64,000 bases of DNA from Subtercola lobariae. Lineage in GTDB: Bacteria; Actinomycetota; Actinomycetes; Actinomycetales; Microbacteriaceae. The stretch covers positions 176,699 through 240,698 of the forward strand of contig NZ_BMGP01000007.1 in NCBI RefSeq assembly GCF_014640255.1. The letters are read 5' to 3'. This document shows positions 1 to 64,000 of the stretch, piece by piece (position 1 is the stretch's first letter; each line of letters starts with the position of its first letter). The notes under the pieces are model-generated. The model made no database searches and had not been told where the DNA came from. It worked only from the letters and a program-made list of their open reading frames with translations. The position numbers and the translations under genes are program-made.

Positions 1-179
1 GTGTCGCCGCTGCCCTCGTTGAGGGGTTTCGTGGCGGTCGGGATGATCGGAATGAGTGGCATTCCCGTACCCGCGCCCGGCGCGCCGCCCGCTCCCGGGC
101 CGCCACCCACCGCGCGGCCCGCTCCCGCTTCCGCGCTCGGGGCGCCGCCCGCTCCCGCTTCGTCGTTCGTCATCGTCAC
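1..179 (-). CDS. N-terminus of an unidentified protein (cut by window edge)
   Basis: Reading the minus strand, an open frame starts at GTG 179 (second in-frame start ATG 173) and runs off the left edge. The GTG overlaps the mscS stop codon as GTGA (179..176), the usual sign of translational coupling, so this is probably the downstream partner of mscS in one operon. The visible 59 residues are a Gly/Ala/Pro-rich low-complexity tail followed by MPLIPIIPTATKPLNEGSGD. No domain is visible and I do not assign a function. Confidence 0.5.
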   Translation of the reverse strand, partial: MTMTNDEAGAGGAPSAEAGAGRAVGGGPGAGGAPGAGTGMPLIPIIPTATKPLNEGSGD

Positions 180-1153
180 GCCTTGTCTTTCGAGGCGGCA
201 CCAGGCGCCACCTGCACCGGCTTGGTCTTCGGGGGTCTCGCGCCCGTCACCGAGGCCGCGCCTTCGAACCCGGTCAGCACAATACTGTTCAACGACGGCA
301 GCTTCACGCCCATTTCGTCGAGGGCGCGCTTCAGTTGCATCCGCAGCTCGCGTGCCACGTCGTCTTTTGCATTGGTTCGAGTCTTCACCACCAGCCGAAT
401 GACAAGAGCCTCGGCCGAAATGCTCTCAAGGCCCCAGATCTCGGGCTTCTCGATGACGCGTGAACGCCATTTGGGGTTCGAGGCGAGTTCATTGGCGGTC
501 GCGAGCATCCGCGCCTGCACGGCATCGACGTCAGTGTCGTACGGAATGGCGAGGTCAATGATGACCCGCGCCCAGCCCTGCGACATGTTGCCCACCCGCA
601 GAATCTCGCCGTTGCGCACGAACCAGAGGGTGCCGTTGACGTCGCGAACCGTCGTGACGCGAATTCCTACCGCCTCGACGACCCCCGTCGCTGGCCCCAG
701 ATCGACGACATCGCCCACGCCGAGCTGGTCTTCGACCACCATGAAGAGGCCGTTCAGCATGTCTTTGATGATGTTCTGCGCCCCGAAACCGAGCGCGGCG
801 CCAATGACTCCGGCCGAAGCCACCAGCGCGGTCACCTGAAATTGCAGCTCGCCGAGAATCATGATGAACGCGAAGATCACGATCGCCCAGGTGATGAAGT
901 TCGACAGCACACTACCCATGGTTCGGGTGCGCTGCACCACACGAACGGCGGCCAGCGGCGACGCCATCAGGGCTTGAGTGTCTTCGACGTCGTGTTTGTT
1001 CTTCACGCCCGACACGATGCGCTTCACCACACGGTCGACCGAGTGCAGCAGAATCAACCGCACGACAATGGCGCCCACGATGATGACGACGATATTGATC
1101 AGGTGCTGATAGCTCGTGTAGAAGTCGCTCAGGTTCTTCAAAAAGTCGTTCAT
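176..1153 (-). CDS. mscS: MscS-family small-conductance mechanosensitive ion channel
   Basis: 325 residues, the usual size of short MscS channels. The protein relieves turgor by opening a pore when membrane tension rises. Hydrophobic segments are visible near residues 18-38, 85-105 and 108-135. The last is the pore-lining TM3, with the small-residue run GVIGAALGFGAQNIIKD and then NGLFMVVEDQLGVGDVV, which leads into the cytoplasmic beta domain and is diagnostic of the family. The C-terminus is a short Lys/Ala/Pro tail. It lies downstream of pepN on the same strand (242 nt gap) and overlaps the next gene by 4 nt. Identification is by motif recognition; conductance and ion selectivity cannot be read. 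Confidence 0.93.
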   Translation of the reverse strand: MNDFLKNLSDFYTSYQHLINIVVIIVGAIVVRLILLHSVDRVVKRIVSGVKNKHDVEDTQALMASPLAAVRVVQRTRTMGSVLSNFITWAIVIFAFIMILGELQFQVTALVASAGVIGAALGFGAQNIIKDMLNGLFMVVEDQLGVGDVVDLGPATGVVEAVGIRVTTVRDVNGTLWFVRNGEILRVGNMSQGWARVIIDLAIPYDTDVDAVQARMLATANELASNPKWRSRVIEKPEIWGLESISAEALVIRLVVKTRTNAKDDVARELRMQLKRALDEMGVKLPSLNSIVLTGFEGAASVTGARPPKTKPVQVAPGAASKDKA

Positions 1154-1320
1154 ATGCGCTCAATCGTACCGAGCGACGCTTGGCAACTCCTGACCCTGCG
1201 CTCGTGGCGGGGCTACTGGCCCGGGGCGAGGCCGCCACGCCGTTGTGAGGTCACTACGCCGCCCTCATAGCGGCGCGACTGTCTCCCGAGCCCGCCACGC
1301 GAGCGTTCGCGGGGCGGGGC

Positions 1321-1370
1321 CGGAGGTTCGGCGGCCTCAGAGGAGTGGCGGGCCCGGAGGTTCGGCGGCC
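1321..1370. repeat. 16-bp direct repeat in the pepN-mscS gap
   Basis: CGGAGGTTCGGCGGCC occurs at 1321-1336 and again at 1355-1370. It sits in a GC-rich 242-nt gap just after the pepN stop codon. The ends GGCC/GGCC could form short hairpins, so this may be an intercistronic terminator or processing site, but no T-tract follows. Confidence 0.5.
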
Positions 1371-1395
1371 CCGGAGTTCCGGCGCGCCCTGCCCG

Positions 1396-3939
1396 CTACT
1401 CCGCGTCTTTCGCCTGCGCCGCCAGCGCACGGTCGACGCCCGCGAGGTTCTCGACCACCAGGCGGCGAAGCGCGGCCGGCTGCGGGTCGGTGTCGAGCCA
1501 CGCCTGCGTCGCGTCGCGCAACTCCTGGCTCGCAAGCCCTGACGGGTACAGCCCCGTGATCAGCGTCGCAGCGATCTGGTAGGTGCGGTTCTCCCACAGC
1601 TCAGAAACGACCTCGAAGTACTTCGCGATGTATGGCGAGAGCAGGGCGTCGTCGTTCGCGCGCTGAAAGCCCACCGTGGTGGCGCGCACGATGAGGTTCG
1701 ACGCATCGTCGGTGTCGACGAGCGATGCCCACGCGGCCGCCTTCGCCTCGGCGGTGGGTATGGATGCCCGTGCACTCGCCGCGCTCTGCGCCCCCGATGC
1801 CGTGTTGTCGGCGGCCAGGGCCGCCTCGATCTGAGCTTCACCAGCCTGACCGCCCGCGACCAGTGAGGTCAGCAGATCCCAGGTGAGGTCGGTATCGATC
1901 TCGAGACCCTCGAGCTTCGTCTCGCCCTCCAGCAGCGACTCGACGATGGCCAGGCTGCTCGCCGATTTCGCGGCGGCCGCGAAGAACTTGACGAACTGAA
2001 ACTGCTCATCAGACCCGGGAGCAGCGTTGCGCGCAAGCGCCCACAGCTGCTCGGCCACCTCGGTCTGCACCTCTTCGCGATACCCCGGTGCCACGTACAG
2101 CCCGGCCGTGAGCACCACCTGGTTGAGCGCCGTGCGCAGTGTCGTGCTCTCGTCTTCGGTCGCGATGTTGCCGAGAACCAGCCGAATGAAGTCGCGCGGC
2201 CGGCTTTCGGCGTCGCGCGTCGCATCCCACGCCGAGCCCCAGACGATCGAGCGAGCGAGCCCGTCTTCGATGGCGCCCAGGTGGGCGATGGCGGTCGATA
2301 GTGACTGGTCGTCGAGGCGAATCTTCGCGTAGGCGAGGTCGTCGTCGTTCAGCAGCACGAGGTCGGGGCGGGTCAGCCCGATGAGTTCATCGACCGTGGT
2401 GCGTTCGCCCGCAACATCCAACTCGACCCGGTGATTGCGAATCAATGCACCCTCGTGCATGTTGTAGAAGCCGATCGCCAAGCGGTGCGGGCGGATGGTC
2501 GGCCACTCTTCGACGGCCGTCTGGCTGATGGCGAACGAGGTGATCACGCCGTCTGCGTCGGTCTCGATCTCGGGCCGCAAGGTGTTCACGCCGGCCGTCT
2601 CGAGCCACAGCTGCGACCATTCGCCGAGGTCACGGCCGCTCGTGTCTTCGAGCTCTGCGAGCAGGTCTTTCAGCTCAGTGTTCGAGTAGGCGTGCTTCTG
2701 AAAGTACTGCCCCACGCCCGCGAGAAACTGGTCTTGGCCGACCCAGGCGACGAGCTGCTTCAGTACTGAGGCGCCCTTGGCGTAGGTGATGCCGTCGAAG
2801 TTGACCTGCACGTCGTCGAGATCGCTGATGTTGGCGAAAATCGGGTGCGTGCTCGGCAGCTGGTCTTGCCGGTAGGCCCAACTCTTTTCAGTCGAGGCGA
2901 AAGTCGCCCAGGCGCCGTGCCATTCGGTCGCTTCGGCCGTGGCCAGGGTAGAGATGTATTCGGCAAACGACTCGTTCAGCCAGAGGTCGTTCCACCACTT
3001 CATGGTCACCAGGTCGCCGAACCACATGTGGGCGAGTTCGTGCAAGATGGTCACGACGCGACGCTCGCGCTGGGCATCCGTCACCTTCGATCGAAAGACG
3101 TAGGCTTCGGTGAAGGTCACGGCGCCAGCATTCTCCATGGCTCCAGCGTTGAATTCGGGCACAAAAAGCTGGTCGTACTTGGCGAACGGGTACGGGTAGT
3201 TGAAGCGCTTCTCATAGAACTCGAAACCCTGTCGGGTCTTCTCGAACACGTACTCGGCATCCATGTATTGCGATAAGGATGCCCGTGAGAACACTCCCAA
3301 CGGAATCACCCTGCCGTCACTCGACGTCAGCTCACTGCGCTCCACCACATATGGGCCAGCCACGATGGCGGTGACGTACGACGAGAGAATCGGGGTCGTC
3401 TCGAAGCTCCACGTTGCCTTGCTCTCGCCGATGGAGACGGGCTCGGGGGTGGGGGAGTTCGACACCACTTGCCAGTAGTCGGGCGCGGTCACCGTGAAAG
3501 TGAAGGTCGCCTTGAGGTCGGGCTGTTCGAACACGGCGAAAACGCGGCGGGAGTCTGGCACTTCGAACTGGCTGTAGAGGTAGACCTCGTCGTCTACCGG
3601 GTCGACGAAGCGGTGCAGGCCTTCGCCGGTGTTCGTGTACAGAGCGTCGGCGACCACGGTCAGAATGTTGTCGTCTGCCAGGTCGTCGAGCTGAATGCGC
3701 ACACCGTCGCTCACTGCGGCCGGGTCTAGGTCTGTGCCGTTCAGCAGCACCGAGTGCACGTTCTTGGTGATGGCGTCGATGAACGTCGAAGCGCCGGCCG
3801 TAGCCGTGAACCGCACCGTTGTCGTGCTGAGAAACGTTTCGGGGCCCTGGGTCAGGTCGAGGGCGACGTCGTAACTCTGCACGTTCACCAGCCCGGCACG
3901 CGCTTGGGCTTCGACGCGGGTGAGGTTTTCTCCAGGCAA
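1396..3939 (-). CDS. pepN: Aminopeptidase N (M1 family, zinc metallopeptidase)
   Basis: 847 residues from a TTG start at 3939. I chose this start because GGAG lies 8 nt upstream and because the protein then begins LPGENLTRVEAQARAGLVNV, where actinobacterial PepN proteins normally begin; the frame stays open further upstream but that stretch looks non-coding. The enzyme removes N-terminal residues from peptides in the cytoplasm. The exopeptidase motif GAMEN is near residues 266-270, and the zinc site HELAHMWFGD begins near 300, followed by the third ligand in LWLNESFAEY (HExxH-x18-E). The C-terminal ERAP1-like helical domain follows. The divergent hicAB genes begin about 190 nt upstream. Confidence 0.96.
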   Translation of the reverse strand: MPGENLTRVEAQARAGLVNVQSYDVALDLTQGPETFLSTTTVRFTATAGASTFIDAITKNVHSVLLNGTDLDPAAVSDGVRIQLDDLADDNILTVVADALYTNTGEGLHRFVDPVDDEVYLYSQFEVPDSRRVFAVFEQPDLKATFTFTVTAPDYWQVVSNSPTPEPVSIGESKATWSFETTPILSSYVTAIVAGPYVVERSELTSSDGRVIPLGVFSRASLSQYMDAEYVFEKTRQGFEFYEKRFNYPYPFAKYDQLFVPEFNAGAMENAGAVTFTEAYVFRSKVTDAQRERRVVTILHELAHMWFGDLVTMKWWNDLWLNESFAEYISTLATAEATEWHGAWATFASTEKSWAYRQDQLPSTHPIFANISDLDDVQVNFDGITYAKGASVLKQLVAWVGQDQFLAGVGQYFQKHAYSNTELKDLLAELEDTSGRDLGEWSQLWLETAGVNTLRPEIETDADGVITSFAISQTAVEEWPTIRPHRLAIGFYNMHEGALIRNHRVELDVAGERTTVDELIGLTRPDLVLLNDDDLAYAKIRLDDQSLSTAIAHLGAIEDGLARSIVWGSAWDATRDAESRPRDFIRLVLGNIATEDESTTLRTALNQVVLTAGLYVAPGYREEVQTEVAEQLWALARNAAPGSDEQFQFVKFFAAAAKSASSLAIVESLLEGETKLEGLEIDTDLTWDLLTSLVAGGQAGEAQIEAALAADNTASGAQSAASARASIPTAEAKAAAWASLVDTDDASNLIVRATTVGFQRANDDALLSPYIAKYFEVVSELWENRTYQIAATLITGLYPSGLASQELRDATQAWLDTDPQPAALRRLVVENLAGVDRALAAQAKDAE

Positions 3940-4065
3940 CTGATGTTCTCCGTACGTAGTGTGATGGGTCTCGCAGCGGCGCGCTTCGTGGGCTGGCCGC
4001 CCGTTTATTCTCGCCGACCAGCCTACCTCCGCGGTTTCCGTCACTCGCAGAGCAGAGTGCAGAGA

Positions 4066-4124
4066 AATAGTCAATAATTCTTCTAGAATCCGGAGGTAGA
4101 ATAGTCGAGCACACATAGACTATT
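4066..4124 (+). promoter_or_regulatory. hicAB promoter with three AATAGTC half-sites (candidate operator)
   Basis: AATAGTC occurs at 4066-4072 and 4100-4106, and its exact complement GACTATT at 4118-4124, which gives an inverted repeat with an 11-nt spacer plus one extra copy 34 nt upstream. A good -10 box, TAGAAT, at 4097-4102 overlaps the left arm, and the right arm ends 3 nt before the hicA start. HicB antitoxins usually repress their own operon through a C-terminal DNA-binding domain, so this is a plausible HicB operator. Binding is inferred. Confidence 0.6.
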
Positions 4125-4127
4125 TGA

Positions 4128-4337
4128 ATGGTAAGTGAGCAATCCTCTCGCAAGGTGGCAAAATTGCTGCGAGAGGCGGGATGGGTGCCCGCGGCGGATT
4201 TTGTCGGCAGCCACCGAAAGTGGGTTTCGCCGCAGGGCCGAATGATGTCGATTCCGGAGGGACACAGAATGATTTCTCCCGGAGTGGTGAGAAAGATCGT
4301 GAAGGCAATCGAGGAGAACGCAGATGATGACATTTGA
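4128..4337 (+). CDS. hicA: HicA-family toxin (mRNA interferase), type II toxin-antitoxin
   Basis: 69 residues, typical HicA length. HicA is a small dsRBD-fold ribonuclease that blocks translation by cleaving mRNA. The N-terminal helix SSRKVAKLLREAGW is followed by the strand carrying the catalytic His in GSHRKW, then SIPEGHRMISPGVVRKIVKA, which match the family. No strong ribosome binding site precedes ATG 4128; the transcript from the nearby -10 box would have a leader of only about 20 nt. It overlaps hicB by 14 nt. Both genes look less GC-rich than their neighbours, which fits an acquired module between pepN and rpiB. Confidence 0.85.
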   Translation: MVSEQSSRKVAKLLREAGWVPAADFVGSHRKWVSPQGRMMSIPEGHRMISPGVVRKIVKAIEENADDDI

Positions 4338-4707
4338 CGTGGTCGCTACCAGAGAGGGCAAATGGTGGATGGTGACCATACCGGCGCTGGACGGGTTGAC
4401 GCAGGCGAGACGCTTGTCGGAGGCGGGGGTTATGGCTCGAGAATTCATCGCTTCAACTCTCGAGATCTCGGTCGATGAAGTGGGCGTTCACGTCGAGGTG
4501 GATGCGGTTGGTGAGGTACACGGCATCGTGAAAACTCTCGACGCCATCCGAGCGGAGCGTCTCAGAGCAGAGGCACTCGAGCGCGACGCGACCAATGCCG
4601 CTTCAGATCTGGCAAAGCGCCTTGTGCAGCAAAATGTGCCCTTGCGAGACATCGGAACCGTGCTCGGCGTATCTCACCAACGCGCGCACCAGCTCGTCAG
4701 TCGATAA
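4324..4707 (+). CDS. hicB: HicB-family antitoxin
   Basis: 127 residues. The N-terminal half (FDVVATREGKWWMVTIPALDG) is the partial RNase H-like HicB fold that neutralises HicA. The C-terminal part (about residues 85-127) ends in a helix-turn-helix, LRDIGTVLGVSHQRAHQLVS, expected to bind the operator upstream of hicA. The start ATG 4324 lies within the end of hicA, so the antitoxin is translated in coupling with the toxin. A single ATG codon later (4327) is an equally possible start. This is a toxin-first order, common for hicAB. Confidence 0.83.
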   Translation: MMTFDVVATREGKWWMVTIPALDGLTQARRLSEAGVMAREFIASTLEISVDEVGVHVEVDAVGEVHGIVKTLDAIRAERLRAEALERDATNAASDLAKRLVQQNVPLRDIGTVLGVSHQRAHQLVSR

Positions 4708-4721
4708 TCGGCGCTCAGCCC

Positions 4722-4727
4722 TAAACT
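4722..4727 (+). promoter_or_regulatory. -10 box of a leaderless rpiB promoter
   Basis: TAAACT ends 6 nt before the rpiB ATG and there is no Shine-Dalgarno sequence. Transcription would begin at or next to the start codon. The same TAAACT-N6-ATG arrangement occurs before proA. Confidence 0.6.
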
Positions 4728-4733
4728 TGGGGC

Positions 4734-5285
4734 ATGCGCATTCACCTCGGCACCGACCACGCGGGGCTCGACTTCAGCCGCCATCTGTTCGAACACCTCA
4801 CGGCGGCCGGCCACGAGGTCATCGACCACGGGCCCAGTTCGTATGACCCGATCGACGACTATCCCTCGTTCTGCATCAACGCCGCCCTCGGCGTGGTGCG
4901 CGACCAGCAGGCCGGCGTCGAAGCGCTCGGCATCGTATTCGGCGGGTCAGGCAACGGCGAGCAGATCGCCGCCAACAAGGTCACAGGCGCACGCGCCGCC
5001 CTTGTGTGGAGCGAGTCGACCGCACTGCTCGCCCGCCAGCACAACGACGCCAACCTCATCGCCATCGGCGCCCGCCAGCACACCGTCGACGAGGCCGTGG
5101 CCTTCATCGACACGTTCATCAACGAGCCGTTCTCGCTCGAAGAACGTCACGTTCGCCGCATCGCCCAACTCGCCGAATACGAGGCCACGGGCGCCATCGC
5201 CGGCATCTACGTGGGCGCCGACCCTGACCCGGCTGCTCCGGCGGGAGCATCGGCGACGGGCGACTCCGCGGCTGACGCGGGCTAA
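4734..5285 (+). CDS. rpiB: Ribose-5-phosphate isomerase B
   Basis: 183 residues. It interconverts ribose 5-phosphate and ribulose 5-phosphate in the pentose phosphate pathway. It opens with MRIHLGTDHAGLDF, where the Asp-His pair is in the sugar-phosphate site, and has the family signature GIVFGGSGNGEQIAANKVTG with the anion-holding GSGNG loop, then NDANLIAIGARQ. In actinobacterial RpiB the active base is a Glu in this loop, as seen here (GEQIAAN), rather than the Cys of the E. coli type. About 25 Ala/Pro/Asp-rich residues are appended at the C-terminus. It is followed after 7 nt by the DNA glycosylase gene. Confidence 0.95.
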   Translation: MRIHLGTDHAGLDFSRHLFEHLTAAGHEVIDHGPSSYDPIDDYPSFCINAALGVVRDQQAGVEALGIVFGGSGNGEQIAANKVTGARAALVWSESTALLARQHNDANLIAIGARQHTVDEAVAFIDTFINEPFSLEERHVRRIAQLAEYEATGAIAGIYVGADPDPAAPAGASATGDSAADAG

Positions 5286-5292
5286 GCACCTC

Positions 5293-6210
5293 ATGCCTGA
5301 AGGCCATTCAGTACACCGAATTGCGTTGCAGTTCGAGCGCGACTTCGTCGGGCATCCCATCGCCGTGAGCTCACCGCAGGGCCGATTCGCCGCAGGGGCT
5401 GCAGAACTCGACGGCACACGGATGCTCGAGGCCCGCGCCGTGGGCAAGCAGATGTTTCTGCGTTTCGAGCACGACCGTTGGCTGCGCATCCACCTCGGCA
5501 TCTATGGCGCCTGGGACTTTTTCGGCATCATCTCGCCCATCACCGCCGAGTCTGAGGCGCTCGGCAGCATCGGCGCACCCCGGTTACGCCGCGCTGTGCG
5601 CATGTCTGAAACCGAGCAGGCGAAAGACGTCGACCTCGAGACTTTTCCGCCCGAACCCGTCGGCGCGGTGCGGGTGCGGCTCGCGACCGACGACAGCGTC
5701 GCCGACCTGCGCGGGCCCACCATGTGCGAGGTCATCAACCCGCAGCAACTCGCCGAGGTGGTCGATCGCCTCGGCCCAGACCCCGCCACCGACGACAGCC
5801 CAGAAGCCGAAGAGCGCTTCGTCACGCGCCTGCGCAAGAAGCCCACTGCCGTCGGCCAGCTGCTTATGGATCAGTCGGTTGTCAGCGGAATCGGCAACGT
5901 CTACCGCGCCGAAATGCTCTTTCGCGCACGGCTGAACCCGCATACTCCCGGAAAACAGGTCACTGAAGAGCAAGCGCGTGGGCTGTGGCGCGACTGGGTC
6001 TACCTGCTCGACCTTGGCATTCGTACCGGGCAGATGCTCACGATGGACGGCCTCGACCCCGCCGCCCAAGAACTCGCACTGGCGAACCGCGAAGACCGTC
6101 ACTGGGTTTACAAACGCGAGGGTTTGCCGTGCCGCGTGTGCGGAACGAACATCCTCATGGAAATGATGGCCGCCCGCAAGCTGTACTGGTGCCCCGTTGA
6201 CCAGGCGTGA
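5293..6210 (+). CDS. Fpg/Nei-family DNA glycosylase/AP lyase (Nei-like)
   Basis: 305 residues from ATG 5293. The mature protein begins PEGHSVHR, giving the catalytic N-terminal Pro and adjacent Glu of the Nei/Fpg family, which excise oxidised bases and cut at abasic sites. The beta-hairpin Lys lies in VGKQMFLRF and the helix-two-turn-helix in QSVVSGIGNVYRAEMLF. The C-terminal zinc finger is odd: CRVCG is present, but the last pair reads CPVDQ, so the fourth Cys is replaced by Asp. The frame is open far upstream, but that part is a shadow of rpiB. The spacing suggests co-transcription with rpiB. Confidence 0.92.
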   Translation: MPEGHSVHRIALQFERDFVGHPIAVSSPQGRFAAGAAELDGTRMLEARAVGKQMFLRFEHDRWLRIHLGIYGAWDFFGIISPITAESEALGSIGAPRLRRAVRMSETEQAKDVDLETFPPEPVGAVRVRLATDDSVADLRGPTMCEVINPQQLAEVVDRLGPDPATDDSPEAEERFVTRLRKKPTAVGQLLMDQSVVSGIGNVYRAEMLFRARLNPHTPGKQVTEEQARGLWRDWVYLLDLGIRTGQMLTMDGLDPAAQELALANREDRHWVYKREGLPCRVCGTNILMEMMAARKLYWCPVDQA

Positions 6211-6291
6211 GCGCATGGCTCGTAGGCGTGGTCTTCGGCGCGCCGCTCAGTGCGTTGGGGCTCCCGCCTGCCACGTCGAATCGAGCGCCTC

Positions 6292-7047
6292 GTGAGAGAC
6301 ACCCCTGCCTTCAGGCTCGACGACCTCGAAGAGATCCGCCGACTCGTTCGCGAGTATGGCTTCGCCACTATCGTCAGCCAGACTTCGAACGGCCTCGTCG
6401 CCTCGCACTACCCGATCATGCTCGACGAGAACGTGCCCGAGGGTGAAGTCGCCATTCTCAGTCACGTGGGGCGACCGGATGAACGGCTGCACGAACTCGG
6501 GCAGCACGAGGTTCTGGCCATCATCCAGGGCCCCCACGGGTACATCTCGCCGGGCTGGTACGACGCGAACCCGGCCGTGCCCACCTGGAATTTCGTGGTG
6601 GCGCACCTGCACGGAACCCCCGAGATTCTCTCTGACGCCGAAAACCTCGAGGTGCTCGCCGGCCTCGTCGACCATTTCGAAGACCGGATGCCCGAACCAC
6701 GCCGCATGAACGGAACGCTGCAGAACGCCGCCTACGCCGCGCGCATCAGCTCGGGCACCGTCGGTTTTCGCCTCACGGCGACCCGCATCGAGGCGAAGTC
6801 GAAGCTGAGCCAGAACCGGCCGGCCGAAACGGTCGAGCGCATCATCCACGAACTCACCGAGGGTGACAACTACCGCAACCCCGACCTCGCCGCGGAGATG
6901 CGCCGCGTGCACCCGCGCCCTGCGGCCACCCCGCCGATGGCCGAGCCCGAGAAATCCGCCGACCCCGCGAATGCGGCCGACCCCGCGAATGCGGCTGAGC
7001 ACGACGTGGCTGCGGCCAGCGACGGAATGGGCGCGACAGGTGACTGA
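6292..7047 (+). CDS. PaiB-like FMN-binding protein
   Basis: 251 residues from GTG 6292, chosen because RDTPAFRLDDLEEIRRLV then lines up with normal PaiB N-termini; a GTG at 6250 would add 14 residues. Recognisable family features are the split-barrel FMN-binding region GFATIVSQTSNGLVASHYP, IIQGPHGYISPGWY and VPTWNFVVAHLHG. Bacillus PaiB was described as a negative regulator; for most homologues the function is unknown and an FMN- or flavin-dependent activity is equally possible. The C-terminus has an Ala/Asp/Pro-rich tail that includes a duplicated DPANAA. It overlaps the next gene by 8 nt. Confidence 0.85.
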   Translation: MRDTPAFRLDDLEEIRRLVREYGFATIVSQTSNGLVASHYPIMLDENVPEGEVAILSHVGRPDERLHELGQHEVLAIIQGPHGYISPGWYDANPAVPTWNFVVAHLHGTPEILSDAENLEVLAGLVDHFEDRMPEPRRMNGTLQNAAYAARISSGTVGFRLTATRIEAKSKLSQNRPAETVERIIHELTEGDNYRNPDLAAEMRRVHPRPAATPPMAEPEKSADPANAADPANAAEHDVAAASDGMGATGD

Positions 7048-8596
7048 CGACGTTTTTCTCCGTCGCGGGCGCATTCCGGGCCACGACGGCGAGTGCGACG
7101 TGCTTCTCGCCGACTCGCGCGTTCGAGCAATCGTGCCGTCGGGCCTCGTTCGCGCACCTGCGGGAGCCGCGACAATCGACCTCGACGGTCGGTTCGTCAT
7201 TCCGGGCCTCTGGGACAACCACGTGCACTTCACCCAGTGGTCGCTCCTCAGACGCCGAATCGATCTCGGTCTCGCTACCTCGGCTACCGATCTACTCGCC
7301 CGACTGCGGTCGACGCTGAACGCCCTCGACGGGGCACCGCAGGCTGGCGGGGTCGGGTCGATCGACCCGCTACAGGCGTCATCGAGCTCGGCTACTCCTG
7401 CCGCGATCACCCCGCTGATCGGCTACGGAGTGCGCGACAGCCTCTGGCCCGACACCAACGCACTCACGGCGACCCTGCTCGACACGGTTTCGGGCGAACG
7501 CCCCGTGGTGCTGAGCAGCGCTGACCTGCACGGGTGCTGGCTCAATTCGGCGGCGCTCGCGTTCTATGGTCTGCGCGGGCGTCCCACCGGCCGACTGCGC
7601 GAAGACGACTGCTTCGCCCTGCTGCGCCGACTCGACGACGTACCCGATCTCGAGGCCGATGCCTTGGTCGCCGACGCAGCGCGCGCAGCGGCGCGGCTCG
7701 GCGTGGTGGGAGTCGTCGACCTCGAAATGCGCGACAACCTCACCGATTGGCGTCGCCGAATCGCCAGCGGCATCGACTCGCTGCGGGTCGCGTTCGGAAT
7801 CTACTCCGAGCATCTCGAGTCGAGCATCGAGGCGGGCCTCCGAACCGGCGAGGTGATACCCGACACGGCAGGGCTGCTCACCGTGGGCCCCTTCAAGATC
7901 ATCACCGACGGCTCGCTCAACACCCGCACTGCCTACTGCTTCGACGAATACGAGGGCCTCGAAGGTCAGGCTCACTCGCACGGGCTTCTGACGGTGGCTC
8001 CGGATGCCCTGCTGATCGCACTCGAACGCGCATCCACCTCGGGCCTGACCCCCGCCGTGCACGCAATCGGCGACCACGCGAACGCCCTCGCGCTCGACGT
8101 CTTCGCCCGACTAGGTTCTGGCGGACGCATCGAACACGCCCAACTCGTCTCGGATTCCGACTTTTCTCGGTTCGCCGAACTCGGTGTCACGGCGAGTGTG
8201 CAACCTGAGCACGCGATGGATGATCGTGACGTGGCCGATCGGTATTGGAACGGCCGCACCGACCGAGCCTTTGCCTTTGAGAGCCTCCGTGCATCCGGAG
8301 CCGCACTCTTGCTCGGATCTGACGCACCCGTAGCCCCGCTCGACCCGTGGCAGACCATGGCGGCGGCAGTCGGGCGTTCGCGCGACGGCCGCCCCGCCTG
8401 GCATGCGGAGCAGCGCATTTCGGCGCAGGCCGCCCTTACCGCTTCGACGAACCGACTCGCCTCGATCGGCGTCGGCATGGCCGCCGACCTCGCGGTCGTC
8501 GAGCGCGATCCGCTCACCAGCCCGGCCGACGACCTTCGAGCCATGCCGGTCGCCGCAACCTTCCTAGCCGGTCGCGCCACCCACCTAGCCCTCTGA
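7040..8596 (+). CDS. YtcJ-like amidohydrolase (amidohydrolase family 3)
   Basis: 518 residues from GTG 7040, which lies inside the end of the PaiB-like gene. The metal-binding HxH motif is in GLWDNHVHF after the short N-terminal beta sandwich. A central segment IITDGSLNTRTAYC, the histidine motif HAIGDHANALALD and the late Asp in LLGSDAPVAPLDPW follow the amidohydrolase_3 pattern of metal-dependent hydrolases acting on C-N bonds. The natural substrate of YtcJ-like proteins is generally unknown and cannot be predicted here. A second, separate member of the same family begins at 63385. Confidence 0.88.
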   Translation: MTDDVFLRRGRIPGHDGECDVLLADSRVRAIVPSGLVRAPAGAATIDLDGRFVIPGLWDNHVHFTQWSLLRRRIDLGLATSATDLLARLRSTLNALDGAPQAGGVGSIDPLQASSSSATPAAITPLIGYGVRDSLWPDTNALTATLLDTVSGERPVVLSSADLHGCWLNSAALAFYGLRGRPTGRLREDDCFALLRRLDDVPDLEADALVADAARAAARLGVVGVVDLEMRDNLTDWRRRIASGIDSLRVAFGIYSEHLESSIEAGLRTGEVIPDTAGLLTVGPFKIITDGSLNTRTAYCFDEYEGLEGQAHSHGLLTVAPDALLIALERASTSGLTPAVHAIGDHANALALDVFARLGSGGRIEHAQLVSDSDFSRFAELGVTASVQPEHAMDDRDVADRYWNGRTDRAFAFESLRASGAALLLGSDAPVAPLDPWQTMAAAVGRSRDGRPAWHAEQRISAQAALTASTNRLASIGVGMAADLAVVERDPLTSPADDLRAMPVAATFLAGRATHLAL

Positions 8597-8617
8597 TCGC
8601 GCGAGGTGTGATGTGTC

Positions 8618-8833
8618 TCATCCGTTCGGGCCACCGCGGTTGATGGCCGCGAGGGCCACAAAACCGCTCAGACCACGGCCAAGCCGTATGCCGGAAAGGC
8701 TCTGAGGCAAGAACCGAAGCGCCATCAGCCCGAAGCGGCGGCCGCCGCGCGCTGGCGGTGTCGGCGGCCCGGGCGGCATCGGCGGGGGAGACGCGCTTTG
8801 GTCGCCCGATCGAGGTTGCGGAATAGGAATCAT
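8618..8833 (-). CDS. Possible small Pro/Gly-rich protein (unrecognised)
   Basis: 71 residues from ATG 8833: a Pro-rich N-terminus (SASPPPMPPGPPTPPARGG) and then a moderately hydrophobic, basic second half (RFGLMALRFLPQSLSGIRLG). No ribosome binding site is seen and no homologue is recognised. It is the only reasonable frame in the 373-nt gap between the amidohydrolase and dps. It may be non-coding. Confidence 0.3.
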   Translation of the reverse strand: MIPIPQPRSGDQSASPPPMPPGPPTPPARGGRRFGLMALRFLPQSLSGIRLGRGLSGFVALAAINRGGPNG

Positions 8834-8880
8834 GATGAGACTTTATCACTTATGCTGAGGTCGCATCAAAGCAGTTAATG

Positions 8881-8912
8881 AAAAAATGGGGATCCCCGAA
8901 GGAATCCCCATT
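8881..8912 (-). terminator. Rho-independent terminator of dps
   Basis: On the minus strand AATGGGGAT (8912..8904) pairs perfectly with ATCCCCATT (8893..8885) around a 10-nt loop and is followed by a run of six T. A second hairpin around the palindrome AGCCGTACGGCT at 8929-8940 lies between it and the dps stop codon. Confidence 0.9.
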
Positions 8913-8969
8913 CACCAGCACGGAGCCAAGCCGTACGGCTCGGCGCTGTGCGGCACCGTTTGAGTCAGC

Positions 8970-9458
8970 TCACACAGCAGCGACGTGCGCGAACAAGAAC
9001 CAACGGTCTTTCTCCAGGCTGCGCGCGATCTGAATCACGACGTCTTGGCTTGCCGCGTCGATCTCGCCGAGCTCCTTGATGGCCTTGTTCACGCTGACCA
9101 GCACGGCATCGATCGATGCGACGAGCGACGCGATCATCACGTCGGCGGGCTGAAAACCGGCGGGCAGTTCGGGCAGCGTGGTCTTCGCCGCGACAGTGCC
9201 GATTCGGGCATCGATCGGCAGGCCAAGGGCGACAACTCGCTCGGCGGCGTCGTCGGAGTATCCCTCTGCGCGCTCGACGACCTCATCGAACAGCTCGTGC
9301 ACGGCGATGAAGTTCGCGCCGCGAACGTGCCAGTGGGCCTGCTTGCCGTTGATGACGAGCGCCTGCGAATCGATGACGACTTGGCTCAAAAACTGGGCTG
9401 CGGCTGCGGCCACATCGGGGTTCGAAGAACTCTTGATGGTGGTGACAACGTCAGACAT
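8970..9458 (-). CDS. dps: Dps-family DNA-protecting ferritin-like protein
   Basis: 162 residues. Dps forms a dodecamer that oxidises and stores iron and can coat DNA during starvation or oxidative stress. The inter-subunit ferroxidase ligands are visible in QAHWHVRGANF (His) and HELFDEVVERAE (Asp and Glu). GGGAG lies 6-7 nt before ATG 9458. It is a single-gene unit, with its own terminator downstream and an unrelated divergent gene upstream. Confidence 0.95.
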   Translation of the reverse strand: MSDVVTTIKSSSNPDVAAAAAQFLSQVVIDSQALVINGKQAHWHVRGANFIAVHELFDEVVERAEGYSDDAAERVVALGLPIDARIGTVAAKTTLPELPAGFQPADVMIASLVASIDAVLVSVNKAIKELGEIDAASQDVVIQIARSLEKDRWFLFAHVAAV

Positions 9459-9559
9459 GACGTCTCCCTTCGTGAAGTAATACCCCCACGCTACTCACCC
9501 TGAAATCTCGCGCAAGCAAGCAAAGGCTCGGCTAACGAAGGTAAGCGTTACCTCTTTTC

Positions 9560-9589
9560 CGCCGCACTCAGCCGCTCGCGAACCGCCGA
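9560..9589 (+). repeat. Left copy of a 30-bp direct repeat flanking the DUF3800 gene
   Basis: Positions 9560-9582 match 10538-10560 exactly over 23 bp; after one mismatch six more bases match (29 of 30). The right copy is the 3' coding end of the Clp-N gene (ALRERLSAAT). Read on the minus strand, the left copy encodes a related tail, AVRERLSAAEKR followed by TAA. The arrangement resembles an insertion into the 3' end of a gene that rebuilt the gene end. Confidence 0.8.
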
Positions 9590-9658
9590 GAACCTGCTTG
9601 TGGTCATCGTGTTCAATGATATGACATATGCTCACATCAGATCTGCAAGGAGTTGTGA

Positions 9659-10372
9659 ATGTTCATCGCGTACCTCGACGAGTCCGCTCGAAACGACGAC
9701 TTCTATTTCATGGGAACCGTCGTCGTAGATGATGAGGCCATCGTCGCGATCGAGACCAGTCTCGATCACATCGGCGAAATGATTTCGGCCGATGTTCCGG
9801 GATTCGACGCGTCGACGGAGTTTCACGGGTACGAGATGTTTCACGGCGAAGGAGCCTGGAAGAACGTGCCCTTGGGTTGGCGAGTGAAGGCGTGCAAACT
9901 TCTCAGCAAAACTCTTGTGAACTCGGGCGCGCGCTACCTTCTCCGCGGCATCGACGTGAATGCCCAGAAGGCACGATACCGAAATCCATTTGCGCCTCAC
10001 AATGTGTGCACAGCCCACACTTTCGAGACAATCGAAATGATTCTCGCAAAAGACAATCATGCTGAGTCGATGGCTCTCGTCGTCGCCGATGAACATCATT
10101 CTGCGCCAGACAGTCGCAGAAACCTCCGCAATTTCAAAGCGTCCAGCGTCTTCGGTTACACGAGCAGGCAGTGTGAGCGAATCGCCGACACGATTTACTT
10201 CGGCCCTTCGCATTCGAGTCGGCTCTTGCAGCTTTCAGACGTTGCAACCTACTTCGTGAACCGACACGAGACGCAGATCGAAACCGACCCGCGCTCGCAA
10301 GCGGCGGTCGACCACATATGGGCCAATGTAATGCTGGCGTGTCGCTTCTACTACGTGTGGTCGCCGAACTGA
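9659..10372 (+). CDS. DUF3800-domain protein
   Basis: 237 residues from ATG 9659, with AAGGAG 7 nt upstream. The start FIAYLDESARNDDFYFMG is the acidic DUF3800 signature (YLDES), and later Asp/His residues (VVADEHHS, LLQLSDVATYF) complete the RNase H-like pattern. DUF3800 proteins occur as cargo of mobile elements and defence islands; their biochemical function is not established. The base composition is clearly more AT-rich than the neighbours. With the flanking direct repeat, this suggests horizontal acquisition. No integrase or transposase lies nearby. Confidence 0.82.
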   Translation: MFIAYLDESARNDDFYFMGTVVVDDEAIVAIETSLDHIGEMISADVPGFDASTEFHGYEMFHGEGAWKNVPLGWRVKACKLLSKTLVNSGARYLLRGIDVNAQKARYRNPFAPHNVCTAHTFETIEMILAKDNHAESMALVVADEHHSAPDSRRNLRNFKASSVFGYTSRQCERIADTIYFGPSHSSRLLQLSDVATYFVNRHETQIETDPRSQAAVDHIWANVMLACRFYYVWSPN

Positions 10373-10416
10373 CCATCGTGTGTGCGCGAAGGAGCCTGAC
10401 ACCGAGGCGTTAAACA

Positions 10417-10446
10417 CAGAACCCGCGCACGCGACGCGGGATTCTG
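10417..10446. terminator. Hairpin between convergent DUF3800 and Clp-N genes
   Basis: CAGAACCCGCG (10417-10427) pairs with CGCGGGATTCTG (10435-10446) with one bulged base and a 7-nt loop. There is no T-tract. It is a likely terminator for one or both converging genes. Confidence 0.45.
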
Positions 10447-10531
10447 GCTGGGTGCGGGAGGCCCTTCGGCGTCCTGCTCATCTAATCCTAAACCACTCCG
10501 CTGTCAGTGTGACGTTCTCGTCCAATGGCTC

Positions 10532-10996
10532 CTACGTCGCCGCACTCAGCCGCTCGCGAAGCGCCGATTGGTCGACGGGGAGCGCCGCAAGAAGTGCCGC
10601 AGCGGGGTCGGGCTCGTGGCGGTCGAGCAACGCCAGCAGAATGTGTTGCGAGGTGATCGTGCGCGCGTGCGCGGCTGCAGCATTCGCCAGTGACTGCTGG
10701 ATGACCGTCTTCGCCCCCGACGTCATGAGTGGTGAGCGCCTGCTCAACGACGTGCGCGACGTGGAACGAAACTCGCCGAGGTCGACGCCGATCGCCGCCA
10801 AGGCGTTTCGGTCGAGGAGATCGACCGTCTCATGCGCCTCGCGGGCATCGACGCCCACAATCTGCGCGACCTCGTCATCTTCGAGTAGCGCGATGAGCAG
10901 GTGGTCGGTTCCGATACGGCGGTCTCCTCGGCGCTCAGCCTCGAAACGGGCATCCTCTACCGCCACGCGTGCCGAGTGGGCGAATTTCTCAAACAT
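10532..10996 (-). CDS. Clp amino-terminal-domain protein (stand-alone double Clp-N)
   Basis: 154 residues from ATG 10996. It starts MFEKFAHSARVAVEDARFEA and has two Clp-N repeats: IGTDHLLIALLEDDE near residues 28-42 and ITSQHILLALLDRHEPD near 112-128. There is no AAA+ ATPase module, so it may act as a substrate adaptor or a modulator of Clp proteases rather than an unfoldase. It overlaps the upstream HTH gene by 8 nt and is surely co-transcribed with it. Its last 10 codons lie in the direct repeat shared with 9560-9589. The role is inferred from domains only. Confidence 0.85.
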   Translation of the reverse strand: MFEKFAHSARVAVEDARFEAERRGDRRIGTDHLLIALLEDDEVAQIVGVDAREAHETVDLLDRNALAAIGVDLGEFRSTSRTSLSRRSPLMTSGAKTVIQQSLANAAAAHARTITSQHILLALLDRHEPDPAAALLAALPVDQSALRERLSAAT

Positions 10997-11204
10997 CACT
11001 TTCTCGCTTTCCGTGTTTGGCGTGAACCGATTGCCGTCTGACGCCGAGCGCGTCGCCGATCTGCTCCCACGACCATCCCGCGCGCCGTGCTTCATCGACA
11101 TAGAGCGCCTCGATCTGCTCGGCGAGCCGATGCAGTGCGCCAACCGCGCGCAGCCCTGTCGCCGGGTCAGCGGTGCTCAAGTGCTCCGGGTTCCACATTT
11201 CCAT
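10989..11204 (-). CDS. Small helix-turn-helix DNA-binding protein
   Basis: 71 residues from ATG 11204. The core ALHRLAEQIEALYVDEARRA precedes the helix-turn-helix GWSWEQIGDALGVRRQSVHA. It forms a pair with the Clp-N gene, an association seen in other actinobacteria. Start choice: ATG 11204 is preceded by CAGACT with a 6-nt gap and by palindromes, so a leaderless transcript is likely; earlier in-frame ATGs at 11228 and 11267 lie inside or beyond the presumed operator. It probably represses its own promoter (inference). Confidence 0.75.
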   Translation of the reverse strand: MEMWNPEHLSTADPATGLRAVGALHRLAEQIEALYVDEARRAGWSWEQIGDALGVRRQSVHAKHGKRESDV

Positions 11205-11207
11205 ACC

Positions 11208-11252
11208 GTCAGTCTGAACTGACGCCATCGCCTTGTCAACCCAAACTGACAA
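11208..11252 (-). promoter_or_regulatory. Promoter and two palindromes upstream of the HTH/Clp-N operon
   Basis: GTCAGTCTGAACTGAC (11208-11223) is an inverted repeat with 6-bp arms, and TTGTCA-N8-TGACAA (11233-11252) is another. On the minus strand, TTGACA (11239..11234) and CAGACT (11216..11211) are spaced by 17 nt like a -35/-10 pair and are covered by the palindromes. This layout fits autorepression by the encoded HTH protein. Confidence 0.6.
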
Positions 11253-11326
11253 AACAGCAGCCGCCATCAGGGCCGCCGCACAATCGGAAGGTGGCCGCCA
11301 TGAGGTCGAGCTCGAAAAGGTAATGG

Positions 11327-11355
11327 CGTCTTCTGCGGCGAGAACGCAGAAGACG
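11327..11355 (-). terminator. Hairpin downstream of tRNA-Gly
   Basis: CGTCTTCTGC (11327-11336) is perfectly complementary to GCAGAAGACG (11346-11355) with a 9-nt loop, starting 11 nt after the tRNA 3' end on the minus strand. It is a probable terminator or processing signal; no clear T-run. Confidence 0.6.
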
Positions 11356-11365
11356 AACAGCGGAG

Positions 11366-11436
11366 AGGGGATGACGAGAATCGAACTCGCGTGATCAGTT
11401 TGGAAGACTGAGGCTCTACCATTGAGCTACATCCCC
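11366..11436 (-). tRNA. tRNA-Gly(TCC)
   Basis: 71 nt on the minus strand. The acceptor stem GGGGATG/CATCCCC, D-arm GCTC-AATGGTA-GAGC, anticodon arm TCAGT-CTTCCAA-ACTGA (anticodon TCC), and T-arm GCGAG-TTCGATT-CTCGT all fold. The discriminator base is T and CCA is not encoded. Confidence 0.96.
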
Positions 11437-11532
11437 GCGCGCCCTAACAGGCACCCGAACATCGTAGTACAGGTTTCAGGCGGCGCAGGTTCACCCCATG
11501 CTTGTGCGCTAGGCTTGCCGAGGTTTATTTCC

Positions 11533-11606
11533 CGGGGCGTAGCTCAGCTTGGTAGAGCGCTCGGTTTGGGACCGAGAGGTCGCAGGTTCGAATCCTGTCG
11601 CCCCGA
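11533..11606 (+). tRNA. tRNA-Pro(TGG)
   Basis: 74 nt. The acceptor stem CGGGGCG/CGCCCCG, D-arm with GCTCAGCTTGGTAGAGC, anticodon arm CTCGG-TTTGGGA-CCGAG (anticodon TGG), and T-loop TTCGAAT are all intact. CCA is not encoded. It lies about 100 nt upstream of tig. Confidence 0.97.
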
Positions 11607-11710
11607 CATGCAGGCCTGACCGGCGTATCCGGTCGTCAGTCTGCTTCGTTCGACGCACACAACCCCAGATTCAGACACACCCAGATTCAACAGCATTTCA
11701 GGAGATTGTT

Positions 11711-13069
11711 TTGAAGACCACGGTCGAAAAGCTCAGCCCCACGCGCGTGAAGCTCGCCATCTCGGTTACCCCCGAAGAGCTGAAGCCCAGCATTGATCAC
11801 GCCTACACGCACATCGCCGACCAGGTGAACATTCCCGGTTTTCGTAAGGGCAAGGTTCCGCCGCCCCTGATCGATCAGCGCGTCGGTAAAGAGGCCGTGC
11901 TCGAGCACGCCGTCAACGACGGTCTCGACAGCTTCTACCGCGCCGCCATCGAAGAGCAAGAGCTGCGCCCCCTGGGCCGCCCCGAGGCCGACATCGTCGA
12001 GTGGCCGAGCAAGAAAGACTTCTCGGGTGACCTCGAGCTGGCTATCGAAGTGGATGTTCGTCCCGACCTCGACCTGCCCGACTACGTGGGCCTGCCCGTC
12101 ACCGTCGACCCCATCGACGTCACCGACGAAGAGGTTGACGCAGAGCTCGAGCGCCTCCGCACCCGCTTCGGCACCCTCGTCACCGTCGAACGCCCCATCA
12201 AGACGGGCGACTTCGCTCAGCTCGACCTCATCGCCACCATCGACGACGCCGAGGTCGACAACGCCACCGGCATCTCCTACGAGGTCGGCTCTGGCGAGCT
12301 GCTCGAGGGTCTCGATGGCGTCATCGACTCGCTGACGGCGGGCGAGACCACCTCGTTCGAGGCGCCCCTGCTCGGCGGCGACTTTGCCGGCAAAGACGCC
12401 CTCATCACCGTCACCATCAACTCGGTGAAAGAGCGCGAGCTGCCCGAGGCTGACGACGACTTCGCCCAGATCTCGAGCGAATTCGACACCATCGACGAGC
12501 TGAAGGCAGACCTCAAGGTTCAGGTCGGCAAGCAGAAAGAGTTCGGTCAGGTGTCGGATGCTCGGCAGAAGACCCTCGATGCACTCCTCGCGCTGGTCGA
12601 CGTTCCCGTGCCCCCGAAGCTCATCGAAGACGAGGTGCACCGTCACCTCGAGAACGAGAGCCGCCTCGAAGACGACGTGCACCGCGCCGAGGTCACCGAG
12701 TCGAGCACCAACACGTTCAAGACCCAGATTCTCCTCGACATCGTCGCTGAGAAAGAGGGCGTGAAGGTTTCGCAAGACGAACTGAGCCAGTACCTCATCC
12801 AGAGCGCCGCCCAGTACGGCATGGAGCCGCAGGAGTTCGTTCAGGTTCTCGACCAGAACGGCCAGATTCCCGCCATGGTCGGCGAGGTCGCCCGCAACAA
12901 GGCGCTCGCCATCGTTCTCGACAAAGCCGTCGTCACCGACACCAACGGCAAGGCCGTCGACGTCTCCGAGTTCACCACCGTGACTCGCGACGCAGACGCC
13001 CCCTTCGTCGACGTCGTCGACTCGGCCGACGAGCACGAGGGCCACGACCACGAGGGCCACTCCCACTAG
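11711..13069 (+). CDS. tig: Trigger factor (ribosome-associated chaperone/PPIase)
   Basis: 452 residues from TTG 11711, preceded by AGGAGA at a good distance; the protein then starts [19 protein letters not shown] as expected. The ribosome-docking signature [17 protein letters not shown] is near residues 43-60, the FKBP-like domain is around 150-245 ([29 protein letters not shown]), and a helical C-terminal domain follows. It assists folding of nascent chains at the ribosome. The acidic, His-rich tail [12 protein letters not shown] could bind metal. It precedes clpP1-clpP2-clpX, the classic protein-quality-control neighbourhood. Confidence 0.97.
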
Positions 13070-13084
13070 CCACGCGCCACGAAC

Positions 13085-13117
13085 GAGGGCCTCGCGGATG
13101 ACCGTGGGGCCCTTTTT
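13085..13117 (+). terminator. Rho-independent terminator of tig
   Basis: AGGGCC (13086-13091) pairs with GGCCCT (13108-13113) around a 16-nt loop and runs into five T at 13113-13117, 16 nt after the tig stop codon. Confidence 0.8.
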
Positions 13118-13341
13118 CGCGCCCGGACGGCTCCCACGGGCATCCGCTCACCCGACGGGACTTTCGTCGGAGCACGTCGCACATGGGCGCACTACGTTGG
13201 CATATCGCGTTAGCTCCGACGAAACTGCCGCCCATGCCGCGAACGCAGGCGACGCTGCGCTCTGCCGCAAGCGAACAGGGCGATAAGCGCTCTGGCGCTC
13301 CACTACATTCGAATTACCGCAAGTGAATTGGAGCGACACAC

Positions 13342-13953
13342 ATGGCCGATATGGCGATGCCGAACAGCGTTTTCGAACGTCTTCTGAAAGACCGGATCAT
13401 CTGGCTCGGCTCAGAGGTTCGTGACGATATGGCGAACGAGATCTGCGCCAAGATTCTGCTTCTTGCAGCAGAAGACCCCAAGCGCGACATTTACCTCTAC
13501 ATCAACTCTCCCGGCGGCTCGATCACCGCGGGCATGGCCATTTACGACACCATGAAGTTCGTGACGAACGACATCGTCACCGTGGGCATCGGCATGGCCG
13601 CCTCGATGGGCCAGTTTCTGCTGAGCTCGGGCACGAAGGGCAAGCGTTACATCACGCCCAACGCCCGCGTTCTGCTGCACCAGCCGTCGGGTGGATTCGG
13701 CGGAACCTCTGCCGACATTCAGACCCAGGCCAACCTCATTCTCGACATGAAGAAGCGCATGGCCGAGCTCACGGCCGAGCAAACGGGCAAGACCCCCGAG
13801 CAGGTCATCATCGACGGTGACCGCGACAACTGGTTCAGCGCGCAAGAGGCGCTCGAGTACGGTTTCGTCGACTACGTGCGGGAGTACTCCTCCGACGTCG
13901 CCGGTGGTGGCGGCACTGAGGTCGCTGACAGCGTTCCTTCCGAAGCCAACTAG
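13342..13953 (+). CDS. clpP1: ATP-dependent Clp protease proteolytic subunit ClpP1
   Basis: 203 residues; GGAG lies upstream of ATG 13342. An alternative ATG four codons later would start [10 protein letters not shown]. Catalytic Ser is in GMAASMGQF, His in [11 protein letters not shown] and Asp in DGDRDNWFS. Signature strands [15 protein letters not shown] are intact. In actinobacteria ClpP1 and ClpP2 form a mixed 14-mer that degrades substrates fed by ClpX or ClpC. It is followed after 38 nt by clpP2. Two GCGAAC half-sites at 13239 and 13271 lie upstream, reminiscent of ClgR sites but not convincing. Confidence 0.97.
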
Positions 13954-13991
13954 TCGCCACTGACGACACCATAAAGAACAGAGACAATTAG

Positions 13992-14672
13992 ATGGAAACC
14001 CCCACTTTCGGCGGAATGCCGATTGCCTCGCCTTACGGCAACGGCACCACGCCTTCCAACCGCTACATTCTGCCCACGTTCGAAGAGCGCACGGCTTACG
14101 GTTACAAGCGCCAAGATCCGTATGCGAAGCTCTTCGAAGACCGCATCATCTTCTTGGGTGTGCAGATCGACGACGCTTCGGCTGACGACGTCATGGCCCA
14201 GCTGCTCGTTCTCGAGAGCCAAGACCCCGATCGCGACATCGAGATGTACATCAACTCACCCGGTGGCTCGTTCACCGCGATGACGGCCATCTACGACACG
14301 ATGCAGTACGTCAAGCCGAACATCCAGACCGTGTGCCTCGGCCAGGCGGCGTCAGCCGCAGCCGTGATTCTCGCGGCCGGCACGCCGGGCAAGCGTCTTG
14401 CTCTGCCCAACGCGCGCATCCTCATCCACCAGCCCTCCAGCGGTGGCCAGGGTGGCGGCCAGGCGTCAGACATCGAGATTCAGGCGCGCGAGATTCTGCG
14501 CATGCGCACCTGGCTCGAAGAGACGCTCTCGGCACACTCGAACCGCACGCCTGAGCAGGTCAACAAAGACATCGACCGCGACAACATCTTGAGCGCTGCC
14601 GACGCCGTGGAGTACGGCATCATCGACCAGGTTCTCACCTCGCGTAAGAACCTGCCGGCACTCGTCAAATAA
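13992..14672 (+). CDS. clpP2: ATP-dependent Clp protease proteolytic subunit ClpP2
   Basis: 226 residues. Catalytic Ser is in [11 protein letters not shown], His in [12 protein letters not shown] and Asp in DIDRDNILS. The N-terminus is longer than in ClpP1 ([16 protein letters not shown]), consistent with a processed propeptide as in other actinobacterial ClpP2 subunits. It is the second gene of the clpP1-clpP2 operon. A hairpin after the stop codon separates it from clpX. Confidence 0.96.
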
Positions 14673-14689
14673 GCCCGAAACAGCGAACC

Positions 14690-14725
14690 GTGGATGTCCG
14701 TCCCCCGGGCATCCACTTCGTTGTT
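14690..14725 (+). terminator. Hairpin after clpP2
   Basis: GTGGATG (14690-14696) pairs with CATCCAC (14710-14716) and is followed by the T-rich TTCGTTGTT. It is likely a terminator between clpP1P2 and clpX. The descending arm contains one copy of the recurrent octamer GGGCATCC. Confidence 0.65.
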
Positions 14726-14850
14726 TAAGGCGAACTTCTTCGCTCGTGGTGAACACTGAGGGCCGAATATGACGATCCCTTGCCCAATGGCGGCGAGTGT
14801 CGGCGGCACGGGTTAGGCTGACGTCACAGGTTTTTACGAGGAGGATGAAC

Positions 14851-16137
<1,287 letters not shown>

Positions 16138-16155
16138 CGCTGTGTTGATTTTCTG

Positions 16156-16182
16156 GCTGCGCCGGTTCCCGCCCGGCGCAGC
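16156..16182 (+). terminator. Hairpin after clpX
   Basis: GCTGCGCCGG (16156-16165) is perfectly complementary to CCGGCGCAGC (16173-16182) with a 7-nt loop, 18 nt after the clpX stop codon. No T-run follows. Confidence 0.55.
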
Positions 16183-16220
16183 GGCCGAATCCGGCCGCGC
16201 GCGAGCGCCCGGCTTCGGCC

Positions 16221-17420
16221 GTGTCGCGGCCTGAGCCCGCCTTCGGAGGATCTCTGGCGCAACCCATTTCGGCGGGAATCGTTGCCGGAATCACGGGGTT
16301 CGCCAGCTCGTTCGCGCTAGTCATCGCGGGCCTGCACGCTGTCGGGGCGACGGATGCTCAGGCCTCCTCCGGGCTCCTGGCACTGTGTTTCGGGGTCGCC
16401 GTGCTCTGCATTGTGCTGGCCCGGGTCTACCGCATGCCCATCTCGTTCGCGTGGTCGACGCCCGGGGCCGCGCTGCTCATCGCGGCGTCGGCGACGACGA
16501 AGAACTTCTCGGCGGCGGCGGGGGCGTTCATCGTGTGCGGCGTCTTGATCGTGCTGTGCGGTCTCTGGCCGGCGTTGGGGCGGTCGATCACCCGCATACC
16601 GAAGTCCATTGCGTCGGCGATGTTGGCGGGCATCCTCTTTCCCATCTGTTTGGCGCCGGTGCTGGCCGTCGTGCAGATTCCGGCACTGGCCATTCCCGTC
16701 GTTCTGGTCTGGCTGATCTTGTTTCGCATTGCTCCGCGCTGGGCCGTGCCGGCGGCCATGGCGGTCGCGGCGATAGCGATCGGCATCTCTGCGGGTACCG
16801 GCTGGCTGACGGCGGCCTCGACGTCGCTCGTGCCAGAGCTGACCTTCGTGCTGCCCACGTTCGACCCGCTGGTCATCGTGAGCCTCGGCCTGCCGCTGTT
16901 CATCGTCACCATGGCCGGCCAGAACGTGCCTGGCTTCGTGGTGATGTCGACGTTCGGCTACACGGTGCCCCCGCGGCCGGTTCTCGTGGCGTCGGGAGCG
17001 GCGACGGTCGTCGGGGCGTTCTTCGGTGCCCACGCGCTGAACCTCGCCGCCATCACGGCCGCCATCATGGCCGGCCCCGATTCGCACCCCGACAAATCGA
17101 AGCGCTGGGTCGCCACCTTCACGTCGGGCTTCGTGTACATCGTGTTCGGGCTCGGAGCGGGCGTGGCGGTCGCGCTCATCTCAGCGTCTCCGCCCATCCT
17201 CATCACTGCGGTCGCCGGCTTGGCGCTGCTCGGGGCTCTCGTGGGCGCCCTCTCGAACGCCATCGAAGAGGTCGCACACCGCATTCCGGCGGCAGCAACC
17301 TTTCTCGTCACCGCCTCAGGCATCGCCATCATCGGCATCGGCAGCGCCTTCTGGGGCCTGCTCGTCGGGGCCCTCATCATGCTCTGGTCGGCCTCACCGT
17401 GGCCTCGTCGCCGCACCTAG
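16221..17420 (+). CDS. BenE-family membrane transporter (benzoate/proton symporter-like)
   Basis: 399 residues from GTG 16221. Almost the whole protein is hydrophobic, with about 12 predicted membrane segments. Family landmarks include AGIVAGITGFASSFALVIAG at the start, ISFAWSTPGAALL near residue 75, and the conserved IVTMAGQNVPGFVVM and HALNLAAITAAI. BenE of Acinetobacter imports benzoate, but most genomic homologues have no known substrate, and no aromatic catabolic genes adjoin this one. It follows clpX by 83 nt and is probably independent of it. Confidence 0.85.
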   Translation: MSRPEPAFGGSLAQPISAGIVAGITGFASSFALVIAGLHAVGATDAQASSGLLALCFGVAVLCIVLARVYRMPISFAWSTPGAALLIAASATTKNFSAAAGAFIVCGVLIVLCGLWPALGRSITRIPKSIASAMLAGILFPICLAPVLAVVQIPALAIPVVLVWLILFRIAPRWAVPAAMAVAAIAIGISAGTGWLTAASTSLVPELTFVLPTFDPLVIVSLGLPLFIVTMAGQNVPGFVVMSTFGYTVPPRPVLVASGAATVVGAFFGAHALNLAAITAAIMAGPDSHPDKSKRWVATFTSGFVYIVFGLGAGVAVALISASPPILITAVAGLALLGALVGALSNAIEEVAHRIPAAATFLVTASGIAIIGIGSAFWGLLVGALIMLWSASPWPRRRT

Positions 17421-17447
17421 CCGACTCGGCCGACGATGCCCATCGCG

Positions 17448-17514
17448 AAAACAGCGGCAATTTGTGCGGGGCTCCGCTGCATAGCGGCTGCAGGTGTCGA
17501 ATTTCCGCTGTTTT
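17448..17514. terminator. Long inverted repeat between convergent genes
   Basis: AAAACAGCGG (17448-17457) pairs with CCGCTGTTTT (17505-17514). Inside it a smaller hairpin CCGCT-GCAT-AGCGG (17474-17487) is nested. Each strand ends in a T-run, so it can stop transcription from both converging genes. Confidence 0.65.
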
Positions 17515-17546
17515 AGCGCGCCGCCGGGCGCTGCGCCGCAGCCGCG

Positions 17547-17801
17547 TTAGTCGTCGGTGAAGTCGTCTGACTGGGAGACGGTGGCCTCGTCGAGGTCGGG
17601 GTTGTAGTCGATGCGGGTTCCGTCGTCGAACTCGACCACGGGGCGGTTTTCGAGCCAGGTCAGAGTCCAGTACCACATCGAGGTGTCGACGTTCTGCTCG
17701 GCGAGTTCGCCTTCGACGTCGAGAACGGCGTCGATGACGACCTGAGGTAGTCGGGTGGGGGGTTCGTCGCCGCTTGACCAGCGGGTTCCGACGGAAATCA
17801 T
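17547..17801 (-). CDS. Small conserved-looking acidic protein, function unknown
   Basis: 84 residues from ATG 17801. It contains RLPQVVIDAVLDVEGELAEQ, then an aromatic-rich core (SMWYWTLTWLENRPVVEF) and a very acidic C-terminus (SQSDDFTDD). No signal peptide or membrane segment. I do not recognise a named domain. It follows the GNAT gene on the same strand by 43 nt and may be co-transcribed with it. Confidence 0.65.
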   Translation of the reverse strand: MISVGTRWSSGDEPPTRLPQVVIDAVLDVEGELAEQNVDTSMWYWTLTWLENRPVVEFDDGTRIDYNPDLDEATVSQSDDFTDD

Positions 17802-17844
17802 TCTGCTACTCCAGGGTCACTCGGGTGAAGGGAAAAGAGAAACG

Positions 17845-18288
17845 CTACACCACGAGGTCGTAGGTGACCCATGCCGTACGGTTCGCGAGCTTGTTATAGA
17901 GGTGCTGTGCCGTCTCGTTGTTCTCGTCGGTGATCCAGCGCACGACCCCGAGGTGACGTTCGGCAGCAATGTTCTTCACCTCGGTGATCAACGCCGCGCC
18001 GACACCCGAGTTACGGGCATCCGGATCGACGAACAGATCATCGAGGTACAGCCCACGCTCACCGGCGAGGGGCCGTGCGAATTCGCGAATGTGCGCCACG
18101 CCCACGAGCTTGCCGTCGTCTTCGGCAACGAGTGCCTCAGTCTCGTGGTTCGGGTCGATGAGCCAGCTCCACACGAGCACTGCTCGGTCGCCCTCGAGTT
18201 CGGTTTCGTAGAACTTGCCGTAGGCAACGTAAAGGTCGTACCACGGAAAAAAGTCGTGGTCGGTGATAGGCCTGACTGTCAACGCCAT
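17845..18288 (-). CDS. GNAT-family N-acetyltransferase
   Basis: 147 residues from ATG 18288. An upstream AAGAAAGG supports this start; the frame is open further but runs into the valS 3' end. The GNAT core is visible: TVRPITDHDFFPWYDLY (strand 1, helix 1), LVGVAHIREF, then LYLDDLFVDPDARNSGVGAALI, which carries the acetyl-CoA-binding R/Q-x-x-G-x-G/A-like loop (RNSGVGAA), and the terminal NNETAQHLYNKL. The substrate cannot be predicted. It lies 82 nt downstream of valS. Confidence 0.88.
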   Translation of the reverse strand: MALTVRPITDHDFFPWYDLYVAYGKFYETELEGDRAVLVWSWLIDPNHETEALVAEDDGKLVGVAHIREFARPLAGERGLYLDDLFVDPDARNSGVGAALITEVKNIAAERHLGVVRWITDENNETAQHLYNKLANRTAWVTYDLVV

Positions 18289-18370
18289 CGTTGTGTGCCT
18301 TTCTTGTGTCGCCGCTTCGTGAGTAGTACTGGTGGTGCCGGTTGTCACTTCGTCAGTCTCTGCAGAAGTT

Positions 18371-21049
18371 TCACTCGACACTACCCGTTTCGAGCACGAT
18401 TTCACGCACGGCCAATTCGTCTGCTTCAACGAAATACAACGCGGCGATCTTGCCGACCTCGCGCAGGTCGTCAGCCGCCAACTCGAGCTCGGCGATAGCG
18501 GCTGTCGGGCCTTCGATGGTCGCAGACGATACGGGCGCCTTCTGAGACACCTTCGCGTCTGTCTTCGCGCGACGGATGCCCACGAGAGCCTGACCGGCGA
18601 GCCCGAGCAGGGTCTCGTGTGCCGGGAGGGCTGGCCGGGCATCCGGAGCAAAAGCCGCACCACTGCCGTCGATGACCCCCGTGGGCCAGGCCGCGGTGTG
18701 AATGGACTCGCTATCGCCGTGGCTCCACGACCACACCTCTTCGGTGGCGAACGGAATGAACGGGGCGAGCAGGCGCAACAGCACGTCGATGGCGGCCTGC
18801 AGTGCGATCACCGCAGAGGCTTTGGCCGCCGCATCTGACGAGGCGCTGTAGGCGCGCTCTTTGACGAGCTCGAGGTAGTCGTCGCAGAACGTCCAGAAGA
18901 AGCTCTCGATGGCTTCGAGCGCTCGCGCATGGTCGTAGGCCTCGAGGGCGGTCGTTGCCGTGGTGATGACCTCTTCGAGTTTGCTCAGCATGCTGAGGTC
19001 GAGCGGGTGCGTCACGGCGAAGGCGCCGCCGGCCGGCGCTTCGGGCAGCGTGAACGAGTACACGAACTTCGCCGCGTTCAGCACCTTGATGGCCAGGCGC
19101 CGGCCGATCTTGATCTGGGTGGGGTTCTGCGGGTCGAAGGCGGCGTCTGTGCCGAGCCGGCTCGAAGCCGCCCAGTACCGCACGGCGTCGGAGCCATGGG
19201 TCTCGAGCACGTCTGACGGCGTGACGACGTTGCCCTTCGACTTCGACATCTTTTTGCGGTCGGGGTCGACGATGAAGCCCGAGAGCGCCGTGTTCTGCCA
19301 GGGCGTGCGGCCGTCTTCGAGGGCTGAGCGCAGCAAGGTGGAGAAGAGCCAGGTGCGAATGATGTCTTGGCCCTGCGGGCGCAGGTCGTAGGGAGCGACG
19401 AGCTGCCAGAGCTCGTCGTCGCGCTCCCAGCCGCCGGCGAGCTGCGGGGTGAGCGACGAGGTCGCCCAGGTGTCCATCACGTCGAGCTCGCCGATGAAAC
19501 CGCCGGGCGTGTTGCGCTCGGTCTCGTCGAACCCTGGCGCGGCATCGGTCGACGGGTCGACAGGCAGTGACGCCTCAGACGCGACGATCAGCTCGTCGAA
19601 GCGCGGGTTGCCGTCGGCATCGAGCGGGTACCACACGGGAATCGGTACACCGAAGAAGCGCTGGCGCGAAATGAGCCAGTCGCCGGTGAGGCCGTTCACC
19701 CAGTTGTCGTACCTCACCTTCATGAAGCTCGGGTGCCAGTCGAGTTCGGCGCCCATCTCGAGCAGTCGCGCTCGCAGCACTTCATCGCGCGCGCCATTAC
19801 GGATGTACCACTGCCTCGTCGACACGATCTCGAGCGGCTTGTCGCCCTTTTCGAAGAACTTGACCGGGTGGATGATCGGTTTCGGGTCACCGATCAGTTC
19901 ACCCGAATCGCGCAGCAGTTCGACGATCGCCTGCTTGGCCGAGAACACCGTCTTACCGGCGATCGCCGAGTAGGCGTTGATGCCGGTCTCGGTGGTGATG
20001 ACGTCGGGCGCCTCGCTGATGATGCGGCCGTCGAAACCGATGATGGCGCGGTTCGGCAGGTCGAGGTCGCGCCACCAGATCACATCGGTGAGGTCGCCGA
20101 ATGTGCAGATCATCGCGATGCCCGATCCCTTATCGGCCTGCGCGAGGTGGTGCGCCACAACGGGCACCTCGACGCCGAACAGGGGAGTGGTGACGGTCGT
20201 GCCGAAGAGCGGCTGGTAGCGCTCGTCATCGGGATGCGCGACCAGTGCGACGCACGCGGCGAGCAACTCGGGGCGGGTGGTCTCGATAAAGATGTCGGCG
20301 CTTGCTGTCGCGTCGTCGCTCGCGCCGAATCCGTGGCGGTGAAAAGCAAGGCGGTGATAGGCGCCGGGCTGGTCTTTGTCTTCAAGCTCGGCTTGCGCCA
20401 CGGCGGTGCGGAACGTGACATCCCACAGCGTCGGCGCCTGCGCCTGGTAGGCCTCGCCGCGGTTCACGTTACGCACGAAGGCGAGCTGGGATGCTCGAAT
20501 CGACGAGTCGGCGATGGTGCGGTAGGTCTGGCCCCAGTCGACGCTCAGGCCCAGCCGGTGAAAGAGCGTCTCGAACTGCTTCTCGTCTTCGACGGTCAGG
20601 CGCTCGCAGAGCTCGATGAAGTTGCGCCTCGAGATCGGCTTCTGGTCGGCCGCCTTTGAGCTCTTGTTGTCGCCGCCCTCGAACGGCGGCTCGAACGTGT
20701 CGTCGTAAGGCAGCGTCGGGTCGCAACGCACGGCGTAGTAGTTCTGTACGCGACGCTCGGTCGGCAGGCCGTTGTCATCCCACCCCATCGGGTAGAACAC
20801 CTTCTTGCCCCGCATGCGCTGAAATCGGGCGATGAGGTCGGTGTGCGTGAACGAGAACACGTGCCCGATGTGCAGAGAACCGGATGCCGTGGGCGGAGGT
20901 GTATCGATCGAGTACACATCGGCGCGCCCCGCCAGCTCCCCGTTCGCGAGCGCACGGTCGAAGCGGTACGTGCCGCGCTCGCTCCACAACTCATCCCATT
21001 TGCCTTCGAGGCCTTCGAGCGCTGGTTTGTCGGGAACGATAGCGGTCAT
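18371..21049 (-). CDS. valS: Valyl-tRNA synthetase
   Basis: 892 residues. ATG 21049 is preferred over ATG 21067 because GGAGG sits 7 nt upstream. It charges tRNA-Val. The class I HIGH motif is in ASGSLHIGHVFSFTHTD near residue 58, KMSKS in KKMSKSKGNVVTPSD near 597, and the editing domain lies between. The C-terminal anticodon-binding and coiled-coil parts are present. Upstream, a TAGAAT -10 box (minus strand, 21118..21113) would give a leader of about 55 nt with a GGCACC/GGTGCC hairpin (21074-21093). No T-box core is present. Confidence 0.96.
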   Translation of the reverse strand: MTAIVPDKPALEGLEGKWDELWSERGTYRFDRALANGELAGRADVYSIDTPPPTASGSLHIGHVFSFTHTDLIARFQRMRGKKVFYPMGWDDNGLPTERRVQNYYAVRCDPTLPYDDTFEPPFEGGDNKSSKAADQKPISRRNFIELCERLTVEDEKQFETLFHRLGLSVDWGQTYRTIADSSIRASQLAFVRNVNRGEAYQAQAPTLWDVTFRTAVAQAELEDKDQPGAYHRLAFHRHGFGASDDATASADIFIETTRPELLAACVALVAHPDDERYQPLFGTTVTTPLFGVEVPVVAHHLAQADKGSGIAMICTFGDLTDVIWWRDLDLPNRAIIGFDGRIISEAPDVITTETGINAYSAIAGKTVFSAKQAIVELLRDSGELIGDPKPIIHPVKFFEKGDKPLEIVSTRQWYIRNGARDEVLRARLLEMGAELDWHPSFMKVRYDNWVNGLTGDWLISRQRFFGVPIPVWYPLDADGNPRFDELIVASEASLPVDPSTDAAPGFDETERNTPGGFIGELDVMDTWATSSLTPQLAGGWERDDELWQLVAPYDLRPQGQDIIRTWLFSTLLRSALEDGRTPWQNTALSGFIVDPDRKKMSKSKGNVVTPSDVLETHGSDAVRYWAASSRLGTDAAFDPQNPTQIKIGRRLAIKVLNAAKFVYSFTLPEAPAGGAFAVTHPLDLSMLSKLEEVITTATTALEAYDHARALEAIESFFWTFCDDYLELVKERAYSASSDAAAKASAVIALQAAIDVLLRLLAPFIPFATEEVWSWSHGDSESIHTAAWPTGVIDGSGAAFAPDARPALPAHETLLGLAGQALVGIRRAKTDAKVSQKAPVSSATIEGPTAAIAELELAADDLREVGKIAALYFVEADELAVREIVLETGSVE

Positions 21050-21161
21050 GGTGAAGCCTCCAGGCATATAGGCGGCACCGAGTCAAAGGTGCCTGATTGT
21101 GTTGGTAGCCCCATTCTATCCCGCGAGGCTCATCGCCCCCGCAGCGCTGCCCGCGCACGCG

Positions 21162-21199
21162 AGAAGGCCGACACCCTCGCCCGCGAGTGTCGGCCTTCT
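21162..21199 (-). terminator. Terminator hairpin downstream of pckG
   Basis: AGAAGGCCGACAC (21162-21174) is perfectly complementary to GTGTCGGCCTTCT (21187-21199), a 13-bp stem with a 12-nt loop, beginning 13 nt after the pckG stop codon. No T-tract follows on the minus strand. Confidence 0.65.
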
Positions 21200-21211
21200 G
21201 TGCGAGATGCG

Positions 21212-23134
21212 CTAGCTGGGGAGCTTGGCGAGCCCCGCGCGCAACTTGTTCAGTTCGCTGTAGAGGGCCGCGGGCATCCGGTCGTCGCCGAGTGAACCGA
21301 AGTAGCGTTCGGTCTCGTCGGCCTCAGCGACCCAGGCCTGCTTGTCGACGCCGAGCAGGGTCTGCAGGTCGTCTTCGGTGACATCGGTGCGTTCGATGTT
21401 GAACTCGTGTACCAGGGGCAGACCGCCGATGGGGGTCTGCCGGGCGGCTACTTCGCCTTCGAGGCGGCGGATGATCCACTCGACCACACGCGAGTTCTCG
21501 GCGAATCCGGGCCACATGAACTTGCCCTCGTCGTTTTTACGAAACCAGTTGACCTGGAAGATGGGAGGAGCGTCCGCGCCCAACGTCTCGCCCATGTCGA
21601 GCCAGTGCTGAAAGTAGTCGGCCATGTTGTAGCCGACGAACGGCAGCATGGCGAACGGGTCGTGGCGTAGTTGGCCGACGGCGCCGGTTGCGGCAGCCGT
21701 GGTCTCCGACGCCATGGTGGCGCCCACAAAAACGCCGTGCGACCAGCTCTTCGCCTGAGCGACGAGCGGAACGGTCGAGGGGCGGCGGCCGCCGAACAAG
21801 ATCGCGTCGATCTCGACGCCTGCCGGGTCGTCCCACTCGGGGGCGATCGACGGGCACTGGTCGGCGGTGACAGTGAACCGGGCGTTCGGGTGAGCGGCCG
21901 GAGTCTTCGAGTCGGGGGTCCAGTCGTTGCCCTGCCAGTCGATGAGGTGCGTCGGCGGGTTCGGGGTGAGCCCCTCCCACCAGACGTCTCCGTCGTCGCG
22001 AAGGGCGACGTTCGTGAAGATGGTGTTGCCCCACATGGTGTCGACTGCGGTCTGGTTGGTGACGATTCCGGTGCCGGGGGCGACGCCGAAGAAGCCGCGC
22101 TCGGGGTTGATCGCACGCAGCTTGCCGTTGGGGCCGGGGCGCATCCAGGCGATGTCGTCGCCGATGGTCTCGACCTTCCAGCCCGGGATGGTCGGCTTCA
22201 GCATCGCGAGGTTGGTCTTGCCGCACGCCGAGGGGAACGCCGCTGCGAGGTGGTAGACGTGCTGCTCGGGTGACGTGACCTTGATGAGCAGCATGTGCTC
22301 GGCCATCCAGCCCTCATCGCGGGCCATGACCGACGCGATGCGCAGGGCGAAGCACTTCTTGCCGAGCAGGGCGTTTCCGCCGTAACCCGAACCGAACGAC
22401 CAGATCTCGCGGGTGTCGGGAAAGTGCGAGATGTATTTGGTGGGGTTGTGCGGCCAGGCGACGTCTTCGGTGACGTTGCCCGCGGCATCCACCAGCGGTG
22501 CACCGACGCTGTGCAGTGCGGGAACCCACTCGGTGTCATCGGTGATGAGGTTCAGCACAGGGGTGCCGATGCGTGTCATCAACGCCATGCTGATGACGAC
22601 GTAGGGCGAGTCAGTCAGCTGAACGCCGACCTGCGAGAGCGCGCCGCCGACGGGGCCCATGGAGAACGGCACCACGTACATGGTGCGGCCGCGCATGCTG
22701 CCTTCGAAGAGTGACAGCATTTCGGCTTTCATCTCGGCAGGCTCGCGCCAGTTGTTGGTCTGGCCGGCGTCGACCTCTTCGGCCGAGCAGATGAAGGTGC
22801 GATCTTCGACACGTGCCACATCGGCAGGGTCACTGCGGGCCAAGAAGCTGTTCGGACGCCACTCAGGGTTGAGGCGAATGAGGGTGCCTTGCGAGATCAT
22901 CAGCTTCGTCAGCTGATCCCACTCGGCACGGGAGCCGTCGCACCAGACGATCTCGTCGGGCTGAGTGAGGCGGGCCACGTCTGAGACCCAGGCGGCGATG
23001 CCGGCATCGATGCGCAGCGCAGGGCCACCTGAGGCCGCGGCGGTCTCGTCGGCTTCGACGAGGCGCAGGCTGGCCGGTTTGATGACGGCGGGGTCGTTGG
23101 CTGGGTCTGGCAGTGAACTCTCGAGGATGCTCAT
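21212..23134 (-). CDS. pckG: Phosphoenolpyruvate carboxykinase (GTP)
   Basis: 640 residues, ATG 23134 with AAGGAG upstream. It converts oxaloacetate to PEP in gluconeogenesis. GTP-type features are the N-terminal lid/substrate segment with [13 protein letters not shown], the kinase-1a P-loop [14 protein letters not shown] near residues 298-311, the kinase-2 motif GDDIAWM, and [13 protein letters not shown]. The C-terminal [15 protein letters not shown] also fits. It is divergent from the RamB-like regulator, with 121 nt between the start codons, so shared control is likely. Confidence 0.97.
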
Positions 23135-23255
23135 CGTGGCTCCTTGGCGTCGATTTCGTAAGTATTTTCGTGGTCTTCTTCTACTGTGCGGCCAATTTGC
23201 GGTACATTCTTGATTGTTCGCGCGAAAGAATCACCCTTTTTTACAGGAAGCAAAG
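23135..23255. promoter_or_regulatory. Divergent pckG / RamB-like intergenic control region
   Basis: 121 nt, distinctly AT-richer than the flanking genes. It contains CAATTTGCGGTACA and several TTTGC/TTCG-type words similar in character to RamB operators of corynebacteria (AAAGTTTGCAAA-like). I could not define an exact operator or promoter by eye. Confidence 0.4.
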
Positions 23256-24701
23256 ATGCCAGTGTCTACCTCCACCGATCTCATCACCCTAGGCCGTCGC
23301 ATCCGGCACTTTCGAAAGATCGCCGATCTCACCCTCGACCAGCTGGGCGACAAGGTGGGCGTGGTCGGCAGCCAGCTCTCGCTCATCGAGAACGGCCGCC
23401 GCGAGCCGAAGTTCTCTTTGCTGCAGTCTCTGTCGACTGAGCTGAATGTGCCGCTCGCTGAGTTGCTCAGTGAAGAGGCTCCGGATGCCCGTACCGCGCT
23501 AGAGATCGAACTCGCACGCGCTCAGACCGGCGACCTCTATGCCTCGCTCGGTCTGCCCAAAGTGCCGGCCAGTCGCAATTTGCCCCAAGAGACCCTGGAG
23601 TCTCTTGTCGGCCTGCACCGCGAACTCATCCGCCGCGCCACGGAATCCATCGCCACCCCCGAAGAGGCCCGCCGCGCCAACACCGAACTGCGCGAGAACA
23701 TGCGCGAGCGCGACAACTACCTGCCCGACCTCGAGAAGGTCGTCGAGCAGACCCTCGCCCGAGTCGGCCACCAGGGCGGCGCGCTCAGTCACCGCACGGT
23801 GAGCCTGCTCGCCGAAGACCTCGGGTTCAGTCTCATTCACGTGAACGATCTGCCGCACTCTGCGCGCTCGGTCACCGACCTGGCGAGCGGGCGCATCTAC
23901 TTGCCGCCGGCATCCATTCCCGGCGGGCACGGCCTGCGTTCGATGGCTCTGCAGGCGATGGCGCACCGGGTACTCGGCCACCAGCCGCCGAGCAACTACG
24001 CCGAGTTCTTGCGTCAGCGGCTCGAGATCAACTACTTCGCGGCCGCGTCGCTCATGCCGCAGACCGCGTCGGTGAAGTTTCTGGCGGCCGCCAAGGCGCG
24101 CCGAGATCTCTCGGTTGAAGACTTTCGAGATGCGTTCGGTGTTACGCACGAGGCGGCGGCGCTGCGGATGACCAACCTCGCCACCTCGCACTTGGGCATC
24201 GACGTGCATTTCTTGCGCCTCACCGACGACGGGGCCATTCAAAAGGCCTACGAGAACGATGGGCTGCCGCTGCCGCACGACGTGACGGGAGCCGTGGAGG
24301 GTCAGTTCGTCTGCCGCAACTGGGCCGCGCGCATCGCTTTAACCCGAACGAACCGGTCGACGGAGTTCTACCAGTACACCGACACCCCAAGCGGCACGTT
24401 CTGGTGCGCCACGCAGACGGGCACGACCGCCGCGGGCGAGTTCTCCATCAGCTTCGGCACGTCGTTCGCCGACGCGAAGTGGTTTCGCGGGCGCGACACC
24501 GAGAAGCGCGCGCTGTCGCGCTGCCCCGACGAGTCGTGCTGCAAGCGCCCGCCGAACGACCTCGTCGACCGCTGGTCGTCGAGCGCCTGGCCGAGCGCCC
24601 GCCTGCACGCGCAAGTTTTGTCGCCCCTGCCTTCGGGCACGTTCCCCGGGGTCGACGACCGCGAGGTGTACGAGTTTCTCGAGGCGCACGCCGCCTCCTA
24701 G
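23256..24701 (+). CDS. RamB-like XRE regulator of acetate/propionate or carbon metabolism
   Basis: 481 residues from ATG 23256, preceded by AGGAAG. Domains: XRE helix-turn-helix (residues about 12-70, LTLDQLGDKVGVVGSQLSLIENG), an IrrE/ImmA-like central region (about 150-300, with MALQAMAHRVLGHQPPSNYAE), and a C-terminal short-chain fatty-acyl regulator domain rich in Cys and Trp (CRNWAA, FWCATQTG, LSRCPDESCCKRPP). Proteins of this architecture (RamB in Corynebacterium, PrpR/RamB in Mycobacterium) control acetate, propionate and glyoxylate genes and sense acyl-CoA state. Divergence from pckG suggests control of the PEP-pyruvate-oxaloacetate node. The exact effector is not known here. Confidence 0.85.
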   Translation: MPVSTSTDLITLGRRIRHFRKIADLTLDQLGDKVGVVGSQLSLIENGRREPKFSLLQSLSTELNVPLAELLSEEAPDARTALEIELARAQTGDLYASLGLPKVPASRNLPQETLESLVGLHRELIRRATESIATPEEARRANTELRENMRERDNYLPDLEKVVEQTLARVGHQGGALSHRTVSLLAEDLGFSLIHVNDLPHSARSVTDLASGRIYLPPASIPGGHGLRSMALQAMAHRVLGHQPPSNYAEFLRQRLEINYFAAASLMPQTASVKFLAAAKARRDLSVEDFRDAFGVTHEAAALRMTNLATSHLGIDVHFLRLTDDGAIQKAYENDGLPLPHDVTGAVEGQFVCRNWAARIALTRTNRSTEFYQYTDTPSGTFWCATQTGTTAAGEFSISFGTSFADAKWFRGRDTEKRALSRCPDESCCKRPPNDLVDRWSSSAWPSARLHAQVLSPLPSGTFPGVDDREVYEFLEAHAAS

Positions 24702-24756
24702 CCCGCGCGCGGACGCGGGGCGCGGGGCGCGGGGCGCTGGCGCGCCGGCGCGCCGA

Positions 24757-24804
24757 TTGACGCAAAGGCGCCTTCTGGCGCCGCTGAGGGCGCTTTTGGG
24801 TCAA
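24757..24804. terminator. Imperfect long inverted repeat between convergent genes
   Basis: Positions 24757-24772 and 24789-24804 form a 16-bp stem with two mismatches (TTGAC.CAAA.GCGCC), and GGCGCC-TTCT-GGCGCC is nested inside. It lies between the RamB-like gene and tetR, which converge, and probably terminates both. Confidence 0.6.
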
Positions 24805-24814
24805 ACGGAGTGCG

Positions 24815-25453
24815 TTACAGCGAGGGCGCCGCGGGGTGCAGCGCGGAGCGCGGCGCGAAGGCGGTGAGCAGCGGCGCTGTGGCGGCGGTGACGTAGGGCT
24901 CGAGAGAGCCGCGGGCCGTGCCCGCAGCGGCCCATTCCTGCGCTGCGGCAACGAGGGCGCCCGTCAGTGAGTAGGCGATGGTGCGCGGTAGCGTCGAGGC
25001 GGGGTCGAGCCCGAGACGCACTCCGGCGAAGGTGGCGAGGATGCCCGCCCACTGCGAGAAGCGTGCGAGTGCTGAGGCCTGCACCTCAGGGGCCGACCCG
25101 ATGAGGGCGTACTGCGTCAGTATCCAGGGCACCCGCGAGGGGCCGAACTCGCGGGTGACCGATGCCAGGGCGGCGCCCATCGCGGGCAGTGGCCGGGCAT
25201 CCGGAGCCTGATCGGCAAGGGCGTCGCTGAGCTGCTGCACGGCGCCGTCGACGTCGACCCAGAACACGTCGCTCTTGCCCTGAAAGTAGTTGAAGAAGGT
25301 CGAGCGACCGACCCCCGCGCGCTGGGTGATCTGCTCGATGGTGGTCTTGGCGTAGGTGTTCTCGAGAAAGAGCTCGAAGGCGGCGTCTTCGAGAAGTTCG
25401 CGTGAGGATGATCGGGGGCGCCCTCGCCCGGGTTTCTGAGCCTGTTCGACCAT
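24815..25453 (-). CDS. TetR-family transcriptional regulator
   Basis: 212 residues from ATG 25453. The N-terminal DNA-binding domain is clear: RELLEDAAFELFLENTYAKT, then TTIEQITQRAGVGRSTFFNY with the recognition helix, and FQGKSDVFW. The ligand domain is Ala/Leu-rich and has no recognisable signature. It follows the secreted repeat protein on the same strand by about 130 nt. No target gene is evident; the divergent arrangement usual for TetR regulators is absent here. Confidence 0.88.
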   Translation of the reverse strand: MVEQAQKPGRGRPRSSSRELLEDAAFELFLENTYAKTTIEQITQRAGVGRSTFFNYFQGKSDVFWVDVDGAVQQLSDALADQAPDARPLPAMGAALASVTREFGPSRVPWILTQYALIGSAPEVQASALARFSQWAGILATFAGVRLGLDPASTLPRTIAYSLTGALVAAAQEWAAAGTARGSLEPYVTAATAPLLTAFAPRSALHPAAPSL

Positions 25454-25581
25454 GAGTCAACCCTACTGATCGCCGCTCGTCTTCTGGCGGTGACCGCACG
25501 GGCGCTCGGTGACTGCCCTGCGCTAGTGAGGTCATCTGTGCACGGTGATGCACCGATTCGCAGAGTCTCGTCGCGTTGTAG

Positions 25582-26772
25582 TCACGAGGTGAGCAGGTTG
25601 ATGACCCGGGTGTTGTTGCCTGGGTTGTTGTCGCCACCGGAGTCGCTGTCGATCGTGCTCGACAGAATGACCGGGAACAGGGTCGCGGTGGTCCACTCTG
25701 GGTAGGTGATCGTGACAGGGTTCGACGAGCCGCTGGCCGCAACTGCGAGCGAGTAGGTCAGCACGTAGTTGTCGGGGTCGCTGTCGAAGTCGACGCTCCA
25801 ACCGACTCCGGTGACCGAGATACCACCCCCGCCGTCTTCAGCGTGCTTACGTACCCTGACCACCGTACCCGGCTCGCTGGCGTGGGTTTGAATGTTCGCG
25901 ACGGTCACGGTGTAGGCCACGACCGTGGGAGTGCCGTGCTTCACGGTGGTGGGGGTGACGCTTGCGAGGGGAACAAGGTCGATGAAGGCGGAGATCTGTT
26001 TGATCGTCGAAGTCACCGAATTGTTCGTGGCGTTCGTGTCGCCACCCGAGCCGGGTTCGATTGAAGCGCTGAGTTCGAGATCGCTGCCGGCCGTCGTAAC
26101 CGCGACGTACAGCACGGTCAATTCGGGCGAAATGGTACCCGCTGCAATCGGCTTGCTGTAGGTGGCAAGATAGTTGAGAGGGTCAGTCGTGGTGTCCATC
26201 AGCCAGTCTGGCCCGACATAGAGCATTCCACCGGCATCGGCTGCCGTGTTCTTCGCGATCTTCACGACGATGGGAGCCGTGCTATCTGTCGACGAGGTGT
26301 TCGACACTGTCAGTTGGTAGTTGATTGGTGTGGGAATGGTGTCTCGTACGATCGCGACGCTGACCTTCGACGAGAGCGCCAAATCGATTGGGTCGGTCGG
26401 CGTGGGCGTAGCTGTCGGAGTGCTGACGGGCGTTGGAGGTGTCGTTGCGCTCGGCAGCGGGGTCGGGGTGGCCGTCTGCGAACCGGTGACCAACGGCGAG
26501 CCCTGGCCGGCCGCGCCGGAACCGCCGCCGCCGTGAGCAGAGCCACTCTGCCCGTTGCACGTAGCCTGCGCCGAAGCGCGAGCGGGTTGCGGAGCAATGC
26601 TGCCGGCCAGCAGCGCCGCCGCGACGAGAATGCAGACGAGGCCTGCTCCGGCGGCCCCGCGCCGAACCTGAAGTCGAACGACCAGCCATGCAACGAGACC
26701 TAACCCGATGGCGCTGGTGCCGAGAACGAGCCAGCCCGCGACAGACAGCCCGGTACTTGCCAAACAATCCAT
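25582..26772 (-). CDS. Secreted/anchored protein with two CARDB/DUF11-like beta repeats and an N-terminal LAxTG-like segment
   Basis: 396 residues from ATG 26772, chosen because GGAG lies 8 nt upstream. The N-terminus is unusual: LASTG, a hydrophobic stretch and RLQVRRG resemble a sortase sorting signal, which normally sits at the C-terminus. A second hydrophobic segment follows (about 42-60), ending in a signal-peptidase-like ARASA. After a Gly/Ser/Pro/Thr linker (TPTATPTPTDP) come two related beta-sandwich repeats of about 130 residues, each closing with SGGD-x-N-x-x-NN. It is an extracytoplasmic protein of unknown role. Confidence 0.72.
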   Translation of the reverse strand: MDCLASTGLSVAGWLVLGTSAIGLGLVAWLVVRLQVRRGAAGAGLVCILVAAALLAGSIAPQPARASAQATCNGQSGSAHGGGGSGAAGQGSPLVTGSQTATPTPLPSATTPPTPVSTPTATPTPTDPIDLALSSKVSVAIVRDTIPTPINYQLTVSNTSSTDSTAPIVVKIAKNTAADAGGMLYVGPDWLMDTTTDPLNYLATYSKPIAAGTISPELTVLYVAVTTAGSDLELSASIEPGSGGDTNATNNSVTSTIKQISAFIDLVPLASVTPTTVKHGTPTVVAYTVTVANIQTHASEPGTVVRVRKHAEDGGGGISVTGVGWSVDFDSDPDNYVLTYSLAVAASGSSNPVTITYPEWTTATLFPVILSSTIDSDSGGDNNPGNNTRVINLLTS

Positions 26773-26906
26773 CGATAGACTCCACATAAATGATGAAAAC
26801 TCATACTGAGATGTCATCACATTACGATATTGAGTCGCGGTGGTCAAGCGGGCGAGAAGTCGAGAGAACGACGCGATCACCCGCCGCAGGTGCGTGTGGT
26901 GCAGTG

Positions 26907-26912
26907 TAAGAT
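26907..26912 (+). promoter_or_regulatory. -10 box for the ileS T-box transcript
   Basis: TAAGAT lies about 15-20 nt before stem I of the T-box; transcription would start near 26919. No good -35 hexamer is visible. Confidence 0.45.
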
Positions 26913-26918
26913 TGCTAC

Positions 26919-27156
26919 CAGAAGACTATGAGCCGGTTATCACCGGGGAGTCGCCGGAAGAACGGTTTCGTCTCACAGCGAAACTCAGTAGAACCGGCCG
27001 GGTCTGGCCCGTCACAGCCAAAGAACAAGCGATTCGCCACGGCCCGATGTGGGCTTGGGTGAATAAGCGGGGTGGTACCGCGCTGAACGAGACGAGTGAA
27101 CGTCTCGCCGGCGTCCTCGTGGAAGAGGCAACAGCGATTCGGCCTTCCAGGAGCAC
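26919..27156 (+). promoter_or_regulatory. T-box riboswitch controlling ileS (translational, short stem I)
   Basis: The invariant T-box core GGGTGGTACCGCG is at 27070-27082. The short stem I around CCGGTT-ATC-ACCGG places the isoleucine specifier codon ATC at 26939-26941, which matches the downstream gene. A GAGACG/CGTCTC hairpin (27090-27107) and the AGGAG ribosome site just before ATG 27158 follow, with no T-tract terminator. This is the actinobacterial type, in which uncharged tRNA-Ile frees the ribosome binding site rather than preventing termination. Confidence 0.92.
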
Positions 27157-27157
27157 A

Positions 27158-30100
27158 ATGAGTTACCCCAAGCAGAACCCTTCGCTCGATGGCGCGGCTG
27201 CCGCCGAAACGGCGCGCGCTGGTAGCAGCGGGAACGACAGTACGGGCACCGGCAGCGGCTCAGGCGCCGCCTTCGGCATCGTCTCGTCTCCGCGCTTCCC
27301 CGAGCTCGAAGAGCAGGTGCTCGCGTTCTGGAAGCGGGATGACACCTTTCGGGCATCCATCGCGAACCGCGAAGGAGCTGACGAGTGGGTCTTCTACGAC
27401 GGGCCGCCCTTCGCCAATGGCTTACCGCACTACGGGCACCTGCTGACCGGGTACGCCAAAGACCTTTTTCCGCGCTTTCAGACCATGCGTGGCAAGAAGG
27501 TCGACCGCCGCTTCGGCTGGGACACCCACGGCTTGCCGGCCGAACTCGAAGCGATGCGCCAGCTCGGCATCACCGAGAAGCGCGAGATCGAAGAGATGGG
27601 CATCGGCACGTTCAACGATGCCGCCCGGGCATCTGTCATGCAATACGCGGGCGAGTGGCAGGAGTACGTCACCCGACAGGCCCGCTGGGTCGACTTCGAG
27701 AATGACTACAAAACGCTCGACATCACGTACATGGAGAGCGTGATCTGGGCGTTCAAGCAGCTCTATGACAAGGGGCTCGCCTATGAGGGCTTTCGAGTGC
27801 TGCCGTATTGCTGGCACGACGAGACCCCGCTGAGCAATCACGAGCTGCGTATGGACGACGACGTCTACAAGATGCGGCAAGACCAGACCGTGACGGTGAC
27901 GCTTCCGCTGACGGGAACGAAGGCCGAGGCGCTCGGCCTGACCGCTGTGCGCGCGCTCGCCTGGACCACCACGCCGTGGACGCTGCCGACGAACCTCGCG
28001 CTAGCCGTGGGGCCGAACATCACCTACGCGGTGGTGCCGTCGGGCCCGAATGGCACGGCTGATGCCGAGGTTCAGGGCGAGCGTGCCGCCGAGCATCCTG
28101 CAGCAGAAGTCTTGAGTGCCGACTACCTCATCGCCGAAGACCTTGTGGGCAACTACGCCAAAGAGCTGGGCTACGACTCGGCAGAGGATGCCCGCGCCGC
28201 TGTTTCGCGCACGGTGAAGGGCCACGAGCTCGAGGGCATTACCTACGATCGCCTCTGGGACTACTACGCCGACACCGAAGAGTACGGCACGCAGAACGCC
28301 TGGCAGATTCTGGTAGCCGACTACGTTTCAACGACCGAGGGCACCGGAATCGTGCACCAGGCCCCGGCCTACGGCGAAGAAGACCAGAAGGTCTGCGCCC
28401 TGGCCGGCATCCCCGTCATCATCTCGGTCGACGACGGCGCGCGCTTCTTGCCGAACATCACCGAAGTCGCCGGTCTGCAAGTCTTCGAGGCAAACAAGCC
28501 TCTCACCCAACTGCTGAAGGCCAACGGCCGGCTCATTCGCCAGGCTAGCTACGAGCACTCGTACCCGCACTGCTGGCGCTGCCGCAACCCGCTCATCTAT
28601 AAGGCGGTCGGCAGCTGGTTCGTTCGCGTCACCGAGTTTCGCGACCGCATGGAGGAGCTGAACCAAGAGATCGAGTGGGTGCCCGAGAACGTCAAGGAGG
28701 GGCAGTTCGGCAAGTGGATCGGCAACGCCCGCGACTGGTCGATCTCGCGCAACCGGTACTGGGGTTCGCCCATTCCGGTCTGGAAGAGTGACAATCCCGA
28801 GTACCCGCGCATCGACGTGTACGGCTCGCTCGACCAGCTCGAGCAAGACTTCGGCGTGCGCCCCACTGATCTGCACCGCCCGTACATCGACGAGCTGACG
28901 CGCCCGAACCCCGACGACCCCACCGGCCAATCGACCATGCGGCGAATCGAAGACGTGCTCGACGTCTGGTTCGACTCCGGGTCGATGCCGTTCGCGCAGG
29001 TGCACTATCCGTCCGAAAACCGCGAGTGGTTCGAGGCGCATAACCCGGCCGACTTCATCGTGGAGTACATCGGTCAGACCCGCGGCTGGTTCTACCTGCT
29101 GCACGTGCTCTCGACCGCGCTCTTCGATCGCCCGGCCTTCACGAACGTGATCAGTCACGGCATCGTGCTCGGCAGCGACGGGCAGAAGATGTCGAAGAGC
29201 CTGCGCAATTATCCTGACGTGAACGAGGTGCTCGATCGCGACGGCTCAGACGCGATGCGCTGGTTCTTAATGGCCTCGCCCGTGCTGCGTGGCGGTAACC
29301 TCATCGTCACCGAGGAAGGCATTCGCGAGGCCGTTCGGCAGTTCATCCTGCCGCTCTGGAACACCTACTACTTCTTCACGCTCTACGCCAACGCGGCGAC
29401 GAGCGACAAGCACCCTTCTGGCTATGAGGCCGAGTGGCGCACAGACTCGGGCGACGTGCTCGACCGGTACCTGCTGGCGAAGACGCGCGAACTCATCCGT
29501 GACGTCACGGCCGATTTGGATGCCCTCGACTCCACCCTCGCAGCCGCGAAGTTGCGCGACTTCGGTGACGTGCTCACGAATTGGTACGTGCGGCGCTCGC
29601 GCGACCGTTTCTGGGCTGGAGTAGGAGATGAGCACTCCACCGCGGCCTTCGACACCCTCTACACCGTGCTCGAGACTGTGACGCGGGTGGCGGCCCCGCT
29701 CATCCCGTTGATCGGCGAGCACATCTGGCAGGGGCTGACCGGCGGGCGCAGCGTGCACCTCGAAGACTGGCCGAACGAGAACGCCTTTCCGGCCGATGCC
29801 GGGCTCGTGCACACGATGGACCAGATTCGCGCGATCAGCTCGACCGCGCTCTCGCTTCGCAAGTCGAGTGGCAAACGCGTGCGGCTGCCGCTCTCGAACC
29901 TGACGATCGTGACCGAGAACGTCGAGGCGCTTGGACGGTTCGAGTACATCTTGCGCGAAGAACTCAACGTGAAGAGTGTGACGTTCGTGGAGCAGGGGCC
30001 CACGAGCGCGGTCGACTTCGGCATCACGTCGAAGCTCACCGTGAACGCACGTGCAGCCGGCCCTCGGCTCGGCAAGAGCGTGCAGCAGGTCATCAAGGCG

Positions 30101-30652
30101 GCGCGCTCCGGTGAATGGTTCGAGGCAGACGGCGTGGTGACGGCGGGCGGCATCGAGCTCGAGCCGGCCGAGTACGACCTCGTGCTCGAGGCGAGCGGTG
30201 AGGGCGACGAGCATGCGCTCGCTCTGCTGCCCGGCGGCGGTTTCGCGCTGCTCGACACCACGACCACGCCCGACCTCGAGGCCGAAGGGCTCGCCCGAGA
30301 CGTGATTCGAGCGGTTCAAGACACCCGCAAGTCGGCCGACTTCGACGTGAGCGACCGCATCACCCTCGACCTGGTCTTCTTCTCCGACGACGATGCCGAT
30401 GCGGTGCGCAGCGCAGTGGATGCCGGCACGGTGGCCGTGGCCGCCGAGACCCTTGCGACGCGGTTCACCATCGTCTCGCCGAAAGACTTCAGAAACCTCG
30501 AGAAGTACCGTGAAGTACTTGTCTCGGAGTGGATCGGAAACATGGTGGCGAGCCAGCCCGAACACTACGCTCGCGTGGAGAAGGGCCGCTACGCGAACGC
30601 CGATCTGTTCATCGTTGCCGTCAGCCGCCCAGAAGGAGTGACCAATGTCTGA
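27158..30652 (+). CDS. ileS: Isoleucyl-tRNA synthetase
   Basis: 1164 residues from ATG 27158, with AGGAG 6 nt upstream. It charges tRNA-Ile. The HIGH-type motif is in [19 protein letters not shown] near residue 90, the editing domain has [16 protein letters not shown], and the KMSKS motif is in [14 protein letters not shown] near 677. This is the long, eukaryote-like IleS form common in actinobacteria. An unusual Ser/Gly/Ala/Thr-rich N-terminal extension of about 45 residues precedes the catalytic core. It overlaps folC by 8 nt. Confidence 0.97.
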
Positions 30653-32375
30653 TTCAGGCGCGAACGGCGGCGGAGGCGGCAAGCCCGGTGACGACGACGA
30701 GCTCGACCCGAACCGCGAGCTCGATGGCGGGCGACCCGTTCGAAACCCCGACGACGAGCTGCACACCCTGTACGACGAGGTGAGCAACAACGCCGGCTAC
30801 GGTGACGACCAAGGCGACGGCGTGCACCGCGACACGAGCACAGCAGATCGCAGCGAGCGAGGCGCGGCCGACGGTGACGACGACGACGATGATGACGACA
30901 GCGACATCTTCGGCGAAGACGACGACCCCAGCGAGTTCGAGCTGGCCGACGCCTACGACGACCAGCTGGCCGTGCGCGACGGCCGAGACCCCGGGCGCGA
31001 CGACGACAGCGATGAAGATGATCTGCCCGACGACTTCGTCGAGGCCGGCGACCAGGTCTACCGCGAGCTGCTCGATCGCCTCGGCGAGGCCGCACCCCAG
31101 CCTCGGCTGTCGGCCACGCGGCAGGCGGTGGAGTTGCTGGGTGATCCGCATCGGGCGTATCCGATTATCCACATCACCGGAACGAACGGCAAAACGAGCA
31201 CCAGCCGCATCGTCGAAAGCATTCTGCGGGCCTACGGCTTACGAACGGGCCTCTTCACCAGCCCGCACCTCGAACGGCTCAACGAGCGCATCGTGGTCGA
31301 CGGCAAACCGATCAGCAACGAGGCGCTCGCCGCGAACTGGGCCGACATTCAGCCCTACTTAGGGCTAGTGGATGCTCAGCTGATCGACAGCGGCGAACCC
31401 CGCCTCACGTTCTTCGAGGCCCTTACCGTGCTGGCTTTCGCGTCGTTCGCCGACGCTCCCATCGATGTCGCCGTGATCGAGGTCGGCATGGGCGGCGAGT
31501 GGGATTCGACGAACGTCGCCGATGGCCAGGTCGCCGTCTTCACTCCCATCTCGCTCGACCACACGGCCCGCCTCGGCAACACTGTCGCAGAGATCGCGCG
31601 CACCAAGTCGGGCATCATCAAGCCCGCGGCGCAGGTAGTCACGTCTCGGCAGCAGCCCGAGGCGCTCGTCGAATTGCGGCGTGCGGCCGAGCTCACCGAA
31701 TCGACGTTCACGGTCGAAGACGAGGGCTTTCAGGTGCTCTCGACCAGCGTCGCTGTGGGCGGCCAGGTGGTGTCGATTAAGGGCATCGCCGGCACGTACA
31801 CAGACATCTTCTTGCCGCTGTACGGCGACCACCAAGCGCAGAATGCGGCCGTCGCTGTTGCTGCCGTCGAGTCGTTTCTCGGCGGGGGAGCGAACGCCAT
31901 CGTCGAAGACGTTCTCGTCGAGGCTTTCGCCACGGTCACCTCGCCGGGCCGGCTGCAGCTCATCGGCACCGAACCGACCGTGCTGGTGGATGCCGCACAC
32001 AACCCCGGGGGAGCACTCGCGCTCGCCGCAGCAGTCAAGGAGTACTTCTCGTTCGACAAGGTCGTTGCGGTGGTGAGCATTCTGGCGGATAAAGACGCCG
32101 AGGGCATCATCCGCGCGCTCGAGCCTGTGGTTTCGGAGTTCGTCATCACGCAGTCGTCGTCAGACCGCGCGACCAACGCCGACGAGCTGGCGAGCGTCGT
32201 TGTGGGCATCGCCGGCGCCGACCGCGTCGTCGTGGAGCTCGACCCGCGCGAGGCCGCTGCACTCGCCCGCGATTCGGCGGCCGAATCGGAGCGCGGCGCC
32301 GTTCTCGTGACGGGCTCGATCACTCTGGTCGGTGAGATCATCACGCTCGCCGCCGACGAGGGCTGGAAGCCGTGA
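30645..32375 (+). CDS. folC: Folylpolyglutamate synthase / dihydrofolate synthase with acidic N-terminal extension
   Basis: 576 residues from ATG 30645, with AAGGAG upstream; the start lies within the end of ileS. The Mur-ligase-like core begins near residue 130 ([18 protein letters not shown]), with the ATP loop [13 protein letters not shown] near 175, the conserved [15 protein letters not shown], and [10 protein letters not shown] in the C-terminal domain. It adds glutamates to folates and makes dihydrofolate. The first ~125 residues are extremely acidic (runs of Asp) and predicted disordered; such an extension is not needed for catalysis. An internal start could exist, but I see no better ribosome site. 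Confidence 0.92.
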
Positions 32376-32941
32376 GCGACCAGCTGCCCGACGGCTCACC
32401 CCGGCCCGAACCCGGTCGCGGTGATGCGAGCGCTGCTGCGGCAGAGCGGGGTGGGCGCGCCGCGGCCGACCCGGCTTTCGCCGACGCGTCGGGCGCTGCG
32501 TCGCACGACCCCAATCGCGCGAGCGGCTCAAGGCGGGCGCCGCGCGTGCGCGTTCGGCGGCAACGCTCGGTGCAAGAGAGCCTCGGCTCCATCGTGCTCG
32601 GCTTCGAGTTCATCGTCATGTTCTTGGCCACGCTCGTGGTGTTCGGCCTGCACAAACTGCCGCCGCTCGTTGCGCTCGGCGGGGGCGGGTTGCTGACGGT
32701 GTTGTTGCTGGCGATCATCCCGTTGCTGAAACGGCCGTCGGGTTTTGTGATTGGCTGGGTGTTGCAGGCGATCATTCTCGCGTCATCGATTTTCGTGCCG
32801 CAAATGCTCATCGTCGCCATTCCGTTCGGCGGAATGTGGGCGTACTGCATGATTCGCGGCTCGCGTATCGACCGCGAAAACCGTGCCCTGGCCGCCGCCC
32901 GCGATGCCCAAGACCCTCCTTCAACCCCCGACTCTCTCTAG
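32372..32941 (+). CDS. DUF4233 membrane protein
   Basis: 189 residues; GTG 32372 overlaps the folC stop as GTGA. About 65 N-terminal residues are polar and Ala/Arg-rich. Then come about four hydrophobic segments (LGFEFIVMFLATLVVFGLH, ALGGGGLLTVLLLAIIPLL, GFVIGWVLQAIILASSIF, MLIVAIPFGGMWAYCM). DUF4233 proteins occur between folC and ndk across actinobacteria; function is unknown. Translational coupling with folC and a 13-nt gap to ndk support one operon. Confidence 0.88.
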   Translation: MSDQLPDGSPRPEPGRGDASAAAAERGGRAAADPAFADASGAASHDPNRASGSRRAPRVRVRRQRSVQESLGSIVLGFEFIVMFLATLVVFGLHKLPPLVALGGGGLLTVLLLAIIPLLKRPSGFVIGWVLQAIILASSIFVPQMLIVAIPFGGMWAYCMIRGSRIDRENRALAAARDAQDPPSTPDSL

Positions 32942-32954
32942 AAAGCAGTGAACT

Positions 32955-33377
32955 GTGACCGCACAGACCGAAGAAACCCTCGTTCTCGTCAAGCCTGACG
33001 GCGTCGCTCGCAACCTGATCGGCGAGATCTTGCGCCGCATCGAGGCCAAGGGTTACCAGCTCGTCGACATCAAACTCTTCGAGCCCGAACGCACTCTGCT
33101 CGCCGCGCACTACGAAGAGCACGAAGGCAAGCCCTTCTACCTGCCGCTTATCGAGTTCATGGAGAGCGGCCCGGTTCTCGCGGTTCGCGTCGCAGGCAAC
33201 GGAGTCATCGAAGGCTTCCGCTCGCTCGCCGGCACCACCAACCCCACCTCCGCAGCTCCCGGAACCATCCGCGGCGACCTCGGCCGCGACTGGGGCCTCA
33301 AGGTGCAGCAGAACCTCGTGCACGGCAGCGATTCCCCCGAATCCGCCGCCCGCGAGCTCGCCCTCTGGTTCGCCTAA
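32955..33377 (+). CDS. ndk: Nucleoside-diphosphate kinase
   Basis: 140 residues from GTG 32955, the usual compact NDK length. It balances nucleoside triphosphate pools. It begins TLVLVKPDGVARNLIGEI, has the substrate region VLAVRVAGNGVIEGFRSLAGTT, and the phosphorylated active-site His in NLVHGSDSPESA. It is the last gene of the ileS-folC-DUF4233-ndk run. Confidence 0.97.
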   Translation: MTAQTEETLVLVKPDGVARNLIGEILRRIEAKGYQLVDIKLFEPERTLLAAHYEEHEGKPFYLPLIEFMESGPVLAVRVAGNGVIEGFRSLAGTTNPTSAAPGTIRGDLGRDWGLKVQQNLVHGSDSPESAARELALWFA

Positions 33378-33468
33378 CCCGCCACCCCGCCGCCCGCGCC
33401 TTCCGCACCCCGCCTCCCGCACCCCGCACCTCCAACCCTCGCGCAACCCGCCAAGTCGCCGCGTAGGT

Positions 33469-33512
33469 TGCGCAAAAGCACCTCCGACCCCGGTTTGAGG
33501 TGCTTTTGCGCA
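33469..33512. terminator. 16-bp perfect inverted repeat between convergent ndk and 33535 genes
   Basis: GCGCAAAAGCACCTC (33470-33484) is exactly complementary to GAGGTGCTTTTGCGC (33497-33511), and T33469/A33512 extend the stem to 16 bp around a 12-nt loop. It can form on either strand and probably ends both transcripts. Confidence 0.75.
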
Positions 33513-33534
33513 CCCTGCCCGAGGTACTGGATGC

Positions 33535-34011
33535 TCAGCTGACCCGTCGCCAGTAGTGGTCCACCGTGCCGTCGGTGAGCACCAGACTGAGTCTTGTGGC
33601 GAAACGGATACGGCGGGAATTCTCCGTTCTCGCGTCAGCGTCGTCGGATGCATTTTTCTCGGGCCAGCCCACAACCTCGAAAGGCAAACCCGAGTCCACT
33701 GCCGCTTTGACTAGTTGGTTCCACGTCTCTAGCTCTTCGACGACGCACAGCGGAATCGGTGCCACGAGTCTCGGATCGACGGGGTGCTCGGTCCACCCCA
33801 AAGTCATCGACCTAATCGATCCGTCGACGGTAACTGCACTGAAGTCACCCCAACTTAGCAGGCGCGAGTCCCAGAACAGTCTCTCGTCATCGGGTGCACC
33901 GAACTCCAAGACCAGGCCATCGCGGGTCAGAACACCTAGGTGATCGAATTCGCCCACAAGCCGTGCCAGCGCGGCGCCGTGTCGCGACGACAGATCTTCG
34001 TTCGCAGCCAC
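33535..34011 (-). CDS. Hypothetical protein
   Basis: 158 residues from a proposed GTG 34011, with no strong ribosome binding site. The sequence is soluble-looking, with Trp-rich stretches (LFWDSRLLSWGDF, LGWTEHPVD, ETWNQLVKAA, VVGWPEKNASD) and an end HYWRRVS. No membrane segment, signal peptide or known motif was recognised. It lies 33 nt downstream of the VKOR gene on the same strand. Coding potential is supported by length and composition only. Confidence 0.55.
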   Translation of the reverse strand: MAANEDLSSRHGAALARLVGEFDHLGVLTRDGLVLEFGAPDDERLFWDSRLLSWGDFSAVTVDGSIRSMTLGWTEHPVDPRLVAPIPLCVVEELETWNQLVKAAVDSGLPFEVVGWPEKNASDDADARTENSRRIRFATRLSLVLTDGTVDHYWRRVS

Positions 34012-34044
34012 GCTTCATCGTAACAAAACGTGAGTAATACTTTG

Positions 34045-34665
34045 TCAGCTGTTGATAAGCGACTGGATGACGTCGAGGCGCAACTGCGCGATCACGAAAA
34101 CCACGAGGTACGACACCAGAACGAGCAGCCACAGCCACGGGTAGAAGAGCGCGGCGATGCTTCGCACGCCGGCTGGCACCGGAATGTTGCCCTCTTTCAG
34201 GTTGAACACCGTCACGTACCAGAAGAGGGCGATCACCACCACCCAGACGACCATGCAGTAGGGGCAGAGCGTGCCCAGCACGAAAATGCTCTGGCCCATC
34301 AGCCAGATCACGAAGATCAGTGCCAGCACGATGCCGAGGTTGAAGAGCATCCAGTACCACCGGGCGAACCGCGCCCCTGCGAGTATCGACACGCCGACGA
34401 CGACGACCATCGCGAACGACGCCACACCGATGATGGGGTTCGGAAACCCGAACAGCGACCCCTGCCAGCTCGCCATGTTCGGCCCGCAGCTCACCAGCAC
34501 CGAGATGTTGCACGACGGCACGTAGGCCGGGTTGATGAGCGTCTCGATTTTCTCAAGAGTGAGGGCGAATGACGCGACGAAGCCGAGAACGCCGGCCACG
34601 ATCAGAAAAACCGCGAGGCCGGTCGGGCGTCGAATCGGCACAGATTCGGTTGGGGCGGCTGACAT
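34045..34665 (-). CDS. Vitamin K epoxide reductase (VKOR)-family membrane protein
   Basis: 206 residues from ATG 34665. It has five hydrophobic segments. VKOR landmarks are the first Cys pair in SCNISVLVSCG (near residues 51-60), FGFPNPIIGVASF, and the active CxxC in GTLCPYCMVVW after a membrane helix. Bacterial VKORs reoxidise DsbA-like thiol oxidases using quinone to form disulfides in secreted proteins. No DsbA/thioredoxin domain is fused and no partner is adjacent. Confidence 0.93.
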   Translation of the reverse strand: MSAAPTESVPIRRPTGLAVFLIVAGVLGFVASFALTLEKIETLINPAYVPSCNISVLVSCGPNMASWQGSLFGFPNPIIGVASFAMVVVVGVSILAGARFARWYWMLFNLGIVLALIFVIWLMGQSIFVLGTLCPYCMVVWVVVIALFWYVTVFNLKEGNIPVPAGVRSIAALFYPWLWLLVLVSYLVVFVIAQLRLDVIQSLINS

Positions 34666-35008
34666 CACTGTGGCATTCTCGCACAGTCGTTCGACCCCCC
34701 ATCTGGGAATGCATGCGATAATGGCTGTATGTCGCCTGGGCCGCGCCCAGACTGACAGCAGAAAAAGCTTTTCGGGTCTCACCGGAGTCGTTAGCACGTT
34801 CCGGGGGGCGCGAGTGAATACACGAATAGTCGACCAGAGCCAGTGCCAGAAACACAGGCAGTGCCAAAACACAGGCAGTGCCAGAACATGAGCCAGGGCC
34901 GGTTGAGATCGTGAAAGATTTGCGAATTCCGCTCAGGCGGGCGTTCGCACGAGAGAGTTCCCCGGCCGGCGGCGCGGCTAGCAAGTCGGGGTGAGGAGTG
35001 CACCAGCA
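34666..35008 (+). other. Intergenic region: VKOR start side and RNase E leader
   Basis: 343 nt without a convincing gene. It holds a GATAAT -10-like box at 34717-34722 reading towards rne (no clear -35), a short tandem repeat at 34841-34892, and a GC-rich segment ending in GAGGAG, the rne ribosome site. If transcription starts near 34725, rne has an untranslated leader of about 280 nt. Confidence 0.45.
34841..34892 (+). repeat. Three 17-18-bp tandem repeats in the rne leader
   Basis: CAGTGCCAGAAACACAGG (34841-34858), CAGTGCCAAAACACAGG (34859-34875) and CAGTGCCAGAACATGAG (34876-34892) are direct tandem copies with small changes. They lie about 120 nt upstream of the rne start codon and would be in its mRNA leader. 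Confidence 0.8.
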
Positions 35009-38000
35009 ATGGTGGAAGACAGTTTCAATAGTGAGCAAGAGCCACCGGTAAAACGACGGTCTCGACTGTTCGGCGGGCGCAAAGCGGCGCGAAAGGCGGC
35101 AGAGAGCGTTGCTTCTGCGGCCGCTGCTATGAGTGACCCTGCCGTGAGTGCTTCGACCGAGGGCCAGCCCCGTCACGCACCTGCGCAACCGAACGAATCG
35201 GCAGCGAACTCCGCCGCCGTGCTCGCACCATTCGCCGACGGGCGACCGGATGCCGTGACTCAGGCAGGCGCGGTCGACACCGCAGCCCGTGCTGACGCTG
35301 CGCACTCGGTCGCCACTACATCGGCCCCAACAGATGTGAAGGCCCCCGTGTCAGATTTTGAAGATTCCAACTCGCCCAACGACGAGACCCCTGCCGTGAA
35401 CCCGGCTGGCGACGAGAACACCGCCACAACCGCGACAGACTCCGCCGTTGCCGACACTTTGGGCGCAGGCGCACACGCCTCCGAACCCCGCGAACCGTGG
35501 CTCGAGCCCGAGATCAACCAGGCCCCGGCCGCGCCGCAGACTCCGGCACCTCGCACGACCACGTCGCTGCTCTTTCAGGCCCCCGACATCCAGCCGCTGC
35601 CGCCCCGTGCCGGCGGCGACCGAGGCCGAGATGGCCGCGACGACTTCGACGATTTCGATCGAGGAGACGACCAAGACGATCGCGACCGAGACGATCGCGA
35701 CGGCCGGGGCAACCGCGGCTCAGACACGCTGCGCCGCCGCACTCGTCGCCGCAGCGGCGAAGAGAGCCGTCTGCCTGACGAGCTGCCGCCGAACACCGTG
35801 GTCAAAGTGCGCCCGCCGCGCCAGGCCCAGGCGCCCGAACTCATCACTGAGCCGCAGCGCGTCAAAGGCTCGACCCGTCTCGAAGCGAAGAAGCAGCGTC
35901 GCCGCGATGGCCGTGACGCCGGCCGCCGTCGCCCGGTCATCACCGAGGCTGAGTTTCTCGCCCGGCGCGAGTCGGTCGACCGTGCCATGATCGTGCGCTC
36001 GAGTCACGACCGAATTCAGATCGGCGTGCTCGAAGACGGCGTGCTGGTGGAACACTACGTGGCGAAGGCCGCCGAGGCTTCACTCATCGGCAATGTGTAC
36101 CTCGGCCGCGTGCAGAATGTGTTGCCGAGCATGGAGGCCGCTTTTGTCGACATCGGCCGAGGCCGTAACGCCGTGCTCTACTCCGGCGAAGTCGATTGGG
36201 AGGCCGCCGACACCGGTAACCAGCCACGCCGCATCGAGCTCGCGCTGAAGCCCGGCGACACCGTGCTCGTTCAGGTCACCAAAGACCCCGTCGGTCACAA
36301 GGGTGCCCGGCTCACCAGCCAGGTTTCGCTGCCCGGCCGCTACCTCGTGTACGTGCCGAACGGCAACATGAACGGTATCTCGCGCAAGCTGCCCGACACC
36401 GAGCGTTCGCGCCTGAAGAAGATCCTCAAAGAGGTTCTGCCCGAGAACGTGGGCGTCATCGTGCGCACGGCGGCAGAAGGCGCCACCGAAGAACAGCTCA
36501 CCCTCGACGTGAACCGCCTGATCAGCCAGTGGTCTGCCATCAGCGACAATGTCAAGGCACTGCAATCGCCGGCCCTTTTGCACGGCGAACCAGACCTGCT
36601 CGTGAAGATCATTCGCGACGTGTTCAACGAAGACTTCCACAAGCTCGTCATCAGCGGGTCGGATGCACAACAGACCATCGAGGCCTATCTCGCTCAGGTC
36701 GCGCCCGACCTCGTCGACCGCATCGAGATCTACGAGGGTGACAAAGACATCTTCGACCAGTACCGCATCAGCGAACAGATCGAGAAGGCGCTTGACCGTA
36801 AGGTCTGGCTGCCTTCTGGAGGTTCGCTCGTCATCGACCGTACCGAGGCCATGACGGTAGTCGACGTCAACACGGGCAAGTTCGTGGGCTCCGGCGGAAA
36901 CCTCGAAGAGACCGTCACCAAGAACAACCTCGAGGCGGCCGACGAGGTCGTTCGTCAGATGCGCCTGCGCGACATCGGCGGAATCATCGTGGTCGACTTC
37001 ATCGACATGGTGCTCGAGTCGAACCGCGACCTCGTGCTGCGCCGACTCGTGGAGTGCCTCAGCCGCGACCGCACCAAGCACCAGGTGGCCGAAGTCACCT
37101 CGCTCGGGCTCGTGCAGATGACGCGTAAGAAGCTCGGTCTCGGGTTGCTCGAGTCGTTCAGTGAGCCGTGTGAGGTGTGCGCCGGGCGTGGGGTGGTCAT
37201 CCACCACGACCCCGTCTCGAAGCACCGCACGCAGCAGCAGACGCCGCAGCCCGATCGCCGCTCGCGCGGCAAGGGCGGCAACGGCGGTAACGGGGTCGGA
37301 AACGGCAACGGCAACGGCGGTTCGAACGGCGGTAACGGCGGTTCGAATGGCGGCAACGGTTCGGGTTCGAACGGGGCCGGCGCCAATGGTGCATCGCACA
37401 CCAACGGTGTGACGCACAGCATCACCCCGGCTGCGCAGAACGCCCTCGCTCAGATCGCAGCCAGTACTATCGCCGCAGCGAACGGGCAACGTCCGGCTTC
37501 GGCCGGCGTTGCGCCTGTAGCGGCTGGTGCTTCGGCGGCTGGCGCGGCTTCAGACGGCGCCCCGGGCGCAGAAGTAGCCGAAGCGGCCTCGGGCAGCAAT
37601 GCTGAGACAAGCGTCACGCCGACGATCTCGGCCGATGAGCACGCAGCCCGTGGCCTCGAGGCTGATCAGTCGACGCAGGGCGACAAGGGTGCACACGGCT
37701 CCGCAACTGGTCGTGACGCCTCTGACAGCGACCAGAATGGCGCCGCACAGTCGCAGTTCGGCGAGTCGGTTTCTGACCAGGCAGCAGGTCAGCGAGGCAC
37801 AGACCAGGGTGCGCCCTCGGGGCGTTCGCGCCGAAACTCCCGCCGTTCACGCAGCCAGCGCGCGGCAGCGAACGCCGAGGCCGCAGCAGCAGACGCAGAT
37901 TCCCTTCTCGCTGCGAGCCCAGAAATCGCGCCGAGAACGGGAGCTCACGCCGGCCAGCCCGAGGTTGTTTCGGCTCCGGCCGTTGAGCCCGCCGGTGCAC

Positions 38001-38314
38001 AGCGCACCGCCGCTGAGCCTGCCGCCGCTGAGCGCTCCGGCGCGCAAACCGCCTCCGCGAGAGGCGCCGCCGGTTTCACGAAGCAGCCGTCTGAGCCGGT
38101 GACGCATGTCGAGCTGCCCATTTTCGATCTGCCGGCCGCGCCAGAGGTCGCCCCGCGCCAGAAGCGCGTCGACGCCGACAAGCTGCTCGATTCGGTGCTC
38201 GAGCACCTTCCCGAGCCCAAGCAGCCCGGTCAGGGCCGTTCGCGCAGCCGCCGAGTCTCTACGGCCGCCCTGAGCGCCCCCGTCACCCCGCCAACCCCGC
38301 CTTCGGCCGACTGA
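35009..38314 (+). CDS. rne: Ribonuclease E (RNase E/G family)
   Basis: 1101 residues from ATG 35009 (GTG 34991 is an alternative). It initiates mRNA decay and rRNA processing. The long N-terminal region (to about 330) is low-complexity, with an acidic Arg/Asp-rich block (DDRDRDDRDGRGNRG). The catalytic core follows: S1 domain near ASLIGNVYLGRVQNVLPSM, catalytic Asp residues in VVDVNTGKF (near 618) and IVVDFIDM (near 661), and the zinc-link CEVCAGRG (near 720). The C-terminal third is disordered, with a Gly/Asn/Ser repeat block and Ala-rich stretches, as in other actinobacterial RNase E proteins, where it serves as a protein/RNA scaffold. Confidence 0.96.
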   Translation: MVEDSFNSEQEPPVKRRSRLFGGRKAARKAAESVASAAAAMSDPAVSASTEGQPRHAPAQPNESAANSAAVLAPFADGRPDAVTQAGAVDTAARADAAHSVATTSAPTDVKAPVSDFEDSNSPNDETPAVNPAGDENTATTATDSAVADTLGAGAHASEPREPWLEPEINQAPAAPQTPAPRTTTSLLFQAPDIQPLPPRAGGDRGRDGRDDFDDFDRGDDQDDRDRDDRDGRGNRGSDTLRRRTRRRSGEESRLPDELPPNTVVKVRPPRQAQAPELITEPQRVKGSTRLEAKKQRRRDGRDAGRRRPVITEAEFLARRESVDRAMIVRSSHDRIQIGVLEDGVLVEHYVAKAAEASLIGNVYLGRVQNVLPSMEAAFVDIGRGRNAVLYSGEVDWEAADTGNQPRRIELALKPGDTVLVQVTKDPVGHKGARLTSQVSLPGRYLVYVPNGNMNGISRKLPDTERSRLKKILKEVLPENVGVIVRTAAEGATEEQLTLDVNRLISQWSAISDNVKALQSPALLHGEPDLLVKIIRDVFNEDFHKLVISGSDAQQTIEAYLAQVAPDLVDRIEIYEGDKDIFDQYRISEQIEKALDRKVWLPSGGSLVIDRTEAMTVVDVNTGKFVGSGGNLEETVTKNNLEAADEVVRQMRLRDIGGIIVVDFIDMVLESNRDLVLRRLVECLSRDRTKHQVAEVTSLGLVQMTRKKLGLGLLESFSEPCEVCAGRGVVIHHDPVSKHRTQQQTPQPDRRSRGKGGNGGNGVGNGNGNGGSNGGNGGSNGGNGSGSNGAGANGASHTNGVTHSITPAAQNALAQIAASTIAAANGQRPASAGVAPVAAGASAAGAASDGAPGAEVAEAASGSNAETSVTPTISADEHAARGLEADQSTQGDKGAHGSATGRDASDSDQNGAAQSQFGESVSDQAAGQRGTDQGAPSGRSRRNSRRSRSQRAAANAEAAAADADSLLAASPEIAPRTGAHAGQPEVVSAPAVEPAGAQRTAAEPAAAERSGAQTASARGAAGFTKQPSEPVTHVELPIFDLPAAPEVAPRQKRVDADKLLDSVLEHLPEPKQPGQGRSRSRRVSTAALSAPVTPPTPPSAD

Positions 38315-38337
38315 CCCCATCCCGCGCCCTTCGGCCC

Positions 38338-38409
38338 CGCGAGAGAAGCCGTTTCAGACGAAAGCACCCGTTCCGGGGGCTTCTCTCGTCTGAAACGGCT
38401 TCTCTCGCG
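38338..38409. terminator. 24-bp perfect inverted repeat between convergent rne and DUF4031 genes
   Basis: Positions 38338-38361 are the exact reverse complement of 38386-38409 (arm begins CGCGAGAGAAGCCG and ends TCAGACGA). The 24-nt loop itself contains an AAGC/GCTT plus CCC/GGG hairpin. This is the longest inverted repeat seen in the window and likely terminates both genes. Confidence 0.75.
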
Positions 38410-38462
38410 GCGCGGCGGCGCGGCAGTGCGGCAGTGCGGCAGTGCGTAGCGCGGCGCGGGCG

Positions 38463-38747
38463 TCAGCGGCGGCGGTTATGGCCGGCGCGGTCGCGGGCGG
38501 GTACGCGCAGGCCGCTGGTGCGCAGCGCCAGCACGATCTCGCGCATCGTTGCAGGGTGAGCGCCGGCCGCGACGATTTCGTCGTAGCGCTCACGCGGCAC
38601 GTCGTAGTGGTCGAGGTCGAAACCGCGCTTCGGGATGCCCATTCCCCACGCGAAGGCATGAAGCTCGTCGAGCGAACTGTCGCTGATCAGGTGCGACCAC
38701 AGGGTTCCGTGCGCGGGCCACCGCGGCACATCGATCAGCACGGTCAT
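38463..38747 (-). CDS. DUF4031-domain protein
   Basis: 94 residues from ATG 38747. It opens TVLIDVPRWPAHGTLWSHL and continues ISDSSLDELHAFAWGMGIPK, then RGFDLDHYDVPRERYDEIVA, which is the DUF4031 signature with conserved Trp, His and Asp residues. DUF4031 proteins are small actinobacterial proteins with no known function. The C-terminus is Arg-rich. It is a stand-alone gene convergent with rne and divergent from rplU. Confidence 0.85.
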   Translation of the reverse strand: MTVLIDVPRWPAHGTLWSHLISDSSLDELHAFAWGMGIPKRGFDLDHYDVPRERYDEIVAAGAHPATMREIVLALRTSGLRVPARDRAGHNRRR

Positions 38748-38811
38748 CCACTCAGTCTACGAAGGGTACAGTTGTGCACGGCGTGTTGGCGGTAAAACGA
38801 CGGATGCGCGT

Positions 38812-38840
38812 TTGACCCGAGGCCCAGCCTGAAGTAAAGT
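38812..38840 (+). promoter_or_regulatory. Promoter of rplU-rpmA (sigma-A type) and r-protein leader
   Basis: TTGACC (38812-38817) and TAAAGT (38835-38840) are separated by exactly 17 nt, the best housekeeping promoter in the window. Transcription would start near 38847 and give a leader of about 117 nt before rplU. L21 operons in other bacteria have autoregulatory leaders; small hairpins are visible here (for example around 38920-38935), but I cannot match a defined leader family. Confidence 0.8.
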
Positions 38841-38963
38841 AGACCGTTGGTGCGCGCTTGGCTACGCCCGCGCAATCAGCAAAGTTTTTTGCTCCTGGTT
38901 CACAGGGGCATTGTGGCATTCGCCCGCTGGGCATATGCAATCCTCAGAGAATAGGTACGTGAA

Positions 38964-39272
38964 GTGGTTTACGCAGTTGTGCGCGCCGGTGGTCGGCAAG
39001 AAAAGGTAGAGGTCGGCACCATCGTGACCCTCGACCGAATCAAGGCCGACAAAGACGGCAACATCCAGCTGGCAGCGGTGTTGCTGGTCGACGGTGAGAA
39101 CATCACGTCAGACTCGGCCAAGCTTGCCAAGATCACGGTCACGGCTGAGGTTCTCGAAGACCTCCGCGGCCCGAAGATCGTCATTCAGAAGTTCAAGAAC
39201 AAGACCGGATACAAGAAGCGCCAGGGCCACCGCCAGGAGCTTACTCGTGTCAAGGTCACCACAATCAAGTAA
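38964..39272 (+). CDS. rplU: 50S ribosomal protein L21
   Basis: 102 residues from GTG 38964. It starts [17 protein letters not shown] and ends with the diagnostic [20 protein letters not shown]. It binds 23S rRNA and is a component of the large subunit. It is followed after 16 nt by rpmA, as in nearly all bacteria. Confidence 0.98.
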
Positions 39273-39288
39273 GGCGAGGTAGAAACTC

Positions 39289-39603
39289 ATGGCACACAAA
39301 AAGGGCGCGAGTTCTACTCGCAACGGTCGTGACTCCAACGCGCAGCGCCTCGGCGTGAAGCGCTTCGGCGGTCAGGTTGTCTCAGCCGGCGAGATCATCG
39401 TTCGCCAGCGCGGCACCCACTTCCACCCCGGCGTGAACGTCGGCCGTGGCGGCGACGACACGCTGTTCGCACTCGCTGCGGGCTCGGTCGAGTTCGGCAA
39501 CAAGGGCGGCCGCAAAGTGATTAACATCGTTGCTTCAGCCAAGGCTGAAGCACAGAACATCGTGGTGCCGGTGGCTGCTGAGGCCGTCGCCGTTTCTGCG
39601 TAG
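39289..39603 (+). CDS. rpmA: 50S ribosomal protein L27
   Basis: 104 residues. It begins [20 protein letters not shown], the conserved N-terminal tail that reaches the peptidyl-transferase centre, and continues [20 protein letters not shown] and [19 protein letters not shown]. There is no N-terminal cleavable extension of the Firmicutes type. It is co-transcribed with rplU and followed by a strong terminator. Confidence 0.98.
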
Positions 39604-39650
39604 CCTCACGACACTCGTGGAGCCGGCCTAGCCCGCTCCGCAGGTTTTCT

Positions 39651-39691
39651 CGGGCAGGAGTGGGCTTCGGTCTGCTCCTGCCCGTTTTTTT
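39651..39691 (+). terminator. Strong rho-independent terminator between rpmA and obgE
   Basis: CGGGCAGGAG (39651-39660) pairs perfectly with CTCCTGCCCG (39675-39684), followed by seven T (39685-39691). Either obgE has its own promoter or there is partial read-through, since obgE usually belongs to the same operon. Confidence 0.93.
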
Positions 39692-39739
39692 GTTTCAGCA
39701 CAGCTTGTTTAATCAGTACAACTCTCGTAAGGAGCGCAA

Positions 39740-41359
39740 ATGGCAACGTTTGTTGACCAGGTGACCCTCCATGTGAACGCAGGCAACGGCGGCAACGGCT
39801 GTGTCTCGATCAAACGCGAGAAGTTCAAGCCACTCGCCGGCCCCGATGGTGGCAACGGTGGCAATGGTGGCGACATCGTGCTCGTCAGCGACGCCAGCAC
39901 CACCACGATTCTCGACTTTCACCGCCGCCCGCACCGCACGAGCGAAAACGGCGGCCCGGGCATGGGCGACTTTCGCAATGGGTTCTCGAGTGAAGAGCTC
40001 GAGCTGAACGTTCCCGTCGGTACCGTCGTGAAAGACGACGAGGGTAACGTCCTGGCCGATATGGTCGAGCCGGGCATCCGGGTCGTCGTCGCTGCCGGCG
40101 GCCAGGGTGGCCTCGGTAATGCTGCTCTCGCTTCGAGTAAGCGCAAGGCGCCAGGGTTCGCGTTGCTCGGTACGCCCGGCTGGGAAGGCGATGTCTACCT
40201 CGAGCTGAAGACCGTGGCCGACGTTGCGCTCGTCGGGTACCCGTCTGCCGGAAAGTCGAGCCTTGTCGCTGCGATGTCTGCTGCCAAGCCGAAGATCGCC
40301 GACTATCCGTTCACCACGCTGCACCCGAACCTCGGCGTTGTGCAGGCCGGCGAAACCCGATACACCATCGCCGATGTGCCCGGCCTCATCGAAGGCGCCA
40401 GCGAGGGCAAGGGCCTCGGTCTCGAATTCTTGCGGCACGTCGAGCGCTGCAGTGCTCTGCTGCACGTGCTCGACTGCGCAACGCTCGAGCCCGGTCGCGA
40501 CCCGCTCAGCGATCTCGACATCATTCTCGGTGAGCTGGCCGCTTACCCAGTGCCCGAGGGGCAGATTCCGCTGCTCGACCGGCCTCAGCTCATCGCACTG
40601 AACAAGATCGATGTTCCTGAGGCCCGCGAGCTGGCCGACTTCGTGCGACCCGATCTCGAGGCTCGCGGCTATCACGTGTTCGAGATCTCTACGGCGAGCC
40701 ACGAGGGTCTGCAGGGGCTGTCGTTCGCGCTGGCCGAAATCGTGGAGAAGGCCCGCGCCGAAGCGGCCGAGGTCGCCGCGGCCCCGCGCATCGTCATTCG
40801 GCCCAAGGCTGTCGACGAGACCGATTTTCGGGTCAAGGTCGAGGGCGGCTCGTTCGGCAACATCTACCGGGTTCTCGGCTCGAAGCCCGAGCGCTGGGTT
40901 GCCCAGACCGATTTCACCAACGAAGAGGCCATCGGCTTTCTGGCCGACCGGCTCGCGAAGCTCGGCGTCGAAGACGAACTGTTTCGCTCGGGCGCGGTGG
41001 CCGGGTCGACCGTGGTCATCGGTGCCGCCAACGGCATCATCTTCGACTGGGAGCCCACGCTCACCTCGACGGCCGAGCTGGTCACCGCGCCGCGCGGCAC
41101 CGACCCGCGCCTGAACCCGAACGAGCGCCGCACCAACCAGACCCGCCGCCAGCGTTACGTCGAGCTGATGGACGCAAAGGCCGCCGCCCGCGCCGAACTC
41201 GTGCGCGAAAAAGAGGCCGGCCTGTGGATGGACGAGGCCGACGGTCTCACCGAGCCTGACTACGACGCGGCCGACGGCGCCATCGCTGACTCCGAGCGCG
41301 CAGCTGCGCCTGCTCCTGCACCTGCCTCCGCCCCCGCTGACGAGGGAGACCCCGCGTGA
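39740..41359 (+). CDS. obgE: GTPase Obg
   Basis: 539 residues from ATG 39740, with AAGGAG upstream. Domains: the Gly-rich Obg fold (residues 1-158, with [13 protein letters not shown] and GMGDFRNG), the G domain with GYPSAGKSS near 166-174, DVPG (G3) and NKID (G4), then the OCT domain (about 355-440, [28 protein letters not shown]) found in actinobacterial and Bacillus Obg, and a disordered Ala/Pro/Asp tail. It acts in 50S subunit maturation and stress control. Its stop codon overlaps a 25-codon frame leading to proB. Confidence 0.97.
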
Positions 41360-41433
41360 CCGCACGCCACCTGCAGGTGCTCGCGCGCGCGGCCTCCGCC
41401 ACCGTTCGCCGCGCGCAAGGAGTTCTGGCGTGA
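41356..41433 (+). CDS. Possible 25-residue coupling peptide between obgE and proB
   Basis: GTG 41356 overlaps the obgE stop (GTGA), and the frame ([20 protein letters not shown], then GVLA) ends at a TGA that overlaps the proB start (GTGA). GGGAG precedes the GTG and AAGGAG precedes proB. The first codons resemble those of proB (VTARH versus VTASR). It would hand ribosomes from obgE to proB. It may equally be a duplicated start region with no functional peptide. Confidence 0.4.
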
Positions 41434-42236
41434 CCGCAAGCCGCACCCGCGAGCACACCGCCACGCGCGAGCAGATCGCCACCGCCGGCCGCATCGTCGT
41501 GAAGGTCGGCTCCTCGTCGATCAGCGGCGAGAACGTCGGCCAGATCGCCCCGCTCGTCACGGCCCTCGCCGACGCGCACGCCCGCGGCGCCGAGGTCATC
41601 CTCGTCTCATCGGGTGCCATCGCCACCGGTATGCCCTATTTGCAGCTGGATGCCCGCCCGACCGACCTGGCGACCCAACAGGCCGCGGCGGCCGTCGGCC
41701 AGAACGTGCTCATCTATCGATACCAAGACAGCCTCGACCGCTACGGTATCGTCGCGGGCCAGGTCTTGCTCACCGCCGGCGACCTCGAGAACCCCAGCCA
41801 TCGCAGCAACGCCCAACGCGCCATGGATCGCCTTCTCGGCCTCCGCATCCTGCCCATCGTGAACGAGAACGACACCGTCGCCACCCAAGAGATCCGGTTC
41901 GGTGACAACGACCGCCTCGCGGCCCTCGTGTCTGTGCTCGTGAAGGCCGATCTCTTGGTGCTGCTGTCTGACGTCGATGCGCTCTACACGAAACCCCCGC
42001 ATGAGCCGGGTGCCGTGAAGATCGTCGACGTCACGGTCGGCGATCAACTCGCTGACGTGACGTTCGGCGACATCGGCGCCGCAGGCGTCGGCACCGGGGG
42101 AGCCGCCACGAAGGTGTCGGCCGCACGCCTGGCGGCAGACGCGGGCACGGCGGTGCTCGTCACGAGCGCGACTCTCGTGGCCGAGGCGCTCGCCGGGCAT
42201 CCCATCGGCACCTTCTTCGAGCCCGCCCAGCCCTGA
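41430..42236 (+). CDS. proB: Glutamate 5-kinase
   Basis: 268 residues from GTG 41430, with AAGGAG upstream. It performs the first step of proline synthesis, ATP-dependent phosphorylation of glutamate. Amino-acid-kinase landmarks: RIVVKVGSSSISGE, VILVSSGAIATGM, ILPIVNENDTVAT, GDNDRLAALVSVLVKADLLVLLSDVDALY, and GTGGAATKVSAARLA. It lacks the C-terminal PUA domain found in E. coli ProB, as is common for short ProB proteins. proA follows directly. Confidence 0.96.
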   Translation: MTASRTREHTATREQIATAGRIVVKVGSSSISGENVGQIAPLVTALADAHARGAEVILVSSGAIATGMPYLQLDARPTDLATQQAAAAVGQNVLIYRYQDSLDRYGIVAGQVLLTAGDLENPSHRSNAQRAMDRLLGLRILPIVNENDTVATQEIRFGDNDRLAALVSVLVKADLLVLLSDVDALYTKPPHEPGAVKIVDVTVGDQLADVTFGDIGAAGVGTGGAATKVSAARLAADAGTAVLVTSATLVAEALAGHPIGTFFEPAQP

Positions 42237-42276
42237 TATTCTGGGAAGAAACCGCCGCGGTGTGCACAGGCGCGTC

Positions 42277-42282
42277 TAAACT
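42277..42282 (+). promoter_or_regulatory. -10 box of a leaderless proA promoter
   Basis: TAAACT lies exactly 6 nt upstream of ATG 42289, with no ribosome binding site, the same geometry as at rpiB (4722-4734). proA may thus be made from its own leaderless transcript in addition to read-through from proB. Confidence 0.55.
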
Positions 42283-42288
42283 TTGAGC

Positions 42289-43572
42289 ATGTCGCAAACT
42301 ACCCTCGACGCACCCACGGCAACCGCCCGCAGCCTGAACGACAAGCTCGTCGCCGCGCGCACCGCGTCGCTCACCCTCGCCACGGCCAACGCCGACCAGA
42401 AGAACGCCGCCCTCGAGGCCATCGCCGCTGCTGTCGCAGGCGGCGCCGATCGAATTCTGCCCGCGAACGAACTCGACCTGGCCAACGGCCGCGAGAACGG
42501 GCTCTCGACCGCCCTGCAAGACCGCCTTGCTCTGAGCGCAGCGCGTCTCACCGCCCTGGCCGAGGCCGTGCGCGAGATCATCGGCCTCGTCGACCCCGTG
42601 GGCGAAAGCGTGCGCGGCCGCGTGCTGCCGAACGGTGTGCGCATCGATCAGGTTCGGGTTCCGTTCGGCGTCGTCGGCGTCATCTACGAAGCCCGCCCCA
42701 ACGTCACCGTCGACATCGCCGCGCTCGCCCTCAAGAGCGGCAACGCCGTGGTTCTTCGTGGCGGTTCGGCGGCAGAGAACACCAACGCCGTGCTCGTGTC
42801 GTTGATTCAGGATGCCCTGACCTCGGTAGGCCTGCCCGCAGACTCCGTGCAGACCATCGATGAGTTCGGGCGTGACGGCGCTCGCGACCTGATGCAGGCT
42901 CGCGGCCTGGTCGACGTGCTCATTCCGCGCGGCAGCGCGAACCTCATCAACACCGTGGTCGCCGAATCGAAGGTTCCGGTCATCGAAACCGGTGCCGGGG
43001 TGGTGCACGTGTTTCTCGACGAGAGTGCCAACGAGCAGTGGGCGGTCGACATCGTGCACAACGCGAAGGTGCAGCGCCCGAGCGTCTGCAACGCGCTCGA
43101 GACGCTGCTGGTGCACCGGGATGCTGCGGCCAGACTTCTGCCGCCCGTGCTTGCTCAGCTGCGAAGCTCGGGCGTGAGCATCCACGCCGATGACGAGACG
43201 CGCGCCATCTTCGCCGACGCCGTGCCCGCTACCGAAGAAGACTGGCAGACCGAATACATGAGCCTCGACCTCGCCGTGAAGGTTGTTGCAGACATCGACG
43301 AGGCCATGGAGCACATTCGCATCTACTCGACCCACCACACCGAGTCGATCATCACGAACGACCTCAGCAACGCCGAACGGTTCTTGAATGAGGTCGACTC
43401 GGCCGCCGTGATGGTGAACGCGTCGACGCGGTTCACCGACGGGGGCGAGTTCGGGTTCGGCGCCGAGGTGGGCATCTCCACCCAGAAGCTGCACGCGCGC
43501 GGGCCGATGGGCCTGCCAGAGCTGACGAGCACTAAGTGGCTCGTTCGGGGTTCGGGCCAGATTCGAGGCTGA
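42289..43572 (+). CDS. proA: Glutamate-5-semialdehyde dehydrogenase (gamma-glutamyl phosphate reductase)
   Basis: 427 residues from ATG 42289. It is the second enzyme of proline synthesis and forms a complex with ProB. Aldehyde dehydrogenase-fold features: RVPFGVVGVIYEARPNVTVD, AVVLRGGSAAENTN, LIPRGSANLINTVV, and the catalytic Cys in KVQRPSVCNALETLLVH near residue 265. C-terminal NASTRFTDGGEFGFGAEVGI is diagnostic. Confidence 0.97.
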   Translation: MSQTTLDAPTATARSLNDKLVAARTASLTLATANADQKNAALEAIAAAVAGGADRILPANELDLANGRENGLSTALQDRLALSAARLTALAEAVREIIGLVDPVGESVRGRVLPNGVRIDQVRVPFGVVGVIYEARPNVTVDIAALALKSGNAVVLRGGSAAENTNAVLVSLIQDALTSVGLPADSVQTIDEFGRDGARDLMQARGLVDVLIPRGSANLINTVVAESKVPVIETGAGVVHVFLDESANEQWAVDIVHNAKVQRPSVCNALETLLVHRDAAARLLPPVLAQLRSSGVSIHADDETRAIFADAVPATEEDWQTEYMSLDLAVKVVADIDEAMEHIRIYSTHHTESIITNDLSNAERFLNEVDSAAVMVNASTRFTDGGEFGFGAEVGISTQKLHARGPMGLPELTSTKWLVRGSGQIRG

Positions 43573-43694
43573 GCGCGCCTATCTGCCGATCCCCTGCCAT
43601 TTCGATGAGAGCCGTCTCACGCAGCGCGGCGGTACAGGCAGAAGTCCAGTGAGTTGATTCGTGTAATCGAAAGGCACCTGTTAAGGTTGTCGCG

Positions 43695-45827
43695 GTGACC
43701 ACCACTACACGACGCCAGGTTCGCGAGCTTACAGCTCAAGCGTCGGTCGTTCGACCCGAGATTCAGGCACTTCGGGCGATCGCCGTTCTGTCGGTGGTTC
43801 TCTATCATCTCTGGCCACTTCGGCTTCCGGGAGGATTCGTCGGGGTCGACGTTTTCTTCGCAATTTCGGGGTTTCTCATCATCGGCCACCTGATGCGTGA
43901 GGTCGATCGCACGGGCAAGGTGCGCTTGCTTCCGTTCTGGGCCAGGCGCGCTCGCCGCTTGCTTCCGGCCAGCCTTCTCGTGCTCGCCGTCACCGGACTC
44001 GCCATCCTCGCCTTCGTGCCGACCGTGCAGTGGCAGCAGTTCTTCTCTGAGATCGCCGCCTCTGCTCTCTATGTGCAGAACTGGCTGCTCGCTCACAATG
44101 CTGTCGACTACCTTGCTGCTACGAATGCCCCGTCGCCCGTAGAGCACTTCTGGTCACTATCGGTCGAGGAGCAGTTCTACCTTGTGTGGCCGCTCGTCAT
44201 CGTCGCACTGATCGCCTTTACCGGCCCTTTGAGAAAGGCATCGCCACGTTCGTGGATCGCCGGCGGCCTTGTCGTACTGACCTCGGCCAGTCTGGCTTAT
44301 TCGATCTATGCGGTCGCGACGACCCCGGCCGCTGCCTATTTCGTCACTCCAGCACGTGCCTGGGAGTTCGGCGCCGGGGGCATTCTCGCACTGTTCATGA
44401 ATGCTTCGCCTGGTGCGCGCCCCTTCGTGCGGGCGGCCGCGAGCTGGCTCGGGCTCATCGTCATTGCAGGCACGCTCGCCCTGTATTCGGCGGCTACGCC
44501 GTTTCCCGGTCTCGGGGCCGTGCCACCCGTCTTCGGGACTCTGCTTGTGATTTGGGCGGGCTCGCCGAACGTCGTCTGGGCGCCCAGCGCACTGCTACGG
44601 CTGAGACCGGTTCAGTGGATGGGCGGCATCTCTTACTCGCTCTACCTGTGGCACTGGCCGCTGATCGTGCTAGTTCCTATCGCACTCACCAGGCCGAACG
44701 GGTGGCGCACGAGCGTCGCAATTCTGTTCGTGTCGATCGCTCTGGCGTACCTGACCAAACGTTTCGTCGAAGATCCGCTGCGGGTGCGAGGACTCTTGAC
44801 GAAGAAGTTGGCCTGGCGGTCGCTTGCCATCACGCTCAGCGGTACGGTGATCGTGGCGCTCGGGGCATCCGTCGCCTACGCTCAACCTCTGATCGCCAGC
44901 GGCCAGGCCTCGGCGAGCGCCAATTCAGCGATTCAGAATGACCCGAAATGCACGGGGGCGCCGGCCGCGCTTGCCCAGAACAACTGCCCGATGCCATATG
45001 CGGTCTCCGCCCTCACGAACCCCAGCTATGCTGAAACCGACATCGGCCGTGGCGTGCAGTCCGTCGACGATTGCAAGCAGACGATTATGTCGGATGCGGT
45101 TATGACCTGCGATATCGGTGACGTCAAGACGCCGACGTCGACTGTTGCACTGATCGGTGATTCGCACGCAGGGCAGTACCTCACCCCGCTAGACGAGTAC
45201 GGTCAGGCCAACCACATCCACTTCATCACCTACCTCAAGTCTTGGTGCAGCGGAACGGGAGCGGTCGGAGTAGCGAACCCCGGTTATGACACGCCGGAAC
45301 GCGTCGTATCGTGCGCGAACTGGGGCACGACCGTGCTCGACAGTGTGAAGCAGAACTCGGCCATCGGCGCCGTCATCTTCACTGACTACACTCGCAGCTA
45401 CCTCGAGCCCCCGCCCGCGCTCAACGGCCGGGCCATAACGCCGCAGGACTTCGAGCAGGCGTGGCAGCCGCTGCTCGCCTCCGGCAAACGCATCATCGCC
45501 ATGCGAGATCTGCCTAACGCCGACCAGCAGAAGGAAGACGTTCCGACCTGTGTCGCGGCGCATCTCACCGAATACGACCCTTGTTCGCTGCCGCGGGAGA
45601 CGGCGACACTCGACCTTGCTCAAGATCCACTCGCGATTGCCGCGGCTCAGACTCCGGGCGTTTCTTTCGTAGATCTGACCGACGACTTCTGCGACGACAC
45701 CACGTGCCACGTTCTCATTGGCGGGTTGATCGTTTATTTCGGCAGCAACCACATGACGCTCACCTTCTCGCGCACTCTCGCATCGATCGTCGGTGCCAAG
45801 ATTTCTGCCGCGCTTACATCGTCGTAG
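43695..45827 (+). CDS. Acyltransferase 3 (OafA/YrhL-like) with C-terminal SGNH domain
   Basis: 710 residues from GTG 43695; TAAGGT ends 7 nt before the GTG, so the transcript may be leaderless. Residues 1-400 form about 10-11 membrane helices with the family motifs RPEIQALRAIAVLSVVLYHL, GGFVGVDVFFAISGFLI and VEHFWSLSVEEQFYL. The extracytoplasmic SGNH domain starts near 470 with VALIGDSHAGQYL. Such proteins O-acylate cell-envelope polysaccharides or lipids. The C-terminal block reads FGSNHMTLTF, so the usual D-x-x-H Asp is absent while the His remains. It interrupts the common proA-nadD order and is followed by a 181-nt gap. Confidence 0.9.
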   Translation: MTTTTRRQVRELTAQASVVRPEIQALRAIAVLSVVLYHLWPLRLPGGFVGVDVFFAISGFLIIGHLMREVDRTGKVRLLPFWARRARRLLPASLLVLAVTGLAILAFVPTVQWQQFFSEIAASALYVQNWLLAHNAVDYLAATNAPSPVEHFWSLSVEEQFYLVWPLVIVALIAFTGPLRKASPRSWIAGGLVVLTSASLAYSIYAVATTPAAAYFVTPARAWEFGAGGILALFMNASPGARPFVRAAASWLGLIVIAGTLALYSAATPFPGLGAVPPVFGTLLVIWAGSPNVVWAPSALLRLRPVQWMGGISYSLYLWHWPLIVLVPIALTRPNGWRTSVAILFVSIALAYLTKRFVEDPLRVRGLLTKKLAWRSLAITLSGTVIVALGASVAYAQPLIASGQASASANSAIQNDPKCTGAPAALAQNNCPMPYAVSALTNPSYAETDIGRGVQSVDDCKQTIMSDAVMTCDIGDVKTPTSTVALIGDSHAGQYLTPLDEYGQANHIHFITYLKSWCSGTGAVGVANPGYDTPERVVSCANWGTTVLDSVKQNSAIGAVIFTDYTRSYLEPPPALNGRAITPQDFEQAWQPLLASGKRIIAMRDLPNADQQKEDVPTCVAAHLTEYDPCSLPRETATLDLAQDPLAIAAAQTPGVSFVDLTDDFCDDTTCHVLIGGLIVYFGSNHMTLTFSRTLASIVGAKISAALTSS

Positions 45828-46008
45828 CTCGTTGGGGACGGACGCGGTGCTGGGCGCTTCGCTCTGCGCAAGCGGCGCCACGGTGCAGCGGCTGCAGCTG
45901 CCGTTACCGGCGCTCTTCGGGTGACTGTAGGCTTGTCGCCAGCGGGTGGTTTGAGATTATGCCGGCTGAGATTCGAAAAAACACGCGTCACGAAGTAGGA
46001 GAGTAGCA

Positions 46009-46248
46009 ATGATCACGGTGGCGAGCTTGGGTTTGTTGAGTGCACCAGTACTGGCCGACGACGTCGTCAACCAGCTGCCGATTCCGGCTTTCTTCTTCGG
46101 CCTCATCGCGTTCGTGATCTTCATGAGCATGGGCCTCGTCATGTGGAGCTACCGTGACGTCGCGAACCGCCACCCCAAGAAGTCGGCCGAGTTCGCGCAG
46201 AGCCACGACTTGCACGGGCACGGCGACCGAACGGGCGCAGACCACTAA
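46009..46248 (+). CDS. Small single-pass membrane protein, conserved between proA and nadD
   Basis: 79 residues from ATG 46009, preceded by AGGAGAG. A weak N-terminal hydrophobic segment (TVASLGLLSAPVLADD) precedes a clear membrane helix IPAFFFGLIAFVIFMSMGLV, followed by a polar, His-rich tail. Proteins of this size and shape sit before nadD in many actinobacteria; function is unknown. It is followed after 12 nt by nadD. Confidence 0.8.
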   Translation: MITVASLGLLSAPVLADDVVNQLPIPAFFFGLIAFVIFMSMGLVMWSYRDVANRHPKKSAEFAQSHDLHGHGDRTGADH

Positions 46249-46260
46249 GCGGTACGCACG

Positions 46261-46881
46261 GTGACCGCCGTCTCGCCGCCGATCGAAGGGCAGCCTCGCC
46301 GCCCGCGCATCGGCATCATGGGCGGCACGTTCGACCCCATTCACCATGGGCACCTCGTGGCCGCGAGCGAAGTGGCGCAGTTCTTCGAGCTCGACACCGT
46401 GCTGTTCGTTCCCACCGGCCAGCCCTGGCAGAAGACCGACGTCACCGAGGCCGAGCACCGCTACCTCATGACGGTCATCGCCACCGCGTCGAACCCACGC
46501 TTTACCGTCAGCCGCGTCGACATCGACCGCGGCGGCCCCACCTACACCGTCGACACCCTGCGCGACATTCGGGCAGCCAACCCCGACGCCGACCTCTTCT
46601 TCATCTCGGGTGCCGACGCCATCGCCCAGATTCTCGGCTGGAAAGACTCACCCGAACTCTGGTCGCTCGCCCATTTCGTGGCCGTCTCGAGGCCCGGCCA
46701 CACCCTCGCCATTTCCGCTTTGCCGCGACAAGACGTAAGCTATTTGGAAGTTCCGGCTCTCGCGATCTCGTCAACCGACTGTCGCGGGCGGGTAGGCCGG
46801 GGATTCCCAGTGTGGTACTTGGTACCCGACGGTGTAGTTCAGTACATCACCAAGCATCACCTATATCGGAGTGTTGAATGA
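46261..46881 (+). CDS. nadD: Nicotinate-nucleotide adenylyltransferase
   Basis: 206 residues from GTG 46261. It transfers AMP to nicotinate mononucleotide in NAD synthesis. The nucleotidyltransferase motif [20 protein letters not shown] is near residue 17, and [25 protein letters not shown] and the late [13 protein letters not shown] complete the active site. It overlaps the next gene as ATGA. Confidence 0.97.
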
Positions 46882-48224
46882 CTGTGCCTCACGACGAGCA
46901 GCCGCTGACCAGGCGGCAGCTCCGTGACCTAGAGCGTCAGAAGCCGCGTAAGCAGCAAAAAGAAGAAGCTAAGGCGGCCGAAGAGGCCGAAGCCAAGCGT
47001 CGTGCCGAAGAAGAGGCACGCGCCGCTGCCGAGCGCGCCGCATTCGAGGCCGAGGCCGCTCGTGCGGTGCTGCCGAGTACGCCCTTCGCCGCGCCTGCCG
47101 CAGATGCTCCTGCTGTTCCCGCGGCCGAGACGGCGGCTCCGGATGCTCGCTCCGCCGAAACGACAGAGTCCGACGCCACCGCTGGCGAAACGACCGCCGC
47201 CGAGACTGCGGATGCCGAAGCCGATTCCGTAGAGGTAGCTCCGGCAGCCCCTGGTGAACCCGATTCGTTCGACGCCCTCATCGCTCCCGCCGCCGTGGCC
47301 GCTGCTACCCCTATTCTGAGCAGGCGCGCGAGACGAGCGCTTTCTGCCGATCATCCACTCGCCGAACAGAACGCCGAGCCGCAAGCCGAAGCAGAGCCAG
47401 CTGAGGCGCCCGCAGAACCCGAGGCCGCGCCAGCAGCTGGGGCGACCGGCCCCATCATCGCCGAGATCGTGGTCGAAGAAGAGATCTTCGTCGAGACCGA
47501 CGACGACGCTCTGACGGCCGAGACCTCGCCTGATTCGTTCGTGCCCGAAGGTGATGGCGCCGACGCGCAGCCCATGGTCGAAGAGCTGATGGTGGTCGAC
47601 GAGGCCGTCGCCCCCGAGCTCTCGGCCGAAGAAGAAGACGAACTCGCTGAGATCGACGACACTCCGGCTCCCGAGCCTGTGCAGATCGTGACGATCGACG
47701 AGACGCCGAGCGCGCCGATTCTCGCGCCGCTCTTTCAGGCTCGCGCCGCAGAGCCCGACCGCGAGATCACGAAAGTCGATCTCACCCAGGCCAGCTTCGA
47801 CGACCTCATCGCCTCGCGCGGCGTCGGATCGTCGAACAGCGTCGCCTCGACCAGCGCTCTCGTGCTGCCCTCGGTGCCGAACCATGGTGATGTGGGAACG
47901 GCGCTCGACGAAACCGGTGAGGTCATCATCACCGGTTCGATCGACCTGCCGATGAGTCTCGGCTCCACAGGTGCGGCCCCGGCCGACGGCCTGGAGTCAG
48001 CCGACCTCGACGCTTTTCTCGACCCAGAGAGCGAAGTCGGTTCAGACGTCGCTCCCGTCAGTGCCACCCGGGCAATCAGTACGCACGGCCCGAGTTCAGG
48101 GCTGGTCGCCCCGCCGAAACGTCGTGGTGCCAACGCGCCCGTCATTCTCGCGGTGACGGCTGGCGTGCTCGCAGTCGGGGTCGTCGGCCTCCTGCTCGCT
48201 GCCTTCGTTTTTCGAATCTTCTAA
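46878..48224 (+). CDS. Acidic Ala/Glu-rich protein with a C-terminal membrane anchor, unknown function
   Basis: 448 residues; ATG 46878 overlaps the nadD stop. It starts with a charged, likely coiled-coil segment (about 12-65, QRKQ- and [10 protein letters not shown]-type residues). Then comes a long disordered, acidic, Ala/Pro/Glu-rich middle, and finally one membrane helix near the end ([20 protein letters not shown]) with a short FRIF tail. This suggests a cytoplasmic disordered protein tethered at the membrane. It is translationally coupled to nadD and 21 nt before rsfS. No domain was recognised. Confidence 0.78.
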
Positions 48225-48245
48225 CCCACGTCTGGTAACCACTTT

Positions 48246-48608
48246 TTGACTGCAACACCGCGTTCGCTCGAACTCACCCACCTCGCCGCCGCTGCGGCCG
48301 ACTCCAAGCAGGCCGAGAACCTCGTGGCTCTCGACGTGTCAGGTCCGCTGCCGCTGACCGACGTCTTCTTGCTCGCGTCGGGCCGTAACGAGCCCAACGT
48401 GCGTGCTATCGCTGAAGAGATCATCGAGAAGCTCAGCGCCGCTGGTGCCCCTCTGCTGCGCCGCGAAGGCCTTGCTGAGGCGCGCTGGGTGCTGCTCGAC
48501 TTCGGCGACCTCGTGGTGCACGTCTTTCACGAAGAAGACCGAATGTACTACTCGCTCGAGCGGCTCTGGAAAGACTGCCCGGTCGTTCCGCTCACCGTTT
48601 CGGTCTGA
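48246..48608 (+). CDS. rsfS: Ribosome silencing factor RsfS (Iojap family)
   Basis: 120 residues from TTG 48246; no strong ribosome site is seen, so the exact start is slightly uncertain. Family motifs: ALDVSGPLPLTDVFLLASGR, NVRAIAEEIIEKL, and the C-terminal WVLLDFGDLVVHVFHEEDR-YYSLERLW. It binds L14 on the 50S subunit and blocks subunit joining during starvation. It normally follows nadD, as here. Confidence 0.95.
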   Translation: MTATPRSLELTHLAAAAADSKQAENLVALDVSGPLPLTDVFLLASGRNEPNVRAIAEEIIEKLSAAGAPLLRREGLAEARWVLLDFGDLVVHVFHEEDRMYYSLERLWKDCPVVPLTVSV

Positions 48609-48726
48609 GCACCGCGCGCCGCTCCCGCCGCTTCTTCGGTTTCTCGGATGGGCTCGGCGTGTAGTAGTCTAGGCAAGTTGTTTGGAGCCGAAAGGATTCA
48701 CTCAACACAACTCAATACCCGCTTAC

Positions 48727-48802
<76 letters not shown>

Positions 48803-48805
48803 GAT

Positions 48806-48841
48806 CGAACGAAGGCTCACCCTCGGGTGGGCCTTCGTTCG
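48806..48841 (+). terminator. Terminator hairpin of tRNA-Ala
   Basis: CGAACGAAGGC (48806-48816) is exactly complementary to GCCTTCGTTCG (48831-48841), an 11-bp stem that begins 4 nt after CCA. It ends 20 nt before the start codon of the next gene, so it also lies in that gene's leader. Confidence 0.75.
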
Positions 48842-48861
48842 TCTCAGCAAGAGGGGAATCC

Positions 48862-50556
48862 ATGTTCGCAATGAAGCGCGCCCTGGCCGTCGCTGCGGCC
48901 TCGGCTGTTGTTCTCGGTTCCGTGCTGGTCTCGACACCGGCGTTTGCCGCGCCAGACACCATCACGATCAGCGGTCACGTGTCGCTGGGCACCGCGTCCG
49001 CGGGCGCCGGCACGGTCGACATCTCCCTCATCAGAGGGTTCAACGCTCCGAGTGTTGTCGTCGGAACTGTCGATGCCGCAGGTGACTACTCTGTGCAGGT
49101 TGCCAAAGGCTCGTACTTCCTGCTCGAGGTCGACAACGTGGGTCCGGGCAACTATGCACCGTACCTGTCTGCCCCATTCGCGTCATCGAGCTGCACTGTC
49201 GACAGCCAGGACTACACCAGTGCGAGTGCAGACATCGCCGGGTGGGATATCGCGTTGCCCGTCGGTGGTGAACTGAGCGGTACCGTCAGGAATCTTCAGG
49301 GGTCGCCGGTATCCGGTGTCGAGGTCTGGGCCTACGACCAGCACCGCTGCGTCACTCTCGGGGACGGTCAGCCCAGCACCAAGATCACCGTGCCGAACAC
49401 CGACGAGACCGGAACGTACGATTTCAAGAATCTCGACGCCACGGGGGCCTACCAGGTCGAGTTCTACAGCGGAGCTGCTGAGCCGACAACCTACCTCGAG
49501 GGATTTCTCGGCATGGCATCCGGTGCCCCCAGGGGCATACCGTACACAGTGGCTACCGGCCAGGTGCGATCTGGCGCCGACATGACCTTGGTGCAAGGGG
49601 GATCGGTGCAGGGCAGCGTGAGCTGTGCATCCTGTGACCTGTCGCAGCTCGACCCGAGCAAGTTTGTGATCTCCATTGAGGGGTACAACGCGTCGGCCGG
49701 CACGTGGGTGAGCAGTTCTCCGGGTTATGTGCAGCGAGACGGTGCCGGTCTCACCTACCGAACACCCGCAACCTACCCGGGTGACTATCGCATCTCACTG
49801 TCGTACCCGGATGACGCTTTCCAGAGGATGTCGACCCAGACGTTCTCGATTTCAGAGGGAGCGGTGACGACCGAGAATCTCGCGCTGGCGTCAACGGCAT
49901 CGACGCAACCCGGCGTGCCCGCGGCGATAAACTCGTACATCACGTCGCTCTACAAGGATTTTCTGGGGCGCACTCCCGGGGCCAGCGAGATCGCCTTCTG
50001 GGCAGGCAAACTAAAGGCAGGATGGCCGCGCAGCTCGATCTCCACCGGCTTCGCCAACAGCGACGAGTACCGACTGATTCGAATCGACGCCGCCTACGAG
50101 TCGGTACTGCACCGGCAGAGCGACCCGCAGGGGCGCCTGTTCTGGCTCGACCGGATGCAGCGCGGCCTCACGACGACCGACGAAGTCGAGATGACGTACT
50201 ACGCCTCACAGGAGTACTACGACGACGGCGGTGGCAACGATGCCGGGTACGTCACCGGTGTGTATCTCGCTCTTCTGAACAGGCTGCCTTCCCAGGCCGA
50301 CATCTCGTTCTGGAGCGCGATCGCACAGCGTCAGGGCCGTATGGAGGTCGTCAAGGACTTCTGGAACTCTACTGAGACAGTACAGAAGCGCGTCTCGGCA
50401 ATGTACGCCCTCTACCTCGGGCGCACACCCGACCCGAGCGGTCTGACCACCTGGACCAACTTCGATCTCGCCAACGGCGATTCGTTGACGCGCTCGACCC
50501 TGACCTCGAGCGACGAGTACTACAACAGGGCTGCGACCAGATTCCCCGTCGCCTGA
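48862..50556 (+). CDS. Secreted protein with carboxypeptidase-regulatory-like repeats and DUF4214 repeats
   Basis: 564 residues from ATG 48862, with GAGGGG upstream. The signal peptide AVAAASAVVLGSVLVSTPAF ends at AFA-APDT. Residues about 30-340 are beta-rich, with Ig/CnaB-like turns (GELSGTVRNLQGSPVSGVEV, GTYDFKNLDATGAYQVEFYS). The C-terminal third has four DUF4214-type helical repeats (YKDFLGRTPGASEIAFWAGK, ESVLHRQSDPQGRLFWLDRM, LALLNRLPSQADISFW, ALYLGRTPDPSGLTTW). DUF4214 occurs in secreted surface proteins and enzymes acting on carbohydrate; its role is not established. No anchor is seen. Confidence 0.85.
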   Translation: MFAMKRALAVAAASAVVLGSVLVSTPAFAAPDTITISGHVSLGTASAGAGTVDISLIRGFNAPSVVVGTVDAAGDYSVQVAKGSYFLLEVDNVGPGNYAPYLSAPFASSSCTVDSQDYTSASADIAGWDIALPVGGELSGTVRNLQGSPVSGVEVWAYDQHRCVTLGDGQPSTKITVPNTDETGTYDFKNLDATGAYQVEFYSGAAEPTTYLEGFLGMASGAPRGIPYTVATGQVRSGADMTLVQGGSVQGSVSCASCDLSQLDPSKFVISIEGYNASAGTWVSSSPGYVQRDGAGLTYRTPATYPGDYRISLSYPDDAFQRMSTQTFSISEGAVTTENLALASTASTQPGVPAAINSYITSLYKDFLGRTPGASEIAFWAGKLKAGWPRSSISTGFANSDEYRLIRIDAAYESVLHRQSDPQGRLFWLDRMQRGLTTTDEVEMTYYASQEYYDDGGGNDAGYVTGVYLALLNRLPSQADISFWSAIAQRQGRMEVVKDFWNSTETVQKRVSAMYALYLGRTPDPSGLTTWTNFDLANGDSLTRSTLTSSDEYYNRAATRFPVA

Positions 50557-50605
50557 GCGATGCCTTCGCGGCGCACCGTGACGTTCTGAAGTGAATGCCA
50601 CGGGC

Positions 50606-50636
50606 TTGACCTTGACGTAACGTCAACCTCTAGAGT
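50606..50636 (+). promoter_or_regulatory. MerR-type promoter with 19-bp spacer and central palindrome
   Basis: TTGACC (50606-50611) and TAGAGT (50631-50636) are separated by 19 nt, the overlong spacer typical of MerR-activated promoters. The spacer holds a perfect 15-bp palindrome, TTGACGTAACGTCAA (50612-50626). The regulator gene begins 24 nt downstream, so this is almost certainly an autoregulatory site. Confidence 0.88.
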
Positions 50637-50659
50637 CTCTCTCAGAAGGAGAGTTACTT

Positions 50660-51418
50660 ATGGAATGGAGCATCCAGCAGATAGCCCGGCTGGCAGGCAC
50701 CACGAGCCGCACCCTGCGCCACTACGGTGACGTGGGCCTCGTGGTGCCGAGCCGTGTCGGAGAGAACGGGTATCGCTACTACGACTCCGCTGCCCTCGTG
50801 CGACTGCAGCGGGTTCTGTTGCTGCGCGAACTCGGGCTCGGTATTCCGGCGATCGCCGACATTCTGACTGGGCAACGCGACGACACCGTCGCGCTGCGCG
50901 CGCATCTCGAGTGGCTCACGAACGAGAAGCAACGTCTCGACCGCCAGTTGGCGAGCGTTGCGCGAACGATCAGTGATCTAGAGAGAGGCGAAAAACCAAT
51001 GGCAGACAAGATGTTCGACGGGTTCGACCACACGATCTACAAAAGCGAGGTCGAAGAGCGCTGGGGGAGCGACTCGTACGCGACGAGTGACAAGTGCTAC
51101 ACCTCGATGTCGCAGAGCGAGAAAGACGACTTTCTGCTGACGGCGGCCGAGCTTGCCTCTGACTGGGCGGCCGCGGCCGAGCGCGGCGTGGCGGTCGACC
51201 GTGCCGAGGCGCAAGCCTTGGCCCAGCGCCAGTGCGACTGGCTGGTCGGCATTCCCGGCGCCCCGAAGTCGGCTGACGGCCGCCCGACAAGGCAGTACTT
51301 CACCTGGCTGGCCGATTCGTACGTCGATGACGAGCGCTTCGCTGTCAACTACGGGGGAGTGATAGGCGCGACGTTCGTGCGAGACACGATGCGCGTGTTC
51401 GCCGATGCGCACCTCTAG
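50660..51418 (+). CDS. MerR-family regulator with TipAS ligand-binding domain
   Basis: 252 residues from ATG 50660, with AAGGAG upstream. The MerR domain (1-75) has SIQQIARLAGTTSRTLRHY and VGLVVPSRVGENGYRYY; a coiled coil follows (VARTISDLERGEK). The C-terminal half (about 120-250) is a TipAS-like fold: YTSMSQSEKDDFL, RQYFTWLADSYVDDERFAVNYG. TipAL-type regulators bind antibiotics (thiopeptides, albicidin-like compounds) and turn on their own gene. There is no Cys in a TipAL-like thiopeptide position that I can confirm, so the inducer is unknown. Confidence 0.9.
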   Translation: MEWSIQQIARLAGTTSRTLRHYGDVGLVVPSRVGENGYRYYDSAALVRLQRVLLLRELGLGIPAIADILTGQRDDTVALRAHLEWLTNEKQRLDRQLASVARTISDLERGEKPMADKMFDGFDHTIYKSEVEERWGSDSYATSDKCYTSMSQSEKDDFLLTAAELASDWAAAAERGVAVDRAEAQALAQRQCDWLVGIPGAPKSADGRPTRQYFTWLADSYVDDERFAVNYGGVIGATFVRDTMRVFADAHL

Positions 51419-51593
51419 CGCCGGCCCGCATCGGGGGCGGCCACGCGCGACAGAAGGGTGGAAAGCGAGGGCGACCTCGGCGCTGACCGCGGGGGTATCT
51501 GGCGACGATGAAGAGATTGCGCGACGCGTGCTAGACCGGGTTCGGCTCAACGCACAGGCCGCACTCGCAGAGCGCGCGGGTAAAGCGAGCTAG
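51405..51593 (+). CDS. Possible small protein after merR (doubtful)
   Basis: 62 residues from ATG 51405, overlapping the merR end by 14 nt. The second half (SGDDEEIARRVLDRVRLNAQ) is a plausible charged helix; the first half is Arg/Gly/Pro-rich and unremarkable. No ribosome site and no known domain. It could be a decayed gene end. Confidence 0.25.
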   Translation: MRTSSAGPHRGRPRATEGWKARATSALTAGVSGDDEEIARRVLDRVRLNAQAALAERAGKAS

Positions 51594-51731
51594 CCAATAC
51601 CGGCCGCGGCCAACATTATTTCGAATTTTTGGGTAATATCGAATTTGCTTGTGATGTTCGGGAGACCGGAGAGCGGATCGTGCAGTGGAGCATCGTTTCT
51701 GCAGGCGCAAGAACAAACAGAAAGGCCTGTT
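51594..51731 (+). other. AT-rich control region before the dioxygenase-like gene
   Basis: Apart from the doubtful small frame at 51405-51593, the 313 nt between merR and the VOC gene hold no gene. The part near 51615-51650 is strikingly AT-rich, with TCGAATTT at 51623 and 51640 as a direct repeat, a plausible promoter/operator zone for the downstream gene. Confidence 0.4.
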
Positions 51732-52613
51732 ATGACTGGAACCGGTTCGATCAGCGAGCTCGGCTATGTTTCGTTGCGTGCACGCGATCTCTCGGCGGTC
51801 GCCCGCAACGCCACCGAGTTGCTCGGCCTCGAAGAGGTTGAGAACAACGGCTCCAAGGCGGTGTTCGCCGCACAATTCGGGCGGCGCGAGATCGTCTATA
51901 CGCAGGGCAGCGAAGACGGGCTCGATCACGTGGGGCTCATCGCTTCGAGCTCTGACCAGCTCGCAGCTATTCGCGACAAGGTCAGGTTCGGCGGCTATAC
52001 CGTCATCTCTGAGCATCCATTCGAAGACTACATTGACGAGGGTTTCGCCTTCGTCGGGCCCGAGGGATTCACGTGGCACGTGTACACCGCGCGCCACTCG
52101 TACAGCATGGTGAAGAACGGCAGCTTCGGGCCTGACCGTTTCGGTCACGTGAACATTCAGGCCGTCGACACCATTGCGATGCGCGACTTTCTGGCCGACG
52201 TGTTCGGATTCAAGGTGTCTGACCGCATCGGCAACGACGCTGCGTTCTTCATGCGCTGCAACAACGACCACCACGGCATCGCGGTGTTCAAGAGCACTCG
52301 GCCGGCGCTGCACCACCACGCGTGGCAGACGCAGAGCATCGTCGACCTCAGCAAGCTCGGTGACCGGCTCGCGCGTCGCGGTTCGCGTCTCGCCTGGGGC
52401 CCGGTGCGTCACGGTGCAGGCGACAACATCGCCGTGTACTACGTGGAGCCGACCGGCGCTGTGATCGAGTTGTACACCGACCTCGAGCGCATCTTCGACC
52501 CTGAGCGCGAGATTCGCTACTGGGATGAGGAGAATCTCTACTGGATCAACCAGTGGGACGGCCAGGTGCCGCCGGGCATCCTCGACCACGGCGTGCCGCC
52601 GGTCGGCCGCTAG
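51732..52613 (+). CDS. VOC-superfamily extradiol ring-cleavage dioxygenase-like protein
   Basis: 293 residues from ATG 51732. It has two vicinal-oxygen-chelate domains: residues 8-120 (LGYVSLRARDLSAVARNATE) and about 135-260 (RFGHVNIQAVDTIAMRDFLA). Likely iron ligands are the His of FGHVNIQ, a His in ALHHHAWQTQS, and the Glu in AVIELYTDLE, in the order and spacing of catechol 2,3-dioxygenases. The C-terminal WDEENLYWINQWDGQVPPGI is present in many homologues. The substrate is probably a catechol or a related aromatic diol, but no other aromatic catabolic genes adjoin it. Confidence 0.86.
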   Translation: MTGTGSISELGYVSLRARDLSAVARNATELLGLEEVENNGSKAVFAAQFGRREIVYTQGSEDGLDHVGLIASSSDQLAAIRDKVRFGGYTVISEHPFEDYIDEGFAFVGPEGFTWHVYTARHSYSMVKNGSFGPDRFGHVNIQAVDTIAMRDFLADVFGFKVSDRIGNDAAFFMRCNNDHHGIAVFKSTRPALHHHAWQTQSIVDLSKLGDRLARRGSRLAWGPVRHGAGDNIAVYYVEPTGAVIELYTDLERIFDPEREIRYWDEENLYWINQWDGQVPPGILDHGVPPVGR

Positions 52614-52631
52614 ACGCAGTCGGGCGAGCGG

Positions 52632-53288
52632 TCAGGGTGTGAGCACGATGCGCCCGAACACCTCGCCTGAGTCCATGCGGCGGTGCGCGTCGGCTGCCTG
52701 AGAAAGTGGCAGTACGTCGTGCACCACTGAGCGAAGTTCGCCTCGGGATGCCGCCTCGAACAACGCGGCTCGCTTCACGTTGCGGCGAGTGATGGGCACG
52801 GTGTTCAGGCTGAACGTGGCGAACGACCGCGACTTCTGAAACGACCGCATGAGCGTCATGCCGAAGTCGGTGGGAGGGTAGCCGCCCACCACTCCGACCG
52901 ACACGAACCTGCCGTTCGGGGCGAGACGCTCGATGAAGGTCGGCAGTGCTGTGCCGCCCACCACGTCGATGACAACGTCGAAGTCGTGGGCGATAGAAGT
53001 GCGAGTGGCGGCGTCGCGCGAACCGGAACTGTCGGCGTCAGTGTCGCGCGGGTCGGTGTCGCGTGTGCCTGTGTCGAGCGTGCTGGTGTCAAGCATGTCA
53101 GAGCCCAGCGCGTTTCCGTCTCGGTCGAACACGATGGTGGCGCCGAGCGAGCGCAGCAGCTCACCGCGCTCGCTCGACGAGGTCGTGACGGCGACCGTCG
53201 AGGCGCCCCCGGCCGCAGCCAGTTGCACGGCCATGATGCCGATGCTGCCGGCCGCGCCACGCACCAGCACCGAATCGCCTCGACAAAG
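52632..53288 (-). pseudogene. 5'-truncated zinc-type MDR alcohol dehydrogenase / quinone oxidoreductase
   Basis: The frame encodes only the C-terminal nucleotide-binding half, from GDSVLVRGAAGSIGIMAVQL onward; a stop codon (53291..53289) lies just upstream and the ~120-140-residue GroES-like catalytic half is absent. The Rossmann motif GAAGSIG and the C-terminal RRMDSGEVFGRIVLTP are intact. A repetitive insert (LDTSTLDTGTRDTDPRDTDA) enlarges the loop after SLGATIVFDRDG. Upstream sequence is a GC-rich repeat without coding signs. I regard it as a gene remnant, although translation from GTG 53270 is possible. Confidence 0.75.
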
Positions 53289-53355
53289 TCATTGAGATGA
53301 CCGAAGCGATCGCGGCGTCAGTCACGAACGCCGCGCATGCCTAGAACGCCGAGCG

Positions 53356-53488
53356 CGCGCAGGGCGCCGCGAACGGCGATCACGCGCAGGGCGCCGCGAA
53401 CGCGGAGCGCGCCCAGAGCCTCGCGCACTCCCAGCGCGCCTAGGACGCTCAGACCACTCCGACCGCTCCGACCACCCAGCGCGCCTAG
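53356..53488. repeat. GC-rich repeat scar between the MDR remnant and the S9 peptidase gene
   Basis: CGCGCAGGGCGCCGCGAACG occurs at 53356-53375 and 53383-53402. CCCAGCGCGCCTAG occurs at 53430-53443 and 53475-53488; the second copy covers the stop codon of the peptidase gene. Short ACTCCGACCGCTCCGACC-type repeats lie between. About 200 nt here have no credible gene. Confidence 0.75.
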
Positions 53489-55455
53489 AGCGTCTGCGCC
53501 AGAAACCGCACCATCGTCTCGCCGAGCAACCGCCTCGAGTCGGCCCGCCGGTACTCGTGGCCCTCGCCCGCGAGCTCGAGGTACTCGACCGGCTTGCCCC
53601 GCTCGCGTAGCGCCGACACCATCTGCAGCGCCTCGTTGAGCGGCACATTCGTGTCGAGCTCACCGTGCACCACGAGCACCGGCGCGCTGATGCGATCGGC
53701 CGACGGTAACGGCGAGATGCGGCGCAACAGCTTCTGATCGTGCTCCGGATGCCCGTACTTCGTCACCGCGGCCGCAGCGATCCACGGTTCGGTGTCTCGA
53801 TAGAACGTGAGCAGGTGTGACATGCCGCAGATGTCGATTCCGGCCGCGAACACCTCGGGTGAAAAGGCCAGCGACGCGAGCGTGAGGTAGCCGCCGTACG
53901 AGCGCCCCGTCACGGCGATGCGCGCTGGGTCGGCGACGCCGAGCGCCACGAGATGCCCGGCGCTCGCAATCACGTCGTCGAAGGCGCCCTGCCGACCGTG
54001 CACGTCGTCGAGGTGGCTGAAGGTGCGGCCGAAGCCCGAAGATCCACGAACGTTCGGCGCGAACACCGCGATTCCGGCGGCGAGCATTGCCTGATACTGC
54101 GGGTTGAAGGTGGGCCGCTCTTGCGACTCAGGCCCGCCGTGCAGGCTGAGCATCGCCCGGCCCGGCTCCATCGTTCCCGGCACCCGGTACAGCCATCCGG
54201 TCAGCGCCAGCCCGTCGGCACCCTCGAAGCGCTCGAGCGTCGGCGTCACGAGTTCACGCTCGGGCAACACCGGAACCTGCGTCACCCGCGCCCAGCGGTG
54301 CGTCGCGGTGTCGAGTCGCCAGAGCTCGCGAGGCCGTTCGGGCCCTTCGACGCTCAGGATGACCGTTCCCCCGTCACGGCTCAACACGGGGCTTGAGGCC
54401 ACGAGTCCCGGCAGCTCGGGCACCCCGATGCGCACGCCCGTGGTGGTGTCGAAGAGCTCGATCTCGCTGGTGCCGGCCCGGTTCCACACCATCAGCAGCA
54501 GACGCCCCGCATCGTCGGCGTCGAGCGCCTCGAGTTCGGCGTCATCACGTTCGGCGAGCACCTGCGGAACCCCGCGCCAGCCGTTCGGCCCGAGCGGCAA
54601 GGCGACGAGGCGATGCCGCTGCGCACCCACCTCGGTGGCGAGGTATGCCGTGAGGGGTGCCGACGCTCCGAGTTCGGCCAGAGCATCCGCCCCCTCGGGA
54701 GCAGGCCGAAGTAACGCGACCGACGTGGAGCCGGTCGCACCGGTGAGCAGGGCCGTGGCCGCTGCCGATTCGGCGGCAGCAACCACTGTGGTTGCCGAAC
54801 TGTGCGGCAGTAACGGGTGGTCTTGATCAGAGACGCGGTCGACGACGACACAGAATTCGTGGCCGCGCCGCCCATCGCGAATGATCACGAGCTCTTCGCC
54901 CACCGACAGGTCGAGCACGTGAATGAGCTCGCCTACGGCCAACAGTTCGAAATCGCCGGTCACGGGGTCGACCAGGTAGGTCGAGGTCGGCTCGCCGATC
55001 TCTGCCGACGGAATGGTGACGACCACGCGGTGACCACTGCGCGTCCACGGGCCGAGTTCGGCATGCTGCTCGGGCGATCCGGCCAAGCGACGAGCATCCG
55101 TACCGTCGGGTCTGACCACCCACACCTGGCTGCGCACCCCGCCGCCGGTGGCCACGGCGCAGGCGAGCCACGCGCTGTCGGCAGACCAGGTCACCGAAAT
55201 GACGGGGTCGTCACTGAGGTGGATGCACGTGGGTTGGGGCAGTGCGTCGCGCAGGGCATCCTCGCCGCTTGGTACCTCTTGCACCCACAGCTCTGGCACC
55301 CCGCCCCGATCGCTGATGAACGCCATTCGGCTCGCGTCGGGCGTCATGGTGGGGTTCCAGCTGCCCCAGGCGTCGACGAGGGCGTTGCCCAGCTCGACGG
55401 CCGATGCTACCGCCGGTGCGACGGCCTGTGTGACGGCTGCGTCAGCCTCGGTCAA
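53485..55455 (-). CDS. S9-family (prolyl oligopeptidase-like) serine peptidase
   Basis: 656 residues from TTG 55455, which overlaps the amidotransferase stop as TTGA and has AAGGA 5 nt upstream; GTG 55479 would add eight residues. The N-terminal ~380 residues form a WD/TolB-like beta propeller (MTPDASRMAFISDRGGVPEL, SADSAWLACAVA). The C-terminal alpha/beta hydrolase has the oxyanion region LSLHGGPESQERP, Ser in GRSYGGYLTLAS (near 516), Asp in VVHGELDTNVP (near 594) and His in GEGHEYRR (near 629). No signal peptide, so it is cytoplasmic. As the third gene of a peptide-ligase operon, it could trim or recycle the peptide made by its partners (inference). Confidence 0.9.
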   Translation of the reverse strand: MTEADAAVTQAVAPAVASAVELGNALVDAWGSWNPTMTPDASRMAFISDRGGVPELWVQEVPSGEDALRDALPQPTCIHLSDDPVISVTWSADSAWLACAVATGGGVRSQVWVVRPDGTDARRLAGSPEQHAELGPWTRSGHRVVVTIPSAEIGEPTSTYLVDPVTGDFELLAVGELIHVLDLSVGEELVIIRDGRRGHEFCVVVDRVSDQDHPLLPHSSATTVVAAAESAAATALLTGATGSTSVALLRPAPEGADALAELGASAPLTAYLATEVGAQRHRLVALPLGPNGWRGVPQVLAERDDAELEALDADDAGRLLLMVWNRAGTSEIELFDTTTGVRIGVPELPGLVASSPVLSRDGGTVILSVEGPERPRELWRLDTATHRWARVTQVPVLPERELVTPTLERFEGADGLALTGWLYRVPGTMEPGRAMLSLHGGPESQERPTFNPQYQAMLAAGIAVFAPNVRGSSGFGRTFSHLDDVHGRQGAFDDVIASAGHLVALGVADPARIAVTGRSYGGYLTLASLAFSPEVFAAGIDICGMSHLLTFYRDTEPWIAAAAVTKYGHPEHDQKLLRRISPLPSADRISAPVLVVHGELDTNVPLNEALQMVSALRERGKPVEYLELAGEGHEYRRADSRRLLGETMVRFLAQTL

Positions 55456-57236
55456 CGAATTCCTTGCGTCTGTAACCACATCTCTAGTAAAGCCAATTGC
55501 CAGAGCGCATTCGACCCTAGGGTGGTTCTCGTTTCGTTCGGGGCGGCGAGAAGGCGTTGCACCGTGGCGTCGTCGAAAATACCCCGTTCGCGGGCGGCCG
55601 GGTCGCTGAGTGCCTCGCGCACGCGGTTCAGGTAGGGGCCCTCGAGCTGCCTGATGGCAGGCACCGGAAAGTACCCCTTCGTGCGATCGATGACCTCGTC
55701 GGGCACGATTCCGCGGCTCGCGCGCTTCAGCACGCCCTTTCCGCCGTCGGCGAGCTTCAGGGGTGGGGGGATTTTCCCCACCAACTCGACGAACTCGTGG
55801 TCGAGAAAGGGCACACGCGCTTCGAGGCCCCAGGCCATGGTCATGTTGTCGACGCGCTTCACAGGGTCGTCGACCAGCATGATGGTGGTGTCGTTGCGAA
55901 GCGCTGCGTCAACCGAGGTTTCGGCCCCAGGGGCGGCGAATTGCCGCCTGATGAACTCGGTCGGTGCATCACTGCCGAACATCCACTCGGGTGACAGCAC
56001 CGAACTCATGGCAGGCCAGCGTCGATCGAAGAACACCTTCGAGTAGGCCTCCACGGCGTCGTCGCGGGCAACGTCGGCGAGCGGGGGATACCAGTCGTAA
56101 CCACCGAGCACCTCGTCGGCGCCCTGGCCCGACTGCACCACCTTCACCGACTTCGACACGTCTTCGCTCAGCAGGTAGAACGCCACGCAGTCGTGGCTCA
56201 CCATGGGCTCGCTCATCGCGGCAACGGCTCCGTCGATGCCCGGCAAGAGGCGCGAACTGTCGATGGTGATTCGGTGGTGGTCGGTGCCGAACCGTTCGGC
56301 CACCAGGGTCGAATACTCGAACTCGTCGCCTGACTCGCCGCCCGCCGAATCGAAGCCGATGCTGAAGGTCGCGAGGTCTTTTTGGCCGGCCTCGGCGAGC
56401 AGGGCCACCACGAGGCTCGAGTCGATGCCGCCCGAGAGCAGCACTCCCACGGGCACATCGGCGACCATGCGGCGTTCGACCGCCGTGCGCAGGCTCTGGA
56501 TGAGCGCGTCTTGCCAGTCGCGTTCTGACCAGTCTGCGCGCGATTCGTCGCGGCTGAAGTCAGGGCGCCAATACACGTGGTCGCGGCTTTCGCCGTTCGG
56601 CTCGATCACCCGAACCGTGGCCGGCGGCAGTTTACGCACGCCGGTCAGAATGGTCAGCGGCGCCGGCACCACGGAATGGAACGTCATGTAGTAAGCGAGG
56701 GCTTCACGATCGATCGACGTGTCCGTACCACCGCCGGCCACTAGAGCGGGCAGAGTCGACGCGAATCGCAGCCGGTCACGGGTCTGGTCGAGGTAGAGTG
56801 GTTTGATGCCGAGCCGGTCGCGGGCGAGCACCAGTCGGCCACTCTCGCGCTCCGCGATGGCGAAGGCGAACATTCCCAGAAAGTGGTCGACGCAGTGTAT
56901 GCCCCATTCGGCATATGCCTTGCCGATGACCTCGGTGTCTGAAGTGGAGAAGAAGGAGTAGCCCTTGCCTTCGAGCTCTTTACGCAAGTCTTGATAGTTG
57001 TAGATGCAGCCGTTGAACGCCACCGTGAGGCCGAGCGGGGCATCGACCATCGGCTGGCTTCCGGCCGCGCTCAAGTCGATGATGGAGAGGCGCCGGTGGC
57101 TGAGCGCAACGGGGCCGTGCGCCCAGAAGCCGTCGCCGTCGGGGCCGCGGTGCACCATGCACGAGTTCATTCGGGCGACGGCGCCGACGTCGGCGCTGCG
57201 GGAGTCGAAACGGAATTCGCCGGCCAGGCCGCACAT
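55452..57236 (-). CDS. AsnO-like glutamine amidotransferase (asparagine-synthase family, NAGGN type)
   Basis: 594 residues from ATG 57236, so that the catalytic Cys is residue 2 (MCGLAGEFRFDSR). The class II glutaminase domain has RGPDGDG, LSIIDLSAAGSQPM and FNGCIYNYQ. The synthetase domain has the PP-loop LLSGGIDSSLVVALLAE near residue 258, and VVQSGQGADEVLGGY. The sequence is closer to the amidotransferase of the N-acetylglutaminylglutamine amide system than to ordinary AsnB. Such enzymes turn a carboxylate into an amide using glutamine. The start lies 1 nt after the stop of the ligase fusion gene, so the two are coupled. Confidence 0.88.
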   Translation of the reverse strand: MCGLAGEFRFDSRSADVGAVARMNSCMVHRGPDGDGFWAHGPVALSHRRLSIIDLSAAGSQPMVDAPLGLTVAFNGCIYNYQDLRKELEGKGYSFFSTSDTEVIGKAYAEWGIHCVDHFLGMFAFAIAERESGRLVLARDRLGIKPLYLDQTRDRLRFASTLPALVAGGGTDTSIDREALAYYMTFHSVVPAPLTILTGVRKLPPATVRVIEPNGESRDHVYWRPDFSRDESRADWSERDWQDALIQSLRTAVERRMVADVPVGVLLSGGIDSSLVVALLAEAGQKDLATFSIGFDSAGGESGDEFEYSTLVAERFGTDHHRITIDSSRLLPGIDGAVAAMSEPMVSHDCVAFYLLSEDVSKSVKVVQSGQGADEVLGGYDWYPPLADVARDDAVEAYSKVFFDRRWPAMSSVLSPEWMFGSDAPTEFIRRQFAAPGAETSVDAALRNDTTIMLVDDPVKRVDNMTMAWGLEARVPFLDHEFVELVGKIPPPLKLADGGKGVLKRASRGIVPDEVIDRTKGYFPVPAIRQLEGPYLNRVREALSDPAARERGIFDDATVQRLLAAPNETRTTLGSNALWQLALLEMWLQTQGIR

Positions 57237-57237
57237 G

Positions 57238-59970
57238 TCAGTTCTCCTTCTCGGCCGGAGTTGCACCGTCGGCGGTGGGTTCTTGTGCTGCTTGTAAATC
57301 TTGAGGGTCGGCGGCATCGCCGAGTGCCGGCGGCGGCGACGTCAGCCGCGTCACCATGATGGGCCCGGTTCGCAGCAGAGCATTCTCTTCGAGCGAGGCG
57401 TCAGGCCCGAGAATCCAGGTGTCTTTCGCGCCGCCGCCCTGCGACGAGTTCACCACCATGCTGCCGAGCGGGGCGACCCGCGTCAGCGCCAAGTCGGCAA
57501 CGGTCGCATCACGAGGGCCGGTGCCGCGCACGTAGACGAAGGCACGCAGATCGACGTGACGGGGCTCGAGCGCGACTCCATCGAAGGTGGGCAGCGACGA
57601 GAGCGCAACCAGCTCTTGGGCGACCCAGATGGTGGGGTTCGCGGCGATCTCGCTGCGCCGTTCGGCGACCTGCGATGCCGGGGCAGCCGGGCCGATGAGC
57701 ACTCCGCGCCCGCCTTCGCCGTCGACCGGTTTCGTGACGAGTTCGCCCACGCGCTCGAGCACGATGCGCCTTTCAGACTCGTCGCTCGTGCGGTAGGTGG
57801 GAACCGATTCGAGCAGTGGCCGCTCGTTGAGGTAGTAGGCGATGAGATCGGGAATGTTGCAGTACATCGCCTTGTCGTCGGCGATTCCATTGCCTGGTGC
57901 ATTCGCGAGAAACACACCGCGTTCGGCTGCGACGCGCATGATCTCGGCACCGATGGGCTGGCCTTGGCTGTCGGTCAGGTCGATGAGCTCGGGGTCGAGT
58001 CGTAGGTAGAGAGCATGGATGACCGTGCCGGTGCTCTTCTCGATCACCGAAGGTACTGACGCTGTGCTCCCCGAGTCCTCAGCAGGCCAGACCACCTCGA
58101 GGTCGTCGGCCGACACGAGCAGAAGCCCTGCGCCTTCGGCCAGCCGCGAATGCTCGAACCAGGCCGAACTGGTCGGGCCGCTCGAGAGCAGCGCTGCTGT
58201 GGTGCTTGATCCAGGCTCGTGCAGAGTTGCGGCACCCCCGGCGAGAAGCGTTTCGCGCAAGTGAACGAGCGCCGAGTGCGGGTCGAGCAGGCCGCCCGGG
58301 CGGGGTAAGTCGGGCACCGTTGCATCCATCAGCCTGCGTGCAGCCATGGCATACGCCGCGCCGCTCGGTGCACGGAGGTTGTCTTCGAGTACGCGCCAGC
58401 CGCCGAACTCGTTGCGCACCAGGTCGAAACCCATGATGGGCGCGCGCACGACGCCGGGCGGAATCAGCGTGGCTTCTTCGCGCCAGCCGGGGGAGTCGAA
58501 GATGTTGGCTGGCATCAGGCCGTCGGCGATGATGCGCTGTTCGCCGTAGACGTCTTGCAGAAATGCCTCGATGGCGCGGGCGCGCTGGGCGAGACCGGCG
58601 CCGAGTTCGGCCCATTGATAGGCGCTGATGAGGCGCGGAAAGAGGTCGACGTCGAAGCTCTGCATCTCGCCGTTCACACCGAAGGTGAGGCCTTCGCCGT
58701 CGGTGAATCCGGTGCGCGAATTCTCCCGTTCGAGCAGTTCGGAGGGCGGCAGCGAGCGGTAGAAGTCGATGATGTCGTGGTAGGCGGGCCGCGGCATCGA
58801 GCTGGGGCCGACTGCTTCGTCGCCCGCCCGGTTGCGATACGAACGCATCGCCGAAACCGAGGGAGCTGTGCCGTGCGCGGGGCCGTGCGTCTCTTGCACC
58901 ACGAGTTCGACCACGTCGCGCAGCTCACCACGCTCGGCAAAAGCCGCACGCTGGCGGTCGGCCGAGTTGCCGCGGGCCAGGGTGAATTCGCTGAGTTCGC
59001 GCACCTCGTCGTAGTCGCCGAGTTCTTCGAGCTGAGGCCTGAGCCGCGACACCAGATCACGAACGGCCCACGCTGCCGGAACAGGCCTCGGGTGAGAGGT
59101 GCCGTCGAGTAGTTGCCCCGAGAGCCCGCCCCGTGCCGCTTGCCACATGGCAGCGCGGTGAAGGGGAGCCCGCAGCAGGGTGGCGGGCACACCGGCTTCG
59201 ATGTCGATTTCGGCGGCCCGCACTGAGGCGCGAAAGAGGCCTGCGATAAGTATGGCGTCGTCGATGATGGGGCAGGCGTCGCACACCCGCAGCTCGAGGG
59301 TGGGCTCGTGTGCCGACGGTCGCACGTCGAAGTATGCCATCTTCGCGTCGGCGATGACCCCGCTGGCGATGAGGTCGGCGAGAAGCTCGTCGTATTCGGC
59401 TCCCGACTCGAGGTCACCGGTCGCGCCGGCGCTCGGCCAGCGTTGCCAGATGGTGGTGCGGATGCTCGCGTACCCGGTATCGTGCCCGTTCAGAAAGGGC
59501 GAACTCGCTGAGAGCGCGAGCAGAATCGGCAGGTCGCGAGACACTCGCTGCGCGATCTGAACGGCAAGGTCACGGTCTGAGACACCCACGTGAATCTGGG
59601 TGCCGCAGATGAGCTGCTCGTCGACGAGCAGACGGTACTGCTCCTGCATGCGGCGATACCGGCCGGTGGCGGTGAGTTCGAAGTCGGCGAAGTCGGAGTG
59701 CGGTGCGGTGCCTACGGCGGCCACTCCGAGGCCAAAGGCAGCGGCTTCGTCGATGAGGCCCTTGCGCAGTCGCACGAGTTCGGCCCGCAAGCCGGAAAGG
59801 GTCGACGTGACGGCCGTATTGGTCTCGACCGTTGTGCGCTGAATCTCGGCCGAATAGCTGCTTTGCGGCAGCCTCGACAGCAGCTGTGGTGCACGGGCCG
59901 AAAGCTTTCCGCTTTCGAGATCGATGAGATGCAATTCTTCTTCTGCACCGAGGGTCAACTCTGCACTCAT
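57238..59970 (-). CDS. Fusion: GCS2-type carboxylate-amine ligase + circularly permuted ATP-grasp
   Basis: 910 residues from ATG 59970. Residues 1 to about 375 are a glutamate-cysteine ligase type 2 (YbdK-like) domain: LGAEEELHLIDLESGK, LICGTQIHVGV, SSPFLNGHDTGYASIR, TLELRVCDACP. From about 390 to 885 comes a circularly permuted ATP-grasp (DUF404/DUF407): LISAYQWAELGAGLAQRARA, DDKAMYCNIPDLIAYYLNER, VTKPVDGEGGRGVLIGP, EPRHVDLRAFV, VNSSQGGGAKDTWIL. Both modules form amide bonds using ATP, so one polypeptide could make two successive ligations. TAGGTT ends 6 nt before the ATG, suggesting a leaderless operon promoter. The product is unknown. Confidence 0.92.
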   Translation of the reverse strand: MSAELTLGAEEELHLIDLESGKLSARAPQLLSRLPQSSYSAEIQRTTVETNTAVTSTLSGLRAELVRLRKGLIDEAAAFGLGVAAVGTAPHSDFADFELTATGRYRRMQEQYRLLVDEQLICGTQIHVGVSDRDLAVQIAQRVSRDLPILLALSASSPFLNGHDTGYASIRTTIWQRWPSAGATGDLESGAEYDELLADLIASGVIADAKMAYFDVRPSAHEPTLELRVCDACPIIDDAILIAGLFRASVRAAEIDIEAGVPATLLRAPLHRAAMWQAARGGLSGQLLDGTSHPRPVPAAWAVRDLVSRLRPQLEELGDYDEVRELSEFTLARGNSADRQRAAFAERGELRDVVELVVQETHGPAHGTAPSVSAMRSYRNRAGDEAVGPSSMPRPAYHDIIDFYRSLPPSELLERENSRTGFTDGEGLTFGVNGEMQSFDVDLFPRLISAYQWAELGAGLAQRARAIEAFLQDVYGEQRIIADGLMPANIFDSPGWREEATLIPPGVVRAPIMGFDLVRNEFGGWRVLEDNLRAPSGAAYAMAARRLMDATVPDLPRPGGLLDPHSALVHLRETLLAGGAATLHEPGSSTTAALLSSGPTSSAWFEHSRLAEGAGLLLVSADDLEVVWPAEDSGSTASVPSVIEKSTGTVIHALYLRLDPELIDLTDSQGQPIGAEIMRVAAERGVFLANAPGNGIADDKAMYCNIPDLIAYYLNERPLLESVPTYRTSDESERRIVLERVGELVTKPVDGEGGRGVLIGPAAPASQVAERRSEIAANPTIWVAQELVALSSLPTFDGVALEPRHVDLRAFVYVRGTGPRDATVADLALTRVAPLGSMVVNSSQGGGAKDTWILGPDASLEENALLRTGPIMVTRLTSPPPALGDAADPQDLQAAQEPTADGATPAEKEN

Positions 59971-59976
59971 TTTTTC

Positions 59977-59982
59977 AACCTA
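59977..59982 (-). promoter_or_regulatory. -10 box of the ligase-amidotransferase-peptidase operon
   Basis: On the minus strand TAGGTT is followed by GAAAAA and then the ATG of the fusion gene: TANNNT-N6-ATG, the leaderless geometry also seen at rpiB and proA. A weak AGG within the box is the only possible ribosome site. Confidence 0.5.
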
Positions 59983-60094
59983 GTGCGGCTGGGCCTCCTT
60001 CGCAGAATTACGGGGCAAATCCATGGGGAGTTGACAACTTCTGCGCGCGCTGACAGTGCCCTGGGGTGGCAGACTGAAACGATGAGGTGCTGGC

Positions 60095-60164
60095 GTGAGC
60101 GACGGTGAGCGACCGCGTGCGACCGCGTGCGACCGTTTGCGTCGGTGAACGACCGTGAGCGACG
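60095..60164 (+). repeat. Seven 10-bp tandem repeats covering the start of the alpha/beta hydrolase gene
   Basis: Units related to GTGAGCGACC/GCGTGCGACC repeat seven times in phase from 60095 to 60164; the last unit contains the GTG start codon (60155). The repeat gives several look-alike GTGAGCGA starts in different frames upstream of the real one. Confidence 0.75.
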
Positions 60165-61018
60165 CTGAAGAGCTGACGCTGGCCGACGGGCGGCGGCTTG
60201 CGTATTACCGGTTCGGTGACCCCGATGGGGCCGTGGTGGTGAACTGCCACGGCGGGTTGGTGAGCGGGCTCGACGTGGGGTTGAGCGATGCTGCAGCACG
60301 GGCATCCGGTATTTCGATCATTTCGCCGAACCGGCCGGGTATCGGAACGAGCGACCGCAAGTCGGGGCACGGCATTCTGAGTTGGGCGCAAACCGATCTG
60401 GTGGAGCTGGTCGACCGGCTCGGCATCGATCGGTTCACGGTGATGGGCTGGTCAGAGGGCGGGCAGTATGCGCTGGCGGCGGGGTACGCGTTGCCGTCGC
60501 GGGTCGATCGGGTGGCCGTTATTGCGGGCGCTCTGCCGCTGGATGATCCGTCGGCGTTCGGTGAGTTGAATGCGACGGATCGGCGGTTGTCAGGGTTGTC
60601 GCGGCGGGCTCCGCTGCTGGCGCGTGGATACTTTGCGACGAGCCGCATTCTGGCGGGGGCGTCGCCGCGGGTCGTGGCTCGGGTGGCGGCACGAACCATG
60701 TCGCGGGTCGACGCCGACATCGTAGAAGAGAATCACCAGTGGTTCGCCCAGTGCGTTGTCGATGCGGCTCGGGATGCTGCGGGTGCGGTCGACGAGTACG
60801 CCGCGTTCGTGGCGCCCTGGGGTTTCGAACTCGAGCAGGTGACGGTGCCGGTGGATGTGTATCAGGGCGACGACGACACGCTGATTCCGGCGCAGTGGGC
60901 GCGCACGATGGTGTCGCGGTTGCCTTCGGCGGTGCTGCATTCGTACCCGGGCGAGGGGCACTTCATTGCTGTGACGCGGCGCGCTGAGGTGTTGCGGGGG
61001 CTCGTGGCGTCGGTGTGA
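60155..61018 (+). CDS. Alpha/beta-fold hydrolase
   Basis: 287 residues from GTG 60155, chosen because SDAEELTLADGRRLAYYRFG then begins as usual for the family. The oxyanion loop is VNCHGGLVSG, the nucleophile Ser is in VMGWSEGGQYALA near residue 105, Asp is in YQGDDDTLIP, and His in YPGEGHFIAVT. It is a cytoplasmic hydrolase of unknown substrate. It is divergent from the ligase operon (184 nt between starts), so a functional link is possible but unproven. An in-frame upstream GTG at 60095 hits a stop after 17 codons. Confidence 0.88.
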   Translation: MSDAEELTLADGRRLAYYRFGDPDGAVVVNCHGGLVSGLDVGLSDAAARASGISIISPNRPGIGTSDRKSGHGILSWAQTDLVELVDRLGIDRFTVMGWSEGGQYALAAGYALPSRVDRVAVIAGALPLDDPSAFGELNATDRRLSGLSRRAPLLARGYFATSRILAGASPRVVARVAARTMSRVDADIVEENHQWFAQCVVDAARDAAGAVDEYAAFVAPWGFELEQVTVPVDVYQGDDDTLIPAQWARTMVSRLPSAVLHSYPGEGHFIAVTRRAEVLRGLVASV

Positions 61019-61050
61019 GGGGCGGGTGCGCGGCCGGGTCTGCGGTTGGG

Positions 61051-61440
61051 TTAGGTGTCGTATCGTGCGCTGGAGGCGCTCACGCCGATGATGAAGAAGA
61101 TGAAGACCACGTAAGCCAGAACGGCGAGAATCGCGAGAATGGTGAACGCGTAGCCGATGATGGTGCCCGCGAGTGCGATGCCTCGGCCCTGTTCGCCCGT
61201 GCGTTTGATCTGGCTGAGGGCGATGTGTCCGACGACGATGGCGCCTATCGGCACCACGAAGGCCAACACGAGCGCGACGATGGCGAACACATTGGTCGCC
61301 GCGGCCGCGGGGTACGGGTTCGGGGCGTATTGAGCCGGGGAGGCGTACTGCGCGGGCGGGTACTGGGCAGGCGAATACTGGGCGGGCGGGTATTGCGCCG
61401 GCGGATACGCATCTGTCGGGTTGGCGTTGGGGTCGCTCAT
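61051..61440 (-). CDS. DUF4190 membrane protein with PPAQY repeats
   Basis: 129 residues from ATG 61440, with AGAGAGGG upstream. The N-terminal cytoplasmic part is a Tyr/Pro/Gln repeat (YPPAQY repeated about five times). The DUF4190 region has two membrane helices, VFAIVALVLAFVVPIGAIVV and IIGYAFTILAILAVLAYVVF, with HIALSQIKRTGEQGRGIALA between them. It is a small membrane protein common in actinobacteria with unknown function. Confidence 0.88.
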   Translation of the reverse strand: MSDPNANPTDAYPPAQYPPAQYSPAQYPPAQYASPAQYAPNPYPAAAATNVFAIVALVLAFVVPIGAIVVGHIALSQIKRTGEQGRGIALAGTIIGYAFTILAILAVLAYVVFIFFIIGVSASSARYDT

Positions 61441-61578
61441 TGGGTTCTGCCCTCTCTGGCCACGTGCGTATTCGATCGAACTAGTCGCGATTCTAGTTGT
61501 ACTCACATGAAGATGCGGATCGATACGGCCGCGAATGACACTCGCGCGAGAGTTCGGTGCTGGCTCGATCAGTGGTCG

Positions 61579-63288
61579 TTAGAAGGGCGCGGCTCCTGGC
61601 GCGAGCGGTGATGGCGGAGAGCTCGCTGCAGCAGACGAGCAAGGTGATTGCGCGGGAGATGGTGGCGAAGTAACCGAAGTAACCGAAGCAACCGATGGAG
61701 GCGATGCGGGCGTGGTGGCATAGCGGCGGCCGGCGGGAGATTGCCAGTGCAGGGTTCGGGTGGCATCAATTGATACCGCCCAGGCGGTTTCGTGTTTCAG
61801 ATGATGGTGTTTCGGGCAGAGGTGAGCCAGGTTCGTTCGGGCGGTCGGGCCGTTGTCGGCCCAATCGATTGTGTGGTCGAGCTCGCAGCGGCGGGCTGAT
61901 CGGCTGCAGCCCGGGAAGCGGCAGGTTCGGTCTTCGATTTCGAGCGCCATTCGGAGGTCGGCCGGCGGCCGGTAGCGATCTCGGCCTACCGAGAGGGTGG
62001 CACCGGTTTCGGGGTGAGTCAGTAGGCGAACGAAGCTCGGCGCGTGTGCGGCGAGCTTGCGGGCCGTCTCGGCATCGATCGGGCCGTATCCGTCGAGCGA
62101 GGCGGGGGTATCGGCGTGGCCGAGAAGCGTCAGAACCGGAACGGTGACGATCACTGTCGGCACCAGAGAGCGGGGTTCGCCCGTGGCCGAGTCTCTGAGC
62201 AGCAGGTCGACGAGTACGTCGGATCGCAGCTGAGCGATGGTGCGCGCTTCGGTCTTCGGAATACCCTCGGCGCATGCATCCGGAGCGTCTTCACGTGCCG
62301 CGGGTGGCTGGTCGGCCAGGTGCTCAAGCGGGTTGGAGGCCGTGCCGTGCGCGGAGGGCGCCGTGGGAGCAGCGGGTGGGTGAGCGTCACGGAGGGAGCG
62401 CGCGAGTTGTTCGAGGGTGTCGTCGATTCGCACCGCGTCTACCGCCGGGAGGTAGTGGTGCAGCCACGCCATTCCGTCGCGGTCGGCTTCGAAGCAGACG
62501 CGGCGATCGCGGGCCGCTTTCTGTGCCCGGGTGACAAGCGACTCGGGGTGGCGACGCTCACGCTCGGCACGGGCTGTGCGCTCGAACTGCGCGGCCGTAG
62601 AGGTCAGGGCAGCCGGCAGGATGGCCGACTCGAAAGCAGTGCGGCTCTCAACGGGCAGTGACGTGGCGTGGTCGATGACCACTTGTGCGTGGCGGTAGCT
62701 GATCTCGCCAGCTCGGAGGGTCGCGAGCGTCTCGGGCAGCTCGGTTGCGAGTGCTTCGCTTTCGGTGATGAGGCGCCCCGCCGTGCTTTCTGGAACGCGC
62801 AGCGCGCACGCCAGCTCGGCCGTGAGTGCCCTACGCGCGAGTTCGGCACGCTTGGCCACCTTGATGCGAGTGGCGAAGGAGCTCTCGATGGGAGCCGAGC
62901 CGGGGAGCAGGTCACCGTCGTCGATGGGCACGAGGAACGACTCGTGTTACGTGGTCCACTGGCGAACTCGCTCGATGGCCGAGGCCCGGCGAGCGAACGC
63001 CTCAGCTATCTCAGCCTCGATGACCACGACGTCGTCGACCATGGCGCTGATGCTGTCAGCCATCCGTGCTGCTGGGGTTCGCTCGTCGGCTGCGCACACA
63101 CTGACCGGGTACACACTGACCGGGCACACACTGACCGGGCACACACTGGCTGCGCACACACTGACCGGGCACACACTGAACCGAATCACTTCGAACTCGC
63201 GCATGCGTGCGCATCGCAGAGCAATGGCGCCAGCGGGAGTCTCTGGCGAGTGGCCGAATGGCTGTGGGTGGAAGGGTGGTTGTGTCAT
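61579..63288 (-). pseudogene. DUF222/HNH endonuclease-like gene interrupted by an in-frame stop
   Basis: Two pieces lie in the same frame, separated only by TAA (62949..62947). The upstream piece ends AIERVRQWTT; the downstream frame continues HESFLVPIDDGDLLPGSAPI. The first piece holds a 15-bp repeat and the DUF222 start MADSISAMVDDVVVIEAEIA. The second holds the DUF222 body and the HNH motif CRFPGCSRSARRCELDHTID and HLCPKHHHLKH. DUF222/HNH genes are multi-copy in actinobacteria and linked to selfish DNA. The second piece could be translated alone from GTG 62931. I placed the start at ATG 63288 (GTG 63297 is an alternative). Confidence 0.8.
63095..63184. repeat. Six 15-bp tandem repeats in the DUF222/HNH gene
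   Basis: Units of CACACACTGACCGGG or close variants repeat six times from 63095 to 63184. In the coding frame they give five-residue repeats (VSVCP, VSVCA, VSVYP) in the N-terminal part of the DUF222 protein. The period is a multiple of three, so copy-number change keeps the frame. Confidence 0.9.
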
Positions 63289-63300
63289 GAGCTTCACTCA

Positions 63301-63328
63301 AGTATATTCGATTTCAGCCCCGAATCAA
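63301..63328 (-). promoter_or_regulatory. Sigma-A-type promoter of the DUF222/HNH gene
   Basis: On the minus strand TTGATT (63328..63323) and TATACT (63306..63301) are separated by 16 nt. Transcription would start near 63294, leaving almost no leader before ATG 63288. Confidence 0.7.
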
Positions 63329-63384
63329 CCGGGTAAGGTTCGAATATCAGTTCAATTCTCTGCACAGAAAGTAGCAATTCTTCC

Positions 63385-64000
63385 ATGGCATCCACGCTCT
63401 TCATCGGTCGCATCATCACCATGGAAGAAGGCGCGCCCAGAGGTGGAGTGAATGGGGCGGGCGAGAGCGAGCCTGCGCCCGATGCCGTGCTCGTCGAGGG
63501 CGACCGCATCGTCGCGGTGGGGCGGCAGGAGGAGGTGCGGGCGCTCGCGAGAGCCGATGCCGAGGTGGTGGAGCTGGGCACGCGGTGCCTGATGCCGGGC
63601 CTCATCGAGCCGCACGGGCATCCGTCGGCCGCAGCAGTGCTGATGAGCGACTACGTGCTCGACATCAGGCCCGTGACGCTGACCACTGCCGACGACGTGA
63701 TGGCCGTGTTGCGGGCCGAGGTCGGCGCCAAGCCGGGGGGAGTGTGTGCGAACGGGTGGGATCCGCTGTTGCAGAAAGGCCTGATCAACCCCACAATCGA
63801 GGTTCTTGACGAGTTGGCCGGCGCGACTCCGCTGGTGATTCTGCATAATTCGGGGCATTCGGTGTACTTCAACAGTGCGGCAGCGGCCGTTGCCGGGGTG
63901 ACCGACGCGACACCAGACCCTGCGGGGGCGAGTTTCGGGCGCGACGCGAACGGGCGGCTGACCGGAGTCGGGTACGAGGCGGGTGCGGTGTTTCAGGTCG
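63385..64000 (+). CDS. YtcJ-like amidohydrolase, N-terminal part (cut by window edge)
   Basis: Starting at ATG 63385 an open frame runs to the window end (205 codons). It reads ASTLFIGRIITMEEGAPRGG, then DAVLVEGDRIVAVGRQEEVR (the N-terminal beta-sandwich typical of amidohydrolases), and the metal-binding motif in LMPGLIEPHGHPSAAAVLMS. LVILHNSGHSVYFNSAAA matches the amidohydrolase_3/YtcJ family. It is divergent from the broken DUF222/HNH gene. A paralogue of the same broad family is at 7040-8596. Substrate unknown. Confidence 0.88.
   Translation, partial: MASTLFIGRIITMEEGAPRGGVNGAGESEPAPDAVLVEGDRIVAVGRQEEVRALARADAEVVELGTRCLMPGLIEPHGHPSAAAVLMSDYVLDIRPVTLTTADDVMAVLRAEVGAKPGGVCANGWDPLLQKGLINPTIEVLDELAGATPLVILHNSGHSVYFNSAAAAVAGVTDATPDPAGASFGRDANGRLTGVGYEAGAVFQV

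Follow-up and report, generated by a model that had tools for sequence, protein, structure and literature searches.

A three-gene operon of Subtercola lobariae related to the NAGGN system and its possible role in making an amidated gamma-glutamyl peptide

Introduction

What might a bacterium make with the amidotransferase of a known osmolyte pathway when both of the usual partners of that enzyme have been exchanged? The question is raised by three genes in a 64,000-nucleotide stretch of the Subtercola lobariae genome (contig NZ_BMGP01000007.1, positions 176,699 to 240,698; hereafter the window). The known system is osmotically induced and yields N-acetylglutaminylglutamine amide (NAGGN); the primary paper on it is that of Sagot et al. 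from 2010. In Sinorhizobium and Pseudomonas it comprises AsnO, the synthetase Ngg and often an M42 peptidase. The locus described here has an amidotransferase of the same AsnO family and, like the NAGGN system, groups it with a peptidase and a peptide ligase driven by ATP. However, Ngg combines a GNAT domain with a cyanophycin-synthetase-like ATP-grasp, whereas here a GCS2 domain is fused to a circularly permuted ATP-grasp, the operon proteins lack an acetyltransferase domain, and an S9 peptidase stands in place of M42. To our knowledge, little chemistry has been assigned to the GCS2 and permuted ATP-grasp families.

Results

All three genes lie on the minus strand (Table 1), separated by a 1-nt gap between the fusion and AsnO genes and joined by a 4-nt overlap, TTGA, between AsnO and S9. 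The S9 start is TTG at 55455; an alternative, GTG at 55479, gives 664 aa. This tight packing had been claimed in the preliminary description and is confirmed, and Pfam bears out its account of the products as a 910-residue GCS2/permuted ATP-grasp fusion, a Cys2 amidotransferase and an S9 peptidase, with no acetyltransferase domain matched in any of the three. A scan for the sigma-70 consensus, which is uninformative for a high-GC actinobacterium, returned 0 sites (shuffle mean 0.6), and terminator-like sites numbered 3 versus 4.0 in shuffles.

Table 1. Coordinates of the features in the window
Feature	Position	Strand	Basis
S9 peptidase, 656 aa	53485..55455	-	Pfam; solved-structure match
AsnO-type glutamine-hydrolysing amidotransferase, 594 aa, Cys2, SGGIDSS loop 268-274	55452..57236	-	Pfam, TIGR03104, tree, alignment
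GCS2/circularly permuted ATP-grasp type 2 fusion gene, 910 aa (YbdK-type carboxylate-amine ligase half first)	57238..59970	-	ORF, Pfam, NCBIfam, structure model, Foldseek
Circularly permuted ATP-grasp domain (CP_ATPgrasp_2) of the fusion, residues 445-833	57472..58638	-	Pfam, E 2.7e-98
GCS2 domain of the fusion, residues 7-282	59125..59952	-	Pfam, E 8.1e-50
Intergenic stretch from the fusion to a divergent 287-aa ORF; presumably holds the promoter; consensus scan negative	59971..60154	.	ORF list, promoter scan
10-bp tandem repeat	60094-60163

The fusion scores 170.2 bits against PF04107 (cut-off 21) and passes the YbdK-type model TIGR02050 with 259.4 bits (cut-off 176.4). Nine of its GCS2 residues, E10, E12, E49, H127, R171, R217, E226, R228 and D231, are identical in E. 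coli YbdK, and we take them to be catalytic. In contrast to the YbdK family (E. coli YbdK, 1r8g), the GCS2 domain is here joined to a second ligase and set with AsnO and S9. In the ATP-grasp half, K700, K747, E786, R809 and D850 are invariant across 36 aligned fusions and presumably functional. A structure model has a mean pLDDT of 83.7, with a low-confidence tail at residues 858-910. Among the 50 Foldseek matches considered, out of 163, 3n6x and YbdK 1r8g are followed by human, plant and other glutathione synthetases, and the plant GCL 2gwc and bifunctional GshF (3ln6, 3ln7) also occur; 3n6x and YbdK were allotted to their half by sequence matches, the other structures only presumptively, from a table without query ranges. 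GshF has a similar plan, with an N-terminal gamma-glutamyl ligase and a C-terminal ATP-grasp ligase, but belongs to another family: the ATP-grasp of the fusion is of the permuted type, and neither TIGR01435 nor NF002688 appears among its 11 NCBIfam matches at E values up to 0.001. EgtA was likewise rejected (TIGR03444, 20.7 bits versus a cut-off of 370.8).

The amidotransferase carries the Pfam domains Asn_synthase and GATase_7 with Cys2 present, and scores 952 bits against TIGR03104 (cut-off 570); it also exceeds the cut-off of the general asparagine synthase model TIGR01536 (426 versus 267 bits). Its identity with the protein of S. meliloti 1021 is 58.7%. E. coli AsnB, about 32% identical, is a distant outgroup on a very long branch in a quick tree of 62 AsnO proteins, a selection of those fetched, in which it is the only AsnB. 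A grouping with ordinary AsnB, which the preliminary description had named as fatal to its reading, was thus looked for and is not seen. Jointly conserved columns are the same at 242 of 244 positions between 21 fusion-linked and 20 Ngg-linked AsnO proteins, close to the 243 of 246 obtained in a control with two Ngg-linked groups. This agreement suggests that the acceptor end is the one used in NAGGN, probably a C-terminal glutamine, and any difference in product should then lie away from the amidated end.

The arrangement recurs in related genomes. In the best 80 of at least 458 relatives, a choice biased to close kin, AsnO lies directly downstream of the fusion at 62 named loci, S9 is also present at 58 of these 62, and the distance from fusion to AsnO is 6 to 206 bp between tblastn match ends. 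Locus types were labelled by tblastn against reference proteins drawn from the same loci, and the 80 loci overlap the same-family sample (e.g. L127 and G594). In that sample, every fusion-type relative having AsnO shows the fusion followed directly by AsnO (26/26), with S9 further on in 25, the remaining locus, L089, ending after AsnO; at L108 the contig carries only the ATP-grasp part of the fusion. Fused relatives are spread over many genera of Actinomycetota, including Curtobacterium, Rathayibacter, Kineococcus, Blastococcus and Geodermatophilus. The three-gene order is therefore conserved beyond chance in both samples, as the preliminary description had supposed. The fusion can do without amidation, since 15 fusion genomes among the best 80 of at least 458 relatives lack AsnO, and inseparability of the three genes is ruled out by fusion-only, AsnO-less and S9-less combinations.

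The partners of AsnO in the NAGGN system are missing from the S. lobariae genome altogether: the best match to Ngg (TIGR03103) reaches 30.5 bits against a cut-off of 569, and the NAGGN M42 peptidase model TIGR03106 has no match. The proposal that AsnO was kept while both partners were replaced holds, therefore, for the whole genome. None of the 44 tested genomes whose AsnO locus is non-canonical contains Ngg either, while all 3 canonical controls do. Across the phylum sample it is absent from 14 of 45 classifiable AsnO loci, and a search of those 14 genomes found no Ngg elsewhere. M42 itself is an inconstant part of the canonical locus: among the 31 Ngg-type loci in the phylum sample, some of them cut by contig ends, 9 have it directly after Ngg, and the S. 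meliloti locus (L118, 10.8 kb) has no M42 match at E<=1e-8. Given the absence of Ngg and the conserved gene order, we regard the locus as a conserved operon that is related to the NAGGN system and not a member of it.

The best match of the S9 peptidase among solved structures is the amino acyl peptidase 5l8s. Its presence is mostly gained and lost together with that of AsnO. In the same-family sample it occurs in 26 of 27 genomes with fusion and AsnO versus 0 of 5 fusion-only genomes (Fisher exact test, P = 3e-5, kinship ignored), and in independent pairs on the quick fusion tree (median 7) S9 follows AsnO in 6, opposes it in 0 and is the same in both members in 1 (median P = 0.031 by sign test, range 0.031-0.0625). 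Strains of Subtercola boreus also differ in whether they carry asnO-S9, L126 contrasting with L127 and L128. For the AsnO trait, L172 (contig end) was omitted and L163 and L184 were scored as present, their AsnO being encoded at another genomic site; for S9, L146, L172, L179 and L181 were omitted, L133 and L135 counted as absent and L198 as present. L133 and L135 have AsnO with no clear S9 ortholog (partial matches of 43-44%), L198 has S9 (E 7.6e-182) without AsnO, and G317, an 87% complete genome without AsnO, has S9 directly after the fusion. At L181, S9 was found at 67% identity.

Some relatives manage with a single ligase. The GCS2 of the fusion and the stand-alone GCS2 of GCS2-AsnO-S9 loci in Streptomyces and relatives form one clade (SH-aLRT 97) and differ at 3 of 90 jointly conserved positions, versus 25 of 73 for a paralogous GCS2 clade (paralog search in 16 genomes). 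The second ligase is thus not obligatory. The ATP-grasp half is dispensable, to judge from L249 and L255, whose GCS2 is nested in the fusion clade and whose fetched loci hold no ATP-grasp match. A same-clade GCS2 of Mycobacterium branderi has no adjacent AsnO. In this tree, a quick one, L234 and L235 are short fragments, and L222, L223 and L233, which had no alignable segment, were dropped. A plasmid of Streptomyces fungicidicus has a gene named 'N-acetylglutaminylglutamine amidotransferase' between a GCS2 gene ('glutamate--cysteine ligase') and an S9-matching 'alpha/beta fold hydrolase', with no Ngg match. Unusual AsnO loci were surveyed by Pfam scans of ten and ten surrounding proteins; at the ligase-free ones, L113, L115 and L116, the neighbours are nucleoside hydrolase, HSP70-like, DEAD helicase and secretion genes, which offer no hint of function.

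Discussion

We give an even chance to the reading that the three enzymes build, and later break down, a gamma-glutamyl peptide amidated at its C-terminus, judging from sequence, the structure model and analogy. The GCS2 domain would use ATP to activate the gamma-carboxyl of glutamate and couple an amino acid to it, and the permuted ATP-grasp domain would attach one more residue; since the latter resembles glutathione synthetase in fold, the fusion may act like a GCL and GS pair. AsnO would then amidate the C-terminal carboxyl with nitrogen from glutamine, a step with some support, the likeliest acceptor being glutamine as in NAGGN, and the S9 peptidase would hydrolyse the amidated peptide once unneeded. 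The expected product is gamma-Glu-Gln-NH2 in genomes with the stand-alone GCS2 and gamma-Glu-X-Gln-NH2, X being unspecified, with the fusion. Amidation would bring the net charge to zero, as fits a compatible solute, which by analogy is the probable role of the peptide; genomes without AsnO would retain its acid form.

We consider it unlikely that the operon yields a redox or storage peptide (a glutathione-like thiol or a nitrogen store) and not a compatible solute. Both the plan and the fold matches are as in glutathione-making enzymes, the fusion exceeds the cut-off of NF010041, 'glutamate--cysteine ligase' (353 versus 332 bits), and its retention without AsnO implies that a neutral solute is not the sole useful product. 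However, AsnO is common to a known osmolyte pathway, and its occurrence with quite different ligases elsewhere would be easier to reconcile with a solute made in bulk than with a specific thiol.

We find it improbable that NAGGN itself is made via a different ligase, with the glutamine N-acetylated by an acetyltransferase encoded elsewhere in the genome. The conserved positions of AsnO, almost unchanged, would agree with this, as would the NAGGN of an actinobacterium, Micromonospora provocatoris, which PMC8146288 describes as identified by NMR, its authors predicting asnO and ngg. But no GNAT domain occurs in the operon proteins, Ngg is consistently absent from the non-canonical AsnO genomes, and a ligase activating the gamma-carboxyl, superfluous for N-acetyl-Gln-Gln, nevertheless keeps its residues.

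Slightly less probable still is a role of the permuted ATP-grasp in modifying proteins or peptides, as might be suspected for the ATP-grasp/alpha-E/transglutaminase sets, with AsnO acting separately. The enzyme is of the same ATP-grasp family (38.7% identity to a Tsukamurella protein), and four alpha-E-linked proteins agree with it at 86 of the 90 positions conserved on both sides. The ATP-grasp comparison drew on three of the four stand-alone proteins, L077 being in two pieces. Yet the alpha-E-linked proteins (L207-L210) are set apart from the fusions in a clade of their own in a carefully built tree, neither alpha-E nor transglutaminase is found among the three genes, and the fusion and AsnO lie close together at the 62 loci described above. 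That AsnO is the asparagine synthetase of the cell, with coincidental neighbours, can be dismissed with near certainty: it is the sole full-length TIGR03104 match in the genome and passes TIGR01536, but the former model wins by 526 bits, AsnB is remote, 268 of 299 same-family genomes lack such a gene at E<=1e-150, and the gene order is conserved.

In titles and abstract openings of the open-licence literature we found no description of the fusion with AsnO; a 2009 amidoligase survey by Iyer and colleagues may reportedly mention such gene sets already. Beyond the amidated gamma-glutamyl peptide proposed for this operon, it is possible, if somewhat doubtful, that Actinomycetota have a modular set of parts for making amidated peptide solutes, in which one near-constant C-terminal amidotransferase is combined with swappable ligases (Ngg, GCS2, permuted ATP-grasp or the fusion) and swappable hydrolases (M42, S9, DUF1028). 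The fusion branch would then yield gamma-glutamyl peptide amides of a new class, and genomes called NAGGN producers on AsnO alone would make a different solute. If so, actinobacteria would possess small peptide protectants of a family not recognised so far, the GCS2 and permuted ATP-grasp fusion would gain a testable role, and the name 'N-acetylglutaminylglutamine amidotransferase', as borne by the S. fungicidicus plasmid gene, could mislead.

The three-gene unit

The positions that the preliminary description gave for a ligase fusion, an AsnO amidotransferase and an S9 peptidase hold, and the genes lie on the minus strand; the 1-nt gap and the TTGA overlap between them are visible in the DNA. 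The shared promoter of the preliminary description stays putative: a sigma-70 consensus scan gave 0 sites (shuffle mean 0.6), a result of little weight in a high-GC actinobacterium. Domain matches are strong throughout: the first protein (the fusion) has GCS2 and CP_ATPgrasp_2, the second (AsnO) has Asn_synthase and a glutaminase domain that carries Cys2, and the third (S9) has Peptidase_S9. The closest named relatives of the fusion, among the matches listed, come from Subtercola MAGs (86–87% identity over the best segment). Short, GC-rich tandem repeats lie on either flank of the operon. Elsewhere in the window, the listed start of one long ORF is probably too early, because the ORF spans a tRNA-Ala gene.

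Positions of the features discussed
Feature	Sequence	Position	Strand	Remark
Long ORF	window	48682-50556		
tRNA-Ala gene	window	48727-48802		inside the long ORF
Tandem repeat	window	53344-53448		27-bp unit, 3.9 copies, one operon flank
Fusion, AsnO and S9 genes	window	53485-59970	minus	
Tandem repeat	window	60094-60163		10-bp unit, 7 copies, other operon flank
AsnO and S9 matches	L143, Frondihabitans sucicola	9543-13209		in pieces, overlapping or close together

Conservation and locus types

The unit is a real, conserved variant of AsnO-based peptide amide systems. A profile built from 18 fusions was run on one genome collection and the best 80 of at least 458 relatives were taken, all of which have both domains; their hosts include Subtercola, Herbiconiux, Curtobacterium, Rathayibacter, Frigoribacterium, Kineococcus, Blastococcus, Geodermatophilus, Microlunatus, Nakamurella, Mumia, Cellulomonas and Paractinoplanes. 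The gene order that the preliminary description had proposed to search for is widespread among these best 80 of 458: AsnO directly follows the fusion in 62 of the 80 named loci, 58 of them with S9, while 17 have no AsnO and one lies at a contig edge. Fifteen of the 17 genomes are without TIGR03104 (E ≤ 1e-100) and two have it elsewhere. The split AsnO and S9 matches of Frondihabitans sucicola look like frameshifts or sequencing errors.

Locus types in the phylum and family samples were assigned from neighbouring genes. TIGR03104 exceeds its cut-off in 46 of 396 genomes of the phylum. Ngg accompanies AsnO at 31 of the loci. The fusion does so at 4 (the window and three from a single other family), stand-alone GCS2 together with S9 at 4, and a stand-alone permuted ATP-grasp at 4 (DUF1028 protein next in three; the contig end cuts the locus in L053). 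One locus has a distant GCS2 (L052), one has S9 only (L084) and one is truncated (L054). The three DUF1028 loci (L075, L077, L081), from a different actinobacterial family, represent a further candidate variant. In the window's own family TIGR03104 was found in 31 of 299 genomes, at 32 loci. The fusion is present at 27 of these, counting the window, and a distant GCS2 at 2; the other 3 (L113, L115, L116) have no recognised ligase in their neighbourhood. S9 lies downstream in 26 of the 27; the contig of the other (L089) stops after AsnO. S9 is further off in L108, L109 and L111, with a HAD-type gene in between in L109.

Relation to the NAGGN system

Window AsnO scores 952 bits against TIGR03104 (cut-off 570) versus 426 against the general asparagine synthase model TIGR01536 (cut-off 267). 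It alone exceeds the TIGR03104 cut-off in the S. lobariae genome searched (4.09 Mb, 22 contigs), where two further matches are short. A grouping with ordinary AsnB, which would have told against the preliminary description, is not seen: E. coli AsnB, the sole AsnB taken in, stands as a remote outgroup to the 62 AsnO proteins of the tree.

The unit is not assigned to the NAGGN system itself, because Ngg was tested for and is absent. None of 44 genomes whose AsnO loci are non-canonical has Ngg (TIGR03103, E ≤ 1e-60) and all 3 canonical controls have it, so the ligase partners of AsnO are mutually exclusive within the sample. The NAGGN M42 family TIGR03106 has no match across the window's genome. 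Over the 10.8 kb of the S. meliloti 1021 asnO-ngg locus (L118) M42 gives no match at E ≤ 1e-8, in contrast to that of Azospirillum (L123).

In alignment columns with conservation of 90% or more in each group, fusion-linked (n = 21) and Ngg-linked (n = 20) AsnO have the same residue in 242 and differ in 2; for two Ngg-linked groups the values are 243 and 3. This near identity suggests that the two systems share the amidated end of their substrate. Five ligase-free or distant-GCS2 AsnO differ from Ngg-linked AsnO in 9 of 209 columns. The three ligase-free loci of the family and two distant-GCS2 loci form one AsnO clade with more changed conserved positions, and one genome (G463) has both a ligase-free locus and the fusion operon.

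No description of the fusion and AsnO variant was found in the open-licence papers searched. Excerpts of earlier papers report a Frankia dipeptidase gene between asnO and an 'ngg' less than 15% identical to other Ngg (PMC5563000), and a Frankia alni glutamine amidotransferase assigned to NAGGN synthesis, FRAAL1888, raised by polyethylene glycol (PMC5768760); we suspect that both are variant loci. Micromonospora clusters are labelled NAGGN in part of another paper (PMC11537254).

Association of S9 with AsnO

S9 (E ≤ 1e-120) occurs, within the family sample, in 26 of 27 genomes with fusion and AsnO, in 0 of 5 with the fusion only, and in two more: G663, with AsnO and no fusion, and G411, where the match is weaker (55%, partial). 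Among AsnO-less named genomes (from the best 80 of 458) S9 (E ≤ 1e-60) occurs in 1 of 15. AsnO changes 9 times on the fusion tree, at least 7 of them on starred branches; over independent pairs (median 7) S9 changes the same way in 6, the opposite way in 0 and shows no difference in 1 (p 0.031 at the median, up to 0.0625). In Herbiconiux and Naasia (L148 versus L164, L136 versus L183) both flanks align and the AsnO-S9 stretch between them is missing; the downstream flank gives no alignment in L126 versus L127 and L128 or in L200 versus L150, and other sequence fills the gap in L166 versus L162.

Exceptions exist. In L198 (a MAG) and G317 (87% complete) S9 directly follows the fusion and no AsnO was found; it may be absent or lie on unassembled contigs, just as it stands apart from the fusion, elsewhere in the genome, in L163 and L184. 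L133 and L135 have AsnO with only partial S9 matches (43–44%).

Origin of the fusion

The GCS2 half of the fusion and the stand-alone GCS2 of AsnO/S9 loci form one clade (SH-aLRT 97). Its first branch (99) holds all but one of the seven stand-alone rows; the remaining row (L120, Nonomuraea) and Mycobacterium branderi GCS2 branch nearer the fusions. The latter (L206), two genes after a CsbD-family gene on a plasmid with no AsnO adjoining, is 51% identical to the fusion half. The window's genome also has an ordinary GCS2 paralog, which falls outside this clade. Of jointly conserved GCS2 positions, 3 of 90 differ between fusion and stand-alone proteins and 25 of 73 for the paralog clade. Two stand-alone GCS2 genes, of G435 and G663, branch within the fusion clade, a position that suggests they lost an ATP-grasp half; GCS2 of G663 still adjoins S9, with AsnO elsewhere in the genome. 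The ATP-grasp halves of the fusions group in one clade (98/96), separate from the stand-alone enzymes of DUF1028 loci and from alpha-E-linked ATP-grasps. Most simply, GCS2-AsnO-S9 would be the older unit, which a second ligase joined later.

Proposed chemistry and role

Models of the fusion and AsnO each have a mean pLDDT of 83.7. The best Foldseek matches of the fusion are 3n6x (covering residues 381–854 in sequence) and YbdK (residues 3–354), followed by glutathione synthetases from human, plants and other sources; the matches (best 50 of 163) also include GshF, a glutamate-cysteine ligase from a plant and the fungal ligase Cp1B. Cp1B is described, in an excerpt of PMC12568646, as an ATP-grasp enzyme that forms a pseudodipeptide and has the three-domain plan of glutathione synthetases. 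The best solved-structure match of S9 is the amino acyl peptidase 5l8s.

From the GCS2 and ATP-grasp families, the fusion is predicted to form two amide bonds at the expense of ATP; as in glutathione synthesis, the first would involve the gamma-carboxyl of Glu. AsnO would then amidate the far end of the peptide, giving a putative gamma-Glu-X-Gln-NH2, in which both the middle residue X and the terminal Gln are conjectural, and S9 would cut the amidated peptide. In its presumed working the unit can be likened to a cross of glutathione and NAGGN synthesis. It may serve an osmotic role, because of evidence from the canonical pathway in the available parts of two papers: P. aeruginosa deletion mutants without the asnO homologue PA3459, or without the operon as a whole, grow more slowly in 0.5 M NaCl or 0.7 M sucrose (PMC8070244), and NAGGN was found by NMR in Micromonospora provocatoris, for which asnO and ngg are predicted (PMC8146288).
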